Shown: in pieces, positions 1 to 64,000 of the stretch
Layout: each line of letters starts with the position of its first letter
Numbering within the stretch: the stretch's first letter is position 1
NCBI RefSeq assembly: GCF_001693735.1
Contig: NZ_LWDV01000008.1
Location: 350,357 to 414,356, forward strand
Direction: 5' to 3'
DNA: 64,000 nt
DNA from: Orenia metallireducens
GTDB taxonomy: Bacteria; Bacillota; Halanaerobiia; Halobacteroidales; Halobacteroidaceae
Notes under the pieces: model-generated
Database searches by the model: none
What the model was told of the DNA's origin: nothing
Seen by the model: only the letters and a program-made list of their open reading frames with translations
Made by a program: the position numbers and the translations under genes

Positions 1-1
1 T

Positions 2-424
2 AATGTCAACACAGCTAAGATCTGCAAAGAGGTTTTTGATACATACTCTTATGCAAGCTTAAAGTTAAAAGGTAAGGTATTAGAAAATCTTAAAGTTGAT
101 GATTCTGGAAAAGTAGCTTGGATAAAGGTCAGTCAAGATTTATTAAAAGCCACTGGCTCTACTTTAGAGGATGCTGATGGATTGGTAGATTATCCAAGAA
201 GCTTAGCTGGTGTAGAGGTAGGGGTTTTATTTAAAGAGGTTGAAGATAGTACTGTTAAAGTCAGCTTAAGATCTAATTACTATTTCTCTGTTGATAAGAT
301 AGCCCATCAATTTGGTGGTGGAGGTCATTCAAAAGCTGCAGGATGTACTATTAATGATACTTTAATTAAAGCAGAAGATGCTGTAATTTCTACAATCAAA
401 AAAGAACTAAGTCAGGTGAACTAG
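2..424 (+). CDS. nrnA: DHH-family oligoribonuclease / pAp phosphatase (NrnA-like), C-terminal part
   Basis: The reading frame is open from the first bases of the window, so only the last ~140 residues are present and the start lies outside. The C-terminal DHHA1 domain is visible, with the glycine-rich GGGGHSKAAG motif about 35 residues before the stop that binds the nucleic-acid substrate. NrnA-type enzymes degrade 2-5 nt RNA and dephosphorylate pAp in the cytoplasm; the catalytic DHH domain would be upstream. The stop is one base from the truB start, so the two are probably co-transcribed, as is usual in Firmicutes (rbfA-nrnA-truB-ribF). A GdpP-like enzyme is less likely given this context. 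Confidence 0.85.
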   Translation, partial: NVNTAKICKEVFDTYSYASLKLKGKVLENLKVDDSGKVAWIKVSQDLLKATGSTLEDADGLVDYPRSLAGVEVGVLFKEVEDSTVKVSLRSNYYFSVDKIAHQFGGGGHSKAAGCTINDTLIKAEDAVISTIKKELSQVN

Positions 425-425
425 T

Positions 426-1325
426 ATGAAAGGAATTATCAACATTTTAAAACCTCCAGGAATGACATCTTTTGATGTTATCTTCTCTTGTAGAAAGCTT
501 TTTGGTATAAAGAAGATTGGCCATGCTGGGACTTTAGACCCTGGAGCAGCAGGAGTTTTAACTATTTGTATAGGACGAGCTACTAAAGTCGTCCCTTTTT
601 TAACAGAAACTCGTAAAGTTTATAGGGCAGAGATGGAATTTGGTACTGAAACTACTACCCTTGATGCTTTTGGAGAGGTCACAAATCAAGTTGAAGATTT
701 TATGCTAAATGAAGAAGAGATTAGAAAGGTTTTAGATGAATTTAAAGGAGAGATTGAACAGGTTCCTCCAATGTATTCAGCTATTAGGCATAAAGGGAAG
801 AGACTTTATGAATTAGCACGACAGGGTAAGAAGGTTGAGCGAAAGCCTAGAAAAATTACTATCTATGATTTAAAGTTGATAGATTTTGATGGTCAGAAGT
901 TAATCATAGATGTTGAGTGTTCTAAAGGAACTTATATTAGAACATTATGTGCTGATATTGGTAAAAGATTAGAGATAGGTGCTTATATGTCCTTTTTAGT
1001 TAGAACTAAGGTAGGAGAATTTTCTTTAGATAAAGCAATAACTCTAGAAGAACTTGAATTTTTGGTAGCCAAGGATAGAATTGAAGAAGTCCTTGAACCA
1101 TTAGATAAAGCTCTGGAACATTTGAAGGCGATTAAGGTTAAGTCAGAATTTGATGAACCCATCAGTAATGGAGTATCTATAGAATGGGACAACTTAGCAA
1201 CTAAATTAAATGATGAAGTGGAAGTTGGAGAGAAGTTTAGAGTCTATAATTCTGCGGGGGATTTTATAGGTGTTTATACCTATCATAATAAGGATATCTT
1301 TAAACCTGAAAGAATATTTGTTTAG
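426..1325 (+). CDS. truB: tRNA pseudouridine(55) synthase TruB
   Basis: Isomerises U55 in the T-loop of tRNAs to pseudouridine. The 299-residue length is normal. The N-terminus carries the family signature NILKPPGMTS, followed by GHAGTLDPGAAGVL, in which Asp38 is the catalytic nucleophile. The motifs around YSAIRHKGKRLYELAR and CSKGTYIRTL are also typical. The C-terminal ~60 residues form a PUA-like tail. The start follows the nrnA stop by one base, with the Shine-Dalgarno inside the preceding gene, indicating coupled translation. Confidence 0.97.
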   Translation: MKGIINILKPPGMTSFDVIFSCRKLFGIKKIGHAGTLDPGAAGVLTICIGRATKVVPFLTETRKVYRAEMEFGTETTTLDAFGEVTNQVEDFMLNEEEIRKVLDEFKGEIEQVPPMYSAIRHKGKRLYELARQGKKVERKPRKITIYDLKLIDFDGQKLIIDVECSKGTYIRTLCADIGKRLEIGAYMSFLVRTKVGEFSLDKAITLEELEFLVAKDRIEEVLEPLDKALEHLKAIKVKSEFDEPISNGVSIEWDNLATKLNDEVEVGEKFRVYNSAGDFIGVYTYHNKDIFKPERIFV

Positions 1326-1413
1326 ATATCTAGATTGACTTTGAGTAGAATTTGAACCTTACTTTATTCTCAAATTTAATCTTAATTACCTCTTGAAAGG
1401 AGAGGTGTACTAA

Positions 1414-2367
1414 ATGGAGATATACTACAATCAAACTAGAAATCGACCTACAGTAATGACCTTAGGAACCTTTGATGGAGTACATTTAGGTCACCAACAT
1501 ATAATTAATTTAGCAGTAAAAAGAGCTAAAGAGTTAGATTATGATAGTTCATTATTTACCTTCTTTCCCCATCCTTTACAAACTATATCTCCTGATAAGG
1601 CTCCTAAGGCTTTAACAAGTTGGAGCCAAAAAAGAAATATTATTCAAAATCTAGGAATAAATCAATTGATTGTACAGAAGTTTGATGAAGACTTTTCTCA
1701 AATGCCTTATCAGATATTTATAGAAGACTATTTAGTGAAGCGTTTTAAAGTAAAGGAGATTATTGTAGGGGAAGATTTTAGATGTGGATATCGTGCTCAG
1801 GGTACTCCAGCCAAGCTAAAAGAGTTGGGGAAAGAATTAGGGTTTGAAGTACAATCTGTTCCAAGCATAAAAATCAATAATCAAGATATAGGTAGTACTT
1901 ATATTAGAAATTTGATTTTAGATGGTAAGGTTTCAAAGGTCAAAGAACAATTAGGTAGGAACTTTTCCTTGGATTGTAAGGTGGTCAAAGGTGATCAACG
2001 GGGAAGAAAACTTGGTTTTCCTACAGCCAATTTAGAACCCCTAGCTGATTATGTTCTACCACCTCTAGGGGTCTATGCTTGTCGTGTAAAGCTAGCAGAC
2101 AAGATCTATGGTGGAGCTGTTCATTTAGGTGTTTTACCTACCTTTGATAAGAATAAGTTCAGTATTGAAGTTTATATTCTAGACTTTAATCAAAATATAT
2201 ATGGACAGCGTTTAGAATTGGAGTTTGTAGAAAGGATTAGACCTGAAGAAAGATTCCCTACTGTAGAAGGGTTAATAGATAGAATGAAAGAAGATGTTAG
2301 AGTTACTAGAGAAATTTTGAGTAATACAGATCAACAATTGGAAAATTTTAATAAATATTATGGTTAA
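1414..2367 (+). CDS. ribF: Bifunctional riboflavin kinase / FAD synthetase
   Basis: Makes FMN from riboflavin and then FAD from FMN. Residues ~15-30 hold the nucleotidyltransferase motif LGTFDGVHLGHQ (HxGH type), and the middle carries GSTYIRNLILDGKV, typical of the FAD synthetase domain. From about residue 180 the flavokinase domain starts, with GRKLGFPTANL containing the PTAN motif. The 317 residues match the two-domain family. A strong Shine-Dalgarno (GAAAGGAGAGGTG) precedes the ATG. It sits 88 bases after truB, the usual neighbour. Confidence 0.97.
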   Translation: MEIYYNQTRNRPTVMTLGTFDGVHLGHQHIINLAVKRAKELDYDSSLFTFFPHPLQTISPDKAPKALTSWSQKRNIIQNLGINQLIVQKFDEDFSQMPYQIFIEDYLVKRFKVKEIIVGEDFRCGYRAQGTPAKLKELGKELGFEVQSVPSIKINNQDIGSTYIRNLILDGKVSKVKEQLGRNFSLDCKVVKGDQRGRKLGFPTANLEPLADYVLPPLGVYACRVKLADKIYGGAVHLGVLPTFDKNKFSIEVYILDFNQNIYGQRLELEFVERIRPEERFPTVEGLIDRMKEDVRVTREILSNTDQQLENFNKYYG

Positions 2368-2438
2368 GATTACTATAAAGATGAATATTATTAGTAAAAT
2401 TTATAGAATTTATTAATCTAAAAAAATATTTAATATAG

Positions 2439-2467
2439 TTTACATTTAAGTATTATTATGCTACAAT
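2439..2467 (+). promoter_or_regulatory. Candidate sigma-A promoter of rpsO
   Basis: TTTACA at 2439-2444 and TACAAT at 2462-2467 are separated by 17 bases, close to the vegetative consensus. It lies ahead of the rpsO leader, so rpsO can be transcribed independently of ribF. Inferred from sequence only. Confidence 0.55.
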
Positions 2468-2480
2468 ATTATATGGAATT

Positions 2481-2545
2481 AACCATTAACTAGGTTAGTC
2501 GTTTCCCAGCGATTGACTTGGTAATTGGGGATTTGGAAAAATAGG
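2481..2545 (+). promoter_or_regulatory. Structured rpsO leader (probable S15 autoregulation site)
   Basis: Between promoter and start codon the transcript can form a stem of GTTAGTCG (2494-2501) with CGATTGAC (2510-2517), with two G-U pairs, extended outward by partial pairing of ATTAAC with GGTAAT. Ribosomal protein S15 represses its own mRNA through leader structures in several bacterial phyla, so this is the obvious reading. I did not match it to a specific published motif. Confidence 0.45.
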
Positions 2546-2558
2546 GGGGTGAAAGTTA

Positions 2559-2828
2559 ATGTTATCTGAAGCAAGAAAACAAGAAATCATTGAGAAATAT
2601 GCTATTAACGAAGGTGATACTGGTTCAGCTCCAGTTCAAATTGCTGTTTTAACAGCAAGAATTAATGAACTTACTGAGCATTTAAAAGTACACAAAAAAG
2701 ATCATAGTTCAAGACGTGGTCTATTAAAGATGGTTGGAAAGAGAAGAAGATTACTTAAATACCTAAGAAATAAAGATATCGAGCAATTCCGTAATTTAGT
2801 TGCTGATTTAGGTATTAGAGCAAAATAG
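2559..2828 (+). CDS. rpsO: 30S ribosomal protein S15
   Basis: Primary 16S rRNA-binding protein of the small-subunit platform. The 89-residue length is exact for the family, and the conserved [17 protein letters not shown] and [19 protein letters not shown] blocks are present. The Shine-Dalgarno GGGGGGTGAAAG precedes the ATG. The gene lies between ribF and pnp, its standard position. A rho-independent terminator follows directly. Confidence 0.98.
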
Positions 2829-2836
2829 TAGATTAT

Positions 2837-2866
2837 TAAGAGCGGGAATACCCGCTCTTAACTTTT
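2837..2866 (+). terminator. Terminator after rpsO
   Basis: TAAGAGCGGG and CCCGCTCTTA form a 10-bp stem around the loop AATA, followed by a short T-rich run. It separates rpsO from pnp. Confidence 0.85.
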
Positions 2867-3139
2867 AATAATTGAACAAAATTTGTCAATAAATCCATTT
2901 TCATAATTAAAATAGTTATTACATAATATAAAGATCTAATATGATTAAAATACTTAATATTATCTAAGAAATATGGATAAACTATAGATTACTATAATGG
3001 TTTATTATCTACATTACCTTAGTAAATATAGTGGTTAAAACAAATAATGAGATATTTTAGTGGTATTATTATTTTTTATAATTATATTATTAAATACATA
3101 AGATAAGGATAGCTTAATATAGAAGGGAGTTAAGAATTT
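2867..3139. other. AT-rich gap between rpsO and pnp
   Basis: About 270 bases of very AT-rich DNA with no ORF above background. It must hold the pnp promoter and leader; I could not single out a convincing -35/-10 pair. The last bases carry the pnp Shine-Dalgarno AGAAGGGAG. Confidence 0.5.
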
Positions 3140-5254
3140 ATGTCACATAAGTGGTCAATGGAATTTGGAGGTCGAGATTTAACGATTGAGACTGGCAAAT
3201 TGGCTGAAATGGCTAATGGTTCAGTTTTAGTAAGATATGGAGAGACTGTAGTTTTAGTAACTGCAACTATGTCTGATCCTCGTCCTGGTATGGACTTTTT
3301 TCCTTTAATGATTAATTATGAGGAAAGATTATATGCTGTTGGAAAGATACCAGGAGGGTTTATTAAGCGTGAAGGCAGACCAAGTGATGCAGCTACTTTA
3401 GCAGCACGCTTAATTGATAGACCTTTACGTCCTTTATTCCCAAAAGGATTTAGAAATGATGTACAGATTGTGGCTACTGTATTATCTTTAGATTTAGATA
3501 ATCCTGCTGATATTGCTGCAATGATAGGAGCTTCTGCTGCTTTATCTATTTCAGATATTCCCTTTGAAGGACCAATTGCTGGTGTAAAAGTAGGTTTAGT
3601 TGATGGAGAATTTGTTATCAATCCAACTATTGAACAGTATGAATCTAGTGCCTTAGATTTAACAGTAGCAGGTACTGGTGATGCAGTAATGATGGTAGAA
3701 GCTGGAGCTAATGAAGTTTCAGAAGAAGATATGATTGAAGCAATAGGTTTTGGACATCAAGAGATTCAAAAATTGGTTGAATTTCAAGAGAAGATTGTTG
3801 CAGAGATAGGTAAAGAGAAGGTAGAGGTAGAATTACACGTTGTAGATGATGAAGAATTGGAAGCTGAGATTAGAGATTATATAGGTGATAGGCTAATCAA
3901 AGCCTTACAGAATCAAGATAAGAAGACACGTGGAACTGAAAAAGATGCGGTCTATAGTGAAGTAACAGAATACTTTAGAGATAAATATCAGGAAGCTGAA
4001 GATTTAGATGAGATTATAAGTAAGACAAAGTATTATTTAGATAAAATTTCCAAAGAGTCGATCAGAAGCTTGGTATTAAATGAGAGAATTAGAGTTGATG
4101 GTCGTAAGCTAGATGAAGTAAGACCTATCTGGTGTGAAGTAGGAATATTACCTAGAGTCCATGGTTCTGGGGTATTTACTCGTGGACAGACTCAAGCTCT
4201 TACAGTAGCAACTTTGGGTGCTGTAGGTGATGAGCAGGTATTAGACGGATTAGAAGATCAAGAATCGAAGAGATATATGCACCATTATAACTTCCCACCA
4301 TATAGTGTTGGAGAGACAAGTCCATTGAGATCTCCTGGACGAAGAGAGATTGGACATGGTGCTTTAGGTGAGAGGGCACTTAGACCGATGATTCCTTCTG
4401 CTGAAGAGTTCCCTTATACTATTAGAATGGTTTCTGAGGTACTATCTTCTAATGGTTCTACTTCTCAAGCAAGTATCTGTGGTTGTACTTTAGCTTTAAT
4501 GGATGCAGGAGTACCTATTAAGGCACCAGTTGCAGGAATTGCTATGGGATTAATGAAGGAAGGTGATAATGTAGCTGTTTTAACTGATATTCAAGGTTTA
4601 GAAGACTTTAATGGGGATATGGACTTTAAGGTAGCAGGAACTGAAGATGGAATCACTGCTTTACAGATGGATATGAAGATTAAAGGTGTTTCTAAGGAGA
4701 TTTTAAAGGAAGCCTTAGAGCAAGCTAGGATAGGAAGGCTTCATATCTTAGGTGAGATGATGAAGGCTATTTCTAAGCCTCGTGCTGAATTATCACCATA
4801 TGCTCCAAGTATTCTTACTATGAGTATTGATCCTGAAAAGATTAAGGATGTTATCGGTAAAGGTGGAAAAACAATCAAAAGCATCGTTGATGAAACAGGA
4901 GTTAAAATTGATATTGAAGATGATGGAACTATCTTTATTGCTGCTGAAAATCAAGAAGCTGGTCAAAATGCAATTAATATGATTGAACAATTGACTAAAG
5001 AAGTAGAGGTTGGAGAGATGTATCTAGGTGAGGTTAAACGTACAACAGGTTTTGGTGCCTTTGTAGAGGTCTTACCAGGTAAAGAGGGTCTAGTTCATAT
5101 CTCTAAATTAGCAGATGAGCGTGTTGAGAAGGTAGAGGATATTCTTAAAACTGGAGATGAAGTACTCGTTAAGGTAATTGGTATCGATGATTTAGGTAGA
5201 ATAAATCTCTCTAGAAAAGATGCATTAAAGCAGGAAAATGAAGGAAGTAAATAA
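3140..5254 (+). CDS. pnp: Polyribonucleotide nucleotidyltransferase (PNPase)
   Basis: Phosphorolytic 3'-5' exoribonuclease of the RNA degradosome; also works in reverse as an RNA polymerase. The 704 residues carry two RNase PH-like domains (from [20 protein letters not shown] and from [13 protein letters not shown]), an all-alpha linker, a KH domain with [16 protein letters not shown] near residue 570, and a C-terminal S1 domain with [20 protein letters not shown]. All domains are complete. The isolated placement after a terminator suggests its own promoter. Confidence 0.98.
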
Positions 5255-5282
5255 ATTCGAATAGATTATTAGAGATTCTAAG

Positions 5283-5317
5283 ACATAAACTGGAGTTATT
5301 CTAGTTTATGTTTTTTA
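5283..5317 (+). terminator. Terminator after pnp
   Basis: ACATAAACTGGA pairs with TCTAGTTTATGT (one G-U) around GTTAT, followed by a run of T. Confidence 0.85.
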
Positions 5318-5367
5318 ATATTATTGGTCATTATTAATTTTAGAAACTATTGAATTGAGGTGATATA

Positions 5368-6207
5368 ATGAAATTTGGAGTTCATACGTCAATTGCTGGA
5401 GGAATTGATCAAGCAGTAGTTAGAGCAGCAGAGTTGGACTGTGGAGCCTTTCAAATATTCTCTACTAACCCTAGAGGTTGGAAGGCTAAGGAGATAAGTG
5501 ATAAAGAAGCTCAATGCTTTAAAGATGCTCTAATTAAATATAATTTAGGAACTGTCGTAGTCCATACCCCTTATTTAATCAATTTAGCTTCACCTAAGGA
5601 GCATATCTATGATAAATCTATCAAGGCCTTAATTGCGGGTATAAAGAGGGCTGATAAGATAGGAGCTAAATATATGGTCTTACACCCTGGAAGCCATACA
5701 GGAGCAGGTATTGACCAGGGGATAGAGAATATTGCAAAGGGACTAATTAGAGTAATAACAGAGACTGATCCAGAAGTTAATATTCTCTTAGAGAATGTAG
5801 CTGGAGCAGGGACTGCAATTGGCAAGAGTATTAAAGAGCTAGAAAGAATAATAAAAGAAGCAGATAACCATAAACAGCTAGGAATCTGTTATGATACCTG
5901 CCATGGTTTTGCCGCAGGTTATGATATTAGAGAAGAGGAGGAAGTAGATATATTGTTAGAGGAGATTGATTCTCGAATTGGTCTTAAAAGGTTAGGTGTC
6001 ATTCATGCCAATGACTCTATTGGTGAATTGGGATCAAATAAAGACCGGCATCACCATATAGGTGAGGGGAAAATTGGATTAGAAGGTTTTAGAAATTTAG
6101 TTAACCATCCACAGTTAAAGGATAACGCCTTTATTTTAGAGACGCCAGTTGATGAGCAGAAGAATGATCAAGATAATTTGACCATTATTAAAAGTTTAGT
6201 AGAATAA
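5368..6207 (+). CDS. nfo: Endonuclease IV (AP endonuclease)
   Basis: Zinc-dependent AP endonuclease of base-excision repair. The 279 residues match the family. Recognisable blocks are GVHTSIAGG at the N-terminus, VLHPGSHTGAG, LLENVAGAGTAIG, GICYDTCHGFAAGYD, HANDSIGELGSNKDRHHHIG and the C-terminal FILETPV, which supply the His/Glu/Asp ligands of the trinuclear zinc site. AGGTGATATA precedes the ATG. Eleven bases separate it from the following helicase gene, suggesting a repair operon. Confidence 0.96.
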   Translation: MKFGVHTSIAGGIDQAVVRAAELDCGAFQIFSTNPRGWKAKEISDKEAQCFKDALIKYNLGTVVVHTPYLINLASPKEHIYDKSIKALIAGIKRADKIGAKYMVLHPGSHTGAGIDQGIENIAKGLIRVITETDPEVNILLENVAGAGTAIGKSIKELERIIKEADNHKQLGICYDTCHGFAAGYDIREEEEVDILLEEIDSRIGLKRLGVIHANDSIGELGSNKDRHHHIGEGKIGLEGFRNLVNHPQLKDNAFILETPVDEQKNDQDNLTIIKSLVE

Positions 6208-6218
6208 GGAGCTTTGAT

Positions 6219-8339
6219 ATGAATCAAAAAGAGTATTTACAAGAGGTAAGAGACTTTTTTGCACCAGGAAATAAATTAGATTCCTATTTTGATAAATATG
6301 AATATCGTCCTGAGCAACAGAAGATGTCAGTTAAGATTGCTGAAGTCTTCTCTAAAAAGGAGCATTTGTTGGTAGAGGCAGGGACTGGTACTGGGAAATC
6401 TTTGGCTTACTTAGTGCCAAGTATTTTAATGGCTTTAAAAGAAGAAGAGAAGGTTGTAATCTCTACTAATACAATCAATTTGCAAGAACAATTAATTAAA
6501 AAAGATATACCTCTATTACAAGAAATCTTCAATTTAGATTTTAAAGCAGTCTTAGTTAAAGGAAGAAAGAACTATATCTGTATTAGAAGGCTGGTTCAGT
6601 TTGGAAAATCAGCCCAGTTGGATAATCAAGGTTATAATACATTATCTAAGATTCATCATTGGGTCTTAGAGACAGAAACAGGTTGCCGTTCTGATTTGGA
6701 TTTTAGAGTTGGCTATGACATTTGGGATAATATCTCTTCTGAGAGTGATTTATGCTTACGGGCAAGTTGCCCTTATTATGAGCAATGCCATTTTATGTTT
6801 GCTCGTGAGGAAGCCCAAGAAGCCGATATTTTAGTAGTAAACCATCATATATTATTTGCAGATTTGGCTTTACGCCAAGAAAGAGGCTTAGATGGTGAAA
6901 ATGCCGTATTACCTCCTTATAAGCAGGTAGTCTTTGATGAAGCTCATAATATAGAGGAAGTAGCTACTAGTTATTTAGGATTTAAGGTCAATAGAAAGGG
7001 ATTTATCAAGCTTTTAGAATCTCTTTATAATTTTGATCAACAGACAGGTGTATTGTTACAGACTAGGGTTACAATTAGTAGTCTAAAGAAGAGTATTAAG
7101 CAGAATTTTCAGCAGAATATAGACAATAAATTAGTTCCTTTAGTTAGAAAGGTAAATGACTTAAGCCATAGTTTGTTTAACAATTTAATTAGATTTATAG
7201 ATAATAATACTAAGGGTAGAGATAGGAAATTAAGATTGATAGAATCCATTAGAGATGGTCAATATTGGCAAGAAAGTCTAATAGTTGAGTTTGATAATTT
7301 ATTAATTAATTTAAATGATTTAGGTAAGAATCTAAGTGAGTTATTAGAAGATATAGAGTTTTATGAGGATGAAATAGATGAAGTAGAAGCAGTAAAATTA
7401 GAATTAAATGCTAAGATAGAGTCGATTTTAAAAGTAGGTGCTGATATTGCTGAATTAATAAACTTTCCTGAAGAGGATTATGTTTATTGGTTAGAAGGAT
7501 ATGATGAGGATTGTAGTTTACATTCTGCTCCTTTAAATATAGCCCAACAGTTGCAAGATAGCCTCTTAGGTAAGATGGATTCAGTTATCTTGACCTCTGC
7601 TACTTTAACAGTGGATAAATCCTTTGAATTTATCAAAGATAATTTAGGGTTGATAGAAGAGAATGTAGAGACTTTGGAGGTTGGAAGCCCTTTTGATTAT
7701 AGGAATCAATTAAGATTAGGAATTGCTAAGGATTTACCCCAACCCAATCATCCTGCCTTTATAGATGCTGTAATTGCTAGTATTAAAGAGGTTATTCAAG
7801 CTACTAAAGGAAGGACTTTGGTTCTTTTTACTTCTTATGGAATGTTAAATAAGGTTTATGATGTACTAGAAGCTCAGTTAGATAGTTTAGAAGTTAATAA
7901 TATCTATTGTCAAGGTATGAAGTCTCGTCAATACTTAGTTGAAGAATTTAAGAATAAAGAGAAAGCTGTCTTATTAGGAACATCAAGCTTTTGGGAGGGA
8001 GTAGATATTCCTGGTGAAGAGTTGAGTTGTGTGGTTATTGTTAAGCTTCCTTTTGTAGTTCCAAGCGAGCCTGTAATATCTGCAAAGATAGAGCAACTAG
8101 AAGCAGTAGGTGAAAATCCATTTATTAAGTATATGGTACCTAAAGCGGTAATTAAATTTAAGCAAGGCTTTGGTAGGTTGATTCGGACCAAAGAGGATAA
8201 AGGATGGATTGTAATCTTAGATAATAGAGTGATTACTAAAAGTTATGGTAAGATATTCTTAGATTCTCTACCTAATGGATGCCGAATACTGACAGATAAT
8301 TTGAATGTCTTGAGTAATAAGATTAGAGAATCTATTTAA
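6219..8339 (+). CDS. dinG: DinG/XPD-type iron-sulfur DNA helicase
   Basis: Superfamily 2 5'-3' helicase of the DinG/Rad3 group. Walker A is EAGTGTGKS (residues ~53-61), Walker B is FDEAHN, and motif VI lies in FKQGFGRLIRTKED. Four cysteines between motifs I and II (CIRR, then CLRASC and C six residues on) fit the Fe-S cluster of XPD-like enzymes. At 706 residues it lacks the N-terminal exonuclease domain of B. subtilis DinG, so it resembles the E. coli YoaA/DinG form. It is coupled to nfo, consistent with a DNA-damage role. Confidence 0.93.
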   Translation: MNQKEYLQEVRDFFAPGNKLDSYFDKYEYRPEQQKMSVKIAEVFSKKEHLLVEAGTGTGKSLAYLVPSILMALKEEEKVVISTNTINLQEQLIKKDIPLLQEIFNLDFKAVLVKGRKNYICIRRLVQFGKSAQLDNQGYNTLSKIHHWVLETETGCRSDLDFRVGYDIWDNISSESDLCLRASCPYYEQCHFMFAREEAQEADILVVNHHILFADLALRQERGLDGENAVLPPYKQVVFDEAHNIEEVATSYLGFKVNRKGFIKLLESLYNFDQQTGVLLQTRVTISSLKKSIKQNFQQNIDNKLVPLVRKVNDLSHSLFNNLIRFIDNNTKGRDRKLRLIESIRDGQYWQESLIVEFDNLLINLNDLGKNLSELLEDIEFYEDEIDEVEAVKLELNAKIESILKVGADIAELINFPEEDYVYWLEGYDEDCSLHSAPLNIAQQLQDSLLGKMDSVILTSATLTVDKSFEFIKDNLGLIEENVETLEVGSPFDYRNQLRLGIAKDLPQPNHPAFIDAVIASIKEVIQATKGRTLVLFTSYGMLNKVYDVLEAQLDSLEVNNIYCQGMKSRQYLVEEFKNKEKAVLLGTSSFWEGVDIPGEELSCVVIVKLPFVVPSEPVISAKIEQLEAVGENPFIKYMVPKAVIKFKQGFGRLIRTKEDKGWIVILDNRVITKSYGKIFLDSLPNGCRILTDNLNVLSNKIRESI

Positions 8340-8531
8340 TTTTGGCAGGGATTAGTGATAATCTTTACTTTATTTAACAAGAAGGTTTTAGATTATAGGT
8401 GTAGAAGTTTAATAGTTAGTATCTAAATGATATAATAACTTAAATAAACTAATTGTTATAAACCATTATGGTAGGTTATTATATTATTTTATTGGCTATA
8501 AAATGTTTTAGGGGGAGGCATGTAGTAAAAG

Positions 8532-9464
8532 ATGAAAATAAAGGTTATTATATTTTTATGTCTTATGTCAGTTTTTTTAATTGGAGTGGAGGTTGCTTTG
8601 GCAGCGCCAACTTTTAAAGTCGAGTTGGTCTATACTGTTTCACAGGGTGATGCTTTAATCAATATAGCTAAAAAATTTGGTGTAACTGTTGATGAAATTA
8701 GAGCTGCCAATGATCTTTCTAGGAATCAGTTTATTAGAGTTGGGGACAAGCTAATTATCCCTGAAAATTATAATTTAAATGTCTATGACGAAGTTAAAGA
8801 TGATGTTGAATTTGTTCTTTATAAAAAAAAGGACGAGCTTAGTCAGTATAAATTAGATTCTAACCAGCAATATACAGTTAAGATAGAGAATAATAAGAGA
8901 AAGAAGATAGATGTAAGACATTTAAGGACTTTAAACTATTATATCAAACCAGGAGACAATCTTTATGATTTGGCTAGAGAGTTTAATACTACCATAGATG
9001 TACTTAAAGCATTAAACAACCTTGATAATTCTATAATTCGATTAGGTGATAGAATTAAGTTGCCTATTAATAATTTAACACCTAAGGAAGTTTTATACCA
9101 TACTATCAGTGATGAGGAGTTTGAATTATTGGCTAGATTGATTCATGGTGAAGCTCGTGGTGAGCCTTATATTGGTCAAGTGGCTGTAGGAGCAGTTGTT
9201 TTAAATCGAGTGATAGATTCTTATTTTCCTAACACAATAACAGATGTTATTTATCAACCTAAACAGTTTAGTCCCGTAGCCGATGGGCAGATTAATCTAA
9301 GACCCAATAGAACAGCATATAGAGCAGCTAGAGCAGCATTAAAAGGAGAAGACCCAACAAGGGGGGCTCGTTACTTTTATAATCCTCGGACTGCTAAATA
9401 TCAATGGTGGTTTAAGACAAGAGAGACTATAGTTCAAATTGGAGATCATGTCTTTGCTAAATAA
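8532..9464 (+). CDS. Secreted LysM cell-wall hydrolase, SleB-type (spore cortex lytic family)
   Basis: A signal peptide (about residues 1-25, ending near ALAAP) is followed by two LysM peptidoglycan-binding repeats (about 33-77 and 136-182; YTVSQGDALINIAKKFGV and YYIKPGDNLYDLAREFNT) and a C-terminal Hydrolase_2 domain from ~196. That domain carries LIHGEARGEPYIGQVAVGAV, whose Glu is the proposed lytic transglycosylase residue. SleB/CwlJ enzymes break the cortex during germination. The gene stands alone with its own terminator, into which an IS has inserted. A paralogue with a different binding domain is at 14725. Confidence 0.92.
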   Translation: MKIKVIIFLCLMSVFLIGVEVALAAPTFKVELVYTVSQGDALINIAKKFGVTVDEIRAANDLSRNQFIRVGDKLIIPENYNLNVYDEVKDDVEFVLYKKKDELSQYKLDSNQQYTVKIENNKRKKIDVRHLRTLNYYIKPGDNLYDLAREFNTTIDVLKALNNLDNSIIRLGDRIKLPINNLTPKEVLYHTISDEEFELLARLIHGEARGEPYIGQVAVGAVVLNRVIDSYFPNTITDVIYQPKQFSPVADGQINLRPNRTAYRAARAALKGEDPTRGARYFYNPRTAKYQWWFKTRETIVQIGDHVFAK

Positions 9465-9469
9465 ATAAA

Positions 9470-9503
9470 AGGTCAGAATCTTTAAAGATTCTGACCTTTT
9501 ATT
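9470..9503. repeat. Left copy of a 34-bp duplicated terminator palindrome
   Basis: AGGTCAGAATCTTTAAAGATTCTGACC followed by TTTTATT; it is the rho-independent terminator of the cortex hydrolase gene. An identical 34-bp copy occurs at 11068-11101, on the other side of the IS element. The two are most simply explained as a target-site duplication. Confidence 0.9.
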
Positions 9504-11067
9504 CAGGCTGTTGACAAAGTTATTGTCAACAGCCTTTTCTATTTATGGTATAATATAATTGACAATATATCTAAAAGGAGAAATAGAATTATGTTTGTAT
9601 CTCAAGAGAAAAAACAACAACAATATGAATTTGTAACAATAGAACAGTTAGTTCCAGAAGATCATCTTCTAAGACAAATAGATAGATATATAGATTTTAC
9701 TTTTATTACTGATATAACTAAAGACCTATACTGTCATGATAATGGAAGACCATGTATTGACCCTATTATTTTATTTAAAATGCTTTTTATAGGTTATTTA
9801 TATGGGATTCGTTCTGAAAGACAACTAGTAAAAGATATAAAAGTAAATATGGCTTATCGCTGGTTTTTAGGATATTCATTAACAGATGAAATACCACATC
9901 ATTCTACTATAAGCCAAAATCGTATAAGAAAATATAGGGAAGCTAATATAGCAGAACAGATTTTTGATGAAATTGTTAGACAAGCTATATCCTATGGATT
10001 AGTTAGTGGAAAAGTGCTATATACAGATTCAACTCACATAAAAGCAAATGCTAATAAACAAAAATTAGAAGTACAAACATATTTAAAAGAACCTAAAGCT
10101 TATCTTGAAGAATTAGACGAAGCAGTTACTATAGAAAGAGAGAAACACAATAAGAAACCTTTAAAAAAAAAGAAGCATAAAGCTGAACTTAAAGAAAGAA
10201 AAGTTAGTACAACTGATCCTGATAGTGGATACATGTTTCGAGATAGAAAACCCAAAGGTTTTTTCTATCTCGACCATAGGACTGTAGACATAAAATATAA
10301 TATTATAACAGATGTAACTGTAACTGCTGGCAATGTAAATGACGTTGACCCTTACTTAGATATATTAGATAAACAGATAGAAAAATTCAATTTTGATACT
10401 AAATATGTAGGGTTAGATGCTGGTTATTATACAAATTATATATGTAAAGAATTAGATGAAAGAAATATTCAGGGAGCAATCGCTTATAGACTAGGCCCAC
10501 ATGTAAAATATAAATATACTAAAAATAAATTTAATTATATTGCTGAAAAAGATATTTATACATGTCCCGCAGGACATGATTTAAACTATAAAACTACAAC
10601 TAGAGATGGCTATAATGAATATGTATGCTCTAAAGAAATCTGCCAAAATTGTTCTCATAAAGATAAGTGTTTATCAGAAAAAGTTACTTTCCGTACTATA
10701 AGGAGGCATGTTTGGGAACATTATAAAGAAGATGTTAAAGAATTTATGAGAACAGATAAAGGAAAAAGTATCTATAAAAAAAGAAAAGAAACTGTTGAGC
10801 GAAGTTTTGCAGATGGAAAAAATCTGCATGGACTTCGCTATTGTCGTATGCGTGGAAAGAAAAATGTTGAAGAACAATGTTTGTTAACAGCATCAGTTCA
10901 AAACATGAAAAAGATCGCAAGCGTTCTTAAGCGTAGAGAAAAGAACTCTATTCTTCTAAAATCAGATAATAATATTAAATTTTTATTACTCTCTAAATCA
11001 ATTTTAACTAAATTCAGCTATAGAAAAACCCCCACTAAAAAATTAGTGGGGGTTTTTCATCAATCTC
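9504..11067 (+). mobile_element. Complete IS1182-family-like insertion sequence
   Basis: The 1564-bp unit is bounded by the 34-bp direct repeat. The left boundary also matches a second, truncated copy at 53739. The left end forms a hairpin (GGCTGTTGACAA / TTGTCAACAGCC, 9506-9534). The right end carries a hairpin with ACCCCCACTA / TAGTGGGGGT. I do not see good terminal inverted repeats between the two ends. The family is known for long, variable target duplications and for preferring palindromic sites, which fits here. Confidence 0.85.
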
Positions 11068-11120
11068 AGGTCAGAATCTTTAAAGATTCTGACCTTTTAT
11101 TGTTAAATTTTCCAATATAG
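9591..11120 (+). CDS. IS1182-family DDE transposase
   Basis: The N-terminal ~100 residues (QLVPEDHLLRQIDRYIDF, LFKMLFIGYLYGIRSERQL) are the conserved Tnp domain of IS1182/ISL-like elements. The DDE catalytic core starts around LYTDSTHIKANANK and continues with VGLDAGYYTN, and the C-terminal ETVERSFADGKNLHGLRYCR holds the final Glu. The ORF has no stop inside the element: it runs through the right-end hairpin and the duplicated terminator and stops in host DNA at 11118-11120. The last ~15 residues are therefore encoded by target sequence. The core appears intact, so activity is plausible. Confidence 0.92.
   Translation: MFVSQEKKQQQYEFVTIEQLVPEDHLLRQIDRYIDFTFITDITKDLYCHDNGRPCIDPIILFKMLFIGYLYGIRSERQLVKDIKVNMAYRWFLGYSLTDEIPHHSTISQNRIRKYREANIAEQIFDEIVRQAISYGLVSGKVLYTDSTHIKANANKQKLEVQTYLKEPKAYLEELDEAVTIEREKHNKKPLKKKKHKAELKERKVSTTDPDSGYMFRDRKPKGFFYLDHRTVDIKYNIITDVTVTAGNVNDVDPYLDILDKQIEKFNFDTKYVGLDAGYYTNYICKELDERNIQGAIAYRLGPHVKYKYTKNKFNYIAEKDIYTCPAGHDLNYKTTTRDGYNEYVCSKEICQNCSHKDKCLSEKVTFRTIRRHVWEHYKEDVKEFMRTDKGKSIYKKRKETVERSFADGKNLHGLRYCRMRGKKNVEEQCLLTASVQNMKKIASVLKRREKNSILLKSDNNIKFLLLSKSILTKFSYRKTPTKKLVGVFHQSQVRIFKDSDLLLLNFPI
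11025..11057 (+). terminator. Hairpin at right end of the IS
   Basis: AAACCCCCACTA and TAGTGGGGGTTT form a GC-rich stem followed by TTT. It lies inside the transposase reading frame and would terminate the transposase transcript or block read-through at the element end. Confidence 0.75.
11068..11101. repeat. Right copy of the 34-bp duplicated terminator palindrome
   Basis: Identical to 9470-9503. Because it is palindromic it can also terminate the convergent GNAT gene that ends at 11150. Confidence 0.9.
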
Positions 11121-11149
11121 AAGTATTTCTTAAATATAAAGTGATTGTA

Positions 11150-12058
11150 TTAATCTAACTCTTTGAACCAAGGGTATCTATCAAATAATTTTTCAAATCC
11201 AATTGCTAAATAGAACTCTTTATCTGTAGCTACGTAGGCAACTGTAGCTCCTAATTTACTACATCTTCTAATTCCTTCTAATACAGCAGCTTTTCCAAGA
11301 CCCATCCTTCGATAACCTGGATCAGTTGCTACAGGTTCGACATAGGCAATTTTGTTGATAGGATCATACCACATCCCACAATATGATACAAATTCTCCAT
11401 TAGGAGCTTCAACTACAATATTTAATTCTTTTCTGTAGTTTGGAGCAGATTGCATCAGTTTGCGACCTGCTAAATCTGGATTTGGTTCTCCTTGATGGTC
11501 AAATCCTCGCCAAAGTACTCTGTTTACTTTATTTAAATTATTATCATCAGCTAAGCTCTTAAGTTTAAAGCCTTCTGCTAACTTAATCTCTGGAAAGATT
11601 TTAGGAACTTGATATTGGGACATTGCTTCTAAATATTGGTCTCCTCTTTTAAAGCCCATAGATTCAGCAATAGCTTGAAAATTAGTATCATTATCTTTAA
11701 TATAGACACTTACATAGGGTTTACCTTGATCTGATATTCCTGATAGATTCTCTTCAGAATATCTGAGCATTTCACTCTTTAAGTGAGAATAATTGGGATC
11801 TAACTGTATATAAACTGTTCCTAAATGATGTTCAAAGTGTGCTATCCCCACAATCATTCCATCATCTTCCCAAATGCCAATCTTATCAAATTTCTTATCC
11901 AGTTTATTTACAAATAAATAAGGGTGATAGTGCATATATTCCCAGCGTGGCTGTAACCAGTTGATAATCTCTTTACCAGGTTTATAAGTATTAACTAAAA
12001 AATCTCCAATTAATTTAAAGTCTTCTTCATGATTATATTCTCTAACCTTAATTGTCAT
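11150..12058 (-). CDS. GNAT-family N-acetyltransferase
   Basis: The 302-residue protein has a C-terminal GNAT domain with the acetyl-CoA binding motif A in PVATDPGYRRMGLGKAAVL, followed by YLAIGFEKLF, a typical GNAT ending. The N-terminal ~150 residues resemble a second, degenerate GNAT half. AGGAGGTCTGAAT lies directly before the ATG. The substrate cannot be deduced. It is monocistronic and convergent with the IS transposase. Confidence 0.8.
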   Translation of the reverse strand: MTIKVREYNHEEDFKLIGDFLVNTYKPGKEIINWLQPRWEYMHYHPYLFVNKLDKKFDKIGIWEDDGMIVGIAHFEHHLGTVYIQLDPNYSHLKSEMLRYSEENLSGISDQGKPYVSVYIKDNDTNFQAIAESMGFKRGDQYLEAMSQYQVPKIFPEIKLAEGFKLKSLADDNNLNKVNRVLWRGFDHQGEPNPDLAGRKLMQSAPNYRKELNIVVEAPNGEFVSYCGMWYDPINKIAYVEPVATDPGYRRMGLGKAAVLEGIRRCSKLGATVAYVATDKEFYLAIGFEKLFDRYPWFKELD

Positions 12059-12599
12059 ATTCAGACCTCCTTGATATTAATGAATAATAATATTTTAAAA
12101 TTATTCTCTGTCTAATTTATTAGGTCTGCATAGAACAAAAAGACTGTAAATAGGGCTATACCTACTTACTGTCTAAAATTAATACTTCACTATATAAGTA
12201 AATTAAGGTTAATAGTCAAAGTAAAGTTTAAATTTTAGTTCTATAAGATGAGTCTTGCTACTTAGTATTAAAAGAAGTGCATGACAAATAAACCTAATAA
12301 ATTAGGTATTCTAAAAACTTCTCTTAAATTAATTTTCCTTTACGAAAATCAATTAGTAAGTAGTAATAATCACCTTATAAAACCTCCTTTTATTTTTATA
12401 TTACAATTATATCATAATATAGTTAATTAAATCAAAGATAATTTACAGAATAGCTTATAAATAGCATTAAAATTTAATTGCTATTACAGAGTTAAGCAAA
12501 ATTTACAAGTCAAAAAGATTAATAGGCTAATATAAAGTCAAACATAATAGTAGATAAGCTAGAGCTTAATCAAAATAATAATGGAGGTGTTTATATTCA
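12059..12599. other. 541-bp divergent intergenic region
   Basis: Lies between the divergent GNAT and metallo-hydrolase genes, so it should hold both promoters. Highly AT-rich. I see no ORF, RNA motif or strong palindrome apart from AAACCTAATAAATTAGG near 12292. Confidence 0.5.
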
Positions 12600-13424
12600 G
12601 TGGAAAAGAATATATTACAAGAGATAACCAAAAAACCGATTTCATCTCAACAGATTACTAAGGATATATTCTTAGTAGAGTTTCCTTTAGTCAATGCCAT
12701 TTTAGTTGGAAACCCTCAGGCTGAGAGTGGTGAATGGGCTTTAATTGGTGCCGGTATGGCACATACTGCTAAAGCTATTATTAAGGAAGCAGAGAGCTAC
12801 TTTGGTAAAGGAAGTCAGCCTACATCAATTATTCTAACCCATGGTCATTTTGATCATGTTGGAGCTATAATTGAACTTACTAATCAATGGAATTGTCCTG
12901 TTTACGCCCATGAACTGGAGTTACCATATTTAAAAGGGGAGAGGGATTATCCACCTGCTGACCCCAATGTAAGTGAAGGATTAATAGCACAGATATCACC
13001 TACTTTTCCTAATCAGAGCATTAATTTAGGTGATCGTGTTCAAGCATTACCTGCTGATGGAGGGGTACCAGGGATGTTTGGTTGGCGTTGGATTCATACA
13101 CCAGGTCATACGCCAGGTCATGTCTCTTTATTTAGGGATGAGGATAGGATTTTTATAGCTGGAGATGCAATTACTACCTTAAAACAGGATTCCGCTGAAG
13201 CTGTTTTAAGTAAGGAGAAAGAGGTAAATGGTCCTCCTGCTTATTTTACTACCGATTGGGATTCAGCTAAAAATTCAGTACAGGCTATCAAGGATTTAAA
13301 TCCAGAGATGGTGATTTCAAGCCATGGCCTACCTATAAAAGGAGAAGAATTAAGAGAACAGTTAGAGAATTTAGTGGCAAACTTTGATAAGGTAGCAGTA
13401 CCACAAGAAGGGGTTTATGTTTAA
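12600..13424 (+). CDS. Metallo-beta-lactamase-fold hydrolase
   Basis: The di-metal site motif THGHFDHVG (HxHxDH) is at about residues 80-88, a second His lies in HTPGHTPGH, and Asp in IAGDAITT. The final His is in ISSHGLP. The fold is shared by glyoxalase II, lactonases and other hydrolases, so the substrate is unknown. It starts with GTG, preceded by GGAGGTG. Not closely related to the other MBL protein at 13678 beyond the fold. Confidence 0.85.
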   Translation: MEKNILQEITKKPISSQQITKDIFLVEFPLVNAILVGNPQAESGEWALIGAGMAHTAKAIIKEAESYFGKGSQPTSIILTHGHFDHVGAIIELTNQWNCPVYAHELELPYLKGERDYPPADPNVSEGLIAQISPTFPNQSINLGDRVQALPADGGVPGMFGWRWIHTPGHTPGHVSLFRDEDRIFIAGDAITTLKQDSAEAVLSKEKEVNGPPAYFTTDWDSAKNSVQAIKDLNPEMVISSHGLPIKGEELREQLENLVANFDKVAVPQEGVYV

Positions 13425-13464
13425 GGCAAATTGTTAAAGTTAATGTTTAGAGTAGGGAAAATAG

Positions 13465-13496
13465 CGGAATAGTTGCTAGGGTTAGCAACTATTCCG
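13465..13496. terminator. Perfect 14-bp hairpin after the MBL gene
   Basis: CGGAATAGTTGCTA and TAGCAACTATTCCG flank the loop GGGT. There is no T-run on the + side and only CTATTTT on the - side, so it is either an imperfect bidirectional terminator or another structured element. Confidence 0.5.
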
Positions 13497-13536
13497 AAAG
13501 AAGTTTGGAGTGGGGTATTAAGTTTTGGAAGAGGTT

Positions 13537-13673
13537 GCATATAACGTTCCCACGGTTCAAGATCGTTCCCCTCTATTTAACCACTCTTCTATATTTTAAC
13601 ATATTAGACTCAGTAAAAATTCCCCAATTCGTATAATGAAAAGGGGAATGTCTGGAACCGCTGTGTTATGTGA
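13537..13673 (-). repeat. Integron attC-like recombination site
   Basis: Read on the minus strand directly after the MBL gene stop, the site has ACATAAC (R'' box), then CGGTTC (L''), an inner arm, a variable centre of about 70 nt, and then a matching inner arm, GAACCG (L') and GTTATAT (R'). On the + strand the paired blocks are 13539-13545 with 13665-13671, 13553-13558 with 13655-13660, and 13565-13571 with 13643-13649. Spacers are unequal, giving bulges as in real attC folds. The R boxes match RYYYAAC/GTTRRRY at 6 of 7 positions each. The position right behind a gene stop is that of a gene cassette. Confidence 0.5.
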
Positions 13674-13677
13674 AGTT

Positions 13678-14403
13678 TCATTCGTTTTCCAATAATTCGC
13701 TTAGTGATTCAGATATACCATTTTCAACCAAACCACCATGATAGCAAATAAGCTTGCTTAATTTCATATCGCTAATTTTTCTAATACTTTTCATACATTC
13801 ATCAATATCCAGTGTGAACTCTGGATTAGCAATTATGAGTCTATTATTTTCAAATGCTAATGCATCTCCTGTAAACAATATTGATTCACTTTCAAGAAGT
13901 ATCGATTGATGTCCTGGTGTATGACCTGGAGTTGATACTACTTTTACTCCTTTTGCAATATAATCACCATCACCCACAATTGTATTTACCTTGACTGAAT
14001 TAATTGTTTTTAGATAGTTAGCAAACGCTTCACCAAATTCCTTCTCTTCTTCATTTAAAGATTCATTATATTCCTCTGCTTGAATCAGTCTCAAAGATTT
14101 CTCTGTACCCTCTACAAAAGGTTTCTCTATCTCAGATGTTATTATTTCTACTGAAGGATTATTCTCCTTCAATTGCCCAATTGAACCAATATGATCATGA
14201 TCATGATGCGAAATAAAGATTTTTGTCAAATCACGCATAGTGAATCCACATCTTTTCAATTCCAATTCAATTTGTTGTAACTGATTTGGATATCCAGCAT
14301 CACACAAAATCAACTCTTCTCCTTCTTGTATTAGAAGGGGATGTACTTCAATCAAATCTTTACCCATGTCAAACTTCAATGTCAATATATTATACATTCT
14401 CAT
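13678..14403 (-). CDS. Metallo-beta-lactamase-fold hydrolase (possible gene cassette)
   Basis: The protein of 241 residues carries HHDHDHIG (HxHxDH metal motif) near residue 65, TPGHTPGHQS, LFTGDAL and a final CYHGG. It belongs to the glyoxalase-II-like MBL group with unknown substrate. GAGGTGA precedes the start; the second ATG, six bases downstream, has better spacing. It is the only gene between two oppositely oriented neighbours, and the attC-like structure follows its stop within a few bases. That suggests it arrived as a cassette. Confidence 0.82.
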   Translation of the reverse strand: MRMYNILTLKFDMGKDLIEVHPLLIQEGEELILCDAGYPNQLQQIELELKRCGFTMRDLTKIFISHHDHDHIGSIGQLKENNPSVEIITSEIEKPFVEGTEKSLRLIQAEEYNESLNEEEKEFGEAFANYLKTINSVKVNTIVGDGDYIAKGVKVVSTPGHTPGHQSILLESESILFTGDALAFENNRLIIANPEFTLDIDECMKSIRKISDMKLSKLICYHGGLVENGISESLSELLENE

Positions 14404-14724
14404 AAGTCACCTCTAAACCAGTATATTTTATTTTGCGGTATTATTCTATGTCTAAGAATGAAATTTCCACATAATTCGTATATTAAGAAGTACTTTGCTA
14501 ATACCCTATGTATATCAATAATACCAACTATCTTATTTATTTCAATATTTTAAATTTAATCTCCTCTATTTCGTAATATAATTTTCTCTCGTCACTGAAC
14601 TTCCCAGAAAGTATATTTATACTACTAAATTCAATAAAAATCCAACAACTTCCTTTGATAAACTTAGCTTACATATATTATAATTATAAGAGTGAGATAA
14701 ATATATCAAAGGGAGGTGTAATGA
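14404..14724. other. Intergenic region between divergent genes
   Basis: 321 bases holding the promoters of the MBL gene and of the cortex hydrolase at 14725. I see no second attC-like site and no RNA gene. The end carries the Shine-Dalgarno GGGAGGTG for the downstream TTG start. Confidence 0.45.
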
Positions 14725-15576
14725 TTGAAGAATGGGACTATACTGGTTATGGTTATTGCTATAATATTACTTATGGGTTCTTCAATTATTGCTGAGGCGT
14801 ACACATTAGGTTCAAGAACATTAATGTTTGGTAAAGTTGGAGAGGATGTTAAAGAGTTACAGATCAAATTAAATCAATGGGGCTATAGTGTAGGTGCTCC
14901 CGATGGTATCTATGGAAAGGGAACAGAGAAGGCAATAATTCAGTTCCAAAAAGATCAAGGTCTAGTAATAGATGGAATTGCAGGTAGAAATACAATTAAT
15001 AAATTAAAAGCAGAAAAGTATATTAAATACTCTGTTAAACCAGGAGATACTTTAGTAAAGATTGCTAATAAATTTAATACTACAGTTTGGAAGATTAAAG
15101 TGAATAATAATTTAAATACTGATGTCATTTACGTAGGAGAGAGGTTGAATATCCCACAATCAGGTCCTAATACAACTTCAGCTTATGCTATTCAAAGCAA
15201 ATCTAATTATAGATTGCATATAACAGAAGAGGAGATGGACTGGTTGACAAGGGCTGTTTACTCTGAAGCAAGGGGTGAGCCTTATAAAGGACAGGTTGCT
15301 GTTGCGGCTGTTATCTTAAATAGGGTATTACATCCACGATTCCCAAATACAATTAAAGGTGTTATCTTTGAACCATGGGCATTTACAGCTGTTCATGATG
15401 GTCAATTCTGGTTAGAACCTAAGGGTACTGCCAGACAAGCTGTAGTAGATGCTTTAAAAGGCTGGGATCCAACAGGAGGAGCTACCTTCTATTATAATCC
15501 AGCTAAAGTAACTTCCTATTGGATTTATACTAGACCAGTTATTACACGAATTGGAAGACATTATTTTGCAACTTAG
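14725..15576 (+). CDS. Secreted PGB/LysM cell-wall hydrolase, SleB-type
   Basis: The start is TTG, six bases after GGGAGGTG; an ATG just upstream is in another frame. Order of parts: signal peptide (~1-25), a peptidoglycan-binding-1 domain (~34-90, LQIKLNQWGYSVGAPDGIYG), one LysM (~98-142, YSVKPGDTLVKIANKFNT) and a Hydrolase_2 domain (~165-283) with AVYSEARGEPYKGQVAVAAV. This is closer to canonical SleB architecture (PGB + hydrolase) than the double-LysM paralogue at 8532. Likely role: cortex peptidoglycan hydrolysis at germination. Confidence 0.92.
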   Translation: MKNGTILVMVIAIILLMGSSIIAEAYTLGSRTLMFGKVGEDVKELQIKLNQWGYSVGAPDGIYGKGTEKAIIQFQKDQGLVIDGIAGRNTINKLKAEKYIKYSVKPGDTLVKIANKFNTTVWKIKVNNNLNTDVIYVGERLNIPQSGPNTTSAYAIQSKSNYRLHITEEEMDWLTRAVYSEARGEPYKGQVAVAAVILNRVLHPRFPNTIKGVIFEPWAFTAVHDGQFWLEPKGTARQAVVDALKGWDPTGGATFYYNPAKVTSYWIYTRPVITRIGRHYFAT

Positions 15577-15582
15577 TATATA

Positions 15583-15620
15583 AAAAGCCTTTCTCTAAAT
15601 TTAGAGAAAGGCTTTTTATA
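15583..15620 (+). terminator. Terminator after the SleB-type gene
   Basis: AAAAGCCTTTCTCTAAA pairs with TTTAGAGAAAGGCTTTT, a long perfect stem ending in a T run. Confidence 0.92.
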
Positions 15621-15660
15621 TATTTGTTCTATCATTTCAATTTTAACGATTAATGGTTAT

Positions 15661-15842
15661 ATTGCGACACTTTTAAACCTCACCCCCTTTCGGGTCTATC
15701 TACCATTTCATGCAAAATCAGCCTCTCCTTAACTAATGAGAGGGGGAAGATACTATATTTTCTTTTATTCCCTCTCTTAGGAGAGACCGGTTTTGTATGA
15801 AGGGTTAGGGTGAGGTGTGAATTCTAAAAGTGTCGCATTATC
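15661..15842. repeat. MITE-like palindromic element, copy 1
   Basis: Starts ATTGCGACACTTTTAAACC and ends with the inverse, AAAAGTGTCGCATTAT. The inner parts also pair (CCTCACCC / GGGTGAGG; CTCTCCTTAACTAATGAGAG region with CTCTCTTAGGAGAG). About 180 bp, no ORF. Related copies lie at 22647, 37333, 60288 and, truncated, at 63204. Confidence 0.8.
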
Positions 15843-15987
15843 TCTAAATTGTGTTAGTTTTTACACTAGCATAAGAGATTATATAGTATTAATTAGCAGA
15901 TTTTTCGAATATAGATAAATATAGATGTTTTAAATAGAGAGAGTTATTTTAAATTTAACAAATTAATTTTAGATGGGGTGGATTTAA

Positions 15988-16530
15988 TTGAACTTAGTAT
16001 TGAATCTGTTAATTGGTATTGGATTAAGTGCAGCTTCGGGCTTTAGGGTATTTATTCCCTTATTGATAATGAGCATTTCAGCTTTATCAGGAGATTTGAT
16101 ATTGGCTGAAAATTTTGAATGGATAGGAAGTTATTCAGCTTTATCTGTTTTTATAGTGGCAACGATTATAGAGGCTGCTGCTTATTATCTTCCTGCAATA
16201 GATGAATTTCTAGAGAAGATTTCCAAGCCAGCCACAATGGTGGCAGGGACTATTATTATGTCTTCGTTTATTGTAGATTTAAGCCCTATGTTAGGTTGGG
16301 TATTAGCAATTATTGCTGGAGGGGGAACTTCAGCACTTGTAAATGAACAGAGATTGGAGAGCAAAAAGAACTCTATAACCGCAAATACTATTAATTTAAA
16401 GAGTCTTTTATTCAGTACTAGAGAAATCTGTAGTGCAGCCTCATTATCACTGTTGATGATGCTTGCTCCTATAACTTCATTTTTAGTTTTTTTTGTTATA
16501 GTAGTTCTGTTAATTAAGCAGATATTTTAA
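15988..16530 (+). CDS. DUF4126 family membrane protein
   Basis: A TTG start preceded by GGGGTGG. The 180-residue protein has about five hydrophobic segments. The N-terminal GIGLSAASGFRVFIPLLIMS is characteristic of the DUF4126 family, which has no established function. It stands alone, facing the amidase gene with which it shares a bidirectional terminator. Confidence 0.8.
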   Translation: MNLVLNLLIGIGLSAASGFRVFIPLLIMSISALSGDLILAENFEWIGSYSALSVFIVATIIEAAAYYLPAIDEFLEKISKPATMVAGTIIMSSFIVDLSPMLGWVLAIIAGGGTSALVNEQRLESKKNSITANTINLKSLLFSTREICSAASLSLLMMLAPITSFLVFFVIVVLLIKQIF

Positions 16531-16542
16531 CTTTTAAACAAA

Positions 16543-16573
16543 AAAATAGGTCAGTTCTTATCTGACCTATTTC
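16543..16573. terminator. Bidirectional terminator
   Basis: ATAGGTCAG (16546-16554) pairs with CTGACCTAT (16562-16570), with A-runs on the left and T-runs on the right. It serves the DUF4126 gene and the convergent amidase gene. Confidence 0.85.
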
Positions 16574-17720
16574 ATTTTAAGGGTGTATCGAAATATAACT
16601 CTCCATTATTGAAATCATTGCCTTCTATTAACACTTTTACTTTTTTGATCTCTGGTAACTGAGTTAAGGAGTAGATAATAGATTTAACCTTCAATAACTC
16701 TCCGTTACCACCTGAGTAGCTTAAAATTAACTCTTCATTAAAATTAACATAAGCAATATTATCTTCGATGTTAAGATTTAATAATTTGGTTGATCTAGGA
16801 ATTAATCTCAAATGCTCCTTTAGCTGAGGACCTTCTAATAATTTATTAATAATCTGTGTAGCTACTTCTTCAACAGTTGATTTACCTTTAGAGTTACTTG
16901 CTTTTAAACTGTTAAGTTTAAGCTCTTCTACGGCTAAATCTTCTATACCTTCTTGACTATAGACACCATAATATAAGTTAATATAATTCTTAGAATTACC
17001 AGTCATAGTAGGGCTGTTTTCGTTCTCTATACTCAGGTCTAGATTACTATTAAAGTACTCTATAATTCCTTTACCAATAGCTTCAGCGATTTTTTCCTGT
17101 TCTTTAGGGTCTGATATTCTCTTTCTATCTTTGGGATTGCTGATAAAGCCTACTTCAACAATCACAGCTGGAACAGGACTTTTGCGAAGCACATAATAAG
17201 GACCTTCCTTGATCTTTCGATAATTCTTTGGTTGAATTTCTATTAGCTTCTTCTGAATAAAATCTGCTAGTTTCTTACTCTCTTCTGAATTTGCTTTGTA
17301 AAAGGTCTGTCCTCCAAAGGATTTAGAACCAGGGAAGCTATTAACATGAATACTTACTAGAAGATCTGCTTTATTCTCTTTAACTACTTCAACTCTATGA
17401 ACGATATCTTTATTTCTATCCTTTTGATAAAGTTCATCATTAGTTCTAGTCATTATTATATTAATATTGCCTCGACCATCGAAGAACTTCTCTAGCTTTT
17501 TTGCTATAGATAGGTTAATATCTTTCTCTAGAATATCACCATGGTTTGTTCCTGCATCTATTCCTCCATGTCCAGCATCAATAACGATAGTTTTATCAAT
17601 ATCTGACATTACTGTAGTACTTTTTACCCTAAAGGTAATAAAGAAACTTAATATAAAGATAGCTAGGATAGCTAAAGCGATATTTAGAGGAGTGATGAAG
17701 AATACCTTTATTCTTTTCAT
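16572..17720 (-). CDS. N-acetylmuramoyl-L-alanine amidase with GerMN (spore germination) domain
   Basis: An N-terminal membrane anchor (~10-32) is followed by an Amidase_3 catalytic domain: VIDAGHGGIDAG (zinc His), KDINL with the metal Glu, VSIHVNS (second His) and VEVGFISNPKD (catalytic Glu). From about residue 250 comes a GerMN domain (VEEVATQIINKLLEG, AYVNFNEEL, YSLTQLPEIKKVKVLIEG), found in GerM-type spore proteins. The fusion of a peptidoglycan amidase to GerMN points to septal or engulfment wall remodelling in sporulation. Confidence 0.92.
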   Translation of the reverse strand: MKRIKVFFITPLNIALAILAIFILSFFITFRVKSTTVMSDIDKTIVIDAGHGGIDAGTNHGDILEKDINLSIAKKLEKFFDGRGNINIIMTRTNDELYQKDRNKDIVHRVEVVKENKADLLVSIHVNSFPGSKSFGGQTFYKANSEESKKLADFIQKKLIEIQPKNYRKIKEGPYYVLRKSPVPAVIVEVGFISNPKDRKRISDPKEQEKIAEAIGKGIIEYFNSNLDLSIENENSPTMTGNSKNYINLYYGVYSQEGIEDLAVEELKLNSLKASNSKGKSTVEEVATQIINKLLEGPQLKEHLRLIPRSTKLLNLNIEDNIAYVNFNEELILSYSGGNGELLKVKSIIYSLTQLPEIKKVKVLIEGNDFNNGELYFDTPLK

Positions 17721-18522
17721 ATAACAACATCCTTTATTTAGAGATTACTTATAAAAGTATATTAAATAAAGGTAATAATATTCAGAGAAAAATATTCCAT
17801 CTTTATTCCTTTCATAATAGTTTTTAGTTATTACATATATTTATAGTAGGTAAAATTATTAGGTTTTGCCTAATGGCGAGTTACGTTTTCAGCCCAAGGC
17901 TACTTCTTCGGGTTTGAACAGATAACCCTTCGTGAAATTTTAATTTTTATGGTTCTCCTACGGAGCGTCCTTAATGAAAAAGTAACTAAACCTACGGGTT
18001 CATTCTTAAATTTATTACGAAAGGTTTTTAGTAAAAACCTTAGGGAACCCTTCGTGATCCTACAGGGAATATAGTGTAATTCCCTTTCGTGCAAAGCCAG
18101 TTCAATCAAGAAGAAAATATACCTACGAGTCTAACCTACAGGTTTAAAAAGCAAACCCTTCGTGGTAAACCCGATCAAGACTTTCAGTGGCAGAGCCGAC
18201 TCACTACGCAATCAACACTTTTGAGGTTAATAAATTTGAAAGTTCTGATTCAAAGATTAACTTAAATTTATTATTTCTTGAGAATGCTTGCTTCGTTCAA
18301 ACATTAATTTTCTTCGGCTTAAAACCATTCAATTATTAATTTTTGATTTAATCTTTTCCATTTTGAAAAGTGTCGATATCTATTGAGATAAATTTACTTA
18401 AATTTTCAAATTCTAAAATTTATTATTAGAATTTATTCATTAAATACTTTTTTATTAATGACAAAGTTATAAAGAGTTATTCCTCTGCATAAGTACTTAG
18501 CAGAGAAGGAGGCGATTAATAA
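17721..18522. other. 802-bp non-coding region with an array of mini-hairpins
   Basis: Contains no credible gene. Between about 17885 and 18200 short hairpins with different stems are repeatedly bounded by CTACG/CTACA or CTTCG on the left and CCTTCGTG on the right: 17907-17934, 18059-18091 and 18135-18164. CTCCTACGGAG at 17955-17965 is a minimal version. The rest (18200-18522) is AT-rich and holds the promoter for the deacetylase operon. Confidence 0.6.
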
Positions 18523-19299
18523 ATGGATATAAAGTTGACTAAAAAAGATTTGCTGGTCTTTTGTGTTGTGTTAAGTGTGACCTTCTTTTTATTGGGTCTA
18601 TTTGTTAGTGATACTTTTAATAATCCTGCAATTAGAGTTAGTAGTAATAAATTGGTTCCAATCTATAAGGTAGGTACTGAGGAGAAGAAGGTGGCGATTA
18701 CCTTAGATGGAATGTGGGGGGCTAAAAATACTCCTCGCTTATTAGAGATTTTTAGGGAGAATGATGTCAATATTACCTTCTTTTTCGGTGGGAATTGGCT
18801 AGAGGAGTATCCTCATTTGGTAAAAGAGATAGCTGCTAATGGTCATGAAGTTGGTAATCACAGTTATACCCATCCTCATATGGCTTCTTTAAGTGCAAGC
18901 CAAATTGAAGAGGAACTAAATAGAACTGGTGAGATTATTAAGAATTTAACTGGCAAGCAACCAACGGTATTCCGTCCACCCTTTGGTGAGTATAGCAATC
19001 AGGTAATTAAGAGTTGTGATAAGTTAGGTTATTATCCGATTCAGTGGAGTATAGACTCTTTAGATTGGAAGGATGTGAGTGTTGATTTTATAGTTAAGCG
19101 TGTTCTTGATAATTTAAGTCCTGGAGATATAGTTTTAATGCATAATAATGCTAACAATACTCCAGAAGCTTTGACTAGATTGCTTCCAGAGTTAAAGAGG
19201 AGAGGTTATGAGATTGTACCAGTCTCTGAACTGATTTATAAAGATAATTATTATATTGAAAGCCATACAGGAATTCAAAAGAAGAGAGGAGCTGAATAG
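18523..19299 (+). CDS. Polysaccharide deacetylase, PdaB-like
   Basis: One N-terminal membrane segment (~12-30) and a NodB domain (~60-245). Motif 1 reads AITLDGMWG: the general-base Asp is kept and the second Asp of TFDD is replaced, as in PdaB-type sporulation deacetylases. Motif 2 is GNHSYTHPH (HSxxH), motif 3 RPPFGEY, then SIDSLDWKD and VLMHNN. It acts on peptidoglycan or another N-acetylated glycan outside the membrane, probably in cortex formation. It occupies the place of ylxY between pnp and ymxH in B. subtilis and is coupled to a second deacetylase two bases downstream. Confidence 0.9.
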   Translation: MDIKLTKKDLLVFCVVLSVTFFLLGLFVSDTFNNPAIRVSSNKLVPIYKVGTEEKKVAITLDGMWGAKNTPRLLEIFRENDVNITFFFGGNWLEEYPHLVKEIAANGHEVGNHSYTHPHMASLSASQIEEELNRTGEIIKNLTGKQPTVFRPPFGEYSNQVIKSCDKLGYYPIQWSIDSLDWKDVSVDFIVKRVLDNLSPGDIVLMHNNANNTPEALTRLLPELKRRGYEIVPVSELIYKDNYYIESHTGIQKKRGAE

Positions 19300-19301
19300 A
19301 A

Positions 19302-20039
19302 ATGTCTCGAAGGAAGGTTAGAATATTTTATTTACCTTTAAATAGAGATGTAATCTTAGGTTTTGTCGGACTTGTAATTTTATTAAGCTTTGGGTTTATT
19401 CATTTTGATAAGTCTAATAATATTAATGAACAGGCTGTATTTAGTCAACAGAATAAGCCAATTTATAATGGTCCTGAGGATAAGCAAGCTATGGCTTTAA
19501 CGATTAATGTGGCTTGGGGAGAAGAGTTTTTACCATCAATGTTAGATACCTTGGATAAATATAATGTTAAGGCTACCTTCTTTTTTGTAGGAAGATGGGT
19601 AGAGAAATTCCCTGATAAGACAAAAGAGATTCAGAAGCGGGGGCATGAATTAGGGAATCATGGTTTCCGACACCTTCATCCCAAACAGCTAGATAAAGAG
19701 CGCTTAATCAAGTTAATCAAAGATAATGAAGAGCTGATCAACAAGACTACTGGTTATAAGACTGACCTGTTTGCTCCACCTTATGGTGAGGTTGATGATA
19801 GAGTGGCTCAAGTAGCAGCAGAGATTGGTTATAAGACGATTATGTGGAGTGCTGATACAATCGACTGGCAGCGACCAGCACCTGATGTTATTATCAATCG
19901 AGTAATTGATAAAGCCAGTAATGGTGGAATTGTTCTGATGCATCCAACTAAGCCAACAGCAGAGGCTCTACCCCAGATTATTGAAAGGTTACAGAGTGAA
20001 GGATATAAGTTAGTAACTGTCTCTGAGTTGTTGGAGTAA
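19302..20039 (+). CDS. Polysaccharide deacetylase paralogue with altered motif 1
   Basis: One membrane segment (~15-33) and a NodB domain. Motif 1 is LTINVAWG: the catalytic Asp of TxD is Asn here, unlike the neighbour at 18523. Motif 2 is GNHGFRHLHP (HxxxH kept, Ser/Thr lost), motif 3 APPYGEVDD, then WSADTIDWQ and VLMHPT. Metal-binding His residues remain, so it may be weakly active or non-catalytic. Start 2 bases after the previous stop; VanW protein follows at 16 bases, forming one operon. Confidence 0.88.
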   Translation: MSRRKVRIFYLPLNRDVILGFVGLVILLSFGFIHFDKSNNINEQAVFSQQNKPIYNGPEDKQAMALTINVAWGEEFLPSMLDTLDKYNVKATFFFVGRWVEKFPDKTKEIQKRGHELGNHGFRHLHPKQLDKERLIKLIKDNEELINKTTGYKTDLFAPPYGEVDDRVAQVAAEIGYKTIMWSADTIDWQRPAPDVIINRVIDKASNGGIVLMHPTKPTAEALPQIIERLQSEGYKLVTVSELLE

Positions 20040-20054
20040 GGTGAGTATATAATT

Positions 20055-20921
20055 ATGGGGAAGAAGGAGGGAACTTTATATAATCTACAGAAGGGGATAA
20101 TAATCTTAAGTGTAATAATCTTGGTTGTTGTCCTACTTTTAGGATTGGTTGCTGAAGTAGATAGGTTTATTAGGATTATCTGGGGTGTAGAAAAGGGAGT
20201 TGTTTGGGAAAATCAAAATTTGAGTGGATATTTAAAAAAAGAGGTTAAGTCTTTAATTTATTATTATTCTAAAGATCATGTAGTATATCCAGTGGATGCT
20301 ACTATTGATCCTAAGAGTGGAAAGATTCTTTCAGAGATTAATGGTGAAATTATAGACATTACAGCCAATTTAGAGAGTATATTTAATGCTAAAGAGAATA
20401 CAGAGTTAGAATCGATTAAATATAAGATTAATCCGTATCTTTATCGCCAGGATTTAGAGAAGATAACTAAAGTTATTGGTATTTATAAGACTATTATAAC
20501 TGGAAGGAAGGAGAGAAGGGAGAATATTAGAGTAGCTGCTGAATTTATCAATAATCAGATAGTCTTAGCTGGAGATACCTTCTCTTTTAATGAAGTTGTA
20601 GGTCCTAGGACTAAAAAAAGGGGATTTAAAGAAGCCCCTGAAATTATCAATGGTGAATTGAGCTTGGGGATAGGTGGTGGAATCTGTCAGGTCTCTAGCA
20701 CCTTATTCAATGCTCTAGAAGCTGAGCAACTTGAGATTATAGAACGCCATACCCATTCTAGAGATATCAGTTATGTTCCTGCTGGCAAAGATGCTACTGT
20801 AGCTTGGGAGTATTTAGACTTTAAATTTAAGAATAACTTTACAAAACCCATTATTGTTAAATCGCAGATATTAGGGAATCAATTAATAATTAAAATTTTA
20901 GGTAGTAGTGAGTTAAATTGA
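20055..20921 (+). CDS. VanW family protein
   Basis: N-terminal membrane segment (~17-37) and a C-terminal VanW domain (~150-285) with FSFNEVVGPRTKKRGF, GGGICQVSSTLFNA and ERHTHSRDISYVPAGKDATV. VanW domains are found in envelope-anchored proteins of sporulating Firmicutes, with no firm biochemical function. It is the third gene of the deacetylase operon, consistent with a cell-wall or spore-envelope role. Confidence 0.88.
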   Translation: MGKKEGTLYNLQKGIIILSVIILVVVLLLGLVAEVDRFIRIIWGVEKGVVWENQNLSGYLKKEVKSLIYYYSKDHVVYPVDATIDPKSGKILSEINGEIIDITANLESIFNAKENTELESIKYKINPYLYRQDLEKITKVIGIYKTIITGRKERRENIRVAAEFINNQIVLAGDTFSFNEVVGPRTKKRGFKEAPEIINGELSLGIGGGICQVSSTLFNALEAEQLEIIERHTHSRDISYVPAGKDATVAWEYLDFKFKNNFTKPIIVKSQILGNQLIIKILGSSELN

Positions 20922-21014
20922 CAAGTTATAATGAAGAAGGTACAATTTAGTGAGGGGTGAAAACGCCTATTGTATTTCACTGCTCACTAACTATTGAAAT
21001 AGGAGGAGTACATA

Positions 21015-21254
21015 ATGAAGATTCAGATTAAGCGACTAAATGATAAGGCAATTATACCTAAATATCAGCATGGTAGTGTTGAGGATGCTGGAATGGATTT
21101 ACACTCTGTTGAAGCAGGAGTTATCAAAGCAGGAGAGTATAAAATCTTCAAGACTGGAATTGCTATCAGCTTACCTAGTGGATTTATGGGAAAGGTAGCA
21201 CCTAGAAGTGGACTAGCTTTAAAATATGGAATTACAGTTTTAAATGCTGAGGGT
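21015..21254 (+). CDS. dut: dUTPase, exon 1
   Basis: Encodes residues 1-80 of deoxyuridine 5'-triphosphate nucleotidohydrolase, which removes dUTP and makes dUMP. Visible are motif 1 (DAGMDLHS), motif 2 (PRSGLALKYGI) and motif 3 up to VLNAEG. The next codon is a stop if unspliced. The missing half resumes exactly in frame at 22323 ([11 protein letters not shown]), after a group I intron. AGGAGGAG precedes the ATG. Joined exons give 144 residues, the normal size. Confidence 0.92.
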
Positions 21255-22322
21255 TAATATTAAATAATAAATTTTGGGAGTATAAAAAGAAAAATGGAGG
21301 TATTAATATAAATAATTTCAATCCTAATCTCAAACTTTTTAAATAAAAATTAAATGAGTTAGGTACATTTAAGGAAATTGCAAATTATTATGGAGTAGAC
21401 CGACATAACCTCTTATAACTAAGACTTGGAGAGAATACGGTATGTCGGGTATATACTATTGATGAAAATTAGTTTGATAAGATTAATTTACCATAAAAAG
21501 AATATTTTATGGGGTTTATTATGGGAGATGGTTGTATTTATAATAGAAAACAGGGTAACTATCAAAAAATGATAGATATTGTCATTCATAAAAATGATTC
21601 TGAAATATTAGATATGTTTAAAGAAGAAATTAAAACTGAAAAACTTTATTTTATTTCGAAAGATAATATAGCAACACTTCAAATAGTAAGTGATAGGTTA
21701 TGTGATAATTTAATTTCACACAATATTCTGCCTAGAAAAAATAATAATCCTCAACCACCTAAAAATATACCAGACGAATTCAAGAGTCATTTTATCAGAG
21801 CTTTATTTGATAGTGATGGATGTATTTATAAAGGTGGAGATAGATTGTGTGATTACGAATTTCAATTTTGCGGAAGCAAAGAAATTGTTTCTTATTTTCA
21901 AAGTTTTTTAAAAGATTATGATATTAATTTAAAGATATATCAAGACAAAAGAAAAAATAAATACAATAATTCCCATTATTATATTAGGACACAAGTAATA
22001 AGTGATTTGCAACTTATCAGAAAATTAATTTATGATAATTCTCAAGATTTTAAATTAAAAAGAAAAAGAAAACTTTTTGATATTTTTTAGCCCTCATAAA
22101 ATCGCAGAATTAAGCGGGAAAGCCCTGCAATAAGGGTAACCCGAACCGAAGGCTGAATTTAAAAGTACAGTCAGGGGCAGAGCATAGGCGGTGAAACTTA
22201 AAATAAATGAGAATATAATCCGCCCACGAGGCTGCGACTCTTTGAAAAAGAGAAAAGATATGCCGAGCTTACAGGTAACTGTAAGAACTAAAGGATAAAA
22301 AGCCTTTAGGATAACAAAACTG
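21255..22322 (+). other. Group I intron in dut
   Basis: The 1068-nt insert begins after the U of GGU and ends with G, the group I rule. The 5' exon end UGAGGGU can pair with an internal guide GCCCUCA at 22090-22096, with U-G at the splice site (P1). The catalytic core lies in 22097-22322: GCATA (22182-22186) pairs with TATGC (22259-22263) as P7, the latter in an S-like AAAGATATGCCGAG. P9-type hairpins CTTACAG/CTGTAAG and CTAAAGG/CCTTTAG follow. The ORF sits in the P1 loop. Confidence 0.88.
21308..22090 (+). pseudogene. Decaying LAGLIDADG homing endonuclease inside the intron
   Basis: The open part (21509-22090, 193 residues) has two LAGLIDADG-type helices: GFIMGDGCI and RALFDSDGCI. Upstream in the same frame the protein continues recognisably (LGTFKEIANYYGVDRHNL, an HTH-like segment; FDKINLP) but is broken by four stops at 21344, 21416, 21470 and 21494, mostly where Lys, Glu or similar would be expected. 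The position where a start would lie after GGAGGT reads ATA (21308). The enzyme is probably dead or made only as a short form. Its stop codon G is the first base of the intron guide sequence. Confidence 0.75.
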
Positions 22323-22517
22323 ACTATTGATCCAGGGTATCGAGGAGAGATTGGAATTGTCTTGATTAATCATGGAAAGGAAGATTTTAAGGTCAATCAA
22401 GGTGATAGAATAGCCCAATTGATTATAGAGAAGTATGAAAGTGTAGAGTGGGAAGAGGTAGAAGAACTATCTGAGAGCCAACGTGGTGAAGGTGGCTATG
22501 GTCATACAGGAGTTTAA
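22323..22517 (+). CDS. dut: dUTPase, exon 2
   Basis: Encodes the C-terminal 64 residues: [18 protein letters not shown] (motif 3-4), [12 protein letters not shown] (motif 4) and the flexible motif 5 [10 protein letters not shown], which closes over the nucleotide. No start codon or Shine-Dalgarno of its own; expression requires splicing of 21255-22322. The reading frame joins that of exon 1 without gap. Confidence 0.92.
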
Positions 22518-22646
22518 TGTACAAAATTATAATTATTATTAGAGGGCACAGCAATGTGCTCTTTTTATTATGGTAATAATTAATATTTCATTCTATTACT
22601 AGCATAAATATAAAGTAGGTTATTTTTTGCTTGTCACATAATGGGG

Positions 22647-22948
22647 ATATTGCGATAGTTTTACTTCAGTGTATAGTGTAAAGTTGATAGTGGATAGTTA
22701 AATTCAAAAGCTCACACCTCACCCCTTAATCCCCTACGAGTAATACAGTTCAATTACTCTTCGTATACAACCAGTCTCTCCTTGACTAATGAGAGGGGAA
22801 ACTGTTTTTCTTCTTTGTTCCCTCTCTCCGGGTCTAGCGACCACTTCGCAATAAAAAACATTTCCTAAGAATAGGAGAGACCGGTTTTGTATGAAGGGTT
22901 GCTAAACCCTGAAAGGCTAGGGTGAGGTATGAAAAGTGTCGCAATATC
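22647..22948. repeat. MITE-like palindromic element, copy 2
   Basis: Begins ATATTGCGATAGTTTTAC and ends AAAAGTGTCGCAATAT; internal CTCACACCTCACCCC pairs with GGGTGAGGT. It is longer than copy 1 because it also holds a TCAGTGTATAGTGTA segment (also in the 60288 and 63204 copies) and a nested hairpin TACGAGTAAT ... ATTACTCTTCGTA (22736-22765) like those at 17.9-18.2 kb. Confidence 0.78.
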
Positions 22949-23086
22949 TATTTATTTGTATATACAACTTTTTCTAATAGTACAATTTATTAGTATGGTA
23001 TTATTTAAGACAGTAACAAGTAATAAAATATCTTTTTACTCGCAACTCATTACTTGTTACTCGTCATTAAAGTAAGGAGGGATATT

Positions 23087-23362
23087 ATGAATCTAAGTGA
23101 ATTAGAAGGAAAAGAAATAATAAATATTTATGATGGTAATAGAATTGGGATGATAGCTGGATCTGATTTAGTCTTTAATCCTAGAACTGGAGAATTGGAG
23201 TCGATTTTGATTCCTCAACATAGTGGGATATTGAGTATATTCAGTTCAGAGAAGTATCTATCTATCCCTTGGGACTCTATAATAAAGATAGGAGAACAAG
23301 TGATAATAGTAGATTTAAACTCTGATAACTACGAGCAATACTTTACCCAATTTGAATATTAA
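23087..23362 (+). CDS. YlmC/YmxH family sporulation protein (PRC-barrel)
   Basis: 91 residues from the ATG behind AGGAGGGAT (an upstream in-frame GTG lacks a ribosome site). The PRC-barrel pattern is visible: LSELEGKEIINIYDGNRIG, FNPRTGELESILIP, YLSIPWDSIIKIGEQVIIV. YlmC/YmxH proteins are conserved in endospore formers but have no defined activity; ymxH sits directly before dpaA in B. subtilis, and here too it precedes the dipicolinate block. Confidence 0.88.
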   Translation: MNLSELEGKEIINIYDGNRIGMIAGSDLVFNPRTGELESILIPQHSGILSIFSSEKYLSIPWDSIIKIGEQVIIVDLNSDNYEQYFTQFEY

Positions 23363-23417
23363 TAACTGCTCTGGATAGACTATAACTGTAGTACTAAATC
23401 ACAAAAAGGAGGTCATT

Positions 23418-24317
23418 ATGCCTCTATTCAGTATAGGAGATGAATTAAATATGGATAACAATAAGGTTGTAGGATTATTCCATCAAGAAGAGGAAGCAAA
23501 AAAGGCAGTGGAGGCTATTAAAGAATTGGGTATTGATGAAGGTAAAATATCTTTAGTAGTCAAGCAAAATCAAGATGATGATATGGAAGCAGGAGAGGTT
23601 GGGAATGTAGAAGATAAGCAGGATGAAAATGCTGAAGGAGAGATTTTAGAGAATAGTCAAGAAGTAGGTACTGATGCAGCAGAGATAGGGGGGGCTGGAC
23701 AGAATCTAGTCAATGCAGGTGCAACAGATGGAGCATTGGTAATAGACTCTTTGGCTAATGCTGGAACAGGAGATGCAGGATATGGAGAGAAGGATATGGA
23801 AGTAGGAGAGTTAGGTATTAAGGAAGATAATGAAGGTAATGAGAATGGTAAGGAAGCAGATATGGAAGCTGGGGGATTAGGTGTAGCAGGAGAAGCCATA
23901 GAGAAAGGTCAGGCTTTAGTAGATGGTACTGAAGTTGATAACTATGGTGAAGGTAATGATATAGAAGCAGACTATGTAGGAACAGAAGGTCAAAACCTAG
24001 TAGATGGTACAGCTCTAGGTGGAGCTTTAGGTGGAGCAGCTGGTTTGTTGGCTGGAGCAGGATTATTAGCTATTCCAGGGTTAGGACCAGTTCTAGCAGC
24101 AGGACCAATAGCAGCAGGATTGGCAGGATTAGCAGCTGGTGGGGTAGCTGGTGGATTGATTGATTATGGAATTGACCAGCAAGATGGTGAGAGATATGGT
24201 GCAGAGATAGAGAAAGGTAAGGTATTAGTAGCAGTAGAAGATGATGATGAAGAAAGATTAAATGATATTGCTGCTAAGCTAAAAGAATCTGGAGCATATG
24301 ATATAGCAAATCATTAA
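23418..24317 (+). CDS. Stress-protein-like glycine-zipper protein with acidic repeat insert
   Basis: The N-terminus (~14-50, KVVGLFHQEEEAKKAVEAIKELG) and C-terminus (KGKVLVAVEDDDEERLNDIAAKLKESGA) form the two halves of a general-stress 17M/YflT-like alpha-beta fold. Between them, residues ~195-250 are a glycine/alanine-rich glycine zipper (GALGGAAGLLAGAGLL). Residues ~52-195 are an unusual acidic, Gly-rich insert with degenerate repeats such as DMEAGEVG (55), DMEVGELG (126), DMEAGGLG (148) and DIEADYVG (181). The strong AAAGGAGG supports the start. Function unknown; membrane-associated assembly is possible. Confidence 0.7.
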   Translation: MPLFSIGDELNMDNNKVVGLFHQEEEAKKAVEAIKELGIDEGKISLVVKQNQDDDMEAGEVGNVEDKQDENAEGEILENSQEVGTDAAEIGGAGQNLVNAGATDGALVIDSLANAGTGDAGYGEKDMEVGELGIKEDNEGNENGKEADMEAGGLGVAGEAIEKGQALVDGTEVDNYGEGNDIEADYVGTEGQNLVDGTALGGALGGAAGLLAGAGLLAIPGLGPVLAAGPIAAGLAGLAAGGVAGGLIDYGIDQQDGERYGAEIEKGKVLVAVEDDDEERLNDIAAKLKESGAYDIANH

Positions 24318-24463
24318 AAGTATTGGTCTTGTTAAGTTAATTTAGAAAATATAATAAATTATCTTGACAAATAGAATAAAATATTAGAAAATATAATAAA
24401 TTACTGGACTTAATAATTTTTAAACTGTTATTTTTTATAAGTGAATATTATGTTAGGATTAAG

Positions 24464-24632
24464 ATTGAGGTGCAGGAATCATGAGTAGTTATGGGGAGCT
24501 AGCCAGCCTTGAACCATAATAAAAGGGGTTACTGCCGAAATCTAGTTTGCTTGGCTAAGCTAATTAGGTTGGGTCTGTACTTAATAGGTACAGAACTGTC
24601 ACTAGTCTTTCTAGTGGGGTGCTATCTTATCG
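24464..24632 (+). promoter_or_regulatory. Lysine riboswitch (L-box)
   Basis: The conserved core segments occur in order: GAGGTGCAGGAATCATGAGTA, TTATGGGGA, GCCGAAAT, GGTTGGGTCTGT, ACAGAACTGTCACTAG and GGGGTGCTATCTTA, which build the five-way junction that binds lysine. A terminator hairpin follows at once. It should switch off the dapB-led transcript when lysine is high. Confidence 0.9.
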
Positions 24633-24646
24633 CTATTTTATCTTGA

Positions 24647-24681
24647 TAAAGCGATTGGGTAGTACTACCAATCGCTTTTAT
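24647..24681 (+). terminator. Riboswitch-controlled terminator
   Basis: AAAGCGATTGG(G)TAGT pairs with ACTACCAATCGCTTT, followed by TATTATT. The left arm can alternatively pair with the upstream TATCGCTATTTTATC region, which ends the riboswitch aptamer. Confidence 0.85.
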
Positions 24682-24768
24682 TATTATGTTATAATGTAAA
24701 TAGTCATGAGTGAGAAGTGAAAATTATTTTCATTTCTTACCAGTCACTATAATTAAAGGAGTGAGAAG

Positions 24769-25563
24769 ATGAAGAAGATAATAGTAACTGGAGCCAATGG
24801 TAAGATGGGGCAAGAGGTTATTAGAATGATTAGTGAGAAAGAGGACTTTGAATTGGTAGGAGCTGTTGATGTTAGTGGTGTTGGAGAGGATATCCACCAA
24901 ATTTTAGGAATAGATGCTCCTGCTGTTAAGATAAGTGACGACCTAGCACTAACTTTAGATAATACTGACGCCAATGTATTAGTCGATTTTACCAATGTGA
25001 CGGTAGTTATGGATAATATTAAAATAGCTATTGAAAAAGAAATAGACGTAGTAGTTGGCGCTACTGGTATTACTGAAGTTGATTTAGATAATATTAAAGA
25101 GATGAATCAAGGTGCTACTAATAAGATAATTATTGCACCTAACTTTGCTATTGGAGCAATTTTAATGATGCAATTTGCTAAGCAAGCAGCCAAGTTTATG
25201 GATCATGTTGAGATTGTAGAATTACACCATGACCGCAAAATTGATGCTCCTTCGGGAACAGCAATCAAAACGGCTGAATTAATCAGTGAGAACCTATCTA
25301 AAGATAAGAATGAGATAGATCAGATTGAAAAGATTCCTGGAGCACGTGGTGGAGAGCATGATAATATCCATATTCATAGTATTCGTCTACCAGGTTTAGT
25401 AGCTCATCAGGAGGTTATCTTTGGTGGTTTAGGTCAGACCTTAACAATTAGACATGATTCAATCAATCGTAAGTCCTTTATGCCTGGAGTTGAGTTAGCT
25501 ATTAGAAAGTTAGATGAGATTGAAGGGGTAGTTTATGGACTTGATAATGTGATCGATTTATAA
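24769..25563 (+). CDS. dapB: 4-hydroxy-tetrahydrodipicolinate reductase, copy 1
   Basis: NAD(P)H-dependent reduction in the lysine/diaminopimelate pathway. N-terminal Rossmann motif TGANGKMGQEV, DFTNVTV, and the catalytic ELHHDRKIDAPSGTA with the His pair and Lys. The 264 residues are normal. AAAGGAGTGAG precedes the ATG. First gene behind the lysine riboswitch. It is closely similar to the copy at 27284 (shared EDFELVGAVDVSGVGEDIHQ-like segment), so the two are a recent duplication. Confidence 0.95.
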   Translation: MKKIIVTGANGKMGQEVIRMISEKEDFELVGAVDVSGVGEDIHQILGIDAPAVKISDDLALTLDNTDANVLVDFTNVTVVMDNIKIAIEKEIDVVVGATGITEVDLDNIKEMNQGATNKIIIAPNFAIGAILMMQFAKQAAKFMDHVEIVELHHDRKIDAPSGTAIKTAELISENLSKDKNEIDQIEKIPGARGGEHDNIHIHSIRLPGLVAHQEVIFGGLGQTLTIRHDSINRKSFMPGVELAIRKLDEIEGVVYGLDNVIDL

Positions 25564-25647
25564 ACCTAACTCTAATATAAAGTTGATTTTAACTTTGGAT
25601 TTAGCTTCAACTTCAAACTAAATAGAATTAATTCCCCATAGACAAGC

Positions 25648-25674
25648 ACACTTAAGTACCCTGTACATATAATG
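25648..25674 (+). promoter_or_regulatory. Candidate sigma-K promoter of dpaA
   Basis: AC (25648-25649) and CATATAATG (25666-25674) spaced 16 bases fit the mother-cell sigma-K pattern (AC, then CATANNNTA). The surrounding block GACAAGCAC ... GTACATATA.TGTTATTGATT is repeated at 28193-28236 before the second dpaB. B. subtilis transcribes dpaAB from sigma-K. Confidence 0.45.
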
Positions 25675-25706
25675 TTATTGATTAATTTAAGAAAGGGGGA
25701 TAAATA

Positions 25707-26588
25707 TTGAATATTGAGAGTTTAGTTGATCAGAAGATTGCTCTATTAGGTGGAGATGCCCGTGAAATAGAGTTGATATCTATCTTATTAGATAAAGGAG
25801 CAGCTTTACAAATAATCGGTCAACCTCCTCAGATTGACTCTGATAGTATAGAAGTGGTTGATTCGCTAGAAGAGATTGATGATGATGTAATTGCAGTAAT
25901 AGCTCCAATGACAGGAACTGATGAGAAGCTTCAAGTTAAGAAGACCTTTGCTGATAAAGAAGTGGTCTTAACTGAAGATTTCTTTTCAAGATTAACAGCT
26001 GGAACTAGATTCTTTATTGGTTTTGCTAAGCCAGAAATTAAAGACTGGTCGCAAAAGTATGGCATAGAGTTGATAGAGTTGGCTGCTTTAGATGAAGTAG
26101 CGATTCTAAATGCCATTCCAACAGCAGAAGGTGCTATTGAGATTGTAATGCGTGAGATGCCAATTACTTTACATAACAATAATTCCTTTGTTTTAGGCTT
26201 AGGTAGAGTAGGTTTTAGCCTAGCTAGAATGTTAAAGGGAATGGGTAGTAATACTTATGGTGTAGCACGTAAGCCAAAGGACTTTGCTAGAGCTTTAGAT
26301 ATGGGATTTGAACAGGTTGCTTTTAAGGATTTGGATAAAGAGATATCTAAAGCAGACTTTATCTTTAATACCGTTCCAACTTTAATTTTAGATGAAGAAT
26401 TGTTAAAGAATGTTAGAAAAGATGCCATTATCATCGATTTAGCTTCTTATCCTGGGGGTACAGACTTTGAAGCAGCTAAGAGATTAGGTCTTAAAGCAGA
26501 GTTGGCTTTAGGTCTTCCAGGAAAGGTTGCTCCTAAGAGTGCAGGACAGATTTTAGGTAAGGTTATCCCTCGAATGATATTAGAATAG
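25707..26588 (+). CDS. dpaA: Dipicolinate synthase subunit A
   Basis: With DpaB, converts dihydrodipicolinate to dipicolinic acid, the calcium chelator of the spore core, in the mother cell. N-terminal DpaA domain (KIALLGGDAREIELISILLD) and a C-terminal NAD-binding domain with GLGRVGFSLARMLKGMG, DLASYPGGTDFEAAKRLG and GLPGKVAPKSAGQIL. The 293 residues are typical. TTG start behind AAAGGGGGAT. It is followed at 22 bases by dpaB. Confidence 0.95.
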   Translation: MNIESLVDQKIALLGGDAREIELISILLDKGAALQIIGQPPQIDSDSIEVVDSLEEIDDDVIAVIAPMTGTDEKLQVKKTFADKEVVLTEDFFSRLTAGTRFFIGFAKPEIKDWSQKYGIELIELAALDEVAILNAIPTAEGAIEIVMREMPITLHNNNSFVLGLGRVGFSLARMLKGMGSNTYGVARKPKDFARALDMGFEQVAFKDLDKEISKADFIFNTVPTLILDEELLKNVRKDAIIIDLASYPGGTDFEAAKRLGLKAELALGLPGKVAPKSAGQILGKVIPRMILE

Positions 26589-26610
26589 GGTATTTAGGAG
26601 GTGCTTATCT

Positions 26611-27210
26611 ATGGGATTTAATTTTATAGGAAAGAAGATTGGATTTGCTTTGACAGGTTCTCATTGTACATTAGATAAAGTGATGCCTGTAATGGAAGAA
26701 TTGGTAGATAAAGGGGCTGAACTTACCCCTATTTTATCAGAAGCGATATTGACCCATGAAACACGTTTTGGTACTCCAGAGAAATGGAGAAGCCAAGTTA
26801 TAGATATAACAGGAAATGAACCGATTACTACTATTCCAGAGGCTGAGCCTATTGGTCCTCAGAATCTATTTGATATAATTATTGTAGCACCATGTACTGG
26901 GAATACTACAGCTAAACTCGCCAATGCTATTACTGATACCACTGTAGTGATGTCAATCAAAGCTCAGCTTAGAAATAAAAGACCTGTTGTTTTAGCGATA
27001 GCTACCAATGACGGATTAGGTAATAACGCTAAAAATATAGGTTATTTAATCAATACTCCAAATCTTTATTTTGTTCCCTTTGGTCAAGATGCACCAGAGG
27101 GCAAGCCAAATTCATTGGTATCTAGAATGGATTTGATAGTGGATACAGTTGAGTATGCTTTAAAAGGTAAACAACTGCAACCAGTTGTGATTGAACATAA
27201 AGGAGTATGA
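26611..27210 (+). CDS. dpaB: Dipicolinate synthase subunit B, copy 1
   Basis: Flavoprotein-fold partner of DpaA. The signature KKIGFALTGSHCTL at the N-terminus, ETRFGTPEKW, TTIPEAEPIGPQ, APCTGNTTAKLANAITDT and LAIATNDGLGNNAKNIG are all present in 199 residues. Shine-Dalgarno TAGGAGGTG. It shares most of its sequence with the second copy at 28275; the spacing from dpaA indicates this is the standard operon partner. Confidence 0.95.
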   Translation: MGFNFIGKKIGFALTGSHCTLDKVMPVMEELVDKGAELTPILSEAILTHETRFGTPEKWRSQVIDITGNEPITTIPEAEPIGPQNLFDIIIVAPCTGNTTAKLANAITDTTVVMSIKAQLRNKRPVVLAIATNDGLGNNAKNIGYLINTPNLYFVPFGQDAPEGKPNSLVSRMDLIVDTVEYALKGKQLQPVVIEHKGV

Positions 27211-27219
27211 TTTAAGTGG

Positions 27220-27258
27220 ACAGTTAGCAGTTAGAAGTAACTGCTTACTGCTAACTGT
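27220..27258. repeat. Short inverted repeat between dpaB and second dapB
   Basis: ACAGTTAGCAG (27220-27230) and CTGCTAACTGT (27248-27258) pair around a loop that itself contains AGTTAGAAGTAACT. No T-run, so not a clear terminator. Similar short stretches of this kind recur in other gaps of the window. Confidence 0.6.
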
Positions 27259-27283
27259 AAACTAACAAGAGTGGGGTGAGATT

Positions 27284-28075
27284 GTGAAGAGAATAGTAGT
27301 AGTTGGTGCAAATGGTAATATGGGAAGAACAGTAGTTAAGATGATTGCTCAAAAGCAAGACTTTGAATTGGTAGGAGCAGTTGATGTTACTGGGGTTGGA
27401 GAGGATATTCATCAGATTTTAGGATTAGATGCTCCGACTATTAGAATAGATAAAGATTTACCTTCATTATTAGAAGCTGTTAAGCCAGATTTGGTTATTG
27501 ACTTTACTACTCCTGAAGTTGCACTTGATAATATACAAGTAGTAGTTGAGCAAGGGATAGATATGATAGTTGGTACTACTGGTATCTCTAAAGAAGAGCT
27601 GATTGAGATAAGAAAGTCAAGCCAAGGGCAGAACTCGATTATTATGGCACCAAATTTTGCTATTGGTGCAGTATTAATGATGCAATTTGCTAAAAAGGCA
27701 GTAAAATTTATGAAGGATGTAGAGATTATAGAATTACATCATAATCATAAGGCAGAGTCACCATCAGGGACTGCTGTTAAGACTGCTGAGTTAATTGGTG
27801 AAGTCTTATCTGAGGATAAAGATGATGCTGAAGAGATTGAGAAGATATCAGGGGTACGTGGTGGAGAGATGAATGGAGTAAATATTCATAGTGTACGTTT
27901 GCCTGGCTTTGTTTCACATCAAGAGGTTATCTTTGGGGGATTGGGTCAGACTTTGACTATGCGTTTTGATTCAATTAGCCGAGAATCTTTTATGCCAGGA
28001 CTAGAGCTGGCAATTAACAGAATCGATGAGATTGAAGGTGTAGTTTATGGTGTTGAAAATTTAATTGACATTTAA
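27284..28075 (+). CDS. dapB: 4-hydroxy-tetrahydrodipicolinate reductase, copy 2
   Basis: Second full-length DapB (263 residues) with VGANGNMGRTV, DFTTPEVAL and ELHHNHKAESPSGTA. GTG start behind GGGGTGAG. It retains the catalytic His pair and Lys. It is not directly behind the riboswitch and follows dpaB1, so its expression may track dipicolinate synthesis rather than vegetative lysine synthesis. Either copy may supply tetrahydrodipicolinate; the reason for keeping two is not visible. Confidence 0.94.
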   Translation: MKRIVVVGANGNMGRTVVKMIAQKQDFELVGAVDVTGVGEDIHQILGLDAPTIRIDKDLPSLLEAVKPDLVIDFTTPEVALDNIQVVVEQGIDMIVGTTGISKEELIEIRKSSQGQNSIIMAPNFAIGAVLMMQFAKKAVKFMKDVEIIELHHNHKAESPSGTAVKTAELIGEVLSEDKDDAEEIEKISGVRGGEMNGVNIHSVRLPGFVSHQEVIFGGLGQTLTMRFDSISRESFMPGLELAINRIDEIEGVVYGVENLIDI

Positions 28076-28199
28076 GAATAGTAAGAAGTAACTAGTGATG
28101 GGTATTATGTTAGAGAAATTTTTGAATTTATAATTTATAGATTAAATTTTATGTTATAATATCTAAGGGGTAGTATAACATAAAATTATACAGACAAGC

Positions 28200-28227
28200 A
28201 CTACTCCCTTTAGTAGTACATATACTG
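28200..28227 (+). promoter_or_regulatory. Candidate sigma-K promoter of the second dpaB
   Basis: AC (28200-28201) and CATATACTG (28219-28227) spaced 17 bases, in the same sequence block as before dpaA (GACAAGCAC, GTACATATA, TGTTATTGATT). Supports mother-cell transcription of dpaB2. Confidence 0.42.
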
Positions 28228-28274
28228 TTATTGATTTAACCTAAAACAGTTTTTACCAAAGGAGGTGCATGTGC

Positions 28275-28874
28275 TTGTCTATCAACTTTACTGGTAAGAA
28301 GATTGGATTTGCTTTAACTGGTTCTCATTGTACTTTAGCTAAAGTATTACCAGCTATAGAGGATTTAATAGAAAGGGGAGCAAAGGTCTTTCCTATTCTA
28401 TCAGAGAGTGTACTAAGGGATGAAACCCGTTTTGGTACTCCCCAAAAGTGGAGGGAGAAGGTTATTGATATTACAGGTAATCAACCAATAACAACTATTC
28501 CAGAGGCTGAACCAATTGGACCACAGGGGTTATTAGATATAGTAGTTGTGGCTCCTTGCACAGGTAATACTCTAGCTAAAATAGTTAATGGTATAACAGA
28601 TACAGTAGTAACGATGGCTGTTAAAGCTCATTTAAGAAATCAAAGACCAGTGGTTTTAGCAATTGCTACTAATGATGGCTTGGGTAATAATGCTCAAAAT
28701 ATTGGGTTGTTGATGAATACTTCAAATATTTATTTAGTCCCCTTGGGACAAGATAATCCTGTTGTTAAACCTAATTCTTTAGTAGCAAGGATGGATTTAA
28801 TTGTAGATGCTATTGAGTATGCAGTAGAAAGTAAGCAGATACAACCTGTATTTATTGAATACAGAGGAATATAA
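28275..28874 (+). CDS. dpaB: Dipicolinate synthase subunit B, copy 2
   Basis: Close paralogue of 26611: KKIGFALTGSHCTLAKV, DETRFGTPQKW, TTIPEAEPIGPQ, APCTGNTLAKIVNGITDT. I take the TTG at 28275 (7 bases after GGAGGTG, MSINFTGKK) rather than the ATG at 28269, because the former aligns exactly with the start of copy 1 and has correct spacing. There is no second dpaA, so both B subunits would have to pair with the one DpaA. Confidence 0.92.
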   Translation: MSINFTGKKIGFALTGSHCTLAKVLPAIEDLIERGAKVFPILSESVLRDETRFGTPQKWREKVIDITGNQPITTIPEAEPIGPQGLLDIVVVAPCTGNTLAKIVNGITDTVVTMAVKAHLRNQRPVVLAIATNDGLGNNAQNIGLLMNTSNIYLVPLGQDNPVVKPNSLVARMDLIVDAIEYAVESKQIQPVFIEYRGI

Positions 28875-28940
28875 CTTAGCTGTCAGCTAATAGCTATTGG
28901 CTTACAGTTATAAATTAAAATAATTTGGGAGGTATTGAGT

Positions 28941-29945
28941 ATGAAGAAGTATAATGTAGCGGTAGTAGGTGCAACTGGTGCAGTAGGTAGAGAGATGTTA
29001 AGTATTTTGGAAGAGAGGGACTTTCCTTTTGAGAATTTAAAGCTTTTAGCAAGTGAGCGTTCTGCAGGTAAGAAGATGACTTGTAAGGGTAAGGAATATA
29101 CTGTAGAAGCAACTACTCCAGAATCTTTTGAAGGTGTAGATATTGCATTATTTAGTGCAGGTGCTGGTGCTAGTAAGAAATTTGCTCCAGAAGCTGCTAA
29201 AAGAGGTGCAGTTGTGGTAGATAATAGTAGTCAATGGAGAATGGATCCAGAGGTTCCTTTAGTAGTTCCAGAGGTAAATCCAGAGGATATCTTTAAACAT
29301 AAAGGAATCATTGCTAATCCAAACTGTTCTACAATTCAAATGGTAGCAGCTTTAAAGCCTATCTATGATAAAGTAGGAATTGAGCGAATCGTAGTATCGA
29401 CATATCAAGCGGTATCTGGAACTGGAAAAGCAGCTATTGATGAGTTAAGAGAGCAGGCTAAAGCTATTTTAGCCAATGAAGAGGTCAAGTCAGAAGTATA
29501 TCCTTATCAGATTGCTTTTAATGTATTGCCACATATTGATATTTTCTTCGATGATGGCTATACTAAAGAGGAAATTAAGATGGTTAACGAGACTAAGAAG
29601 ATTATGGGTGATGACAGCATTAAAGTGACTGCTACAGCAGCGCGAGTTCCTGTTGTTTATGGTCATGCTGAATCAGTTAATATAGAGACTAAAGAGAAAT
29701 TGACAGTCTCAGAGGCTAAAGAATTGTTAGATAATGCTCCAGGAGTAAGTGTAGTAGATAAACCAGAAGAATTGGCTTATCCAATGCAAATAGATGTTGA
29801 GAATAATGATGATGTATTGGTCGGTAGAATCAGAGAAGACAATACTATTGAAAAGGGATTAAATCTATGGATTGTTGCTAATAACTTAAGAAAGGGAGCT
29901 GCTTTAAATACGATTCAAATTGCTGAGAGGCTGGTTCAAGGATAA
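28941..29945 (+). CDS. asd: Aspartate-semialdehyde dehydrogenase
   Basis: Reduces aspartyl phosphate to aspartate semialdehyde. NADP motif VVGATGAVGREM, active-site Cys in ANPNCSTIQM, and the catalytic His region in ATAARVPVVYGHAE. 334 residues from the ATG behind GGGAGGT; an in-frame TTG two codons earlier is less well spaced. It starts the asd-lysC-dapA run, which feeds both lysine and dipicolinate. Confidence 0.96.
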   Translation: MKKYNVAVVGATGAVGREMLSILEERDFPFENLKLLASERSAGKKMTCKGKEYTVEATTPESFEGVDIALFSAGAGASKKFAPEAAKRGAVVVDNSSQWRMDPEVPLVVPEVNPEDIFKHKGIIANPNCSTIQMVAALKPIYDKVGIERIVVSTYQAVSGTGKAAIDELREQAKAILANEEVKSEVYPYQIAFNVLPHIDIFFDDGYTKEEIKMVNETKKIMGDDSIKVTATAARVPVVYGHAESVNIETKEKLTVSEAKELLDNAPGVSVVDKPEELAYPMQIDVENNDDVLVGRIREDNTIEKGLNLWIVANNLRKGAALNTIQIAERLVQG

Positions 29946-29959
29946 AATGGGGTGAGCTA

Positions 29960-31198
29960 ATGCCTAATATAGTAGTTCAGAAGTTTGGTGGCTCCTCAGT
30001 AGCAACTGAGGAAAGAAGGGAGCAGGTAATTGATAAGATCATTAATGCTATCAATCAAGGATATAAACCTGTTATAGTCGTTTCGGCTATTGGTAGAGAA
30101 GGTGCTCCCTATGCTACTGATACTTTGATAAATTTTGCTCAAGATGTATATGAGACGATAGATCCTAGAGCAAAGGACTTATTAATGTCTTGTGGTGAAA
30201 TCATTTCTACAGTGATTATTACTCAGGCATTAAGAAAGAGAGGTTATGAGGCTGAGCCTTTAACAGGAGCTCAAGCCAGTATTATAACCGATGAGAATTT
30301 TGGTGACACTAGAATCAAAGAGATTAATGCTAGACGGATATTAGATGTGCTTGAAGAGAACAAGATTCCTGTAGTAGCAGGATTTCAGGGGATCTCTGAA
30401 AATGGAGAGATAACTACCTTAGGTCGTGGAGGATCTGATACAACTGCATGTGCTTTAGGTGCTGCTTTACATGCAGAGATGGTAGAGATTTATACAGATG
30501 TTGAAGGGGTCATGACTGCTGACCCAAGGATTGTACCAAATGCTAAGACCTTAAAGCATGTGACTTATAATGAGGTCTGTGAACTGGCTTATCAAGGCGC
30601 TAGGGTGCTCCATCCTCGGGCTGCTGAAATAGCTATGAGGGAGAGGGTGCCAGTGATTGTTCGTTCTACTTTTAGTGATGCTCAAGGTACAGTAATATCT
30701 GATGCCTTCAAGCAGGATGATATAGAGATTAAAGGTGATAGACCAGTTAGTGGTGTAACAAGTCGCTCTAACATGGCATTATTTAAAATTCTACCTCAAA
30801 AAGAGGTTGAAAAGCATATCCTTTTAGAGAGCGCTAGTGTCTTAGGATGTTTTAGAGAGCTAGCAGGTGAAGGAATAAGTGTTGATTTTATCAATGTGCG
30901 ACCTGATTTGATTACCTTTATGGTCAATAATGATGTAGTAGAAGAAGCTTGTGACCTATTAACGGCTAAGGGATATAAGTATGAATTATTTGAGGACTTT
31001 GCTAAGATATCTGTAGTGGGGGCAGGAATGACTGGAGTACCAGGAATAATGGCTAGAGTGGTAGATGCATTAACAGAAGAAGAGATTGCAATCTATCAGA
31101 CAACGGATTCTCATACTACTATCTCTTGTTTGATTAAGATAGAGGATGAAGCAAAGGGCTTACAGGCTTTACATGATAAATTTTCTTTGGGTGATTAA
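29960..31198 (+). CDS. lysC: Aspartate kinase
   Basis: Phosphorylates aspartate, the committed step. [10 protein letters not shown] at the N-terminus, [23 protein letters not shown] in the catalytic domain and two C-terminal ACT-type regulatory domains from ~residue 260 ([33 protein letters not shown]). At 412 residues it resembles B. subtilis DapG, the isozyme of the dipicolinate operon. Fifteen bases after asd. Confidence 0.94.
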
Positions 31199-31215
31199 GG
31201 ATTGGAGGTGCTCAA

Positions 31216-32097
31216 ATGAGCTTTGGTGAAGTATTGACAGCAATGGTTACTCCTTTTAATGAGGATTTAACAATAAATTATGAGCAAGCAGTAGGATTGG
31301 CAAATTACTTAGTAGATAATGGCTCTGATGGATTGGTAGTTTTGGGTACTACTGGTGAAGTGCCTACTTTAAGTAGCAAAGAGAAAGTTAAGTTATTAGA
31401 AGTGATAGTAGAAGCAGTAGGGGATAAAGCAAAGATAATTGCTGGAACAGGATCTTACTCTACTCAGGCAAGTATTGATTTTACTAAAGAGGCTGAAGAG
31501 ATTGGAGTAGATGGTGTAATGTTAGTAACTCCATACTACAATAAACCACCACAAGAAGGCTTGTACAATCATTTTAAGATGGTTGCTGAAGCAACTGATT
31601 TACCAATTATGCTTTATAATGTACCTGGGAGGACCAGTAGAAATATTGAGCCTGAAACTATCGTTAAATTAGCAGAAATTGATAATATCATTGCTGTTAA
31701 GGAAGCAAGTGGAAATCTTGATCAAGTGATTAAGATTAGAAGTTTAACTGATGATAATTTCAAAATCTATAGTGGTGATGATAGTCTGACCTTACCTATT
31801 CTTTCTATTGGAGGAGAGGGTGTGGTAAGTGTAGCCTCTCATCTAGTTGGTAATGAAATTAAAGCAATGATTAGTGATTTTAAAGCTGGTAAGATAAAAG
31901 AAGCAGCCCAGCAGAATGCTAAGTTAAATAAATTGTTTAGTACTATGTTTATTAGTACAAATCCTATCCCTGTCAAAGCAGCGTTAAATTTGGTAGGTAA
32001 AGAGGTTGGAGGTTTAAGGCCACCATTAGTAGAGCTTACTGAGGAATTAGAAGAGAGATTAAAAAGTGTCTTACAAGAGTACGATTTGGTAGATTAA
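31216..32097 (+). CDS. dapA: 4-hydroxy-tetrahydrodipicolinate synthase
   Basis: Condenses pyruvate with aspartate semialdehyde. TIM-barrel enzyme with [33 protein letters not shown] and the Schiff-base Lys in AVKEASGNL. 293 residues, normal. Shine-Dalgarno GGAGGTG. Last gene of the block, with a strong terminator after it. Confidence 0.96.
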
Positions 32098-32110
32098 TGG
32101 AATATATAAA

Positions 32111-32155
32111 TAAAAAAAGAGAAATGGTTGATATCAACCATTTCTCTTTTTTTAT
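32111..32155 (+). terminator. Terminator of the lysine/dipicolinate block
   Basis: AAAAAAAGAGAAATGGTTGA pairs with TCAACCATTTCTCTTTTTTT around TA; a long perfect stem with T-run. Confidence 0.95.
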
Positions 32156-32525
32156 TTAAAAAACCAAACTTTACTTGTATTTATAAGTGAAATAATTTAT
32201 AATAAAAAGTAGAGCAATTAGAACGGGATTTATATTTTCTTATTTATTGGTTAAGAAAAGAAGAAAGCGGACTAGCATTAACTGTATAATTTTATCATCG
32301 GGCTGCTTTATAAGTAATTTAATTGTGATTATTAATTTCAGGGGATTTCATAATTGGAAGATTAGAATAGTTATTTAGGGTTTTATGGAATTAACTGATT
32401 AAAATTTAATTAATAAATAAAAAATTATATGTGATTTATATTTTCTTATTTATAAGATGCGAAGACGGGATAAGTGAATATAAGAGAAAATGCAAGTTAA
32501 TATCGTGGAGGTGTTTGTTAAAGGA
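32156..32525. other. 370-bp AT-rich gap before RNase J
   Basis: No gene seen. Contains a 21-base direct repeat, GATTTATATTTTCTTATTTAT, at 32227-32247 and 32433-32453, unexplained. The RNase J promoter should lie here. Confidence 0.5.
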
Positions 32526-34193
32526 ATGTCAAAAAATAGAATAGGAGAAGTTACAGTTATTCCTTTAGGAGGACTAGGGGAAATCGGTAAAAATATGATG
32601 GTAGTTGAAGCCAATGATGAGATTTTGGTAATAGATGCTGGTGTAAAGTTTCCTGAGGATGAACTTTATGGAGTTGATTTAGTAATTCCAGATATCTCTT
32701 ATCTAATTAGAAATAAAGATAGAGTTAAGGGGATAGTACTTACTCATGGTCATGAAGATCATATAGGAGCTTTACCTTATGTGCTAAAGGAGTTAAATGT
32801 TCCAGTTTATGGAACTAAGTTGACCTTAGGATTGTTGAGTGGAAAATTAAAATCTCACAACATGTTAGGAAATACTTATTTAAGGCATGTATATCCAGGT
32901 CATTCAGTAAAAGTTTCTTCATTTAAGGTTGAATTTATTAGAGTAAATCATAGTATTGCTGATTCTTGTGCATTGGCTATACATACTCCAGCTGGACCTT
33001 TGGTTTATGCAAGTGACTTTAAATTTGATCAGACTCCAATAGATGGAAAGATGGCTGATATCCATAAATTAGCTGATTTAGGCAGTAAAGGAGTATTGGC
33101 TTTATTCTCTGATAGTACTAATGTAGAGCGTGAAGGTTTTACTATGTCTGAAAAAGAAGTCGGCAAGACGATTGATGAGAGTTTTAGTGAATCTGATAAA
33201 AAACTCTTTATAGCTAGTTTTGCTTCAAATATCCATCGTATTCAGCAGGTCTTTGATGCAGCTGTGAAGTATGGACGTAAGGTTGCTTTAAGTGGTCGCA
33301 GTATGGTTAATAATGTTCATATAGCCTTAGATTTAGGATATTTACAAGTGCCTGAAGGACTATTAATAGACTTGAAAGATGTCAGTAGTCTTCCTGAAGA
33401 TAAGGTAGTATTATTAATGACTGGAAGTCAAGGAGAACGTATGGCTGCTTTGACTAGAATGGCAAGGGGAGATCATCACCAAATCAGTGTTGAAAATGGT
33501 GATACTATTGTTGTCTCTGCTACAGCTATTCCTGGTAATGCAAGAGCTGTAGGTAGAACGATTAACCAATTGTTTAAACGTGGAGCAAATGTTATCTATG
33601 AAGCTTTATCAGGAGTCCATGTTTCTGGTCATGCTAGCCAAGAAGAGTTGAAGCTGATGTTAAATTTAACGAAACCAAAATACTTTTTCCCAGTCCATGG
33701 AGAGTATCGCCACCTACATTTACATGCAAAACTTGCTCAACGTGTAGGAATCCCTAAGGAAAATATCTTTATCCCTGATTTAGGTGATAAGATCACCTTA
33801 ACACCTGAAAAAGGCTATCAAAGTGGTAGTGTAGAGTCAGGCAGAGTTTTAATAGATGGTTTAGGTGTTGGTGATGTAGGTAGTGTAGTACTACGTGATA
33901 GAAAGCTACTATCTGAAAATGGTGTACTTATGGTGGTTGTAACAATTAATAAAAAAGGTAAAGTAATTGCTGGTCCTGATATTATTTCCCGTGGTTTTGT
34001 TTATATAAGAGAGTCAGGAGATCTGATTAATGAAGCTACCCGTCAAGTGGAATGTGCATTATCAGAGTGTGAAGAGCACAATATTACTGAATGGTCAGTG
34101 TTAAAATCAAAGATTAGAAGTTCTTTAGATGATTTCTTATATAGTAGAACTAGAAGAAGACCGATGATATTACCGATTATTATGGAAGTATAA
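32526..34193 (+). CDS. rnj: Ribonuclease J
   Basis: Metallo-beta-lactamase/beta-CASP RNase with 5'-3' exo- and endo-activity, central in Firmicute mRNA decay and rRNA maturation. LGGLGEIGKNMMVVE at the N-terminus, HGHEDHIGA (metal motif), FIRVNHSIADS, FSDSTNVEREGFT, and beta-CASP motifs ending in PVHGEYRHL. The ATG at 32526 lies 12 bases after GGAGGTG and gives the family start; in-frame starts at 32490 and 32511 are alternatives. The gene order dapA-rnj-tepA-ylzJ as in B. subtilis suggests the rnjB orthologue. Confidence 0.95.
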   Translation: MSKNRIGEVTVIPLGGLGEIGKNMMVVEANDEILVIDAGVKFPEDELYGVDLVIPDISYLIRNKDRVKGIVLTHGHEDHIGALPYVLKELNVPVYGTKLTLGLLSGKLKSHNMLGNTYLRHVYPGHSVKVSSFKVEFIRVNHSIADSCALAIHTPAGPLVYASDFKFDQTPIDGKMADIHKLADLGSKGVLALFSDSTNVEREGFTMSEKEVGKTIDESFSESDKKLFIASFASNIHRIQQVFDAAVKYGRKVALSGRSMVNNVHIALDLGYLQVPEGLLIDLKDVSSLPEDKVVLLMTGSQGERMAALTRMARGDHHQISVENGDTIVVSATAIPGNARAVGRTINQLFKRGANVIYEALSGVHVSGHASQEELKLMLNLTKPKYFFPVHGEYRHLHLHAKLAQRVGIPKENIFIPDLGDKITLTPEKGYQSGSVESGRVLIDGLGVGDVGSVVLRDRKLLSENGVLMVVVTINKKGKVIAGPDIISRGFVYIRESGDLINEATRQVECALSECEEHNITEWSVLKSKIRSSLDDFLYSRTRRRPMILPIIMEV

Positions 34194-34198
34194 TTTAT

Positions 34199-34238
34199 AT
34201 AAAAAGAGCTAGCTTAAAAAGCTAGCTCTTTTTATATT
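34199..34238 (+). terminator. Terminator after RNase J
   Basis: ATAAAAAGAGCTAGCTT pairs with AAGCTAGCTCTTTTTAT; perfect stem with T-run. Confidence 0.93.
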
Positions 34239-34268
34239 TTTGTCATTAACTAGAAAGCCAACAATTAA

Positions 34269-34315
34269 TATATTCTGTAACATATTTGATAAGATGGAAT
34301 ATGTTACAGAATATA
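34269..34315. promoter_or_regulatory. 18-bp perfect inverted repeat, candidate operator
   Basis: TATATTCTGTAACATATT (34269-34286) and its exact complement (34298-34315) with an 11-base spacer, directly upstream of the DUF1259 gene. Not followed by a T-run, so it looks like a protein-binding site or a leader hairpin rather than a terminator. Confidence 0.6.
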
Positions 34316-34333
34316 CTGAAAGTGGGGCAAAGT

Positions 34334-34780
34334 ATGAATAAAGATCTTCATTGTCAATGTAATGACCCACACTGTCCAAGAAAGTTGTGTAATAAATTTG
34401 CAAATATACTTGATAGTTCAATTATTACCTCACAAGCAGATTTATGTGTTGTAACACGTGTACGAGATATTAATCCTATAATCTTAGATATTCCAACTAG
34501 AAGTCCTCTTGTAATTAATGCATTATTCTCCTTTGAATTAATTGAGGAAGGAGATGAGGTACTTAACTTAGGGGAAACTGTAATCTTGCAAGAAGAGATT
34601 AATCCCTTTATAAGTGTCCTTAGAGCTTTAGGACTTCAAGTTACAGCACTGCATAATCATTGGTTATTCGATAACCCAAGATTATTTTATATTCATTGGC
34701 AGTCTGTAGAAGACCCAATAGTTTTTGTACAGAAGGTTGCTATAGCTTTTGAGTTGCTTGAGAATAATTGTATAAGTTAA
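34334..34780 (+). CDS. DUF1259 (LppY/LpqO-type) protein
   Basis: 148 residues from the ATG at 34334 (MNKDLHCQCND). The DUF1259 core is clear: ETVILQEEINPFISVLRALG, LQVTALHNHWLFDNPRLFYIHW. A Cys-rich N-terminus (CQCNDPHCPRKLC) looks metal-binding. Biochemical role unknown; members are often one- or two-domain and exported, but no signal peptide is visible here. The large inverted repeat just upstream suggests tight regulation. Confidence 0.78.
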   Translation: MNKDLHCQCNDPHCPRKLCNKFANILDSSIITSQADLCVVTRVRDINPIILDIPTRSPLVINALFSFELIEEGDEVLNLGETVILQEEINPFISVLRALGLQVTALHNHWLFDNPRLFYIHWQSVEDPIVFVQKVAIAFELLENNCIS

Positions 34781-34781
34781 A

Positions 34782-34824
34782 ATTAAAAGGATTAAGGCAT
34801 TAATGCCTTAATCCTTTTAATTTA
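34782..34824. terminator. Bidirectional terminator
   Basis: ATTAAAAGGATTAAGGCAT and ATGCCTTAATCCTTTTAAT form a near-perfect stem between convergent genes (DUF1259 and the PspA-like gene). Confidence 0.92.
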
Positions 34825-35499
34825 CTAAGATTGCTGAAGTTTTTCCTTTAGCCGTTCTAATATTTCATTACCTCGATTATCTTTAGAATTCTCTACTTCT
34901 TCTATTAGATTCTCTTCTTGTTCATATTCTCTAATAACTTCCAGTCTTTTTTCTTCAAATTCCTGCTGTTCTGCTAACTTACTTAAATAACTATTCTTTA
35001 ATTCTAAGTTATTTCTACTTATATCAGTCAGGTCTGCTGTAAGTGATTTAACTTTGTTTAGTTTATTAGTTACTTTTATCTGATTTAATTTGTGTTCCAT
35101 TTTTGAGACATTTTTCTTAGCTTCATCAATATTCTTTTTAAGAAGATTGAAGGCTTCTGTTATATTTTTCAGCTCTGTTTCTTCCAATTTTAATCTATCT
35201 TCTAGGTCTGCAATCTTTTCAGATATTTTTAAGGCTGATTCTTCTTCATTAGTGTTTAAATAATTTATTGCTCTCTTTTCATATTGATTAATCTTTATCT
35301 GAGTTTTTTCTACTCTATCTTCCATAATCTTTTTATTTGCACCAATATTATAAAGCTCCTTGATAGTTTTAGCTATCTCTACTTTGGCATCTCTAATCTC
35401 CTGTGATGCTATTTCAATACCGTAATTTTGATCTAATTTATCCTCGATATCAGCTACCCTTTTTTTGGAAAGACTTAAGATTTTACTTAATATTCCCAT
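34825..35499 (-). CDS. PspA/IM30-family coiled-coil protein
   Basis: 224 residues, almost entirely helical with heptad patterns and many Glu/Lys; matches the phage-shock-protein-A fold (starts with the typical amphipathic MGILSKILSLSKKRV, no membrane segment). PspA proteins oligomerise on stressed membranes. The start is adjacent to the stop of the YiaAB-type gene upstream, so both are one transcript and may act together on the envelope. Confidence 0.78.
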   Translation of the reverse strand: MGILSKILSLSKKRVADIEDKLDQNYGIEIASQEIRDAKVEIAKTIKELYNIGANKKIMEDRVEKTQIKINQYEKRAINYLNTNEEESALKISEKIADLEDRLKLEETELKNITEAFNLLKKNIDEAKKNVSKMEHKLNQIKVTNKLNKVKSLTADLTDISRNNLELKNSYLSKLAEQQEFEEKRLEVIREYEQEENLIEEVENSKDNRGNEILERLKEKLQQS

Positions 35500-35775
35500 T
35501 TATTCATCACCATAATCTTTCAAGATTTTATTTGTTTTTGCCTCCTCAATCTTGTTGATGATCTTTTTTGCTTCTGCCTCGTCTCTGATTGTTTTGGATA
35601 GTACTACAGTAGTAGTGAACATATAAAGTGTTGAGATGATAAAATATCCCTTAGTTACTAGTGTAACTTCTAATAGATAAACACTGATTCCTACTGAGAT
35701 AACAGCCAGTGCAAAATTTAATTTTGCAAATACTGACCAATATCTTGGTGTACTATCAACATATGGTTTTTCCAT
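35500..35775 (-). CDS. YiaAB two-helix membrane protein
   Basis: 91 residues with two membrane helices (~18-38 and ~45-62). The pattern WSVFAKLNFALAVISVGISV then VTKGYFIISTLY ... VVLSKTIRDEAEA fits the YiaA/YiaB domain. AAAGGAGGATTT precedes the ATG. Co-transcribed with the PspA-like gene that begins right at its stop; a membrane partner for it is a reasonable guess. Confidence 0.75.
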   Translation of the reverse strand: MEKPYVDSTPRYWSVFAKLNFALAVISVGISVYLLEVTLVTKGYFIISTLYMFTTTVVLSKTIRDEAEAKKIINKIEEAKTNKILKDYGDE

Positions 35776-36093
35776 CTTTAAATCCTCCTTTAACTAACGT
35801 CTATTTTCCAATTATAAAAATTATTGGAACCCCATGTTGATTATTTTACATAATAATGTTTAAAAAATCAATAAATTTCTTGAGAGTTTATATAATAATA
35901 CCTTCTAGAATCATGAACCTATGTTAGAGTATATTATTAGAGTGATTTTTATATGTATAGAAAAGAAAATGACAAAAGTAAATACCATTTTTTAAAGAAT
36001 AAGAATAAGTATACAAAAAGCAAATTGAATCATACTAATTAATAAGAATTGATAGATAATAAAAATCTATACAATAAAAGGAGTGTGAAAAGT
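35776..36093. other. Divergent intergenic region
   Basis: 318 bases between the YiaAB/PspA pair and tepA, AT-rich, must carry two promoters. No ORF or RNA element recognised. Confidence 0.45.
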
Positions 36094-36990
36094 TTGGGTA
36101 AAATAATAACTGACCAAGGAACACCTCAACCTAAAATTCCTGCTGGAATACCAAAAATACAACCTGACCTGCCACAAAAGGCACCAAATAAATCTGGGAA
36201 AGTCAAGAATCAGATGCAAGCCTTAAAACAATTTGGGCAAAATAATATGCCTCCTAAGGTAAGAAGTGATATTCATACCTTAACTATTGTAGGACAAATT
36301 GAAGGTCATGCTGTATTATCACCTAAGAACAAGACGACTAAGTATGAACATTTAATTCCTCAATTGGTGGCAATTGAAGAATCTAAAGAAGTTAAAGGTC
36401 TATTGGTAATCTTAAACACTGTAGGTGGAGATATTGAGGCTGGACTAGCTATATCTGAAATGTTATCTAGTATGTCTAAACCTGTAGTATCTTTAGTATT
36501 AGGAGGAGGACATAGTATTGGGGTGCCAATTGCAGCAGCAGCAGATTATTCATTTATTGCTGAGAGTGCAACGATGATTGTTCATCCAATCCGTTTGACA
36601 GGGATGGTGATTGGAGTACCTCAAACTTATGATTATCTAGATAAGATGCAAGAGAGAATTATAAGATTTGTGGCTAATCATTCTAATATCAGTCAAGAGC
36701 GCTTTAAAGAGTTAATGTTTGAGACTGGAGAATTGGTACGAGATGTAGGTACAGTTTTAGTGGGTGATCAGGCTGTTAAAGAAGGGATTATCAATGAGAT
36801 GGGTGGTTTAGGTCATGCTATGCAGAAATTACGTGCTTTAATTAATGAAAGATTCCCAGAAGAGCAAGAGAATGATTGTGAATGTAGTTCTGAAGAAATA
36901 GCTGAAGGTAATTGTGGTTGTTACTCTTCACAAGCAGAATTTCAACCTAGACAGAGTGTTATTGAAGCATTAGAAGGGGATGATGACTAA
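36094..36990 (+). CDS. tepA: ClpP-like serine protease, TepA family
   Basis: Translocation-enhancing protein of the ClpP/crotonase fold. [23 protein letters not shown], the nucleophile Ser in [14 protein letters not shown] and the His in [13 protein letters not shown] start at the TTG (36094) 8 bases after AGGAGTG; upstream in-frame starts lack spacing. A Cys-rich acidic tail ([19 protein letters not shown]) follows the fold, unusual for the family. Stop overlaps the ylzJ ATG by one base. Confidence 0.88.
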
Positions 36991-37211
36991 TGCATTACTC
37001 AATTTTTGTAGATGGCTTATGGCTTGATGAAGATAGTGAAGAGATAGCAGAGACTGTGGAATTGGATTATAATGGAGTCACTATGGAGGTTAAGGTTACA
37101 GATATTAATGCAGGTGAGATAGTTAGAGTTATTAGCTCAAATCCCAATGATTATCTAATATCACAGTATCAACCAGGCACTAAAATCGAATTTCGTCCGA
37201 CCTTTGGTTAA
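36990..37211 (+). CDS. ylzJ: YlzJ-like protein
   Basis: 73-residue protein; starts on the last base of the tepA stop (translational coupling), as in B. subtilis tepA-ylzJ. Blocks such as YLISQYQPGTKIEF match the family. Function unknown; probably a small cytoplasmic partner of TepA. Confidence 0.8.
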   Translation: MHYSIFVDGLWLDEDSEEIAETVELDYNGVTMEVKVTDINAGEIVRVISSNPNDYLISQYQPGTKIEFRPTFG

Positions 37212-37332
37212 GATAAAAATATATAATATATCTTTTAGTAAATCTTTAAACTGTTTCTATTTATAAAAGATAAGGAAGAATAGTTCAAATTCTCCCTTAT
37301 CTTTTATTTAGTATTAAATTATATGGTTATAT

Positions 37333-37473
37333 ATAATGCGGCACTTTTTAAATTCAAACCTCACCCTAAGCCTCTTCTTATCTAAGAGAGGAAATCAATG
37401 TTGTTTTTAATTTTGTCTCCTACTCTTAACAGAAGGGATTGGGGGATGAGATACGGAAATATCGGAATATCTA
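37333..37473. repeat. MITE-like palindromic element, copy 3 (degenerate)
   Basis: Begins ATAATGCGGCACTTTTTAAATTCAAACCTCACCC; the other end, GGGGATGAGATACGGAAATATCGGAATAT, is degenerate. About 140 bp. The remaining gap to 37621 has no gene. Confidence 0.65.
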
Positions 37474-37621
37474 TCTGTTGTACTATTAAATTTGGAAGGA
37501 GGGGAGTTTAAGAAGAGTTGAGGAATAAAAGGCTAAAAAGAAGAGATAATAGACTATAGAGAGTGGATTTAATTTTAAACACAATAAACAGTCTTTAAAT
37601 AATAGAAGAAGTGGTGATAGG

Positions 37622-37849
37622 ATGATTTATGGTATAACTTTAGTTCTGCTTATAATAATCTATTTAGAGATTAATAAAATGGTTGAAGAAGGAGAGAAAA
37701 GAGAATTAAAGGTCTATCTAATCATAATGACTATAGCAGTTCTTTATAGTTATGGAACTATATTGGAGTGGAAGTTGCCTAGACCCGGAAGTATAATCAG
37801 AAAAATATATGAACCTATTTCAAATAACATCTTTATACAAGAAAAATAG
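37622..37849 (+). CDS. Small two-helix membrane protein, unknown
   Basis: 75 residues: an N-terminal hydrophobic helix (MIYGITLVLLIIIYLE), a charged loop (KMVEEGEKRELK) and a second helix (LIIMTIAVLYSYGTIL), then PRPGSIIRKIYEPISN. Resembles the short membrane proteins found beside spore-germination genes of clostridia, but I cannot name it. Comes first in a region ending with a GerAB permease. Confidence 0.5.
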   Translation: MIYGITLVLLIIIYLEINKMVEEGEKRELKVYLIIMTIAVLYSYGTILEWKLPRPGSIIRKIYEPISNNIFIQEK

Positions 37850-37962
37850 AAGTAGCTTAGCTAAGTAGAATCATACATAGGAGGCTAAGAATTTATAGAA
37901 ATTAAGATGATTTGTGAATATTTTTAGACGAAAATTTCAAGATTTAAGTTCCAAGAACCTAT

Positions 37963-39033
37963 TTAGTTATTTACAAAGTTATTATAGAATTTTGCAATAA
38001 AAGCACCATATTTAACCTTGAAAAAAGGGTTATTGTAAATAAATTGTTTAATACCTGGAAGTTTTAAAAATGATAATAATCTATCTAAATCCTTGTTAGA
38101 AAAGCTATTAAATAGCTTTCTAAATTCATGGATTTTTAGCATCTCTTTAGAAATAGGTTCTACTAATTTATTATAGTCAAGGTTATTGATGATAGCTTGA
38201 GCTGCTAATATACCACTTTCAATAGCTTTAATCTGCCCAAAGCCTACTAAACTATCGGTAAATCCTGCTGAATTTCCTATAAAATAAATATTATCTAATT
38301 GATGGGTAGAGACAAGACCACATTCAAAGCTAGCATCTCTAGTTTCAATAATTCTATAATCCAAATTCTCTTTATATAAGAAATTCTCCCAATAATAGTC
38401 TATTTCATGGAAAGTGATACGATTGACTACAAGGTTTAAAATTGCTTCCTTTGGATTTATAGGAATGATATACCCAAATCCATCTTTAGCATATTCTCTA
38501 TTTAACCACATGGAGATAGATTGGGTATTAAAATTTCCTACAATTGTAGTGGATCTAATCTGTGCTGAAAAGAGATTTGTCCATAAATTCAAATCTTTAA
38601 CTATTAGATTACTTCCTGTAGCTACTATAATATAGTCAAACTGATCTTTTATATCATTAAGATCAACGAAACTATTAAACTGAATAGGAAGAGCAACTTG
38701 AGAGAAGAGCTGATTTGCAAGGGAGCCTTCTGTTCTCATCCTATTTATGATATATCCCAGATCTCCCTTGATAACTGCTTTGTTTTTTGGACTATGCATA
38801 ATAATCTTTTTTAAGTGAAAGGTTGGAGATATATTTAGACCATAGTTGTTTTTAAGATAGTCAAAAGGGTCTGATATAAAGTGGTTAAAGATATGAAGAG
38901 TTGCAGAGGTAAATAAGACAGGATTTCCTATATGTGACTTTTTCTCAAAAATAACAGGAGTAATATTATGCTTTTTAAATTCAAAGGCAGCAGCTAGCCC
39001 AGAGATACCAGCACCAATAATTGCAACCTTCAT
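37963..39033 (-). CDS. FAD-dependent oxidoreductase, paralogue A
   Basis: 356 residues. GxGxxG dinucleotide motif in VAIIGAGISGLAAAFEF at the N-terminus, an Rx-type FAD domain, FDYIIVATGSN in the middle and FIGNSAGFTDSLVGFGQIKA near the C-terminus, as in geranylgeranyl-reductase/NAD(P)-binding flavoproteins. It shares its layout with 40185 (for example both have WLxxxYxKDGxxYxxP and FxGxxAG). Substrate unknown. Transcribed away from the small helical genes. Confidence 0.75.
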   Translation of the reverse strand: MKVAIIGAGISGLAAAFEFKKHNITPVIFEKKSHIGNPVLFTSATLHIFNHFISDPFDYLKNNYGLNISPTFHLKKIIMHSPKNKAVIKGDLGYIINRMRTEGSLANQLFSQVALPIQFNSFVDLNDIKDQFDYIIVATGSNLIVKDLNLWTNLFSAQIRSTTIVGNFNTQSISMWLNREYAKDGFGYIIPINPKEAILNLVVNRITFHEIDYYWENFLYKENLDYRIIETRDASFECGLVSTHQLDNIYFIGNSAGFTDSLVGFGQIKAIESGILAAQAIINNLDYNKLVEPISKEMLKIHEFRKLFNSFSNKDLDRLLSFLKLPGIKQFIYNNPFFKVKYGAFIAKFYNNFVNN

Positions 39034-39131
39034 GTTAACACCATCCTTTTTTAAAAGCTGTATAAGAATAATATTTACATATCTGAGGGAAAATATTTAT
39101 TAAGTAAACTAAAAAATTCAGAGGTGAGATT

Positions 39132-39338
39132 ATGCAAAAGATTTCTCAGGAATATGTCTTAGCTATCTTCTTTAAGAAAGCATTAAATAAAGAGAAGTTA
39201 CTTATAGAGAAATACAAAGAGTACTATCCAAATTTTAAGAATGAAGATTTAAAAGAAATGTTAAAGGAGTTTGCTCAAAGTTCTCAAAAACATGTAAGTA
39301 TTATGAAGGATAAGATGATTAAGCTAGGTATCAAGTAA
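39132..39338 (+). CDS. Small helical protein, unknown (half-ferritin-like)
   Basis: 68 residues, predicted as two long amphipathic helices (EYVLAIFFKKALNKEKLLIEKYKEYY and LKEMLKEFAQSSQKHVSIMKDKM). The Glu and His placement recalls a two-helix half of a ferritin-like or CotF-type bundle. AGAGGTGAG precedes the ATG. The next gene starts 17 bases later and encodes another two-helix protein. Confidence 0.55.
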   Translation: MQKISQEYVLAIFFKKALNKEKLLIEKYKEYYPNFKNEDLKEMLKEFAQSSQKHVSIMKDKMIKLGIK

Positions 39339-39355
39339 AATGTGAGGTGATTTTA

Positions 39356-39583
39356 GTGAAAGAAGTTGATATGTTAAAAGATTTACTTCAATATAGAATC
39401 AATAATCAAATATTTTATAATAGAAATATCATTGATATTAGAAATCCAGAGGTAAGAGCAGTTCTTACCCAATTAAGAGATGATGAGATGAGATCTATTG
39501 TAAAACTACAAGAGAAGATAGAGAAGATAGAAGCACCTTCAGGGATTATTTCAAAAGTTTTTCCTAAACACAGTAATTTTTAA
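39356..39583 (+). CDS. Small helical protein, unknown (possible partner of 39132)
   Basis: 75 residues from the GTG behind GAGGTGATT. Two helices (MLKDLLQYRINNQIFYNRNII; VRAVLTQLRDDEMRSIVKLQ) with a short tail APSGIISKVFPKH. With the 39132 product it could build a four-helix bundle. No family recognised with certainty. Confidence 0.5.
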   Translation: MKEVDMLKDLLQYRINNQIFYNRNIIDIRNPEVRAVLTQLRDDEMRSIVKLQEKIEKIEAPSGIISKVFPKHSNF

Positions 39584-39642
39584 GGTTTATTCTATTATGG
39601 ATTATAATTTTTATTTTTGTTTGTTAGTTGGAGGGATATTAT

Positions 39643-40092
39643 ATGGAGTGGGTTATTATCTTTGTTGCAAGTTGGTTGTTATTCTTTCTACTTGTTGACT
39701 GGAAAGAGCTAAAAACTAATCTTTGGTGTGGTATAGTGGCAGTTGCCTTACAATTAGCTATAGATACTCAGGCAATGAACCATGGCTGGTATAAAATTAA
39801 CCGTGGGGTCTTATGGGTATTTGGTTCCTCAGCCTTCTTTGTTATGGGTCCAGTACTAGTCATTGGGATTTTCATGGCTCAGTTTCACCCTACAAAACGA
39901 TGGATGAGAGTGATAAATGTGATTGTGCTTAGTAGTTTTTACTCTATTTTTGAGCTTTTAGTTCTTGCAAGGAAAGTTCTTGTATATATAGATTGGCATT
40001 ATACCGAAAGTTTAATAATAAATACTTGTGCAATGGCTATTTTGAGTTGGTTTACTATTGTTGTACTAGATAAAAAAGGAGAGTCTAGTTGA
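39643..40092 (+). CDS. CBO0543 family membrane protein
   Basis: 149 residues, four to five membrane helices. LVDWKELKTNLWCGIVAVAL, LAIDTQAMNHGWY, FFVMGPVLVIGIFMAQFHP and YIDWHYTESLIINTCAM correspond to the CBO0543 family pattern as I know it from spore-forming Firmicutes. Start chosen at the ATG after GGAGGGATATT. Its stop overlaps the next ATG (TGATG). Confidence 0.72.
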   Translation: MEWVIIFVASWLLFFLLVDWKELKTNLWCGIVAVALQLAIDTQAMNHGWYKINRGVLWVFGSSAFFVMGPVLVIGIFMAQFHPTKRWMRVINVIVLSSFYSIFELLVLARKVLVYIDWHYTESLIINTCAMAILSWFTIVVLDKKGESS

Positions 40093-40181
40093 TGAATTTA
40101 ATTCTCTATAGCTTTTTAATTATTATAGTAGGGATATTTGTATTGATGTGGTTTAAAATATTAGACAAATTTGGAGGATAA
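40092..40181 (+). CDS. 29-residue single-helix membrane peptide
   Basis: ATG overlaps the stop of the CBO0543 gene, TAA lies within the Shine-Dalgarno of the next gene (GGAGGATAA). The product is one hydrophobic helix (LILYSFLIIIVGIFVLMWF) plus KILDKFGG. The gap-free coupling on both sides argues for a real gene. Possibly a small subunit of the neighbouring membrane protein. Confidence 0.5.
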   Translation: MNLILYSFLIIIVGIFVLMWFKILDKFGG

Positions 40182-40184
40182 AAG

Positions 40185-41285
40185 ATGAAGGTTGCTATTA
40201 TTGGAGCAGGTAAAGCAGGACTTGCTTGTGCCCATGAGTTAGAACGACATGGTATAAAGCCTGTAATTTATGAAAGGAAGGGTTATATTGGAGAACAGTG
40301 GGCCCATGTTATTGTAAGCATGGAAATAATGGATCGTCCCATAAAAAATCCTATGGCCTATTTGAATAATAATTTTGATATAAAGATTAAGCCTTTAAAT
40401 ACCCTTAATAAAGTAGTTCATATAGCACCACACAAGACAACAACTATAAAAGGTAATTTAGGGTATCTTTATAAATCTGATCAAGATAAAGATTCTCTAA
40501 ACTATCAGTTATATTCACAATTAAATAATACTAAGGTAGTATTTAATGAAATAGGGGATTATGAACTTCTTTCTAAAGAGTATGACTATGTTGTTATAAG
40601 CACAGGAAACCCTATTTATACAAAAGAGTTAGGTTGCTGGCAGGAATTAGTGAATTCTTATGTAAGAGGAGCGACAGTTATAGGGGATTTTGATCCAAAT
40701 ACTTTAATTGTATGGTTGGATAAAGATTACTGTAAAGATGGTTATGCATATTTGACCCCTTTTAATGACAAAAAGGCTTCTTTAACACATATAATTACAG
40801 ATGTTAATGAGAAGGAGGCTGATCATTATTGGGAAGCATTTTTATTTAGAGAGAATATAAAGTATAAGATAGTTGAGGAGTATAAATTGAAGCATAATTT
40901 GGGGATAGCCTATCCTAGAACTTATAAAAATATGATTTTTGCTGGTGCTGCAGCAGGTGGCATAGACCCTTTTTTAGGTTTTGGAATGCTAAATGCTATA
41001 AGAATGGGAGTGGCAGCTGCTAGAACTATTGTTAAGGGGTATAGTTATGAGAAGCAGATAAAACATATTATTAAAAAGAACTTTGAATTGAAAAAATTTA
41101 GAGAAGCCTATAATAAGTTGGATAATAAAGAATTAGATAACCTTATTTCTATGATTGGTTTACCAGGGATTAAGCACTTAACTTATTATAGTCCTCTTAA
41201 TGTTACTAAAACAGGGGCAGTTGCTATAAAGTTAATGGAAAAGTTGAAGTCGATAAATAATAAAAATAGTATTGAAGATGGTTAA
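40185..41285 (+). CDS. FAD-dependent oxidoreductase, paralogue B
   Basis: 366 residues, N-terminal VAIIGAGKAGLACAHEL (FAD binding), DYVVISTGNPIY, and C-terminal MIFAGAAAGGIDPFLGFGM. Paralogue of 37963; both share the DKDYCKDGYAYLTP-like central block and the closing LPGIKHLTYYSPL-like segment. GGAGGATAAAAG precedes the ATG. Co-transcribed with the CBO0543 protein and the microprotein, so it may work at the membrane. Confidence 0.77.
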   Translation: MKVAIIGAGKAGLACAHELERHGIKPVIYERKGYIGEQWAHVIVSMEIMDRPIKNPMAYLNNNFDIKIKPLNTLNKVVHIAPHKTTTIKGNLGYLYKSDQDKDSLNYQLYSQLNNTKVVFNEIGDYELLSKEYDYVVISTGNPIYTKELGCWQELVNSYVRGATVIGDFDPNTLIVWLDKDYCKDGYAYLTPFNDKKASLTHIITDVNEKEADHYWEAFLFRENIKYKIVEEYKLKHNLGIAYPRTYKNMIFAGAAAGGIDPFLGFGMLNAIRMGVAAARTIVKGYSYEKQIKHIIKKNFELKKFREAYNKLDNKELDNLISMIGLPGIKHLTYYSPLNVTKTGAVAIKLMEKLKSINNKNSIEDG

Positions 41286-41740
41286 GATACTATTCGCTTT
41301 TCCAAATATCTATAAAATAGATATATCCATAGATAATTAACCATATAGGTTAAAGGAGACCAAGGAATCATTCTCCATCCTGTAAATACAACTGTCTTGG
41401 TTAATAAACTTAAATATTCAAAGATGAGCATTGCTATAATCCATAGACCTGTATAAATTAATACAGGTCTTGTTTTTTTGGGAAGGAAAAGGGTATAAAT
41501 GATATTTAATATAGGATAAACTAAAATTCCTGCTAAAAGAGTATATAGTATAGATTCTTTATCTTTAATATAATAATAAAGATCTAAATATTCTCCTAAG
41601 AGTACTTCATAGAGAAGAGAATAAGCTATAGTGGTAATACCAATGATTAGATGTTTTAGTTTAATAGTTTTAAAATACATACAAACACCTAAAATTGTCC
41701 ATAGTACAACAATAGAACCATAAAAAAAACTATATTCCAT
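41282..41740 (-). CDS. CBO0543-like membrane protein
   Basis: 152 residues with about five membrane helices; aromatic-rich end TGWRMIPWSPLTYMVNYLWIYLFYRYLEK. Similar in layout to the CBO0543 protein at 39643 though divergent. Start overlaps the GerAB permease stop by one base, so they are co-transcribed. It ends against the oxidoreductase gene, overlapping by 4 bases. Confidence 0.62.
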   Translation of the reverse strand: MEYSFFYGSIVVLWTILGVCMYFKTIKLKHLIIGITTIAYSLLYEVLLGEYLDLYYYIKDKESILYTLLAGILVYPILNIIYTLFLPKKTRPVLIYTGLWIIAMLIFEYLSLLTKTVVFTGWRMIPWSPLTYMVNYLWIYLFYRYLEKRIVS

Positions 41741-42861
41741 TAATCATTCACCTCATCTCTCTTATGTTTATTCTTTATTATAGATACCAAAAGTAGTATA
41801 GTTGGAATTACAATTGCTATTGTAGAGATATAAAAGGGATAGATATAATGGATAAAGTCAAGAAGTTCTGTTTGATTTTTAGCAATAATAATTGAAAAAC
41901 AGATAATTAAGATGCCTACTGGACTAATCATAGGTTTATATGTTTTTAAAGATAACAGTTGAGCTAGACCTAATACAGCAGCATAATAATAAATAGCAAT
42001 ATTAATAAAGATTCCTGCAAGCCAGATTAGCATGATAAGGGCATCGATATGTTCTATATATTTACCAAAGCTGATTAATCGAACATATCCCAAAGCAGGA
42101 AATATCATATGTTCTGTCAAAGGACCAAAAATAGCAATAAGCAGTACCCCAACCATTAAACCATTTCCCAACATAATTGTTGCTATAGAGATATTTCTGT
42201 GTAGTTTTTCTTTCTTTCTTATAAAAGGAATCAGTTGAAGAAGTACAATTGATTTTAGGAGCCATGTTTGAATTAATAAAGCACCTCTTAAAGGAGGAAC
42301 TATACCTTCAGATAATATTGGTAGAAAATAACTAAAATTCATTTTAGGTATATTAAGAAGACCAATAAATACTAGAGTTAACATACCTAGAGGTAAAAGC
42401 ATATTATTTAATCGTGCAATAACCTCTAAACCTCCATAGAGACTATAGGCTGCTAGTATTATAATAAGAATATTAAAGATAGAGGTCTCGATATTGAAGA
42501 AGAGACCTAGGATTTCTTGCAACTCTCTTGCTGTTATAACAGTATTAAAAAAGAAGAAATATATGTACATAAAGCCAACTATTTTACCTAAGGGTTTTCC
42601 TAAGATATCGCAAGCATATTGGACTATGGTTTTATCAGAGTGCTTAAGTCCTAATACTAAAAAGAAGTTAATAAATATTAATCCACTAATAGTTCCTACA
42701 ATCACAGAAATCCAAGAATCCTGCTGTGCTTGTTGAGCTACAAAGGAAGGAAGTAAGACATCGGCTGTAGCTATAACAAGGGTAATAATAAGTAATGTAA
42801 TTTGAAGGTTAGATACTCGTCCTTTTTCCTGTAACTGCTTAAAGTCTAGTACTTTATCCAT
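41740..42861 (-). CDS. Endospore germination permease, GerAB family
   Basis: APC-superfamily membrane protein of about ten helices that senses germinants in the spore inner membrane. The family start ISNLQITLLIITLVIATADVLLPSFVA-like segment and FFNTVITARELQEILGLFF are present. 373 residues from the ATG behind GAAAGG (an upstream ATG gives seven more residues). No GerAA or GerAC is next to it; instead it is coupled to a CBO0543-like protein, which is not the standard gerA operon. Confidence 0.85.
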   Translation of the reverse strand: MDKVLDFKQLQEKGRVSNLQITLLIITLVIATADVLLPSFVAQQAQQDSWISVIVGTISGLIFINFFLVLGLKHSDKTIVQYACDILGKPLGKIVGFMYIYFFFFNTVITARELQEILGLFFNIETSIFNILIIILAAYSLYGGLEVIARLNNMLLPLGMLTLVFIGLLNIPKMNFSYFLPILSEGIVPPLRGALLIQTWLLKSIVLLQLIPFIRKKEKLHRNISIATIMLGNGLMVGVLLIAIFGPLTEHMIFPALGYVRLISFGKYIEHIDALIMLIWLAGIFINIAIYYYAAVLGLAQLLSLKTYKPMISPVGILIICFSIIIAKNQTELLDFIHYIYPFYISTIAIVIPTILLLVSIIKNKHKRDEVND

Positions 42862-43053
42862 AATACAACCTTTCTGATTCATATTAGTTCAAAATTTAGT
42901 ATTACCTTATCTGCAATGGAGTATTCAAAGATAATATCAAAATTTTTGTCTTAAGTTAATTTACTGTCTTTGCTATTTAATCTATGTTATAATATAAGAT
43001 TGAAATGTATATTAATTTAGAAAGGAGTGATAAAAGGAGGAGAGCAAGTATCA

Positions 43054-43992
43054 ATGGTAATTATCCTGATTGGAAAGCTGGTTTTGGGCTTAGCTTTATT
43101 TCTGTTAGGGATGGAAGGAGTTAAAGATGGCTTTTATAAAGCTTCAGGACAGAGATTAGAGTATCTTTTAAAGACTCTTACTAATAATATTATTAGTAGT
43201 ATCTTAACAGGTATTATGGTTACTATGATTATCCAAAGTAGCAGTGCTACTACAGTGATTATTATCAGTCTAGTCAATGCCAACTTATTAACCCTTGAGC
43301 AAGCCTTTGGAGTGATTATGGGTGCTAATATTGGAACTACTGTGACTGTACAATTGATTTCTTTTAGGTTAGAAGAGTACTTATGGGTTATTATAACTTT
43401 AGGAATAATATTTTATTTGTTCTATTATTTGAAAAAAAATAGAAGACTAATGTACATAGGAAGGGGATTGCTTGGTTTTAGTATCCTATTTATTGGATTA
43501 GAGATTTTAAGTAATATGATAGTTAATATACAGGACTTGGATATATTTATTAAGACTATGACTTATCTAGGAGCAAGGCCTTTATTGGGTATTTTGATAG
43601 GTGTTATTGTTACAGCTATTATTCAAAGTAGTAGTGCCTTAACAGGAATTGTTGTAGTTTTGGCTAAAGCGGGGATGGTTGACTTGGCTTTAGCTATAAC
43701 TTTGGCATTAGGTAGTAATATAGGAACATGTATCACTGCCTTTATAGCAGCTATAGGAAGCTCTAAGGTGGCTAAACAGACGGCATGGGCACATATCCTA
43801 TTCAATATCTTTGGAGTAATTGCTGTTCTACCGATATTATCACTTTTTATAGAGGTTATCTCTTTGACCAGTGAAGAGTTGGCAAGGCAGATTGCTAATG
43901 CACATACAGTGTTTAATCTATTCAACACTTTGATTGTCTTACCATTTAGAGGGATATTTATCAAGTTTATCAGAACAGTAAGTAGTGGATAG
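43054..43992 (+). CDS. Na/Pi cotransporter family protein
   Basis: Sodium-phosphate symporter of the NptA/PhoU-linked family. The duplicated signature is clear: IIQSSSATTVIIISLVN with GVIMGANIGTT, then IIQSSSALTGIVVVLAK with LALGSNIGTC. About eight helices in 312 residues; a C-terminal PhoU domain is absent. The ATG at 43054 matches the family start; a GTG at 43027 is in frame. Confidence 0.88.
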   Translation: MVIILIGKLVLGLALFLLGMEGVKDGFYKASGQRLEYLLKTLTNNIISSILTGIMVTMIIQSSSATTVIIISLVNANLLTLEQAFGVIMGANIGTTVTVQLISFRLEEYLWVIITLGIIFYLFYYLKKNRRLMYIGRGLLGFSILFIGLEILSNMIVNIQDLDIFIKTMTYLGARPLLGILIGVIVTAIIQSSSALTGIVVVLAKAGMVDLALAITLALGSNIGTCITAFIAAIGSSKVAKQTAWAHILFNIFGVIAVLPILSLFIEVISLTSEELARQIANAHTVFNLFNTLIVLPFRGIFIKFIRTVSSG

Positions 43993-44187
43993 GAAAAATT
44001 CCGTTGGGAATTTTTCCCCTTCGAGTTTAAAGTTAAACTCTCCGTGATTATAAAGTTTCTCAAAAATATGAAACTTTATTTCTCCTCACAAAGAGTCCAA
44101 AGGACTTGGAGGAAGAAAATCAATAATGATTGTTAATTTTTACTCGTCACTAGTTACTCATTACTGAATTTAAAAGGAGGAAGATTA
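43990..44187. other. Hairpin-rich intergenic stretch
   Basis: Four hairpins in succession: GAAAAATTCC/GGAATTTTTC, GAGTTTAA/TTAAACTC (bounded by CTTCG and TCCGTG as in the 17.9 kb array), AAAGTTTC/GAAACTTT and AGTCC/GGACT. No ORF. Ends with the uppP Shine-Dalgarno. Confidence 0.55.
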
Positions 44188-44955
44188 ATGAATTTATTTA
44201 AAGTTATTATTTTAGGTATAGTACAAGGGGTAACAGAGTTTTTACCTATCAGTAGTTCTGGGCATTTAGTTATCTTTCAACATTTTTTAGATATTCAAGA
44301 GGGGTTAACTCTTGATGTCTTCTTACATTTTGGTACTTTATTGGCGGTGGCAATCGTTTATTGGGATGATATCGTGGGAATGATTACTTTAAAGCCTGAG
44401 TATAGGAAGTTAACCCTTTATGTAATCTTAGGTTCAATACCTGCTGGAGTAATTGGAATCTTATTTGAAGATGTTTTTGAGCAGTTGTTTGCTACCTTAA
44501 GGGTGGTCGGCTTTGCATTATTGGTAACTGGTACATTATTATGGCTCTCTGATAGAGTTGGTAAAGAGACAAGATATTTAAAGGACTTGAAGATGAGTGA
44601 TGCTTGGGTTGTTGGTTTTGCACAGGCTTTTGCTATTATTCCAGGGATCTCGCGTTCAGGATCTACTATAGTTGCAGGTTTATTTAAGGGGCTTGATAGA
44701 AAGCTAGCTGCTAAATACTCCTTCTTATTATCCGTACCAGTAATTGGAGGAGCTACTTTATTACAGCTAAAGGATTTAGCTACTGTAGGCTTAGTTAATG
44801 TTACAGTAATAGAATTGGTTATAGGAACTATATCCTCTGTTATTGCTGGATACTTTTCAATTAAATTGTTACTAAAATTGATTAACCAAGAGAAGCTAAG
44901 TATATTTGCTTATTATTGTTGGATTTTAGGGTTAAGTGTAATCTTATTTTTCTAA
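44188..44955 (+). CDS. uppP: Undecaprenyl-diphosphatase
   Basis: Membrane enzyme (BacA family) that recycles the lipid carrier undecaprenyl pyrophosphate for cell-wall synthesis; its loss confers bacitracin sensitivity in other bacteria. GIVQGVTEFLPISSSGHLV at the N-terminus and PGISRSGSTIVAGLF at ~150 are the two signature motifs. 255 residues, about eight helices. AAAGGAGGAAG precedes the ATG. Confidence 0.96.
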   Translation: MNLFKVIILGIVQGVTEFLPISSSGHLVIFQHFLDIQEGLTLDVFLHFGTLLAVAIVYWDDIVGMITLKPEYRKLTLYVILGSIPAGVIGILFEDVFEQLFATLRVVGFALLVTGTLLWLSDRVGKETRYLKDLKMSDAWVVGFAQAFAIIPGISRSGSTIVAGLFKGLDRKLAAKYSFLLSVPVIGGATLLQLKDLATVGLVNVTVIELVIGTISSVIAGYFSIKLLLKLINQEKLSIFAYYCWILGLSVILFF

Positions 44956-45139
44956 TGTGAAAGGTTGTATTGTAATGATTTTCAAATTTATACTGTTATA
45001 GAATTCAAATTTTAGGAGAGTATAAATTCTAAGTTTAAACTTAAATTACCTATTTAATTTGATAAACCTGCCCAATTCTAATAATATTAAGGAGGAGATT
45101 CCTAAAGTAGAGAGAATTAATTAGCAGAGGTGAAGAGTA

Positions 45140-47542
45140 ATGAAGGATACTTTAAAAGAGATTTTATCTAAAAGAAAGTATGAATTTGTTGGAATATTTT
45201 TAATCGCAATGGCTTTTTTAAATTGGATTAGTTTCTCTTCTAAGGATACAGGGTTAATAGGTAATATATTTAATAAAGGATTAAAGTATATTATTGGAAA
45301 GGGGATTTATGGTTTTCCTATACTTTTAGTCTTTTTAGGGATAACTATGATTTATCGAAGTAAGGCTAAGATTAAATTTACCCCTAGAACTATTGGTACT
45401 ATAATTATCTTACTAGTTGTTCAAACACTACTTCATATACAAGTAGAGCATCCTTTGGAATTTGAAGCAGCTTTAGAAGGCAAAGGTGGAGGGTTAGTAG
45501 GTGGGGTAATTCTATATATATTTAGAAAGTGCTTTGCAGAATATGGTACATATGTTATTTTAGCAGCTTTAACTTTGATTGGAGTACTGTTAATGTCAGA
45601 TATATTCTTAGTTAATATTTTAGTTAAGGCTAAAAACTTGTATCAGAGCTTTATTGGATTTTTTGCTAAAAAGAAAGAGAAGGTTAAAGCTAAAGCTGAA
45701 AAGAAAGCTAAGAAAAAGGCAGAAAGAAAGGCAAAAGAGCAAGAAGCTAAGAATGGGGACAAGCTAGAGAAAGGTCGGACCTCTCTTAAAGGTCTCTTTA
45801 GTTTCTTGAAATTTAAGAAGAACAAGAAAGTTAGTGGAGAAGGGAAAAATGATGAAAAGTCCATCAAAAAAGAGATAATATACCAAGATAAGACTACTCC
45901 AAGGGTGATTGATAAGCGGGAAGCTTTCAGTAAGAAGGATGAAAGTAAAAAAGAAATTGAAGAGAAAGCAGAAGAAGAATTTAAGGCAGCTACCAAAGAG
46001 GTGGCAGCTGCTGTTGGTGTTAAAAAAGAGGATAATAGTAAAGAGCAGGTTGTTAGAGATGAGAAGAATCCACCACGTAAGAGGATTAATAAGAAACTAG
46101 AAAATAATCAATTAGAACAGAATTTAGACTCTAGCTACTATTCTCTACCACCTTTAGATTTATTAAATGAAGTAGATAATAGTTCTGTTCAATTTAATAA
46201 TAAAGCAGATATCTTACAGGAGACTTTAGATAGCTTTGGTGTTAGAGCTCAAATTAAGAATGTTAGCTATGGTCCAACTATTACCCGTTATGAACTTCAG
46301 CCTGCTCCAGGGGTTAAGGTCAGTAAGATATTAGGTTTGGCTGATGATATTGCTTTATCTTTAGCAGCTCCTGATGTTAGGATAGAAGCTCCTATTCCTG
46401 GCAAAGCTGCTATAGGAATTGAGATTCCAAATGAGAGTAAAGCAATGGTATCTATTCGGGAGATGTTAGAGTCTGAAGAATTTCAAAATGCAGAATCTAA
46501 GCTGACTATGGCTTTGGGTAAGGATATCAGTGGTAGAACATTAGTAGCTGACTTAGGGGATATGCCCCATATGTTGGTAGCTGGTTCCACAGGGTCTGGT
46601 AAAAGTGTCTTTGTTAACTGTGTTATCAATAGTATCCTTTATAAGGCTACACCTGATGAGGTTAAGTTTATGTTAATAGATCCTAAGATGGTAGAGTTTG
46701 CTGCTTATCAGCAGATACCCCATCTAGTAGCTCCAGTAATCAATGATGCTAAGAAGGCTGCTACAGCACTACGTTGGGTGGTTCAAGAGATGGAGAATCG
46801 TTATGAGTTATTTGCAGGTAGTGGAGCTAGAGGGCTTGATAGCTATAATAGAAAGATTAGTTCAGAAGGAAGTGATCCCTTACCTTATGTGGTAGTAATC
46901 ATAGATGAGTTAGCTGATTTGATGATGGTTGCAGCCAAAGAGGTAGAGGAAGCAATCTGCCGTTTGGCTCAGAAGGCTAGGGCAGCAGGGATTCACTTAA
47001 TTCTTGCTACTCAAAGACCTTCAGTAGATGTAATCACTGGCCTAATTAAAGCTAATATTCCAACAAGGGTCTCCTTCTCCTTATCCTCACAAGCTGATTC
47101 TAGAACCATCTTAGATACAGGTGGAGCAGAGAAACTGCTAGGAAAAGGTGATATGTTGTTCTCTCCAGTAGGTTCTAATCAACCTAAAAGATTACAAGGT
47201 GCTTTTATTTCTGACAAAGAATTACAACAGGTTGTTAGTTTTGTTAGAGATCAGAAGAAGCCAGAATATGCTGAAAAGATAGCTAAAATTAAGGAGAAGA
47301 ATGTAGAGATTGAGCTTGAAGATGATAGGGATGAGTTGTATGAGAAGGCAGTTGAACTGGTAGTTAAGCATCGCGCTTCTATCTCGATGTTACAGAGAAA
47401 GTTGAGAATTGGTTATAATCGAGCAGCTAGAATGATTGATAGAATGGAAAAGGATAATATAGTAGGAGAACATCAGGGGAGTAAGGCTAGAGAAGTATTA
47501 GTTGAAGAGGAAGATCTGGAGCAGATACTTAATAAGAACTAA
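45140..47542 (+). CDS. spoIIIE: DNA translocase FtsK/SpoIIIE
   Basis: 800 residues. Four N-terminal membrane helices (to ~170), a Lys/Glu-rich linker (~175-330), an alpha domain (GPTITRYELQPAPGVKVSKI) and the ATPase with AGSTGSGKSVFVN (Walker A), VVIIDELADLMM (Walker B) and LATQRPSVDVITG. A C-terminal gamma domain (ASISMLQRKLRIGYNRAARMID) reads polar DNA sequences. It pumps chromosome into the forespore or clears the septum. Position after tepA-ylzJ region and before gntR matches B. subtilis. Confidence 0.96.
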   Translation: MKDTLKEILSKRKYEFVGIFLIAMAFLNWISFSSKDTGLIGNIFNKGLKYIIGKGIYGFPILLVFLGITMIYRSKAKIKFTPRTIGTIIILLVVQTLLHIQVEHPLEFEAALEGKGGGLVGGVILYIFRKCFAEYGTYVILAALTLIGVLLMSDIFLVNILVKAKNLYQSFIGFFAKKKEKVKAKAEKKAKKKAERKAKEQEAKNGDKLEKGRTSLKGLFSFLKFKKNKKVSGEGKNDEKSIKKEIIYQDKTTPRVIDKREAFSKKDESKKEIEEKAEEEFKAATKEVAAAVGVKKEDNSKEQVVRDEKNPPRKRINKKLENNQLEQNLDSSYYSLPPLDLLNEVDNSSVQFNNKADILQETLDSFGVRAQIKNVSYGPTITRYELQPAPGVKVSKILGLADDIALSLAAPDVRIEAPIPGKAAIGIEIPNESKAMVSIREMLESEEFQNAESKLTMALGKDISGRTLVADLGDMPHMLVAGSTGSGKSVFVNCVINSILYKATPDEVKFMLIDPKMVEFAAYQQIPHLVAPVINDAKKAATALRWVVQEMENRYELFAGSGARGLDSYNRKISSEGSDPLPYVVVIIDELADLMMVAAKEVEEAICRLAQKARAAGIHLILATQRPSVDVITGLIKANIPTRVSFSLSSQADSRTILDTGGAEKLLGKGDMLFSPVGSNQPKRLQGAFISDKELQQVVSFVRDQKKPEYAEKIAKIKEKNVEIELEDDRDELYEKAVELVVKHRASISMLQRKLRIGYNRAARMIDRMEKDNIVGEHQGSKAREVLVEEEDLEQILNKN

Positions 47543-48015
47543 ACTAGAATATATAGCTATGGTTATAAACATATAAAGCAGATAAATAATTCAAGTATAT
47601 TATAAGGACCTACATGTTTAAGGAAAATTTCCGTTAAGTGTAGGTTCTTGTTGATTTTAAGAAATGAAATTGTACTATGTTATACTATTATATAAGTTTT
47701 TGAATCTAATGATATAATTTTACTAAAGAAGATATAATATATATTGAGTATAATATTTTAATTTATAGATTTATTAAAAAAATATAAAAGTCTATAATAA
47801 TATGATAAATTTAATTTTTAAAAAGGGTTTTTTCTTTTGTTGTAAAATTATATAAATAGTTAGTCTATTAATTTGTTAAATTAGATTTTAGTATTTATTA
47901 GAAGTTTTAATTGAACCTATGTTAAAATGATGTTAGAATGGATAGAGTTGTTAGACGTCTATCCATCTTCTGGTAAGTAATAATTGAGATTATTCCAGCT
48001 TAAGGAGTTGATTAA
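47543..48015. other. Region between spoIIIE and gntR
   Basis: 473 bases. Hairpin ACCTACATGTTTAAGG ... TTAAGTGTAGGT (47608-47647), a likely terminator for spoIIIE, then very AT-rich DNA, then the gntR promoter and operator candidate. No gene. Confidence 0.55.
47911..47966 (+). promoter_or_regulatory. gntR promoter with palindromic operator
   Basis: TTGAAC (47911-47916) and TAGAAT (47934-47939) with a 17-base spacer form a good sigma-A promoter. Immediately after it lies TAGACGTCTA (47952-47961), a perfect 10-bp palindrome of GntR-operator type, within a wider GGATAG/CTATCC repeat. Suggests autoregulation. Confidence 0.55.
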
Positions 48016-48753
48016 ATGAGCTTAATAAAGAAAGATTCTAGACCTTTATATATGTTAGTTAAAGAGAAGATTGATGAAAAGATTGAAAATGGGAAATATA
48101 AGCCAGGGGATCGCTTACCTTCAGAAGCAAAGTTATCGGAAAGTTTTGGTGTTAGCCGTGCTACTTTAAGAGAGGCTTTAAGAGTTTTAGAAAAAGAGGT
48201 TAAGGTCAATCGCCAACAGGGTATAGGTACCTTCATTACTGAAAAATTGGCTCTTTTTAAAAGTGGTATTGAAGAGCTTAATAGTATTACCCAAACTATC
48301 GAAGCTATGGGGCTTAAAGCAGGAACCGTTGATTTAGAATTGAAAATGAATCAGCAGGTTGAAGATTTGAACAAAGAGTTTGAATTAAATAAAAATGACA
48401 AGATGGTTATTTTACATAGAACTAGAACGGCTGATGATGAACCGGTAGCATACTGCGAAGATTATTTACCTCAAAGGTTAGTGCCTAATAATATAACTGA
48501 AGATGATATTAATATATCTCTACTTAGCTTCTTGCAAGAAGAATCTAATATATATATTAGTTATGCTGTTGCTGATATTGTTCCAGTAATAGCTGACAAA
48601 AGTTTAGTTGCCAAGTTAAATTTAAATATAGGAGATCCGATTCTATTATTAAAACAGATGCACTATGATGATAGAGATAATCCAGTACTATATTCCAAAA
48701 ACTATTTTAGAAGTGATAAGTTTGAATTCCATGTTTTGAGAAATAGAGGATAA
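48016..48753 (+). CDS. GntR-family transcriptional regulator (UTRA domain)
   Basis: N-terminal winged helix (LKEKIDEKIENGKYKPGDRLPSEAKLSESFGVSRATLREALRVLE pattern) and a C-terminal UTRA/HutC effector domain (DEPVAYCEDYLP, LLKQMHYDDRDNPVLYSKNYF). 245 residues. It precedes a nucleoside-type ABC importer, as YmfC-type regulators do, so it probably senses a nucleoside or related ligand. Confidence 0.9.
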   Translation: MSLIKKDSRPLYMLVKEKIDEKIENGKYKPGDRLPSEAKLSESFGVSRATLREALRVLEKEVKVNRQQGIGTFITEKLALFKSGIEELNSITQTIEAMGLKAGTVDLELKMNQQVEDLNKEFELNKNDKMVILHRTRTADDEPVAYCEDYLPQRLVPNNITEDDINISLLSFLQEESNIYISYAVADIVPVIADKSLVAKLNLNIGDPILLLKQMHYDDRDNPVLYSKNYFRSDKFEFHVLRNRG

Positions 48754-48851
48754 TGAGCTTAAGTCTAAGTTTTAGTTTAAGGTAGCTATTTTCAAGCTTA
48801 CTACTTAAATTTGGACTTAACTATAAATTAAAATTTTAGGGGGTAGATTTA

Positions 48852-50018
48852 ATGTCTAAAAAAAATTTAATATTCTTATCATTACTATTAGCACTTGCTT
48901 TACTTGTTGGATGTGCTGGTGGTGGACAGCAAGCTCCACAAGAGAATAATCAACAAGCACAAGATGGTCAAAAAGCTGCTAGTGATTTAAAAGTTGGTAT
49001 TGTATTATCTAGTGGTGGTAAAGGGGATAAGTCTTTTAATGATTCTGCTTTACGTGGGCTAGATAGAGCTAAAGAGGAAGGTTTAATTGCTGATTACAAG
49101 TACATTGAACCTAAGGAGGTAGCAGCTGCTGAGAAAGGTTTGAGATTCTTAGCTCAACAGGGCTATGATTTAGTTATTGGTGTAGGATTTATGCAAAAGG
49201 ATGCTGTAGATACAGTATCTAAAGAGTTTGCTGATACTAAATTTGCTATCATTGATGATGTTGTAGATAATCCCAATGTAGCCTCTTTAACATTTAAAGA
49301 GCATGAAGGGTCATTTTTGGCAGGAGCTTTAGCTGCATTGTTGACTACTCATGAAGAGATTGAAGGAATTAATGCTAAGGAGATTGTTGGTTTCTTAGGG
49401 GGAATGGATGTACCATTAATCCATAAATTTGAATTGGGTTATACCTCTGGAGTAGATTATATCAATGAAACAGAGGGAACTGATGTAAAGGTTAGGGTCA
49501 ACTATACCGGTAGTGACCCTTCAGCATTTAATGATCCTGCAAAGGGTAAAGAGATTTCATTAGCTCAATATAATGCAGGAGCTGATATCATCTATCATGC
49601 TGCAGGTGGAACAGGTATAGGATTATTTGAAGCTGCTGCTCAAACAGGAAGTTACGCAATTGGTGTTGACTCTGATCAAGATTGGAATCAACCAGGTTAT
49701 ATTCTAACAAGTGTACAAAAAAGAGTAGATAATGCTGTATTTGCAACAGTTACAGCTATAAAAGAAGGTAACTTTGAAGCTGGGCTTAAAGAATATGGTT
49801 TAGAAGAGAAAGGTGTTGCTTTGACTCCATTAACAGAAGCAGGAGTTACTGTTAAAGCTGCTCAAGAAGCAGGAGATATTACAACTGAGGATGTAGCTAA
49901 GATTGAGGCGTTAAAAGCTAAGATTCCAGTAGATGTTAAAGAGAAGATTGAAGATATTAAAGAGAAGATTATTGCTGGTGAAATTGATGTACCTAACTAT
50001 TATGATCAAACTCAATAA
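48852..50018 (+). CDS. BMP-family substrate-binding lipoprotein of a nucleoside-type ABC importer
   Basis: Lipoprotein signal peptide with the lipobox LLVGC at ~17-21, a Gln-rich linker, then a periplasmic-binding fold of the basic membrane protein/PnrA type: GDKSFNDSALRGL, IDDVVDNPNVASLTFKEHEGSFLAG, HAAGGTGIGLFEAA and GVDSDQDWNQPGYILTS. Captures (likely purine) nucleosides outside the membrane. First gene of the four-gene transporter. Confidence 0.92.
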   Translation: MSKKNLIFLSLLLALALLVGCAGGGQQAPQENNQQAQDGQKAASDLKVGIVLSSGGKGDKSFNDSALRGLDRAKEEGLIADYKYIEPKEVAAAEKGLRFLAQQGYDLVIGVGFMQKDAVDTVSKEFADTKFAIIDDVVDNPNVASLTFKEHEGSFLAGALAALLTTHEEIEGINAKEIVGFLGGMDVPLIHKFELGYTSGVDYINETEGTDVKVRVNYTGSDPSAFNDPAKGKEISLAQYNAGADIIYHAAGGTGIGLFEAAAQTGSYAIGVDSDQDWNQPGYILTSVQKRVDNAVFATVTAIKEGNFEAGLKEYGLEEKGVALTPLTEAGVTVKAAQEAGDITTEDVAKIEALKAKIPVDVKEKIEDIKEKIIAGEIDVPNYYDQTQ

Positions 50019-50036
50019 TAAAAATTTAGTATAGAA

Positions 50037-50072
50037 TAATTGCTAGGTGCTTTCACCTAGCAATTATTCTAA
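50037..50072 (+). terminator. Intra-operon hairpin (attenuator or mRNA stabiliser)
   Basis: TAATTGCTAGGTG pairs with CACCTAGCAATTA around CTTT, followed by TTCTAATTA. Lies between the binding-protein gene and the ATPase gene, so it may partially terminate or protect the 5' cistron and give an excess of binding protein. Confidence 0.75.
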
Positions 50073-50091
50073 TTATGAAAGGAGGATTTCA

Positions 50092-51609
50092 ATGGATACA
50101 ATCTTAGAGATGAGAGGTATTACTAAAGAGTTTCCTGGAGTATTGGCAAATGATAATGTCAATCTAGATTTAAAAAAAGGGGAGATTCATGCTCTAGTTG
50201 GTGAGAATGGTGCAGGTAAATCTACCTTAATGAGTGTTTTATTTGGAATTTACCAACCCACCAAAGGGAAGATATTCTATAAAGGAGAAGAGTTAAAGAT
50301 TGATGGTCCCAATGATGCTATTGATTTAGGAATTGGTATGGTGCATCAACATTTTATGTTGGTTCATACTTTGACTGTTGCCGAAAATATCGTTCTAGGT
50401 TCTGAGCCTAGCAATGGTAGGGGGAGGCTGATTTTATCCAAAGCTATCGATAAGATTAAAAGCTTATCAGATGAGTATGGCTTGGATGTAGATCCTAATG
50501 CTAAGATCAAAGATATTCCAGTGGGAATGCAGCAGAGGGTTGAGATTCTAAAGGCTTTATATCGAGATGCTGAAGTCTTGATTTTGGACGAGCCTACAGC
50601 AGTATTGACTCCTCAAGAGGTAAGAGGGCTATATAAGATTATGGATACCTTAACAGAACAAGGTAAATCTATCATCTTTATTACCCATAAGTTAAAAGAA
50701 GTTTTAACAGTATCTGATAGGATAACCGTTTTGAGAAAAGGAAAATCTATTGGTACAGTAAATACTGCTGATACTTCAGAGACTGAATTGGCTGAGATGA
50801 TGGTAGGACGTAAGGTTATTTTAGAAGTGGAAAAAGAGCCTGCTAAATTTGGTGGTACAAAGGTAGAGGTTAGAGATTTAAAGGCAAGTAATGCTATAGG
50901 AATGTTAGCTTTAGATAATATATCCTTTGAAATTAGAGAAGGTGAGATTCTTGGAATTGCAGGAGTAGAAGGGAATGGACAGACAGAATTAGTTGAGGTG
51001 TTGACTGGATTGAGAACTGCAGATTCAGGTGTTTTTAAGTTGGAAAGGGAGAATCTATTAAATAAATCAGCCCGTAAGATTAAAGAGGCTAAAGTTGCCC
51101 ATGTTCCAGAAGATAGGCATAAGCATGGACTAGTATTAGACTATTCAATCGAAGATAATTTAATCTTAGGTTATCATTATAAAGAGCCTTTTGCCAAGGG
51201 GATTAATTTAGACTTTAATTCAATGGCAGAGCATGCCCAAAAGTTGATTCCAGATTATGATATCCGTCCAAGGAATAAAGAGATATTAGCCCGTTCTTTA
51301 TCTGGAGGAAATCAACAGAAAATAATCATTGCTCGAGAATTTGATATGGGCCCAGAGTTTTTAATTGCATCACAGCCAACTCGTGGTGTAGATATTGGAG
51401 CAATCGAGTTTATCCATAAGAGAATTATAGAGCAGAGAGATCAAGGGAAGGCAGTTTTGTTAATATCGGCTGAGTTATCAGAAATTATGTCACTAAGTGA
51501 TAGGATTGCTGTTATGTATGAGGGAAAAATCGTAGATATTTTAGATGCTAAGGAAGCTACAGAAGAGAAGTTAGGGCTTCTGATGGCAGGATCAGTTGTT
51601 GAACATTAA
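50092..51609 (+). CDS. ABC transporter ATPase (nucleoside/simple-sugar type, two domains)
   Basis: 505 residues with tandem ATP-binding cassettes. The first has Walker [10 protein letters not shown] and the signature region replaced by [16 protein letters not shown] before [11 protein letters not shown]. The second has [16 protein letters not shown] and the signature [15 protein letters not shown] with [10 protein letters not shown]. This is the YufO/NupO type. ATG at 50092 behind AAAGGAGGATT; the upstream in-frame region overlaps the hairpin and is not coding. Confidence 0.94.
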
Positions 51610-51670
51610 ATTTATTAGTTGTTATCTAGTAGCTTTAGAAGGATTTTAAAGAAGATAAGGAGGAATTTAT

Positions 51671-52732
51671 ATGGCAGAGGATATTAATTTCAAAAATTTA
51701 TTAAAAGAGATATCAATTCCACTACTAGCTATCTTATCATCTTTTATAATAGGTGCACTTATAGTAATGGCTTCTGGTTATGATCCAGTAGCAACCTATT
51801 CTGCTTTACTTCAAGGTGCTTTTGGAGGTTTAAATAGTATAGCAGATACATTACTAGCAGCTACTCCTTTGATTTTTACAGGGTTGGCTGTAGCCTTTGC
51901 ATTTAGGTGTGGACTCTTTAATATCGGTGGAGAAGGGCAGCTATTAGTAGGTGGTTTGACAGCAGCTTGGATAGGTACTTTTAAAGGGATTCCAATGGTT
52001 ATCCATCTACCCTTGACCTTATTAGTAGCGATGATAGCAGGGGCTTTATGGGTGGCTATTCCTGCTATTTTGAAGGCAAAGTTAGGGGTACATGAGGTAA
52101 TTACAACAATTATGTTCAATTATATCTCTTATAGTTTAGTTGCATATTTTAGCTTGAAGGTATTGGCTAAGCCAGGTAGTATTCAAACCCCTAATATAGA
52201 ATCTAGTGCTTACTTATGGAGATTCTCTAATGTTTTGGGTATATATTCATACCTTAATATAGGTTTTATTATTGGAATAATTGTTTTATTTGTAATTTAC
52301 TATTTATTGTGGAAGACTACTATTGGATATGAGATTAGAGCAGTGGGTATCAGCCCTGATGCTGCAGAATATGGGGGGATCAGTGCTGCCCGTAATATAA
52401 TTTTAGCTATGTTAATCAGTGGTGCTTTAGCAGGATTGGGAGGAGCAGAGAGGGCTATGGGGCTATTCCATAATTATCGGAATGGATTCTCTGCTGAATA
52501 TGGATTTACTGGTATTGCTGTAGCGTTATTAGGTCGTAACCATCCTTTAGGTGTATTTTTTGCAGCTCTATTATTTGGAGCATTGTCCAATGGACAGGAT
52601 TATATGAATATGTTGGCAGGGGTTCCTGTCGATTTAGTAACTATCTTACAAGCAGTTATCATCTTATTTGTAGCTGCTGATCTATTATTTAGAAGAGTAT
52701 TAGCACTTAAACCAGAAGGGAGGAAGGGTTAA
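51671..52732 (+). CDS. ABC transporter permease 1 (nucleoside type)
   Basis: 353 residues, about ten membrane helices. FRCGLFNIGGEGQLLVGGL and AVGISPDAAEYGGISAARNI are typical for BPD_transp_2 permeases of the YufP/NupP type. Two bases upstream of permease 2. Confidence 0.92.
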   Translation: MAEDINFKNLLKEISIPLLAILSSFIIGALIVMASGYDPVATYSALLQGAFGGLNSIADTLLAATPLIFTGLAVAFAFRCGLFNIGGEGQLLVGGLTAAWIGTFKGIPMVIHLPLTLLVAMIAGALWVAIPAILKAKLGVHEVITTIMFNYISYSLVAYFSLKVLAKPGSIQTPNIESSAYLWRFSNVLGIYSYLNIGFIIGIIVLFVIYYLLWKTTIGYEIRAVGISPDAAEYGGISAARNIILAMLISGALAGLGGAERAMGLFHNYRNGFSAEYGFTGIAVALLGRNHPLGVFFAALLFGALSNGQDYMNMLAGVPVDLVTILQAVIILFVAADLLFRRVLALKPEGRKG

Positions 52733-52734
52733 TA

Positions 52735-53631
52735 ATGGAAATCTTTCAACAGATTTTTAATCTAGAGACCTTCAGCTCTACTTTAAGAATGGCAATTCCT
52801 TTGATGGTAGCCGCTATTGGTGGTATGTTTTCTGAAAGATCTGGTGTAGTTAATATTGCCTTAGAGGGGATGATGTTAGCTGGAGCCTTTATAGCGGTGG
52901 TTGTTAGTTATTTTACAGGAAATGCTTGGTTTGGGCTGATAGGGGCAGTAATCTTTGGTGGTTTATTTGCTTTAATTCATGCTATAGTCAGTATTAGATA
53001 TCATGCTAATCAGGTTGTTAGTGGAGTAGCTTTGAACCTGTTGGCTGCTGGTGGAACCGTTTTTTTATTGAATATTTTATTTAATACATCAGGAACTTCA
53101 CCTTCTGTAAAGGCTTTGCCTTATTGGGGAACTTTTAAACCTACTGTTTATTTAGGATTATTGATAGTGGCTATCTCTCATTATGTCTTATTCTATACAC
53201 CTTTTGGCTTACGAGTAAGGGCTGTAGGAGAGCATCCTCATGCTGCTGATTCTGTGGGGATTGATGTGGAGAAGATTAGATATGTCTGTGTAATCTTAAG
53301 TGGGATGTTAGCAGGCTTTGCTGGTGCTCACTTATCAATAGGGGTACTGAGTGTTTTTAGAGAAGGAATGACTGCTGGACGTGGCTTTATTGCTTTAGCA
53401 GCTTTAATCTTTGGTAAATGGTATCCTTTTGGTGCTATGGGAGCAAGTTTATTATTTGGTTTCTTCCAAGCTATTGAGATTAGATTACAAGGGATAGAGG
53501 CAATTGGTATTCCTGGTGAATTTGTACAGACGATTCCTTATATCTTAACAGTAATTGCATTGGCAGGAGTTATTGGTAGAGCAACTCCTCCAGCAGCTAG
53601 TGGAGAGCCTTTTGAAAAGGGTAAAAGATAA
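52735..53631 (+). CDS. ABC transporter permease 2 (nucleoside type)
   Basis: 298 residues, about nine helices. MFSERSGVVNIALEGMMLAGAF and AVGEHPHAADSVGIDVEKIRY match the YufQ/NupQ type permease. Pairs with permease 1 to form the channel. Final gene of the operon. Confidence 0.92.
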   Translation: MEIFQQIFNLETFSSTLRMAIPLMVAAIGGMFSERSGVVNIALEGMMLAGAFIAVVVSYFTGNAWFGLIGAVIFGGLFALIHAIVSIRYHANQVVSGVALNLLAAGGTVFLLNILFNTSGTSPSVKALPYWGTFKPTVYLGLLIVAISHYVLFYTPFGLRVRAVGEHPHAADSVGIDVEKIRYVCVILSGMLAGFAGAHLSIGVLSVFREGMTAGRGFIALAALIFGKWYPFGAMGASLLFGFFQAIEIRLQGIEAIGIPGEFVQTIPYILTVIALAGVIGRATPPAASGEPFEKGKR

Positions 53632-53641
53632 TTATTATTTT

Positions 53642-53672
53642 TTAGAGCCAACAGAGAAGTTGGCTCTTTTGT
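53642..53672 (+). terminator. Terminator of the ABC operon
   Basis: AGAGCCAAC and GTTGGCTCT form the stem around AGAGAA, followed by TTTTG. Confidence 0.88.
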
Positions 53673-53711
53673 TTATGTAATTTAATAAATACTATTAATT
53701 AGACTTCTTTT

Positions 53712-53738
53712 AAAAGACTCCTTTATATAAAGGAGTCT
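53712..53738. repeat. Palindrome next to the truncated IS
   Basis: AAAAGACTCCTTTATATAAAGGAGTCT, a perfect hairpin ending exactly where the IS copy begins; the equivalent of the palindromic target seen at 9470. Confidence 0.75.
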
Positions 53739-54123
53739 CAGGCTGTTGACAAAGTTATTGTCAACAGCCTTTTCTATTTATGGTATAATATAATTGACAA
53801 TATATCTAAAAAGAGAAATAGAATTATGTTTGTATCTCAAGAGAAAAAACAACAACAATATGAATTTGTAACAATAGAACAGCTAGTTCCAGAAGATCAT
53901 CTTCTAAGACAAATAGATAGATATATATAGATTTTACTTTTATTACTGATATAACTAAAGACCTATACTGTCATGATAATGGAAGACTATGTATTGACCC
54001 TACTATTTTATTTAAGATGCTTTTTATAGGTTATTTATATGGGATTCGTTCTGAAAGACAACTAGTAAAAGATATAAAAGTAAATATGGCTTATCGCTGG
54101 TTTTTAGGATATTCATTAACAGA
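53739..54123 (+). mobile_element. Truncated IS1182-like copy
   Basis: Almost identical to the first ~385 bp of the element at 9504, including the terminal hairpin and promoter region, then ends abruptly at ATTAACAGA. Point differences include GCTAGTT for GTTAGTT and CTATGT for CCATGT. Confidence 0.92.
53826..54123 (+). pseudogene. Transposase fragment, frameshifted
   Basis: Corresponds to the first ~100 residues of the 9591 transposase. A two-base TA insertion near 53924 (ATATATATAG instead of ATATATAG) brings a TAG into frame about 35 codons from the start, and the 3' three quarters are missing. Cannot make an active enzyme. Confidence 0.92.
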
Positions 54124-54129
54124 CTCAGT

Positions 54130-54157
54130 AAAAGAAGCTCTAGCTAGAGCTTCTTTT
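54130..54157. terminator. Perfect palindrome after the IS fragment
   Basis: AAAAGAAGCTCTAG and CTAGAGCTTCTTTT form a loopless 14-bp stem with T-run. It may be the original downstream terminator or another IS-targeted palindrome. The remaining gap to 54406 shows nothing else. Confidence 0.7.
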
Positions 54158-54406
54158 ATTATATTAATTTTAAGCATGATATACTTATAGATAATAAATT
54201 ACAAATAGACTTATTATTTCCTAGAGTTAGGATGAAAAACTCCCAATATCAGTTATAGTTTCTCTTTAAATTTCTATACAAAATACATAACAGGATGGTA
54301 ATTATAGGCTTTATTGAAAGTTAATATTATAATTTCACTAATTTAAAGGGATTTAAGCTTAAGATGTCGAAATGTTAAAATGACTGTAAAGGAGGGAGAA
54401 CTTTTC

Positions 54407-55270
54407 ATGATAGAAATTTTGACAAGGTTCAAAGAGAGAAGAGAAGAGTTAGGTGTTAGTTTAAAGCAGGCTGAAGAAGAAACTAGGATTAGAGTAGATT
54501 ATTTAAGGGCTATTGAAGAAGGAAATTTTGAGTATATTGAAGCAGAGGTTTATTTAAGAGGTTTTTTGAAGGTTTATTCAGCTTATTTGGGCTTGGATAC
54601 TAAAGAGGTATTAGAGGCCTACAAGAAATTACAAGAGCCTGAATTAGTTGAAGAAGAGATAGTAAAAAAAGAATCTTTTAAAGAGAAGATATCAAACTCT
54701 TTTGATGAGCATCAAAATGCTGTATTGATTAGTTGTTTAGTTGGAATCGGTTTATTGGTTATTGGACTACTTGCCTTTGCAGGATTTAAATTATATGGTC
54801 TGATTGATGATTCTGGTAGAATGGCTAATAGTTCTCCTTCTATCGAAACAGCTCAGGTAAAAGAAGGGGTTGTACTATCAGCTAGTAAGAAAGTTGAAGA
54901 AGAAGTAAAAGAAAGCGAAAAAACAAAGGAAAATCGAAAGGGTACTATAGAAGAGATTAATGAGAATAGGGCTGAAAAAACTGAAGTAAATAAGGAAGAT
55001 AGTGAAGAACTAAATAATCAAGAAGTTGCAGCTAATGAGATAAATATTGAGGTTGAAACAATAGATGAAAGTTGGTACTCAGTCGAGGTAGATGGTAAGG
55101 TTGTCTTTAAAGGTATCGTTGCTGCTAATAATAGAAAATTATTTTCTGGTCAGAAGATTGAGTTGAAGATGGGAAATGCTGCTGGTATTAAGGTAATAAA
55201 AGATGGCAAGGTTATGGGTCCCTTTGGTTCTAAGGGGGAAGTTATAGTTAAACGGTTCTCTATAGATTAA
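54407..55270 (+). CDS. rodZ: RodZ-like helix-turn-helix membrane protein
   Basis: 287 residues from the ATG behind GGAGGGAG. N-terminal HTH_25 domain (FKERREELGVSLKQAEEETRI ... LRAIEEGNFEYI pattern), one membrane helix (~105-130, LISCLVGIGLLVIGLLAF), a Lys/Glu-rich coiled spacer and a C-terminal DUF4115-like beta domain (SWYSVEVDGKVVFKGIV ... FGSKGEVIVKRF). RodZ anchors MreB and sets rod shape. B. subtilis has its homologue (ymfM) in the same neighbourhood after spoIIIE. Confidence 0.88.
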   Translation: MIEILTRFKERREELGVSLKQAEEETRIRVDYLRAIEEGNFEYIEAEVYLRGFLKVYSAYLGLDTKEVLEAYKKLQEPELVEEEIVKKESFKEKISNSFDEHQNAVLISCLVGIGLLVIGLLAFAGFKLYGLIDDSGRMANSSPSIETAQVKEGVVLSASKKVEEEVKESEKTKENRKGTIEEINENRAEKTEVNKEDSEELNNQEVAANEINIEVETIDESWYSVEVDGKVVFKGIVAANNRKLFSGQKIELKMGNAAGIKVIKDGKVMGPFGSKGEVIVKRFSID

Positions 55271-55561
55271 TAGGTAATCTTTATAGTGTTGGTATAATGA
55301 GGTTGATAATCTTCAACCTTATTTATATATTAGTTAGAGCTAGTGTATAGTAATATCTATTAAATTTTAAGGTGCTATCTCTTGATTATTAATATATGTA
55401 AACCGTGCTTGCTGATTTAAGTAATAATAGGTAATCTTGTGGAATAAAATCTCTAATAAGGATTAATCACTTCTAATCTAGTTATAATTTTTTAATTATT
55501 TGTGACAAAAATTTTAAAATTAAGGGACCTATTGTTACATTATAAGAAAGGCGGTTATTTT

Positions 55562-56305
55562 ATGGTAGATATCATGGAAAGAGAGAGTACTGCTTGGAAT
55601 TTATATGATATTATTCTGGTATTGATTTTAACCTTTACACTTACATCTTTAATCTTTTTAATTATAGAATCAGTGATTGGTTATCTAGTTATTAGTGATT
55701 TTATATTATCCATTAGAATTTTAGTCTTGAATTTTGTTCAAGCTATGTTATTAGGTGGTTTAACTCTATCAGTTATAAAGTTAAAATATAGATTATCTTT
55801 AAAAGAGGTAGGATTTCACTCAAATGATTTGGGAAGAATCTTTAAATATGGAATTATAGGTGGAATACTTATCTGCTTGATGATAACCTTGTTGAATAAT
55901 CTCATCTATCTTATTATTGATAATTTTTGGGGACTAAAACCTCCTGCTCAACAGGTTATCCAGAATTTACTAGAATCAGATAGCAATCTATTATTCTTTT
56001 TAAATAGTTTTTTAATTGTAATAGTAGCTCCAGTTACTGAGGAAATCTTTTTTAGAGGATTTATATACCCTTACTGTAAAAGTAAGTTGGGAAAATGGAA
56101 AGGAATCTTATTAAGTGCTTTATTTTTTGCTTTAGCACATGCGAGCATTTGGCTTTTTTTGCCAACATTTTTAGGTGGAGTAATTTTAGCAATTATCTAT
56201 GAAAGGGTTAAATCACTTTATTCTTGTATATTAGCCCATGGAGTCTGGAATATGATAATTGTCTCTTTACTCTATTTTATTTGGAAGACCAATTTTATCC
56301 AATAA
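55562..56305 (+). CDS. CPBP-family intramembrane metalloprotease
   Basis: 247 residues from the ATG behind AAAGGCGG. About seven helices. The CPBP/Abi motifs are complete: EEIFFRGFIYP (EExxxR), ALFFALAHASIW (second motif His) and ILAHGVWNMI (third). Such proteases process prenylated or peptide substrates in the membrane. Isolated gene with its own terminator. Confidence 0.88.
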   Translation: MVDIMERESTAWNLYDIILVLILTFTLTSLIFLIIESVIGYLVISDFILSIRILVLNFVQAMLLGGLTLSVIKLKYRLSLKEVGFHSNDLGRIFKYGIIGGILICLMITLLNNLIYLIIDNFWGLKPPAQQVIQNLLESDSNLLFFLNSFLIVIVAPVTEEIFFRGFIYPYCKSKLGKWKGILLSALFFALAHASIWLFLPTFLGGVILAIIYERVKSLYSCILAHGVWNMIIVSLLYFIWKTNFIQ

Positions 56306-56313
56306 TAGATATA

Positions 56314-56345
56314 AAAAAATCCTGGTCATTTGCCAGGTCTTTTTT
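56314..56345 (+). terminator. Terminator after the CPBP gene
   Basis: ATCCTGGTC/GCCAGGT stem with a 6-T run; lies just before the convergent tRNA genes. Confidence 0.82.
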
Positions 56346-56358
56346 ATCTATTATTTTT

Positions 56359-56435
56359 TGGTGGACCTGGAGGGATTTGAACCCCCGACCAATCGGTTAT
56401 GAGCCGATTGCTCTGACCAACTGAGCTACAGGTCC
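56359..56435 (-). tRNA. tRNA-Met or tRNA-Ile2 (anticodon CAT)
   Basis: Full cloverleaf on the minus strand: acceptor GGACCTG/CAGGTCC, D arm TAGCTCAGTTGGTC, anticodon stem ATCGG/CCGAT with loop CTCATAA, T arm GGGGGTTCAAATCCC and encoded CCA. The CAT anticodon is shared by elongator Met and by Ile2 (lysidine-modified); sequence alone does not settle it. Confidence 0.92.
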
Positions 56436-56537
56436 GTGTTTATAGTTGATAGTGTGTAGTGTACAGTTAAAGATATAAAATATTTTAAAAACTTAACTGT
56501 AAATTGTCAATTGTAGATCGTCAAAGTTTATTTTAGT

Positions 56538-56580
56538 GCGACGGGCTTGATGCCCTACCTAGTATCGAAAATATCCTTAC
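56538..56580 (-). repeat. tRNA-spacer hairpin repeat, copy A
   Basis: Minus strand: AAGGATATTTTCGATAC then a hairpin GGGC-ATCAA-GCCC and GTCGC. Similar copies at 56604 and 62439. Confidence 0.6.
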
Positions 56581-56603
56581 ATCTTTAAATCAAAGTTTTA
56601 GAT

Positions 56604-56640
56604 GCGCTGACCTCGATGGTCAAGTACTGAAAATTTCCTT
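56604..56640 (-). repeat. tRNA-spacer hairpin repeat, copy B
   Basis: Minus strand: AAGGAAATTTTCAGTAC then TGACC-ATCGA-GGTCA and GCGC. Loop and flanks as in copy A; stem bases differ but remain paired. Begins 25 bases behind the tRNA-Gly CCA end. Confidence 0.6.
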
Positions 56641-56665
56641 TTGCTTTAAAATTAAAAATTTTAAG

Positions 56666-56742
56666 TGGAGCGGGAAACCAGATTCGAACTGGCGACACCC
56701 AGCTTGGAAGGCTGGTGCTCTAGCCAACTGAGCTACTCCCGC
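56666..56742 (-). tRNA. tRNA-Gly (anticodon TCC)
   Basis: Cloverleaf with acceptor GCGGGAG, D arm TAGCTCAGTTGG, anticodon stem CCAGC/GCTGG with loop CTTCCAA, T arm GCCAGTTCGAATCTGG and encoded CCA. Two of the six tRNAs of the window lie within 20 bases here. Confidence 0.95.
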
Positions 56743-56761
56743 AGAATAAAGCAATTAACAT

Positions 56762-56838
56762 TGGTCGGAGCAGCAGGATTTGAACCTGCGACCCCCTGGT
56801 CCCAAACCAGGTGCGCTACCAAACTGCGCCATGCTCCG
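56762..56838 (-). tRNA. tRNA-Pro (anticodon TGG)
   Basis: Acceptor CGGAGCA/TGCTCCG, D arm GGCGCAGTTTGGTAGCGC, anticodon stem CCTGG/CCAGG with loop TTTGGGA, T arm CGCAGGTTCAAATCCTG, CCA encoded. Probably co-transcribed with tRNA-Gly. Confidence 0.96.
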
Positions 56839-57188
56839 ATATTTTCCTCACCAACGAAGATAATTTTATATTAATTTGAGGTGAATGTCAATACTTTAAA
56901 ATGATATATTTATCGATTATTTAAAATTACAATATTAATAATCGATTTTACTTTTAATTAGTAGCTCTTAGACCTTATTACGATTAAAGTTGTTATTTTA
57001 AATATTCTTAAATTGATTAAAATCATTTAATATAGATAGAAGCTTTTATTATATCTTCATTAGTACTTTTTAGATTATTATTGTAATTAATTGAAAAGAA
57101 TAATACAATTAGAGTAATCGTACTAGTTCTCCCCTAAACTTTTAAAAAATTCTTTGGTATTATTTAATTAAGGAGTGTAATTGTTCTG
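56839..57188. other. Gap before the ClC gene
   Basis: 350 bases of very AT-rich DNA with no gene. It should carry the tRNA promoter on the minus strand and the ClC promoter on the plus strand. Confidence 0.45.
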
Positions 57189-58424
57189 ATGTCTTTTGAT
57201 GATTTTTATAAGAAGATAGGCTTTTATATTATAAAGTGGCTAATAATTAATTTATTGTTAGGATTTCTTGGAGCAATATTTGTATTGATATTGAAGAAAG
57301 GGATAGTTCATCTAAATGACTTGATTTATAACAGATATTATTTAGCTCCAATAATAGGATCATTAATAATGGCAATATTAGTTCGTTATTTTGATTTTAG
57401 AGCTAAGGGGTTAGGAACAGACTTATATATAAAGTATACTAAGAGTGAGTTTCCTTTAAAGAAACCTCTTAGATTGCTAATAAGTAAGTTCTTTGCTACT
57501 AGTGTAACTTTAGGCCTAATAGGAATAGGTGGCTTAGTTGGACCATTATTATTAATTGGTAGTAGCATGGCAATAGTAATTAATAAGGTATTTAATTACT
57601 TTAAAGTTAGGATATTTAATTCACAATTGGATTATAGAGTCTTAAGTATCTGTGGAGCTGCAGCTACTTTAGGTCCACTGTTAGGTGCTCCCTTAGGGGG
57701 AGGAATCTTTGCTAGTGAGATTCTTTATAAGTCTTCTTTAGATTATAATGATTTATTTCCTGCTATCTTAGGGAGTAGCTTTGGTTATTATTTTTATCAT
57801 GCTTTCTTACCCCAACCTGGCTTAAATATCGACTTGGGTCTACCTGAAGCAAGTTTAAAGGAATTACTTTTATTGATTTTTGTGGCATCAATCTGTGGGA
57901 TAATTGGTCAAAGTTTTATCAGTATATTCGATTTTATACATAATTTTTTTAAAAGATTAAAGATAAAATCCTTTTTAAAGCCCCTTATGGCAGGTTGTAT
58001 AGTCCTCATAATAATGGAATTATTTAAAGTAGAATCTTTTATAAATACTGTAGGTATTAATCAGTTATTCTTTACTCCCTTAAGGGAAGGGCGGATGATT
58101 GTATTAGTTCTATTTAAAATATTACTTACTATGGTGATTATTGCAGGAGGGTTCAGTGCAGCTATTGTTGATACAGCCCTAATCAGTGGTGCTTTAACGG
58201 GGAATTTATTATATTATATCTTTCCTAATATTCCCTTACCTGTACTGGTAATCATAGGGTTATCGGCTACATTATCATCTATTGCTAATATTCCTTTGGC
58301 TACTATGGTAATAGTTAGTGAGATTTTTAATTTGAATTTGAGTTTACCAGTTATTATTGGGAGTATTATTGGCTACTTAATTGGGAGACCAAAAGCAGTA
58401 TTTAAATATATTAGAGAGGAATAA
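57189..58424 (+). CDS. ClC-family chloride channel/transporter
   Basis: 411 residues with about eleven helices. Motifs: GIGGLVGPLLLIGSSMA (the GxGGxxGP selectivity loop; the usual Glu gate GREGP reads GPLL here), GAPLGGGIFASEI, and PLATMVIVSEIF. The lack of the gating Glu at the normal site suggests a channel-like or variant transport mode. No CBS domain. Could relate to osmotic or acid adaptation. Confidence 0.88.
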   Translation: MSFDDFYKKIGFYIIKWLIINLLLGFLGAIFVLILKKGIVHLNDLIYNRYYLAPIIGSLIMAILVRYFDFRAKGLGTDLYIKYTKSEFPLKKPLRLLISKFFATSVTLGLIGIGGLVGPLLLIGSSMAIVINKVFNYFKVRIFNSQLDYRVLSICGAAATLGPLLGAPLGGGIFASEILYKSSLDYNDLFPAILGSSFGYYFYHAFLPQPGLNIDLGLPEASLKELLLLIFVASICGIIGQSFISIFDFIHNFFKRLKIKSFLKPLMAGCIVLIIMELFKVESFINTVGINQLFFTPLREGRMIVLVLFKILLTMVIIAGGFSAAIVDTALISGALTGNLLYYIFPNIPLPVLVIIGLSATLSSIANIPLATMVIVSEIFNLNLSLPVIIGSIIGYLIGRPKAVFKYIREE

Positions 58425-58513
58425 TAGATAGTGTGAGTGATCATTAGAAATGTGAAAAATTTACAATAAAAAGTAGCTGTCTAAATACTCACACTCATAT
58501 AGGAGGAGATAAG

Positions 58514-59260
58514 ATGAGAATATTATTGACAAATGATGATGGTATTTTTGCACCAGGTATTCAAAGATTATGCCAAGAGCTCGAACAAAATCATGAGGTA
58601 GTTGTTGTAGCTCCAGATAGGGAGAGAAGTGCAACAGGTCATGCTATAACTATTCATCATCCTTTAAGAGCTAAGGAGATGACCTTTGCTAACATAAAAT
58701 CAAAATGTATAGCCATAGATGGAACCCCTGCTGATTGTGTTAAAATTGCTATAGAGTCTTTATTGGATGAAAAGCCTGATTTAGTGATATCAGGTATCAA
58801 TGCTGGTCCAAATATGGGTTATGATGTTCTCTATTCTGGGACTGTTTCAGCAGCTGTAGAAGGACTGCTATTGGGAATACCAGCAATTGCAGTCTCATTA
58901 GTAACTGATGAGAAATGGGATTTTTCTTATGCAGCAGAATTCATCTCTAGGTTGCTTAAAAAGTATCAAAAAGAAGAAGTTTCTGATGATGTTATCTTAA
59001 ATGTTAATGTACCAGTAAATTGTAATGGGAGATATAGAATTACGAAGCTTGGTAATAGAAGTTACAAAAATACCTTTGAACAGAGGATAGATCCTAGAGG
59101 AGAGAGATACTACTGGTTAGCAGGAGAAGCGGTAGAAGAAGGAAACTCTGCTGATACTGATGTGTCAACAGTTAAAGATGGTTTGGTCTCTATTACTCCT
59201 GTTAAATTCTCTTTAACAGCAGATTCTGAGATAGAAAGGCTGAAAAAATGGAATTTGTAG
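58514..59260 (+). CDS. surE: 5'/3'-nucleotidase SurE
   Basis: Metal-dependent nucleoside monophosphate phosphatase. LLTNDDGIFAPGI (metal Asp pair), APDRERSATGHAIT, DGTPADCVKIA and SGINAGPNMGYDVLYSGTV are all family motifs. 248 residues. GGAGGAG precedes the ATG. Sixty bases after it a membrane protein gene follows. Confidence 0.96.
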   Translation: MRILLTNDDGIFAPGIQRLCQELEQNHEVVVVAPDRERSATGHAITIHHPLRAKEMTFANIKSKCIAIDGTPADCVKIAIESLLDEKPDLVISGINAGPNMGYDVLYSGTVSAAVEGLLLGIPAIAVSLVTDEKWDFSYAAEFISRLLKKYQKEEVSDDVILNVNVPVNCNGRYRITKLGNRSYKNTFEQRIDPRGERYYWLAGEAVEEGNSADTDVSTVKDGLVSITPVKFSLTADSEIERLKKWNL

Positions 59261-59319
59261 TAATATTTATTGCTTTAAAATGAATATTTTAAAGTAAAAG
59301 GCTTATGGAGGAGATTATT

Positions 59320-59706
59320 ATGACACAATCTGAAAATGAAGGTGCTGTTATTAAAGTAAGTAGTATTTTATTTGGATTGGTAGTCAGTTTAATTTTATTG
59401 TTAATAGGTAGTTTAGTGTTGGGGGTGATTATTAGTTTATCAAATGTTGCTAATCAATCTGCTAGTAGGATTTTATTTATAGTAAATTATTTGGCTATCT
59501 TTATAGGGGGGATTGTTGCAGCTTATTCTGCAGGTGGAAAGGGATGGGTTAACGGAGGTTTAGTAGGATTGACATATATGTTGGTAATAGTCCTTCTAGG
59601 TAGCCTTTGGAATCCAGTTGTTTTTTCTTTTAGCCTGTTTTTGCGAGTTATAATTGGGTTCTTAATCTCTGCTTTTGGAGGGATGATTGGTGTTAATATT
59701 ATCTAA
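59320..59706 (+). CDS. TIGR04086 family membrane protein
   Basis: 128 residues from the ATG behind GGAGGAG (five codons inside the longer frame). Four membrane helices; the pattern VSSILFGLVVSLILLLIGSL, GGIVAAYSAGGKGWVNGGLVGL and AFGGMIGVN fits TIGR04086. Function unknown; widespread in Firmicutes with YrzE-like relatives. Confidence 0.75.
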   Translation: MTQSENEGAVIKVSSILFGLVVSLILLLIGSLVLGVIISLSNVANQSASRILFIVNYLAIFIGGIVAAYSAGGKGWVNGGLVGLTYMLVIVLLGSLWNPVVFSFSLFLRVIIGFLISAFGGMIGVNII

Positions 59707-59809
59707 CACTAGTGCTATTAACCTAAAAGCAAAGTGGGTGAGTTAAATTAAAGAGAATCTGATAGAGATAGAGGTTGATACTGATATAGAGAAGGTTGAT
59801 CTATCCAAA

Positions 59810-60208
59810 TTGATTTATGATAAATTAATAGAATGGGATAATAGGTATAATAAGAATAGTGCTCAATTTATTGAGAAAATAGATATATTACCGACAACTA
59901 TCAGTTTTATTTTAGGTACTATAACTAGTGGGTTTCTAAAGGAGATAGGCAAAGAGGTTTGGAATAATTTAAAGAAGATATTTATCTCTGAGGATGAGAA
60001 CAAAAGGATGCCAGGCTTTGAATTTAATTTTATTTATGAAGGGATAGAGATTATAGCAGAATTAGAGAGTGATGCCCCACAAGAGTTAAAGAAAGCCTTG
60101 AACAATTTAAATGGTATCATCAATAAAATTCTCGATGGTGAAGAAGATGTAGGAAAGATGAGGTTTACTTTAGATAGTGATGGAGGAGAATGGAAAAGAG
60201 AAGAGTGA
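59810..60208 (+). CDS. Hypothetical protein
   Basis: 132 residues from a TTG that lacks a ribosome site. In the same frame, codons continue upstream without stop to 59747, where ATT follows GTGGGTGAG by a few bases; coding probably starts there (an unusual start). A hydrophobic stretch TTISFILGTITSGFLKEIGKEVW may anchor a helix; the rest is acidic. No family recognised. Confidence 0.55.
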   Translation: MIYDKLIEWDNRYNKNSAQFIEKIDILPTTISFILGTITSGFLKEIGKEVWNNLKKIFISEDENKRMPGFEFNFIYEGIEIIAELESDAPQELKKALNNLNGIINKILDGEEDVGKMRFTLDSDGGEWKREE

Positions 60209-60211
60209 TCT

Positions 60212-60243
60212 TAAAAATGTACCTTATAAGGTACATTTTTATT
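60212..60243 (+). terminator. Terminator
   Basis: AAAATGTACCTTATAAGGTACATTTTTAT: a short palindrome with a T-run after the hypothetical gene. Confidence 0.8.
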
Positions 60244-60287
60244 TTGGATATATGTTATTTTAGTAATGTGGTTGATTCAATAGAGAG

Positions 60288-60480
60288 ATAATACGACACT
60301 TTCGTGTGAGTTTACAGTGTAAGGTGTACAGTAAAAAGTTAAGTTCAAAACCTCACACCTCACCCTAACCCTCTGCTCCTCTGAGAAGAGGGAACCAGTT
60401 ATTTATTTTTGATTTGCTCCCCTTCTCCTAAGGATAGGAGAAGGGGCTGGGGGATGAGGTCTGAAAGTGTCACAATATAC
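60288..60480. repeat. MITE-like palindromic element, copy 4
   Basis: Begins ATAATACGACACTTTCG and ends CTGAAAGTGTCACAATAT; inside, CACACCTCACCC faces GGGATGAGG and CTCCCCTTCTCC faces GGAGAAGGGG. About 190 bp. The gap to 60622 contains no gene. Confidence 0.78.
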
Positions 60481-60622
60481 TCATAAACAGATATTAAGAT
60501 AAAAACTATAAATTTTAATAGTATTAGCCTACCTTTCATAAAATTATCTTAATTATACTAATTTACTTCGGTTAAACTAATAAATGATACAGAATATATA
60601 GCACTTATATGAGGTGAGATAA

Positions 60623-62170
60623 ATGGCAACAAATCAAATAGATACTGATAATTTAATGGCTTTAGATATACTAGATGATTATTGGCAGGAGCGAGAGATG
60701 GGATTATTTCCCCATCAGATAGAGACTGTGAATAAGGTGATTGATCAGATGAATGGTAGAGCTATTTTAGCTGATGAGGTTGGTTTAGGTAAGACTATTG
60801 AGGCGGGGATGATATTAAAGGAGTATATGGTTAGAGGTGATGTAAAGACCTGTTTGGTCTTAACTCCTGCTTCTTTAGGCTTTCAATGGTGGCAAGAGCT
60901 AACCCATAAGTTTCAAATTGATTGTTTCAATAATCGTAAAGGTAAAGGATGGCATTATTTTGATGTAATAATTTCTTCCCTTGATAAAGCTAAACGAAAG
61001 CCCCATTGTGATCATATTTATGAACGGGGCTTTGACATGGTAATCGTTGATGAGGCACATCGTTTGAAGAACTCTAAGACTCAAAATTGGAAGTTTGTTG
61101 AGAAGATTCCTTCCAAATATCTATTGTTATTGACAGCTACTCCTATTCAAAATGATTTAAAAGAACTATATAACCTAGTAGCTTTATTGAAGCCTGATTT
61201 ATTTGGAAATTACTCTGATTTTAAAGATAATTATGTTAAGGACAAGCATTCAGCCCAGAATTTAGATGATTTGCAGGCTGATTTATCTAAGGTAATGATA
61301 CGTAATCAAAGAGAAGAGATAGATTTATATTATACCGATAGGAAGGTTAAGTTGATCCCTCTAAGTCTAACTGAGAAGGAGCAAGAACTTTATGATGGTA
61401 TTACGGATTTGGTGAAGACCGAGTATAAGAAGTGTATCAGTGCCAATAAGAGTATCTTCCATCTCTTAACTTTACAGCGCGAGGTCTGTAGTAGCTCCTT
61501 TGCGGTCTCTAAAACTTTAGAGAAGATGTGTAAATCAGAAAGCTATGAGGGTATTAAGGAGAGATTATGTGAGTTGTATGAATTAGCTATCTCAATTACT
61601 GAGAATCAGAAGATGAAGATGGTTGAGAAAATTTTAGAGGATACTGATGGAAAGGCAATTATATTTACTGAATATCGGGCAACACAACAGTATATCTGCT
61701 ATCATCTTTATCAAAAAGGTTATCAGCCTGTTGTATTTAGTGGAAAATTGCGGGATAATCAGAAGGAATGGGCTAAACGCCAATTTATGAAAAATGGTGA
61801 TGTCTTAATCAGTACTGAGGCAGGTGGTCAAGGTATTAACTTACAATTTTGTAATACTATCATTAATTATGATTTACCTTGGAATCCAATGAAGGTAGAG
61901 CAGAGAATAGGTAGGGTACATCGCTTAGGTCAAGAGAAGGATGTTTTAATCTATAATCTCTCTACCCAAAATACAATTGAAGAGAAGATAATTAATCTGT
62001 TAGATAAGAAGATTAATCTCTTTGAAAGTGTAATTGGAGGTTTAGACTTGATAGTTAGAGATGGGGTAGATAAGAGCTTTGGTAGTGATATTTTAGAATT
62101 ATTAATAGAGAATGACAAGGATGATTTAGATAAAGAGCTAGATAGATATGCTAGTAAATTTATACATTAA
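60623..62170 (+). CDS. SNF2-type DEAH helicase/ATPase
   Basis: 515 residues covering little more than the two RecA lobes. LADEVGLGKTIEAGMILKEY (Walker A), VVDEAHRLKNSKT (DEAH), LLTATPIQN, IIFTEYRATQQYI, STEAGGQGINLQFC and QRIGRVHRLGQ (motif VI) are SNF2-like. It lacks extra N- or C-terminal domains. Such solo proteins may remodel protein-DNA complexes. No restriction or defence genes are adjacent. Confidence 0.88.
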   Translation: MATNQIDTDNLMALDILDDYWQEREMGLFPHQIETVNKVIDQMNGRAILADEVGLGKTIEAGMILKEYMVRGDVKTCLVLTPASLGFQWWQELTHKFQIDCFNNRKGKGWHYFDVIISSLDKAKRKPHCDHIYERGFDMVIVDEAHRLKNSKTQNWKFVEKIPSKYLLLLTATPIQNDLKELYNLVALLKPDLFGNYSDFKDNYVKDKHSAQNLDDLQADLSKVMIRNQREEIDLYYTDRKVKLIPLSLTEKEQELYDGITDLVKTEYKKCISANKSIFHLLTLQREVCSSSFAVSKTLEKMCKSESYEGIKERLCELYELAISITENQKMKMVEKILEDTDGKAIIFTEYRATQQYICYHLYQKGYQPVVFSGKLRDNQKEWAKRQFMKNGDVLISTEAGGQGINLQFCNTIINYDLPWNPMKVEQRIGRVHRLGQEKDVLIYNLSTQNTIEEKIINLLDKKINLFESVIGGLDLIVRDGVDKSFGSDILELLIENDKDDLDKELDRYASKFIH

Positions 62171-62183
62171 AAAAGACAAAAAA

Positions 62184-62213
62184 GACGCAGAATTTTCTGC
62201 GTCTTTTTTAATG
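62184..62213 (+). terminator. Terminator after the SNF2 gene
   Basis: AAAAGACGCAGAA and TTCTGCGTCTTTT around TT, with a T-run. Confidence 0.9.
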
Positions 62214-62315
62214 TAACTATAAATATCTAATTTATCAAAGGTTAATTATATAAAAAATAAAAAAGCTGAGCTTCGGCTCAGTTATTGTTAATTTTTTAAA
62301 TTTTCAATTATAAAG

Positions 62316-62404
62316 TGGTACCGAGGGTCGGACTCGAACCGACACGGGAGTTAAATCCCACCGGATTTTAAGTCCGGTGCGTCTGCCTATTCCGCCACCT
62401 CGGC
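62316..62404 (-). tRNA. tRNA-Leu (anticodon TAA)
   Basis: Type II tRNA of 89 bases including CCA: acceptor GCCGAGG/CCTCGGT, anticodon stem CCGGA/TCCGG with loop CTTAAAA, long variable arm GGGATTTAACTCCC, T arm TCGGTTCGAGTCCGA. Confidence 0.94.
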
Positions 62405-62438
62405 AAATTAATTTTTAGGCAATTATGAAGTTGAAATA

Positions 62439-62476
62439 TGACGATCTTAATGATTTGACATCGAAATTTTCCTTAC
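62439..62476 (-). repeat. tRNA-spacer hairpin repeat, copy C
   Basis: Minus strand: AAGGAAAATTTCGATG then AATC-ATTAA-GATC region and GTCAT. Sits between the tRNA-Thr and tRNA-Leu genes, 17 bases after the tRNA-Thr CCA. Confidence 0.55.
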
Positions 62477-62492
62477 ATTTTTTAATTTTAGA

Positions 62493-62568
62493 TGGAGCTG
62501 GTGATGGGACTTGAACCCGCAACCTGCTGATTACAAGTCAGCTGCTCTACCAGTTGAGCTACACCAGC
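62493..62568 (-). tRNA. tRNA-Thr (anticodon TGT)
   Basis: Acceptor GCTGGTG/CACCAGC (reading into the CCA end GCTCCA), D arm TAGCTCAACTGGTAGAGC, anticodon stem GCTGA/TCAGC with loop CTTGTAA, T arm GCGGGTTCAAGTCCC, CCA encoded. Confidence 0.94.
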
Positions 62569-62572
62569 ATAG

Positions 62573-62648
62573 TGGCAGGGGAGATAGGACTTGAACCCAC
62601 AGCACCCGGATTTGGAGTCCGGTGCTCTACCAATTGAGCTACTCCCCT
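62573..62648 (-). tRNA. tRNA-Trp (anticodon CCA)
   Basis: Acceptor AGGGGAG, D arm TAGCTCAATTGGTAGAGC, anticodon stem CCGGA/TCCGG with loop CTCCAAA, T arm TGTGGGTTCAAGTCC, CCA encoded. First of the three-tRNA group Trp-Thr-Leu. Confidence 0.95.
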
Positions 62649-62992
62649 ATGGCACAATTAGAATTATAACTTATGTTTCTATATAGGTCAAGCTTCAAAT
62701 TGATAATTATAGCTATTTATTTTAAAATATCTTACTAATTCGCTTATTTTCTTCTGATTGTATAGTTGATTATCTTTTATAATCTTTCTCACATTCTTAT
62801 ATCTAATGACATATAATGACTATATCTTTATTGAAAAGCAGTGTTTGTTAATAGCTTATTTTTGAAGATATTCTGCTAATAGGTTGATATATAGAAATTA
62901 AGTTAATTTACAATGATCAATGTATAATTAAAAGATTAATTTCTTAAAGAACAATAATTAATACTACTCATTTATTGAGGGGGAGATTATAA
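62649..62992. other. Intergenic region
   Basis: 344 bases, AT-rich; carries the minus-strand tRNA promoter and the promoter of the small gene at 62993. I see nothing else. Confidence 0.45.
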
Positions 62993-63169
62993 ATGTATAA
63001 ATTAAAGAGATTCTATCTAAATAATAAGGTACAGATTAAAGGTGGGGCAGGGATGTTTCTATGTTTAATTGGGGGAATAATAGTTCTTAAAACATTGCCT
63101 AGTTGGATATTTGGCTTAGCAATAGGTGGGGCAACAATATTCTTTGGAGTTAAATTATTTATTGATTAA
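62993..63169 (+). CDS. 58-residue two-helix membrane protein
   Basis: ATG behind GAGGGGGAG. The product has a basic N-terminus (MYKLKRFYLNNKVQIK), then two hydrophobic stretches (GMFLCLIGGIIVLK, WIFGLAIGGATIFFGVKLFI). A good ribosome site and membrane-protein composition support a real gene; no family recognised. Confidence 0.55.
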   Translation: MYKLKRFYLNNKVQIKGGAGMFLCLIGGIIVLKTLPSWIFGLAIGGATIFFGVKLFID

Positions 63170-63203
63170 TATATTTATTTCTTGATGTAGAAGAAAATTA
63201 GTG

Positions 63204-63249
63204 ATAATGCGACACTTTTTACCTCAGTGTATAGTGTGTAGTTGATTAA
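63204..63249. repeat. MITE-like element, truncated copy 5
   Basis: GATAATGCGACACTTTTTACCTCAGTGTATAGTGTGTAG: one terminus plus the TCAGTGTATAGTGT segment also seen in copy 2. The other half is absent. Confidence 0.6.
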
Positions 63250-63275
63250 GGAGCAGGAAGATTCCTGCTCCTCTT
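63250..63275. terminator. Hairpin downstream of the Spo0E-like gene
   Basis: AGGAGCAGGAA and TTCCTGCTCCT flank GA; T-rich on the + side (CTCTTTAATT) and an AATC stretch on the other. May serve both the 62993 gene and the convergent Spo0E-like gene. Confidence 0.65.
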
Positions 63276-63278
63276 TAA

Positions 63279-63440
63279 TTATGAGTTTTTATTGTAAAAC
63301 TTCATAATTAATCTGTCTAGTTTTTGACTTAGCTTAATTAATTCTTTGGCTGTTAATCTTTCCGATTTACTAGACAATACCTGTAGTTTTTGACGAAAAT
63401 CTTCTAACTCTTCTTTTAGGTTCTTGCTACTATAATCCAA
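63279..63440 (-). CDS. Spo0E-like aspartyl-phosphate phosphatase
   Basis: 53-residue product from a TTG start, six bases after GGAGGG. The C-terminal helix LIKLSQKLDRLIMKF contains the SQxLD motif that defines the Spo0E family; the N-terminal helix is EELEDFRQKLQVLSSK. Such proteins dephosphorylate Spo0A~P and delay sporulation. The gene is divergent from argC. Family match is by motif; the partner is inferred. Confidence 0.82.
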   Translation of the reverse strand: MDYSSKNLKEELEDFRQKLQVLSSKSERLTAKELIKLSQKLDRLIMKFYNKNS

Positions 63441-63575
63441 GGTTATCCCTCCTTTCCCCTTAACATTATAAATTAAATTTATATATAAAAAGGGGTTTTA
63501 AACAAATAAAAGCAACTATGTAAATTACTAACTTTGTTTGTAGATAAAATCTTTGAAATTTTAATAGAAAAACAT

Positions 63576-63633
63576 TTGTATTTTTATACTATAGCATGTA
63601 TAATTATAAACAAAATAAGTATAATTATATTCA
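63576..63633 (+). promoter_or_regulatory. argC promoter with two ARG-box-like sites
   Basis: TTGTAT (63576-63581) and TATAAT (63599-63604) with 17-base spacing. Two similar AT-rich palindromic boxes, TGTATAATTATAAACA (63597-63612) and AGTATAATTATATTCA (63618-63633), overlap and follow the -10, as expected for ArgR/AhrC repression. Confidence 0.5.
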
Positions 63634-63647
63634 AGGAGGAGTAGAGA

Positions 63648-64000
63648 ATGAAGGTAAGTATAATCGGTTCTACAGGATATACAGGATTGGAATTGGTCAG
63701 ATTACTTAATAAACACCCAAAGGTAGATTTAGAGATATTGACTTCCCGGAGTTTTGCTGGAGAAGTTATCTCAGATATATATCCAAGTTTAAGAGAAGAG
63801 GTAGATATCAAATGTGAAAATTTAGATATTGATAAACTAGCAGAAAACTCAGAAATTGTCTTTACTGCTTTACCTCATGGAGTATCAATGGAGGTTGTGC
63901 CTCAGTTGCTTACTAAAGGTTTAAAGGTAATAGATTTAAGTGGGGATTACCGTTATGATAATCTAGAGACCTATGAAAGCTGGTATAAAACTCATAATAG
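63648..64000 (+). CDS. argC: N-acetyl-gamma-glutamyl-phosphate reductase, N-terminal part
   Basis: Arginine biosynthesis: reduces acetylglutamyl phosphate. The 117 residues seen contain GSTGYTGLELVRLL (NADP motif), LTSRSFAGEVISDIYPSL, FTALPHGVSM and VIDLSGDYRYD; the catalytic Cys lies beyond the window end. AGGAGGAGTAGAG precedes the ATG. It is likely the first gene of an arg operon. Confidence 0.93.
   Translation, partial: MKVSIIGSTGYTGLELVRLLNKHPKVDLEILTSRSFAGEVISDIYPSLREEVDIKCENLDIDKLAENSEIVFTALPHGVSMEVVPQLLTKGLKVIDLSGDYRYDNLETYESWYKTHN

Follow-up and report, generated by a model that had tools for sequence, protein, structure and literature searches.

A group I intron with a decayed homing endonuclease gene interrupts the single dUTPase gene of Orenia metallireducens

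The dUTPase gene (dut) of the salt-loving bacterium Orenia metallireducens is interrupted between the codons for Gly80 and Thr81 by a 1068-base insert with the fold of a group I ribozyme. Very probably, the insert is a phage-type (subgroup IA-like) intron in a single chromosomal dut, which splices but has become immobile, its endonuclease gene having decayed. The group I intron that the first-pass annotation had read from the sequence is supported by homology, covariation, conservation in a congener, an empty site in another congener and the lack of a second dut. That annotation included neither the LAGLIDADG frame that fills most of the insert nor the broader occurrence of homing elements at the dut site. 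Group I introns are uncommon in bacterial chromosomal protein genes, and here the cell's only dUTPase gene would depend on a ribozyme.

The split dut gene and its ribozyme

In the analysed stretch of 64,000 nucleotides (the window, to which all coordinates refer), dut spans 21015-22517 on the forward strand. Its frame had been described as stopping after residue 80 and resuming 1068 bases on, just before TIDPGYRGE, with no codon lost or gained; the sequence and the separate Pfam matches of the two halves agree with this reading, and exon 2 opens at that motif with the codons ACT ATT GAT CCA GGG. Joined, the exons give a full-length dUTPase that scores 242 bits over positions 5-147 of a dUTPase HMM built from relatives. 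Motif 3 of dUTPase, which begins exon 2, is the site of the catalytic aspartate. Both halves are open frames, as they would have to be if the enzyme consisted of two separately translated fragments and no splicing took place. The first start codon in exon 2, however, is a TTG at 22362 whose use would remove motif 3, and the exact codon continuity and the conserved ribozyme would be left unexplained; we regard such an arrangement as extremely improbable.

Table 1 Features of the split dut gene, its intron and the intron-borne endonuclease frame (window coordinates).
Feature	Position	Strand	Remarks
dut exon 1	21015-21254	+	80 codons, ends ...LNAEG (GAG GGT); PF00692 profile 7-63, E 2.2e-10
P1 5' strand UGAGGGU, in exon	21248-21254	+	7 pairs
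Group I intron	21255-22322	+	1068 nt; terminal G; homology, covariation, congener twin
In-frame TAA stop	21255-21257	+	first intron codon, frame of exon 1; unspliced mRNA would give an 80-aa truncated dUTPase
HTH-LAGLIDADG homing endonuclease frame, P1 loop	21257-22090	+	read-through phrog_4645 E 6.4e-31, residues 29-275
Intact remnant ORF	21509-22090	+	193 aa; PF14528 (LAGLIDADG_3) 3.3e-10; phrog_4645 5.3e-25
Internal guide sequence GCCCUCA (P1 3' strand)	22090-22096	+	U.G at splice site; identical in O. metallireducens MSL40
P3	22102-22107/22232-22237	+	pseudoknot partner of P7; 96% of cells paired, 5/6 pairs covary
P4	22115-22118/22140-22143	+	13-intron alignment
P5	22123-22126/22133-22136	+	13-intron alignment
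P6 + P6a	22145-22176; P6a 22151-22155/22168-22172	+	P6a 95% paired, 5/5 pairs covary
P7, guanosine-binding helix	22180 + 22182-22186 with 22264 + 22263-22259	+	GCATA/TATGC; A22181 bulged
P7.1	22188-22191/22220-22223	+	98% of cells paired, covarying
P7.2	22197-22200/22208-22211	+	85% of cells paired, covarying
P8	22238-22243/22247-22252	+	13-intron alignment
P9	22268-22285	+	perfect 7-bp hairpin
P9.1	22288-22309	+	perfect 7-bp hairpin
dut exon 2	22323-22517	+	TIDPGYRGE... to stop, motif 3 onwards; PF00692 E 9.4e-18

The ribozyme core occupies the last 233 bases of the insert and folds well beyond chance expectation, with a z-score of -3.0. The group I borders, the 7-bp P1, the GCATA/TATGC pairing of P7 and the P9 hairpins, all named by the first-pass annotation, are present: U21254 directly precedes the insert and pairs with G22090 at the splice site, G22322 is the last base of the insert, and P7 has an additional outer G-C pair, 22180-22264. 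The guide sequence overlaps the endonuclease stop codon by that codon's last base; the P1 loop is therefore taken up by the endonuclease gene, and a P2 would not fit. Inspection by eye revealed no clear P10 helix. In the alignment of 13 introns described below, P7 is paired throughout (100%), with its outer pair G-C in seven introns and A-U in six, the guanosine-site pair G22182-C22263 invariant, and the bulge at 22181 either A or C. The position of P7.1 and P7.2 between P7 and P3 points to subgroup IA.

In splicing, exon 1 would pair with the guide sequence to form P1, and guanosine would be bound in P7. Cleavage after U21254 and joining of the two exons would then yield a normal dUTPase of 144 residues. 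The TAA at the first intron codon is predicted to end translation of unspliced RNA before it reaches the ribozyme core; stops in frame at the start of introns are a known device (PMC3984707).

The surroundings of dut look chromosomal and not prophage-like. Its neighbours are presumably polysaccharide deacetylases, a VanW-like gene, a PRC-barrel gene, and a lysine riboswitch with dapB. The riboswitch (123 bits, 24457-24632, upstream of dapB) is ordinary. Downstream of dut lies a repeat of about 224 bp (22712-22935) with inverted-repeat arms at 22756-22782 and 22873-22899 and 47 full or partial matches in the genome, which looks like a non-coding mobile repeat.

Homologues of the ribozyme core

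With BLASTN, homologues of the core were recovered from 63 phage records and 23 plasmid records; two of these are near full length, at 68-70% identity. For the analysis of covariation, the P3-P7 part of the core was aligned with 12 phage and plasmid introns (n = 13) under a structure written by hand, containing P3, P4, P5, P6, P6a, P7, P7.1, P7.2 and P8, with P3 crossing P7. Standard pairs fill 88.7% of the cells of this 42-pair structure, and 32 of the 42 pairs show changes on both sides across the 13 introns. Covariation scores 0.68, compared with 0.21 in shuffled data and 0.07-0.17 when the partners are slid by 1-3 bases. P3 was left out when the search model was built.

A search with the Rfam Intron_gpI model, proposed earlier as a check in which the lack of a significant match would count against an intron, gave no support of its own: the insert had no intron match in Rfam at either the gathering or the E<=1 threshold. 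The same search with RF00028 at its curated threshold returned 0 matches in eight loci with homologous introns (L005, L010, L011, L013, L015, L016, L018 and L019), and its negative result on the Orenia intron is therefore uninformative. Rfam misses this whole intron subclass, and housekeeping genes split in this way are probably annotated as broken or missed. A snoZ7 match at 21203 (E 0.63) was dismissed as chance.

The block pattern of P7.1-P3 occurs in 105 stretches in the genomes of 84,980 species and in at least 120 in viral contigs; the core was present in all of the 100 genome loci with the pattern that were tested. Among 81 3'-exon frames at these loci, 29 belong to ribonucleotide reductase (RNR), five to RecA and four to gyrase A, the remainder including terminase, DnaB and DNA polymerase III. 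The sole dut in the set is that of O. metallireducens MSL40. An intron of the Orenia-core family was also seen in a second housekeeping gene, the two cores being sisters (100/99). At about two dozen intron loci, mostly from Bacillaceae (L060, L064, L072, L086, L098, L113, L128, L138 and some 16 further genome loci), the next ORF reads ...YLDYHSIPWSYEDK.FDIGYKLYKPDFF... and has no Pfam match; it is possibly another type of homing endonuclease.

T4 td and nrdB and the SPO1 DNA polymerase gene contain phage IA2-type introns. Introns of this type, whose carriers in our comparison include crAss-like phages, share with the Orenia intron P7.1-P7.2 between P7 and P3, the conserved P7 and J8/7 sequences and an endonuclease as cargo. 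In contrast to them, the Orenia intron lies in a bacterial chromosome with no phage genes seen alongside, and its endonuclease has decayed. The RNR and recA introns of Bacillus-group chromosomes (PMC3984707) belong to the same ribozyme clade, 99/99 among Bacillota introns, and likewise combine a chromosomal housekeeping gene with a phage-like core. The Orenia intron differs from these in its host gene, in the LAGLIDADG gene within its P1 loop and in having one site common to two Orenia species. The c-di-GMP riboswitch-intron of Clostridioides difficile and the IStrons (PMC4227781) are also group I ribozymes of Clostridia; in Orenia no aptamer or transposase was found, and the insert lies within a coding region. 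The 2014 review (PMC3984707) names flagellin, recA and nrdE as hosts, not dut, and our literature search found no paper reporting a group I intron in dut. The intron thus belongs to a known type, while its host gene is one without an earlier group I report that we could find. It gains interest from the comparison of three states within Orenia and from the repeated use of motif 3 as a target of homing.

The endonuclease frame and the Orenia congeners

Read through its stops, the frame in the P1 loop encodes an HTH-LAGLIDADG homing endonuclease. It is broken by four stop codons (TAA 21344, TAA 21416, TAG 21470 and TAA 21494), all within the first 80 codons, and the last 193 codons are free of stops. 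The remnant ORF keeps both LAGLIDADG motifs; the HTH region at the N terminus and the beginning of the first LAGLIDADG helix are missing from it. In intact viral relatives, which run to about 400 codons, helix-turn-helix repeats precede the LAGLIDADG part, and it is this helix-turn-helix part that corresponds to the broken region in Orenia. A search of viral contigs with a three-sequence alignment gave 427 matches, where a single sequence had given none. No relatives closer than about 33-36% were found, and there were no homologues in plasmids. Two other kinds of element were considered and rejected: an intein, since the insert opens with a stop codon and has no Hint domain, and an IStron, given that the insert holds only the LAGLIDADG frame and no IS transposase genes.

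An intact endonuclease gene, as expected of a mobile intron, is absent from the Orenia insert. Mobility could nevertheless persist if the ORF starting at 21509, or readthrough of the stops, yielded an active homing endonuclease; both catalytic LAGLIDADG motifs are preserved, as is the C-terminal domain, and the last 193 codons contain no frameshift. We consider this unlikely. The ORF starts inside the first LAGLIDADG helix, the N-terminal part cut by the four stops is kept in full-length viral relatives, and O. metallireducens MSL40 (below) retains the intron without any endonuclease gene.

Still less probable, to the point of being hard to credit, is that the stops are sense codons (TAA/TAG = Gln) in an intron derived from a recoded phage. 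Reading Gln at these positions gives an uninterrupted frame that matches its family, and an endonuclease relative with an in-frame TGA exists in genome G054. Three of the four stops are TAA, however, and the third and fourth align to Tyr/Phe and Glu/Asp, not Gln, in two phage relatives, so that they look like ordinary nonsense mutations; in MSL40 the gene is simply absent.

A search with a covariance model located a near twin of the intron in one congener, O. metallireducens MSL40, at the same junction of dut (GGT/ACC, the slash marking the insertion site here and below). The MSL40 intron has 286 nt and no endonuclease gene. Over 233 nt the two cores are 97.0% identical, compared with 90.0% and 95.4% DNA identity for exons 1 and 2 and 63-65% for intergenic DNA. 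Four of the seven core differences are unpaired, and the three in helices all keep the pair (C-G to U.G, G.U to A-U and A-U to G.U). In a third Orenia congener dut is uninterrupted (AATGCTGAAGGA/ACAATTGAT). The alignment of dut with relatives, which had been put forward as a check, thus yielded both a shared intron and an empty site. A split dut occurs in two of the 61 genomes searched, the window's own included, both of them Orenia.

The insert might instead be dead and dut a pseudogene, in a cell that has no dUTPase or has another one. The broken endonuclease frame would fit, but other evidence argues against it. No second PF00692 gene and no PF08761 (dUTPase_2) gene was found across the 12 contigs (3.47 Mb) of the complete genome sequence searched; an intact second dut, together with transcripts that keep the insert, was named by the first-pass annotation as evidence against an intron. 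The exon 2 protein is identical in MSL40 despite the DNA differences, the ribozyme substitutions all respect the fold, and dut is kept in 61 of 61 genomes searched. We judge a pseudogene to be very improbable.

The pattern among the congeners is in keeping with a fixed intron that splices and has an endonuclease dying out or already lost. Purifying selection on a ribozyme that has no endonuclease, as read from these substitutions, is the best indirect sign that splicing works and is needed. The MSL40 P1 loop shares its first 14 nt with the beginning of the loop in the window, and the best match of its remainder is the 3' end of the ORF, with 74 of 2000 shuffles scoring as well (p about 0.04); this is suggestive of a deletion remnant of the endonuclease ORF. 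Earlier, the intron would have spread through the action of the homing endonuclease whose gene lies in the P1 loop. With that gene broken in the window and absent in MSL40, the intron is probably immobile and vertically inherited, and it may be kept because dut needs splicing. Its phage-borne homologues make a phage a plausible source. The three Orenia states, with a dying endonuclease, none, or an empty site, provide a natural experiment, on a small scale, on the homing cycle.

Interruptions of viral dut genes

Two viral contigs carry a dut split after the same Gly codon as in Orenia (L292:2287-4188, junction ...ACGGGT/ATAATTGAT; L312:2262-4164, junction ...TGTGGT/ATCGTAGAC). Exon 2 of L312 is matched by dUTPase models and position, and has no Pfam match on its own. 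The insertion site is identical to that in Orenia (after the GGT Gly codon before xID of motif 3, with A as the next base), a phrog_4645 endonuclease likewise lies upstream of the core, and the 3' ends are near-identical (GATAAAAAGC...TAACAAAACTG). In contrast to the broken Orenia frame, the viral HTH-LAGLIDADG frames are intact, with about 400 codons (E about 1e-40). The R1-positive viral cores (86 and 103 bits) belong to another ribozyme subclass, with a P2 hairpin and a different P4-P6.

A third viral dut intron, a group I intron without an endonuclease gene, lies four codons downstream of the Orenia site (L407:2507-3166, TIDA/DYRGE). In six near-identical viral contigs (L382, L383, L387, L388, L389 and L420) motif 3 instead contains an intein (TVD/C ... 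HN/CDYRGE), with Hint and Intein_splicing matches; it too is no more than about five codons from the Orenia site. Of 169 viral dut loci (a redundant set), 151 are uninterrupted; all of the interruptions fall at model columns 77-82 of 141. This clustering of introns and an intein marks motif 3 as a recurrent homing target, in line with the known tendency of both kinds of element to occupy conserved sites (PMC2814812).

In the core tree the Orenia introns fall in a 99/99 clade of mostly Bacillota introns, with L292, L312 and L407 outside. A tree constrained to unite the four same-site introns in one clade is 87 log units worse (p-AU 5e-5), and different ribozymes therefore arrived at the motif 3 site on at least two occasions. 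A single clade of the same-site endonucleases is compatible with the data (p 0.35), the window's protein being a long branch of uncertain placement. Motif 3 might be a hot spot that trapped elements separately, with a dut-directed LAGLIDADG lineage moving across ribozymes by swapping, and between phage and bacterial dut, a scenario that we put forward tentatively and hold to be less likely than its opposite. The viral comparison is a rare case in which site choice can be separated from ribozyme ancestry, and it allows one to ask whether the landing site of an intron is set by its endonuclease or by its ribozyme.

A phage-like contig (contig 11 of G054, with loci L005, L006 and L029) carries an intron whose endonuclease has TGA in frame at Trp-like positions, which suggests recoding of TGA to Trp.
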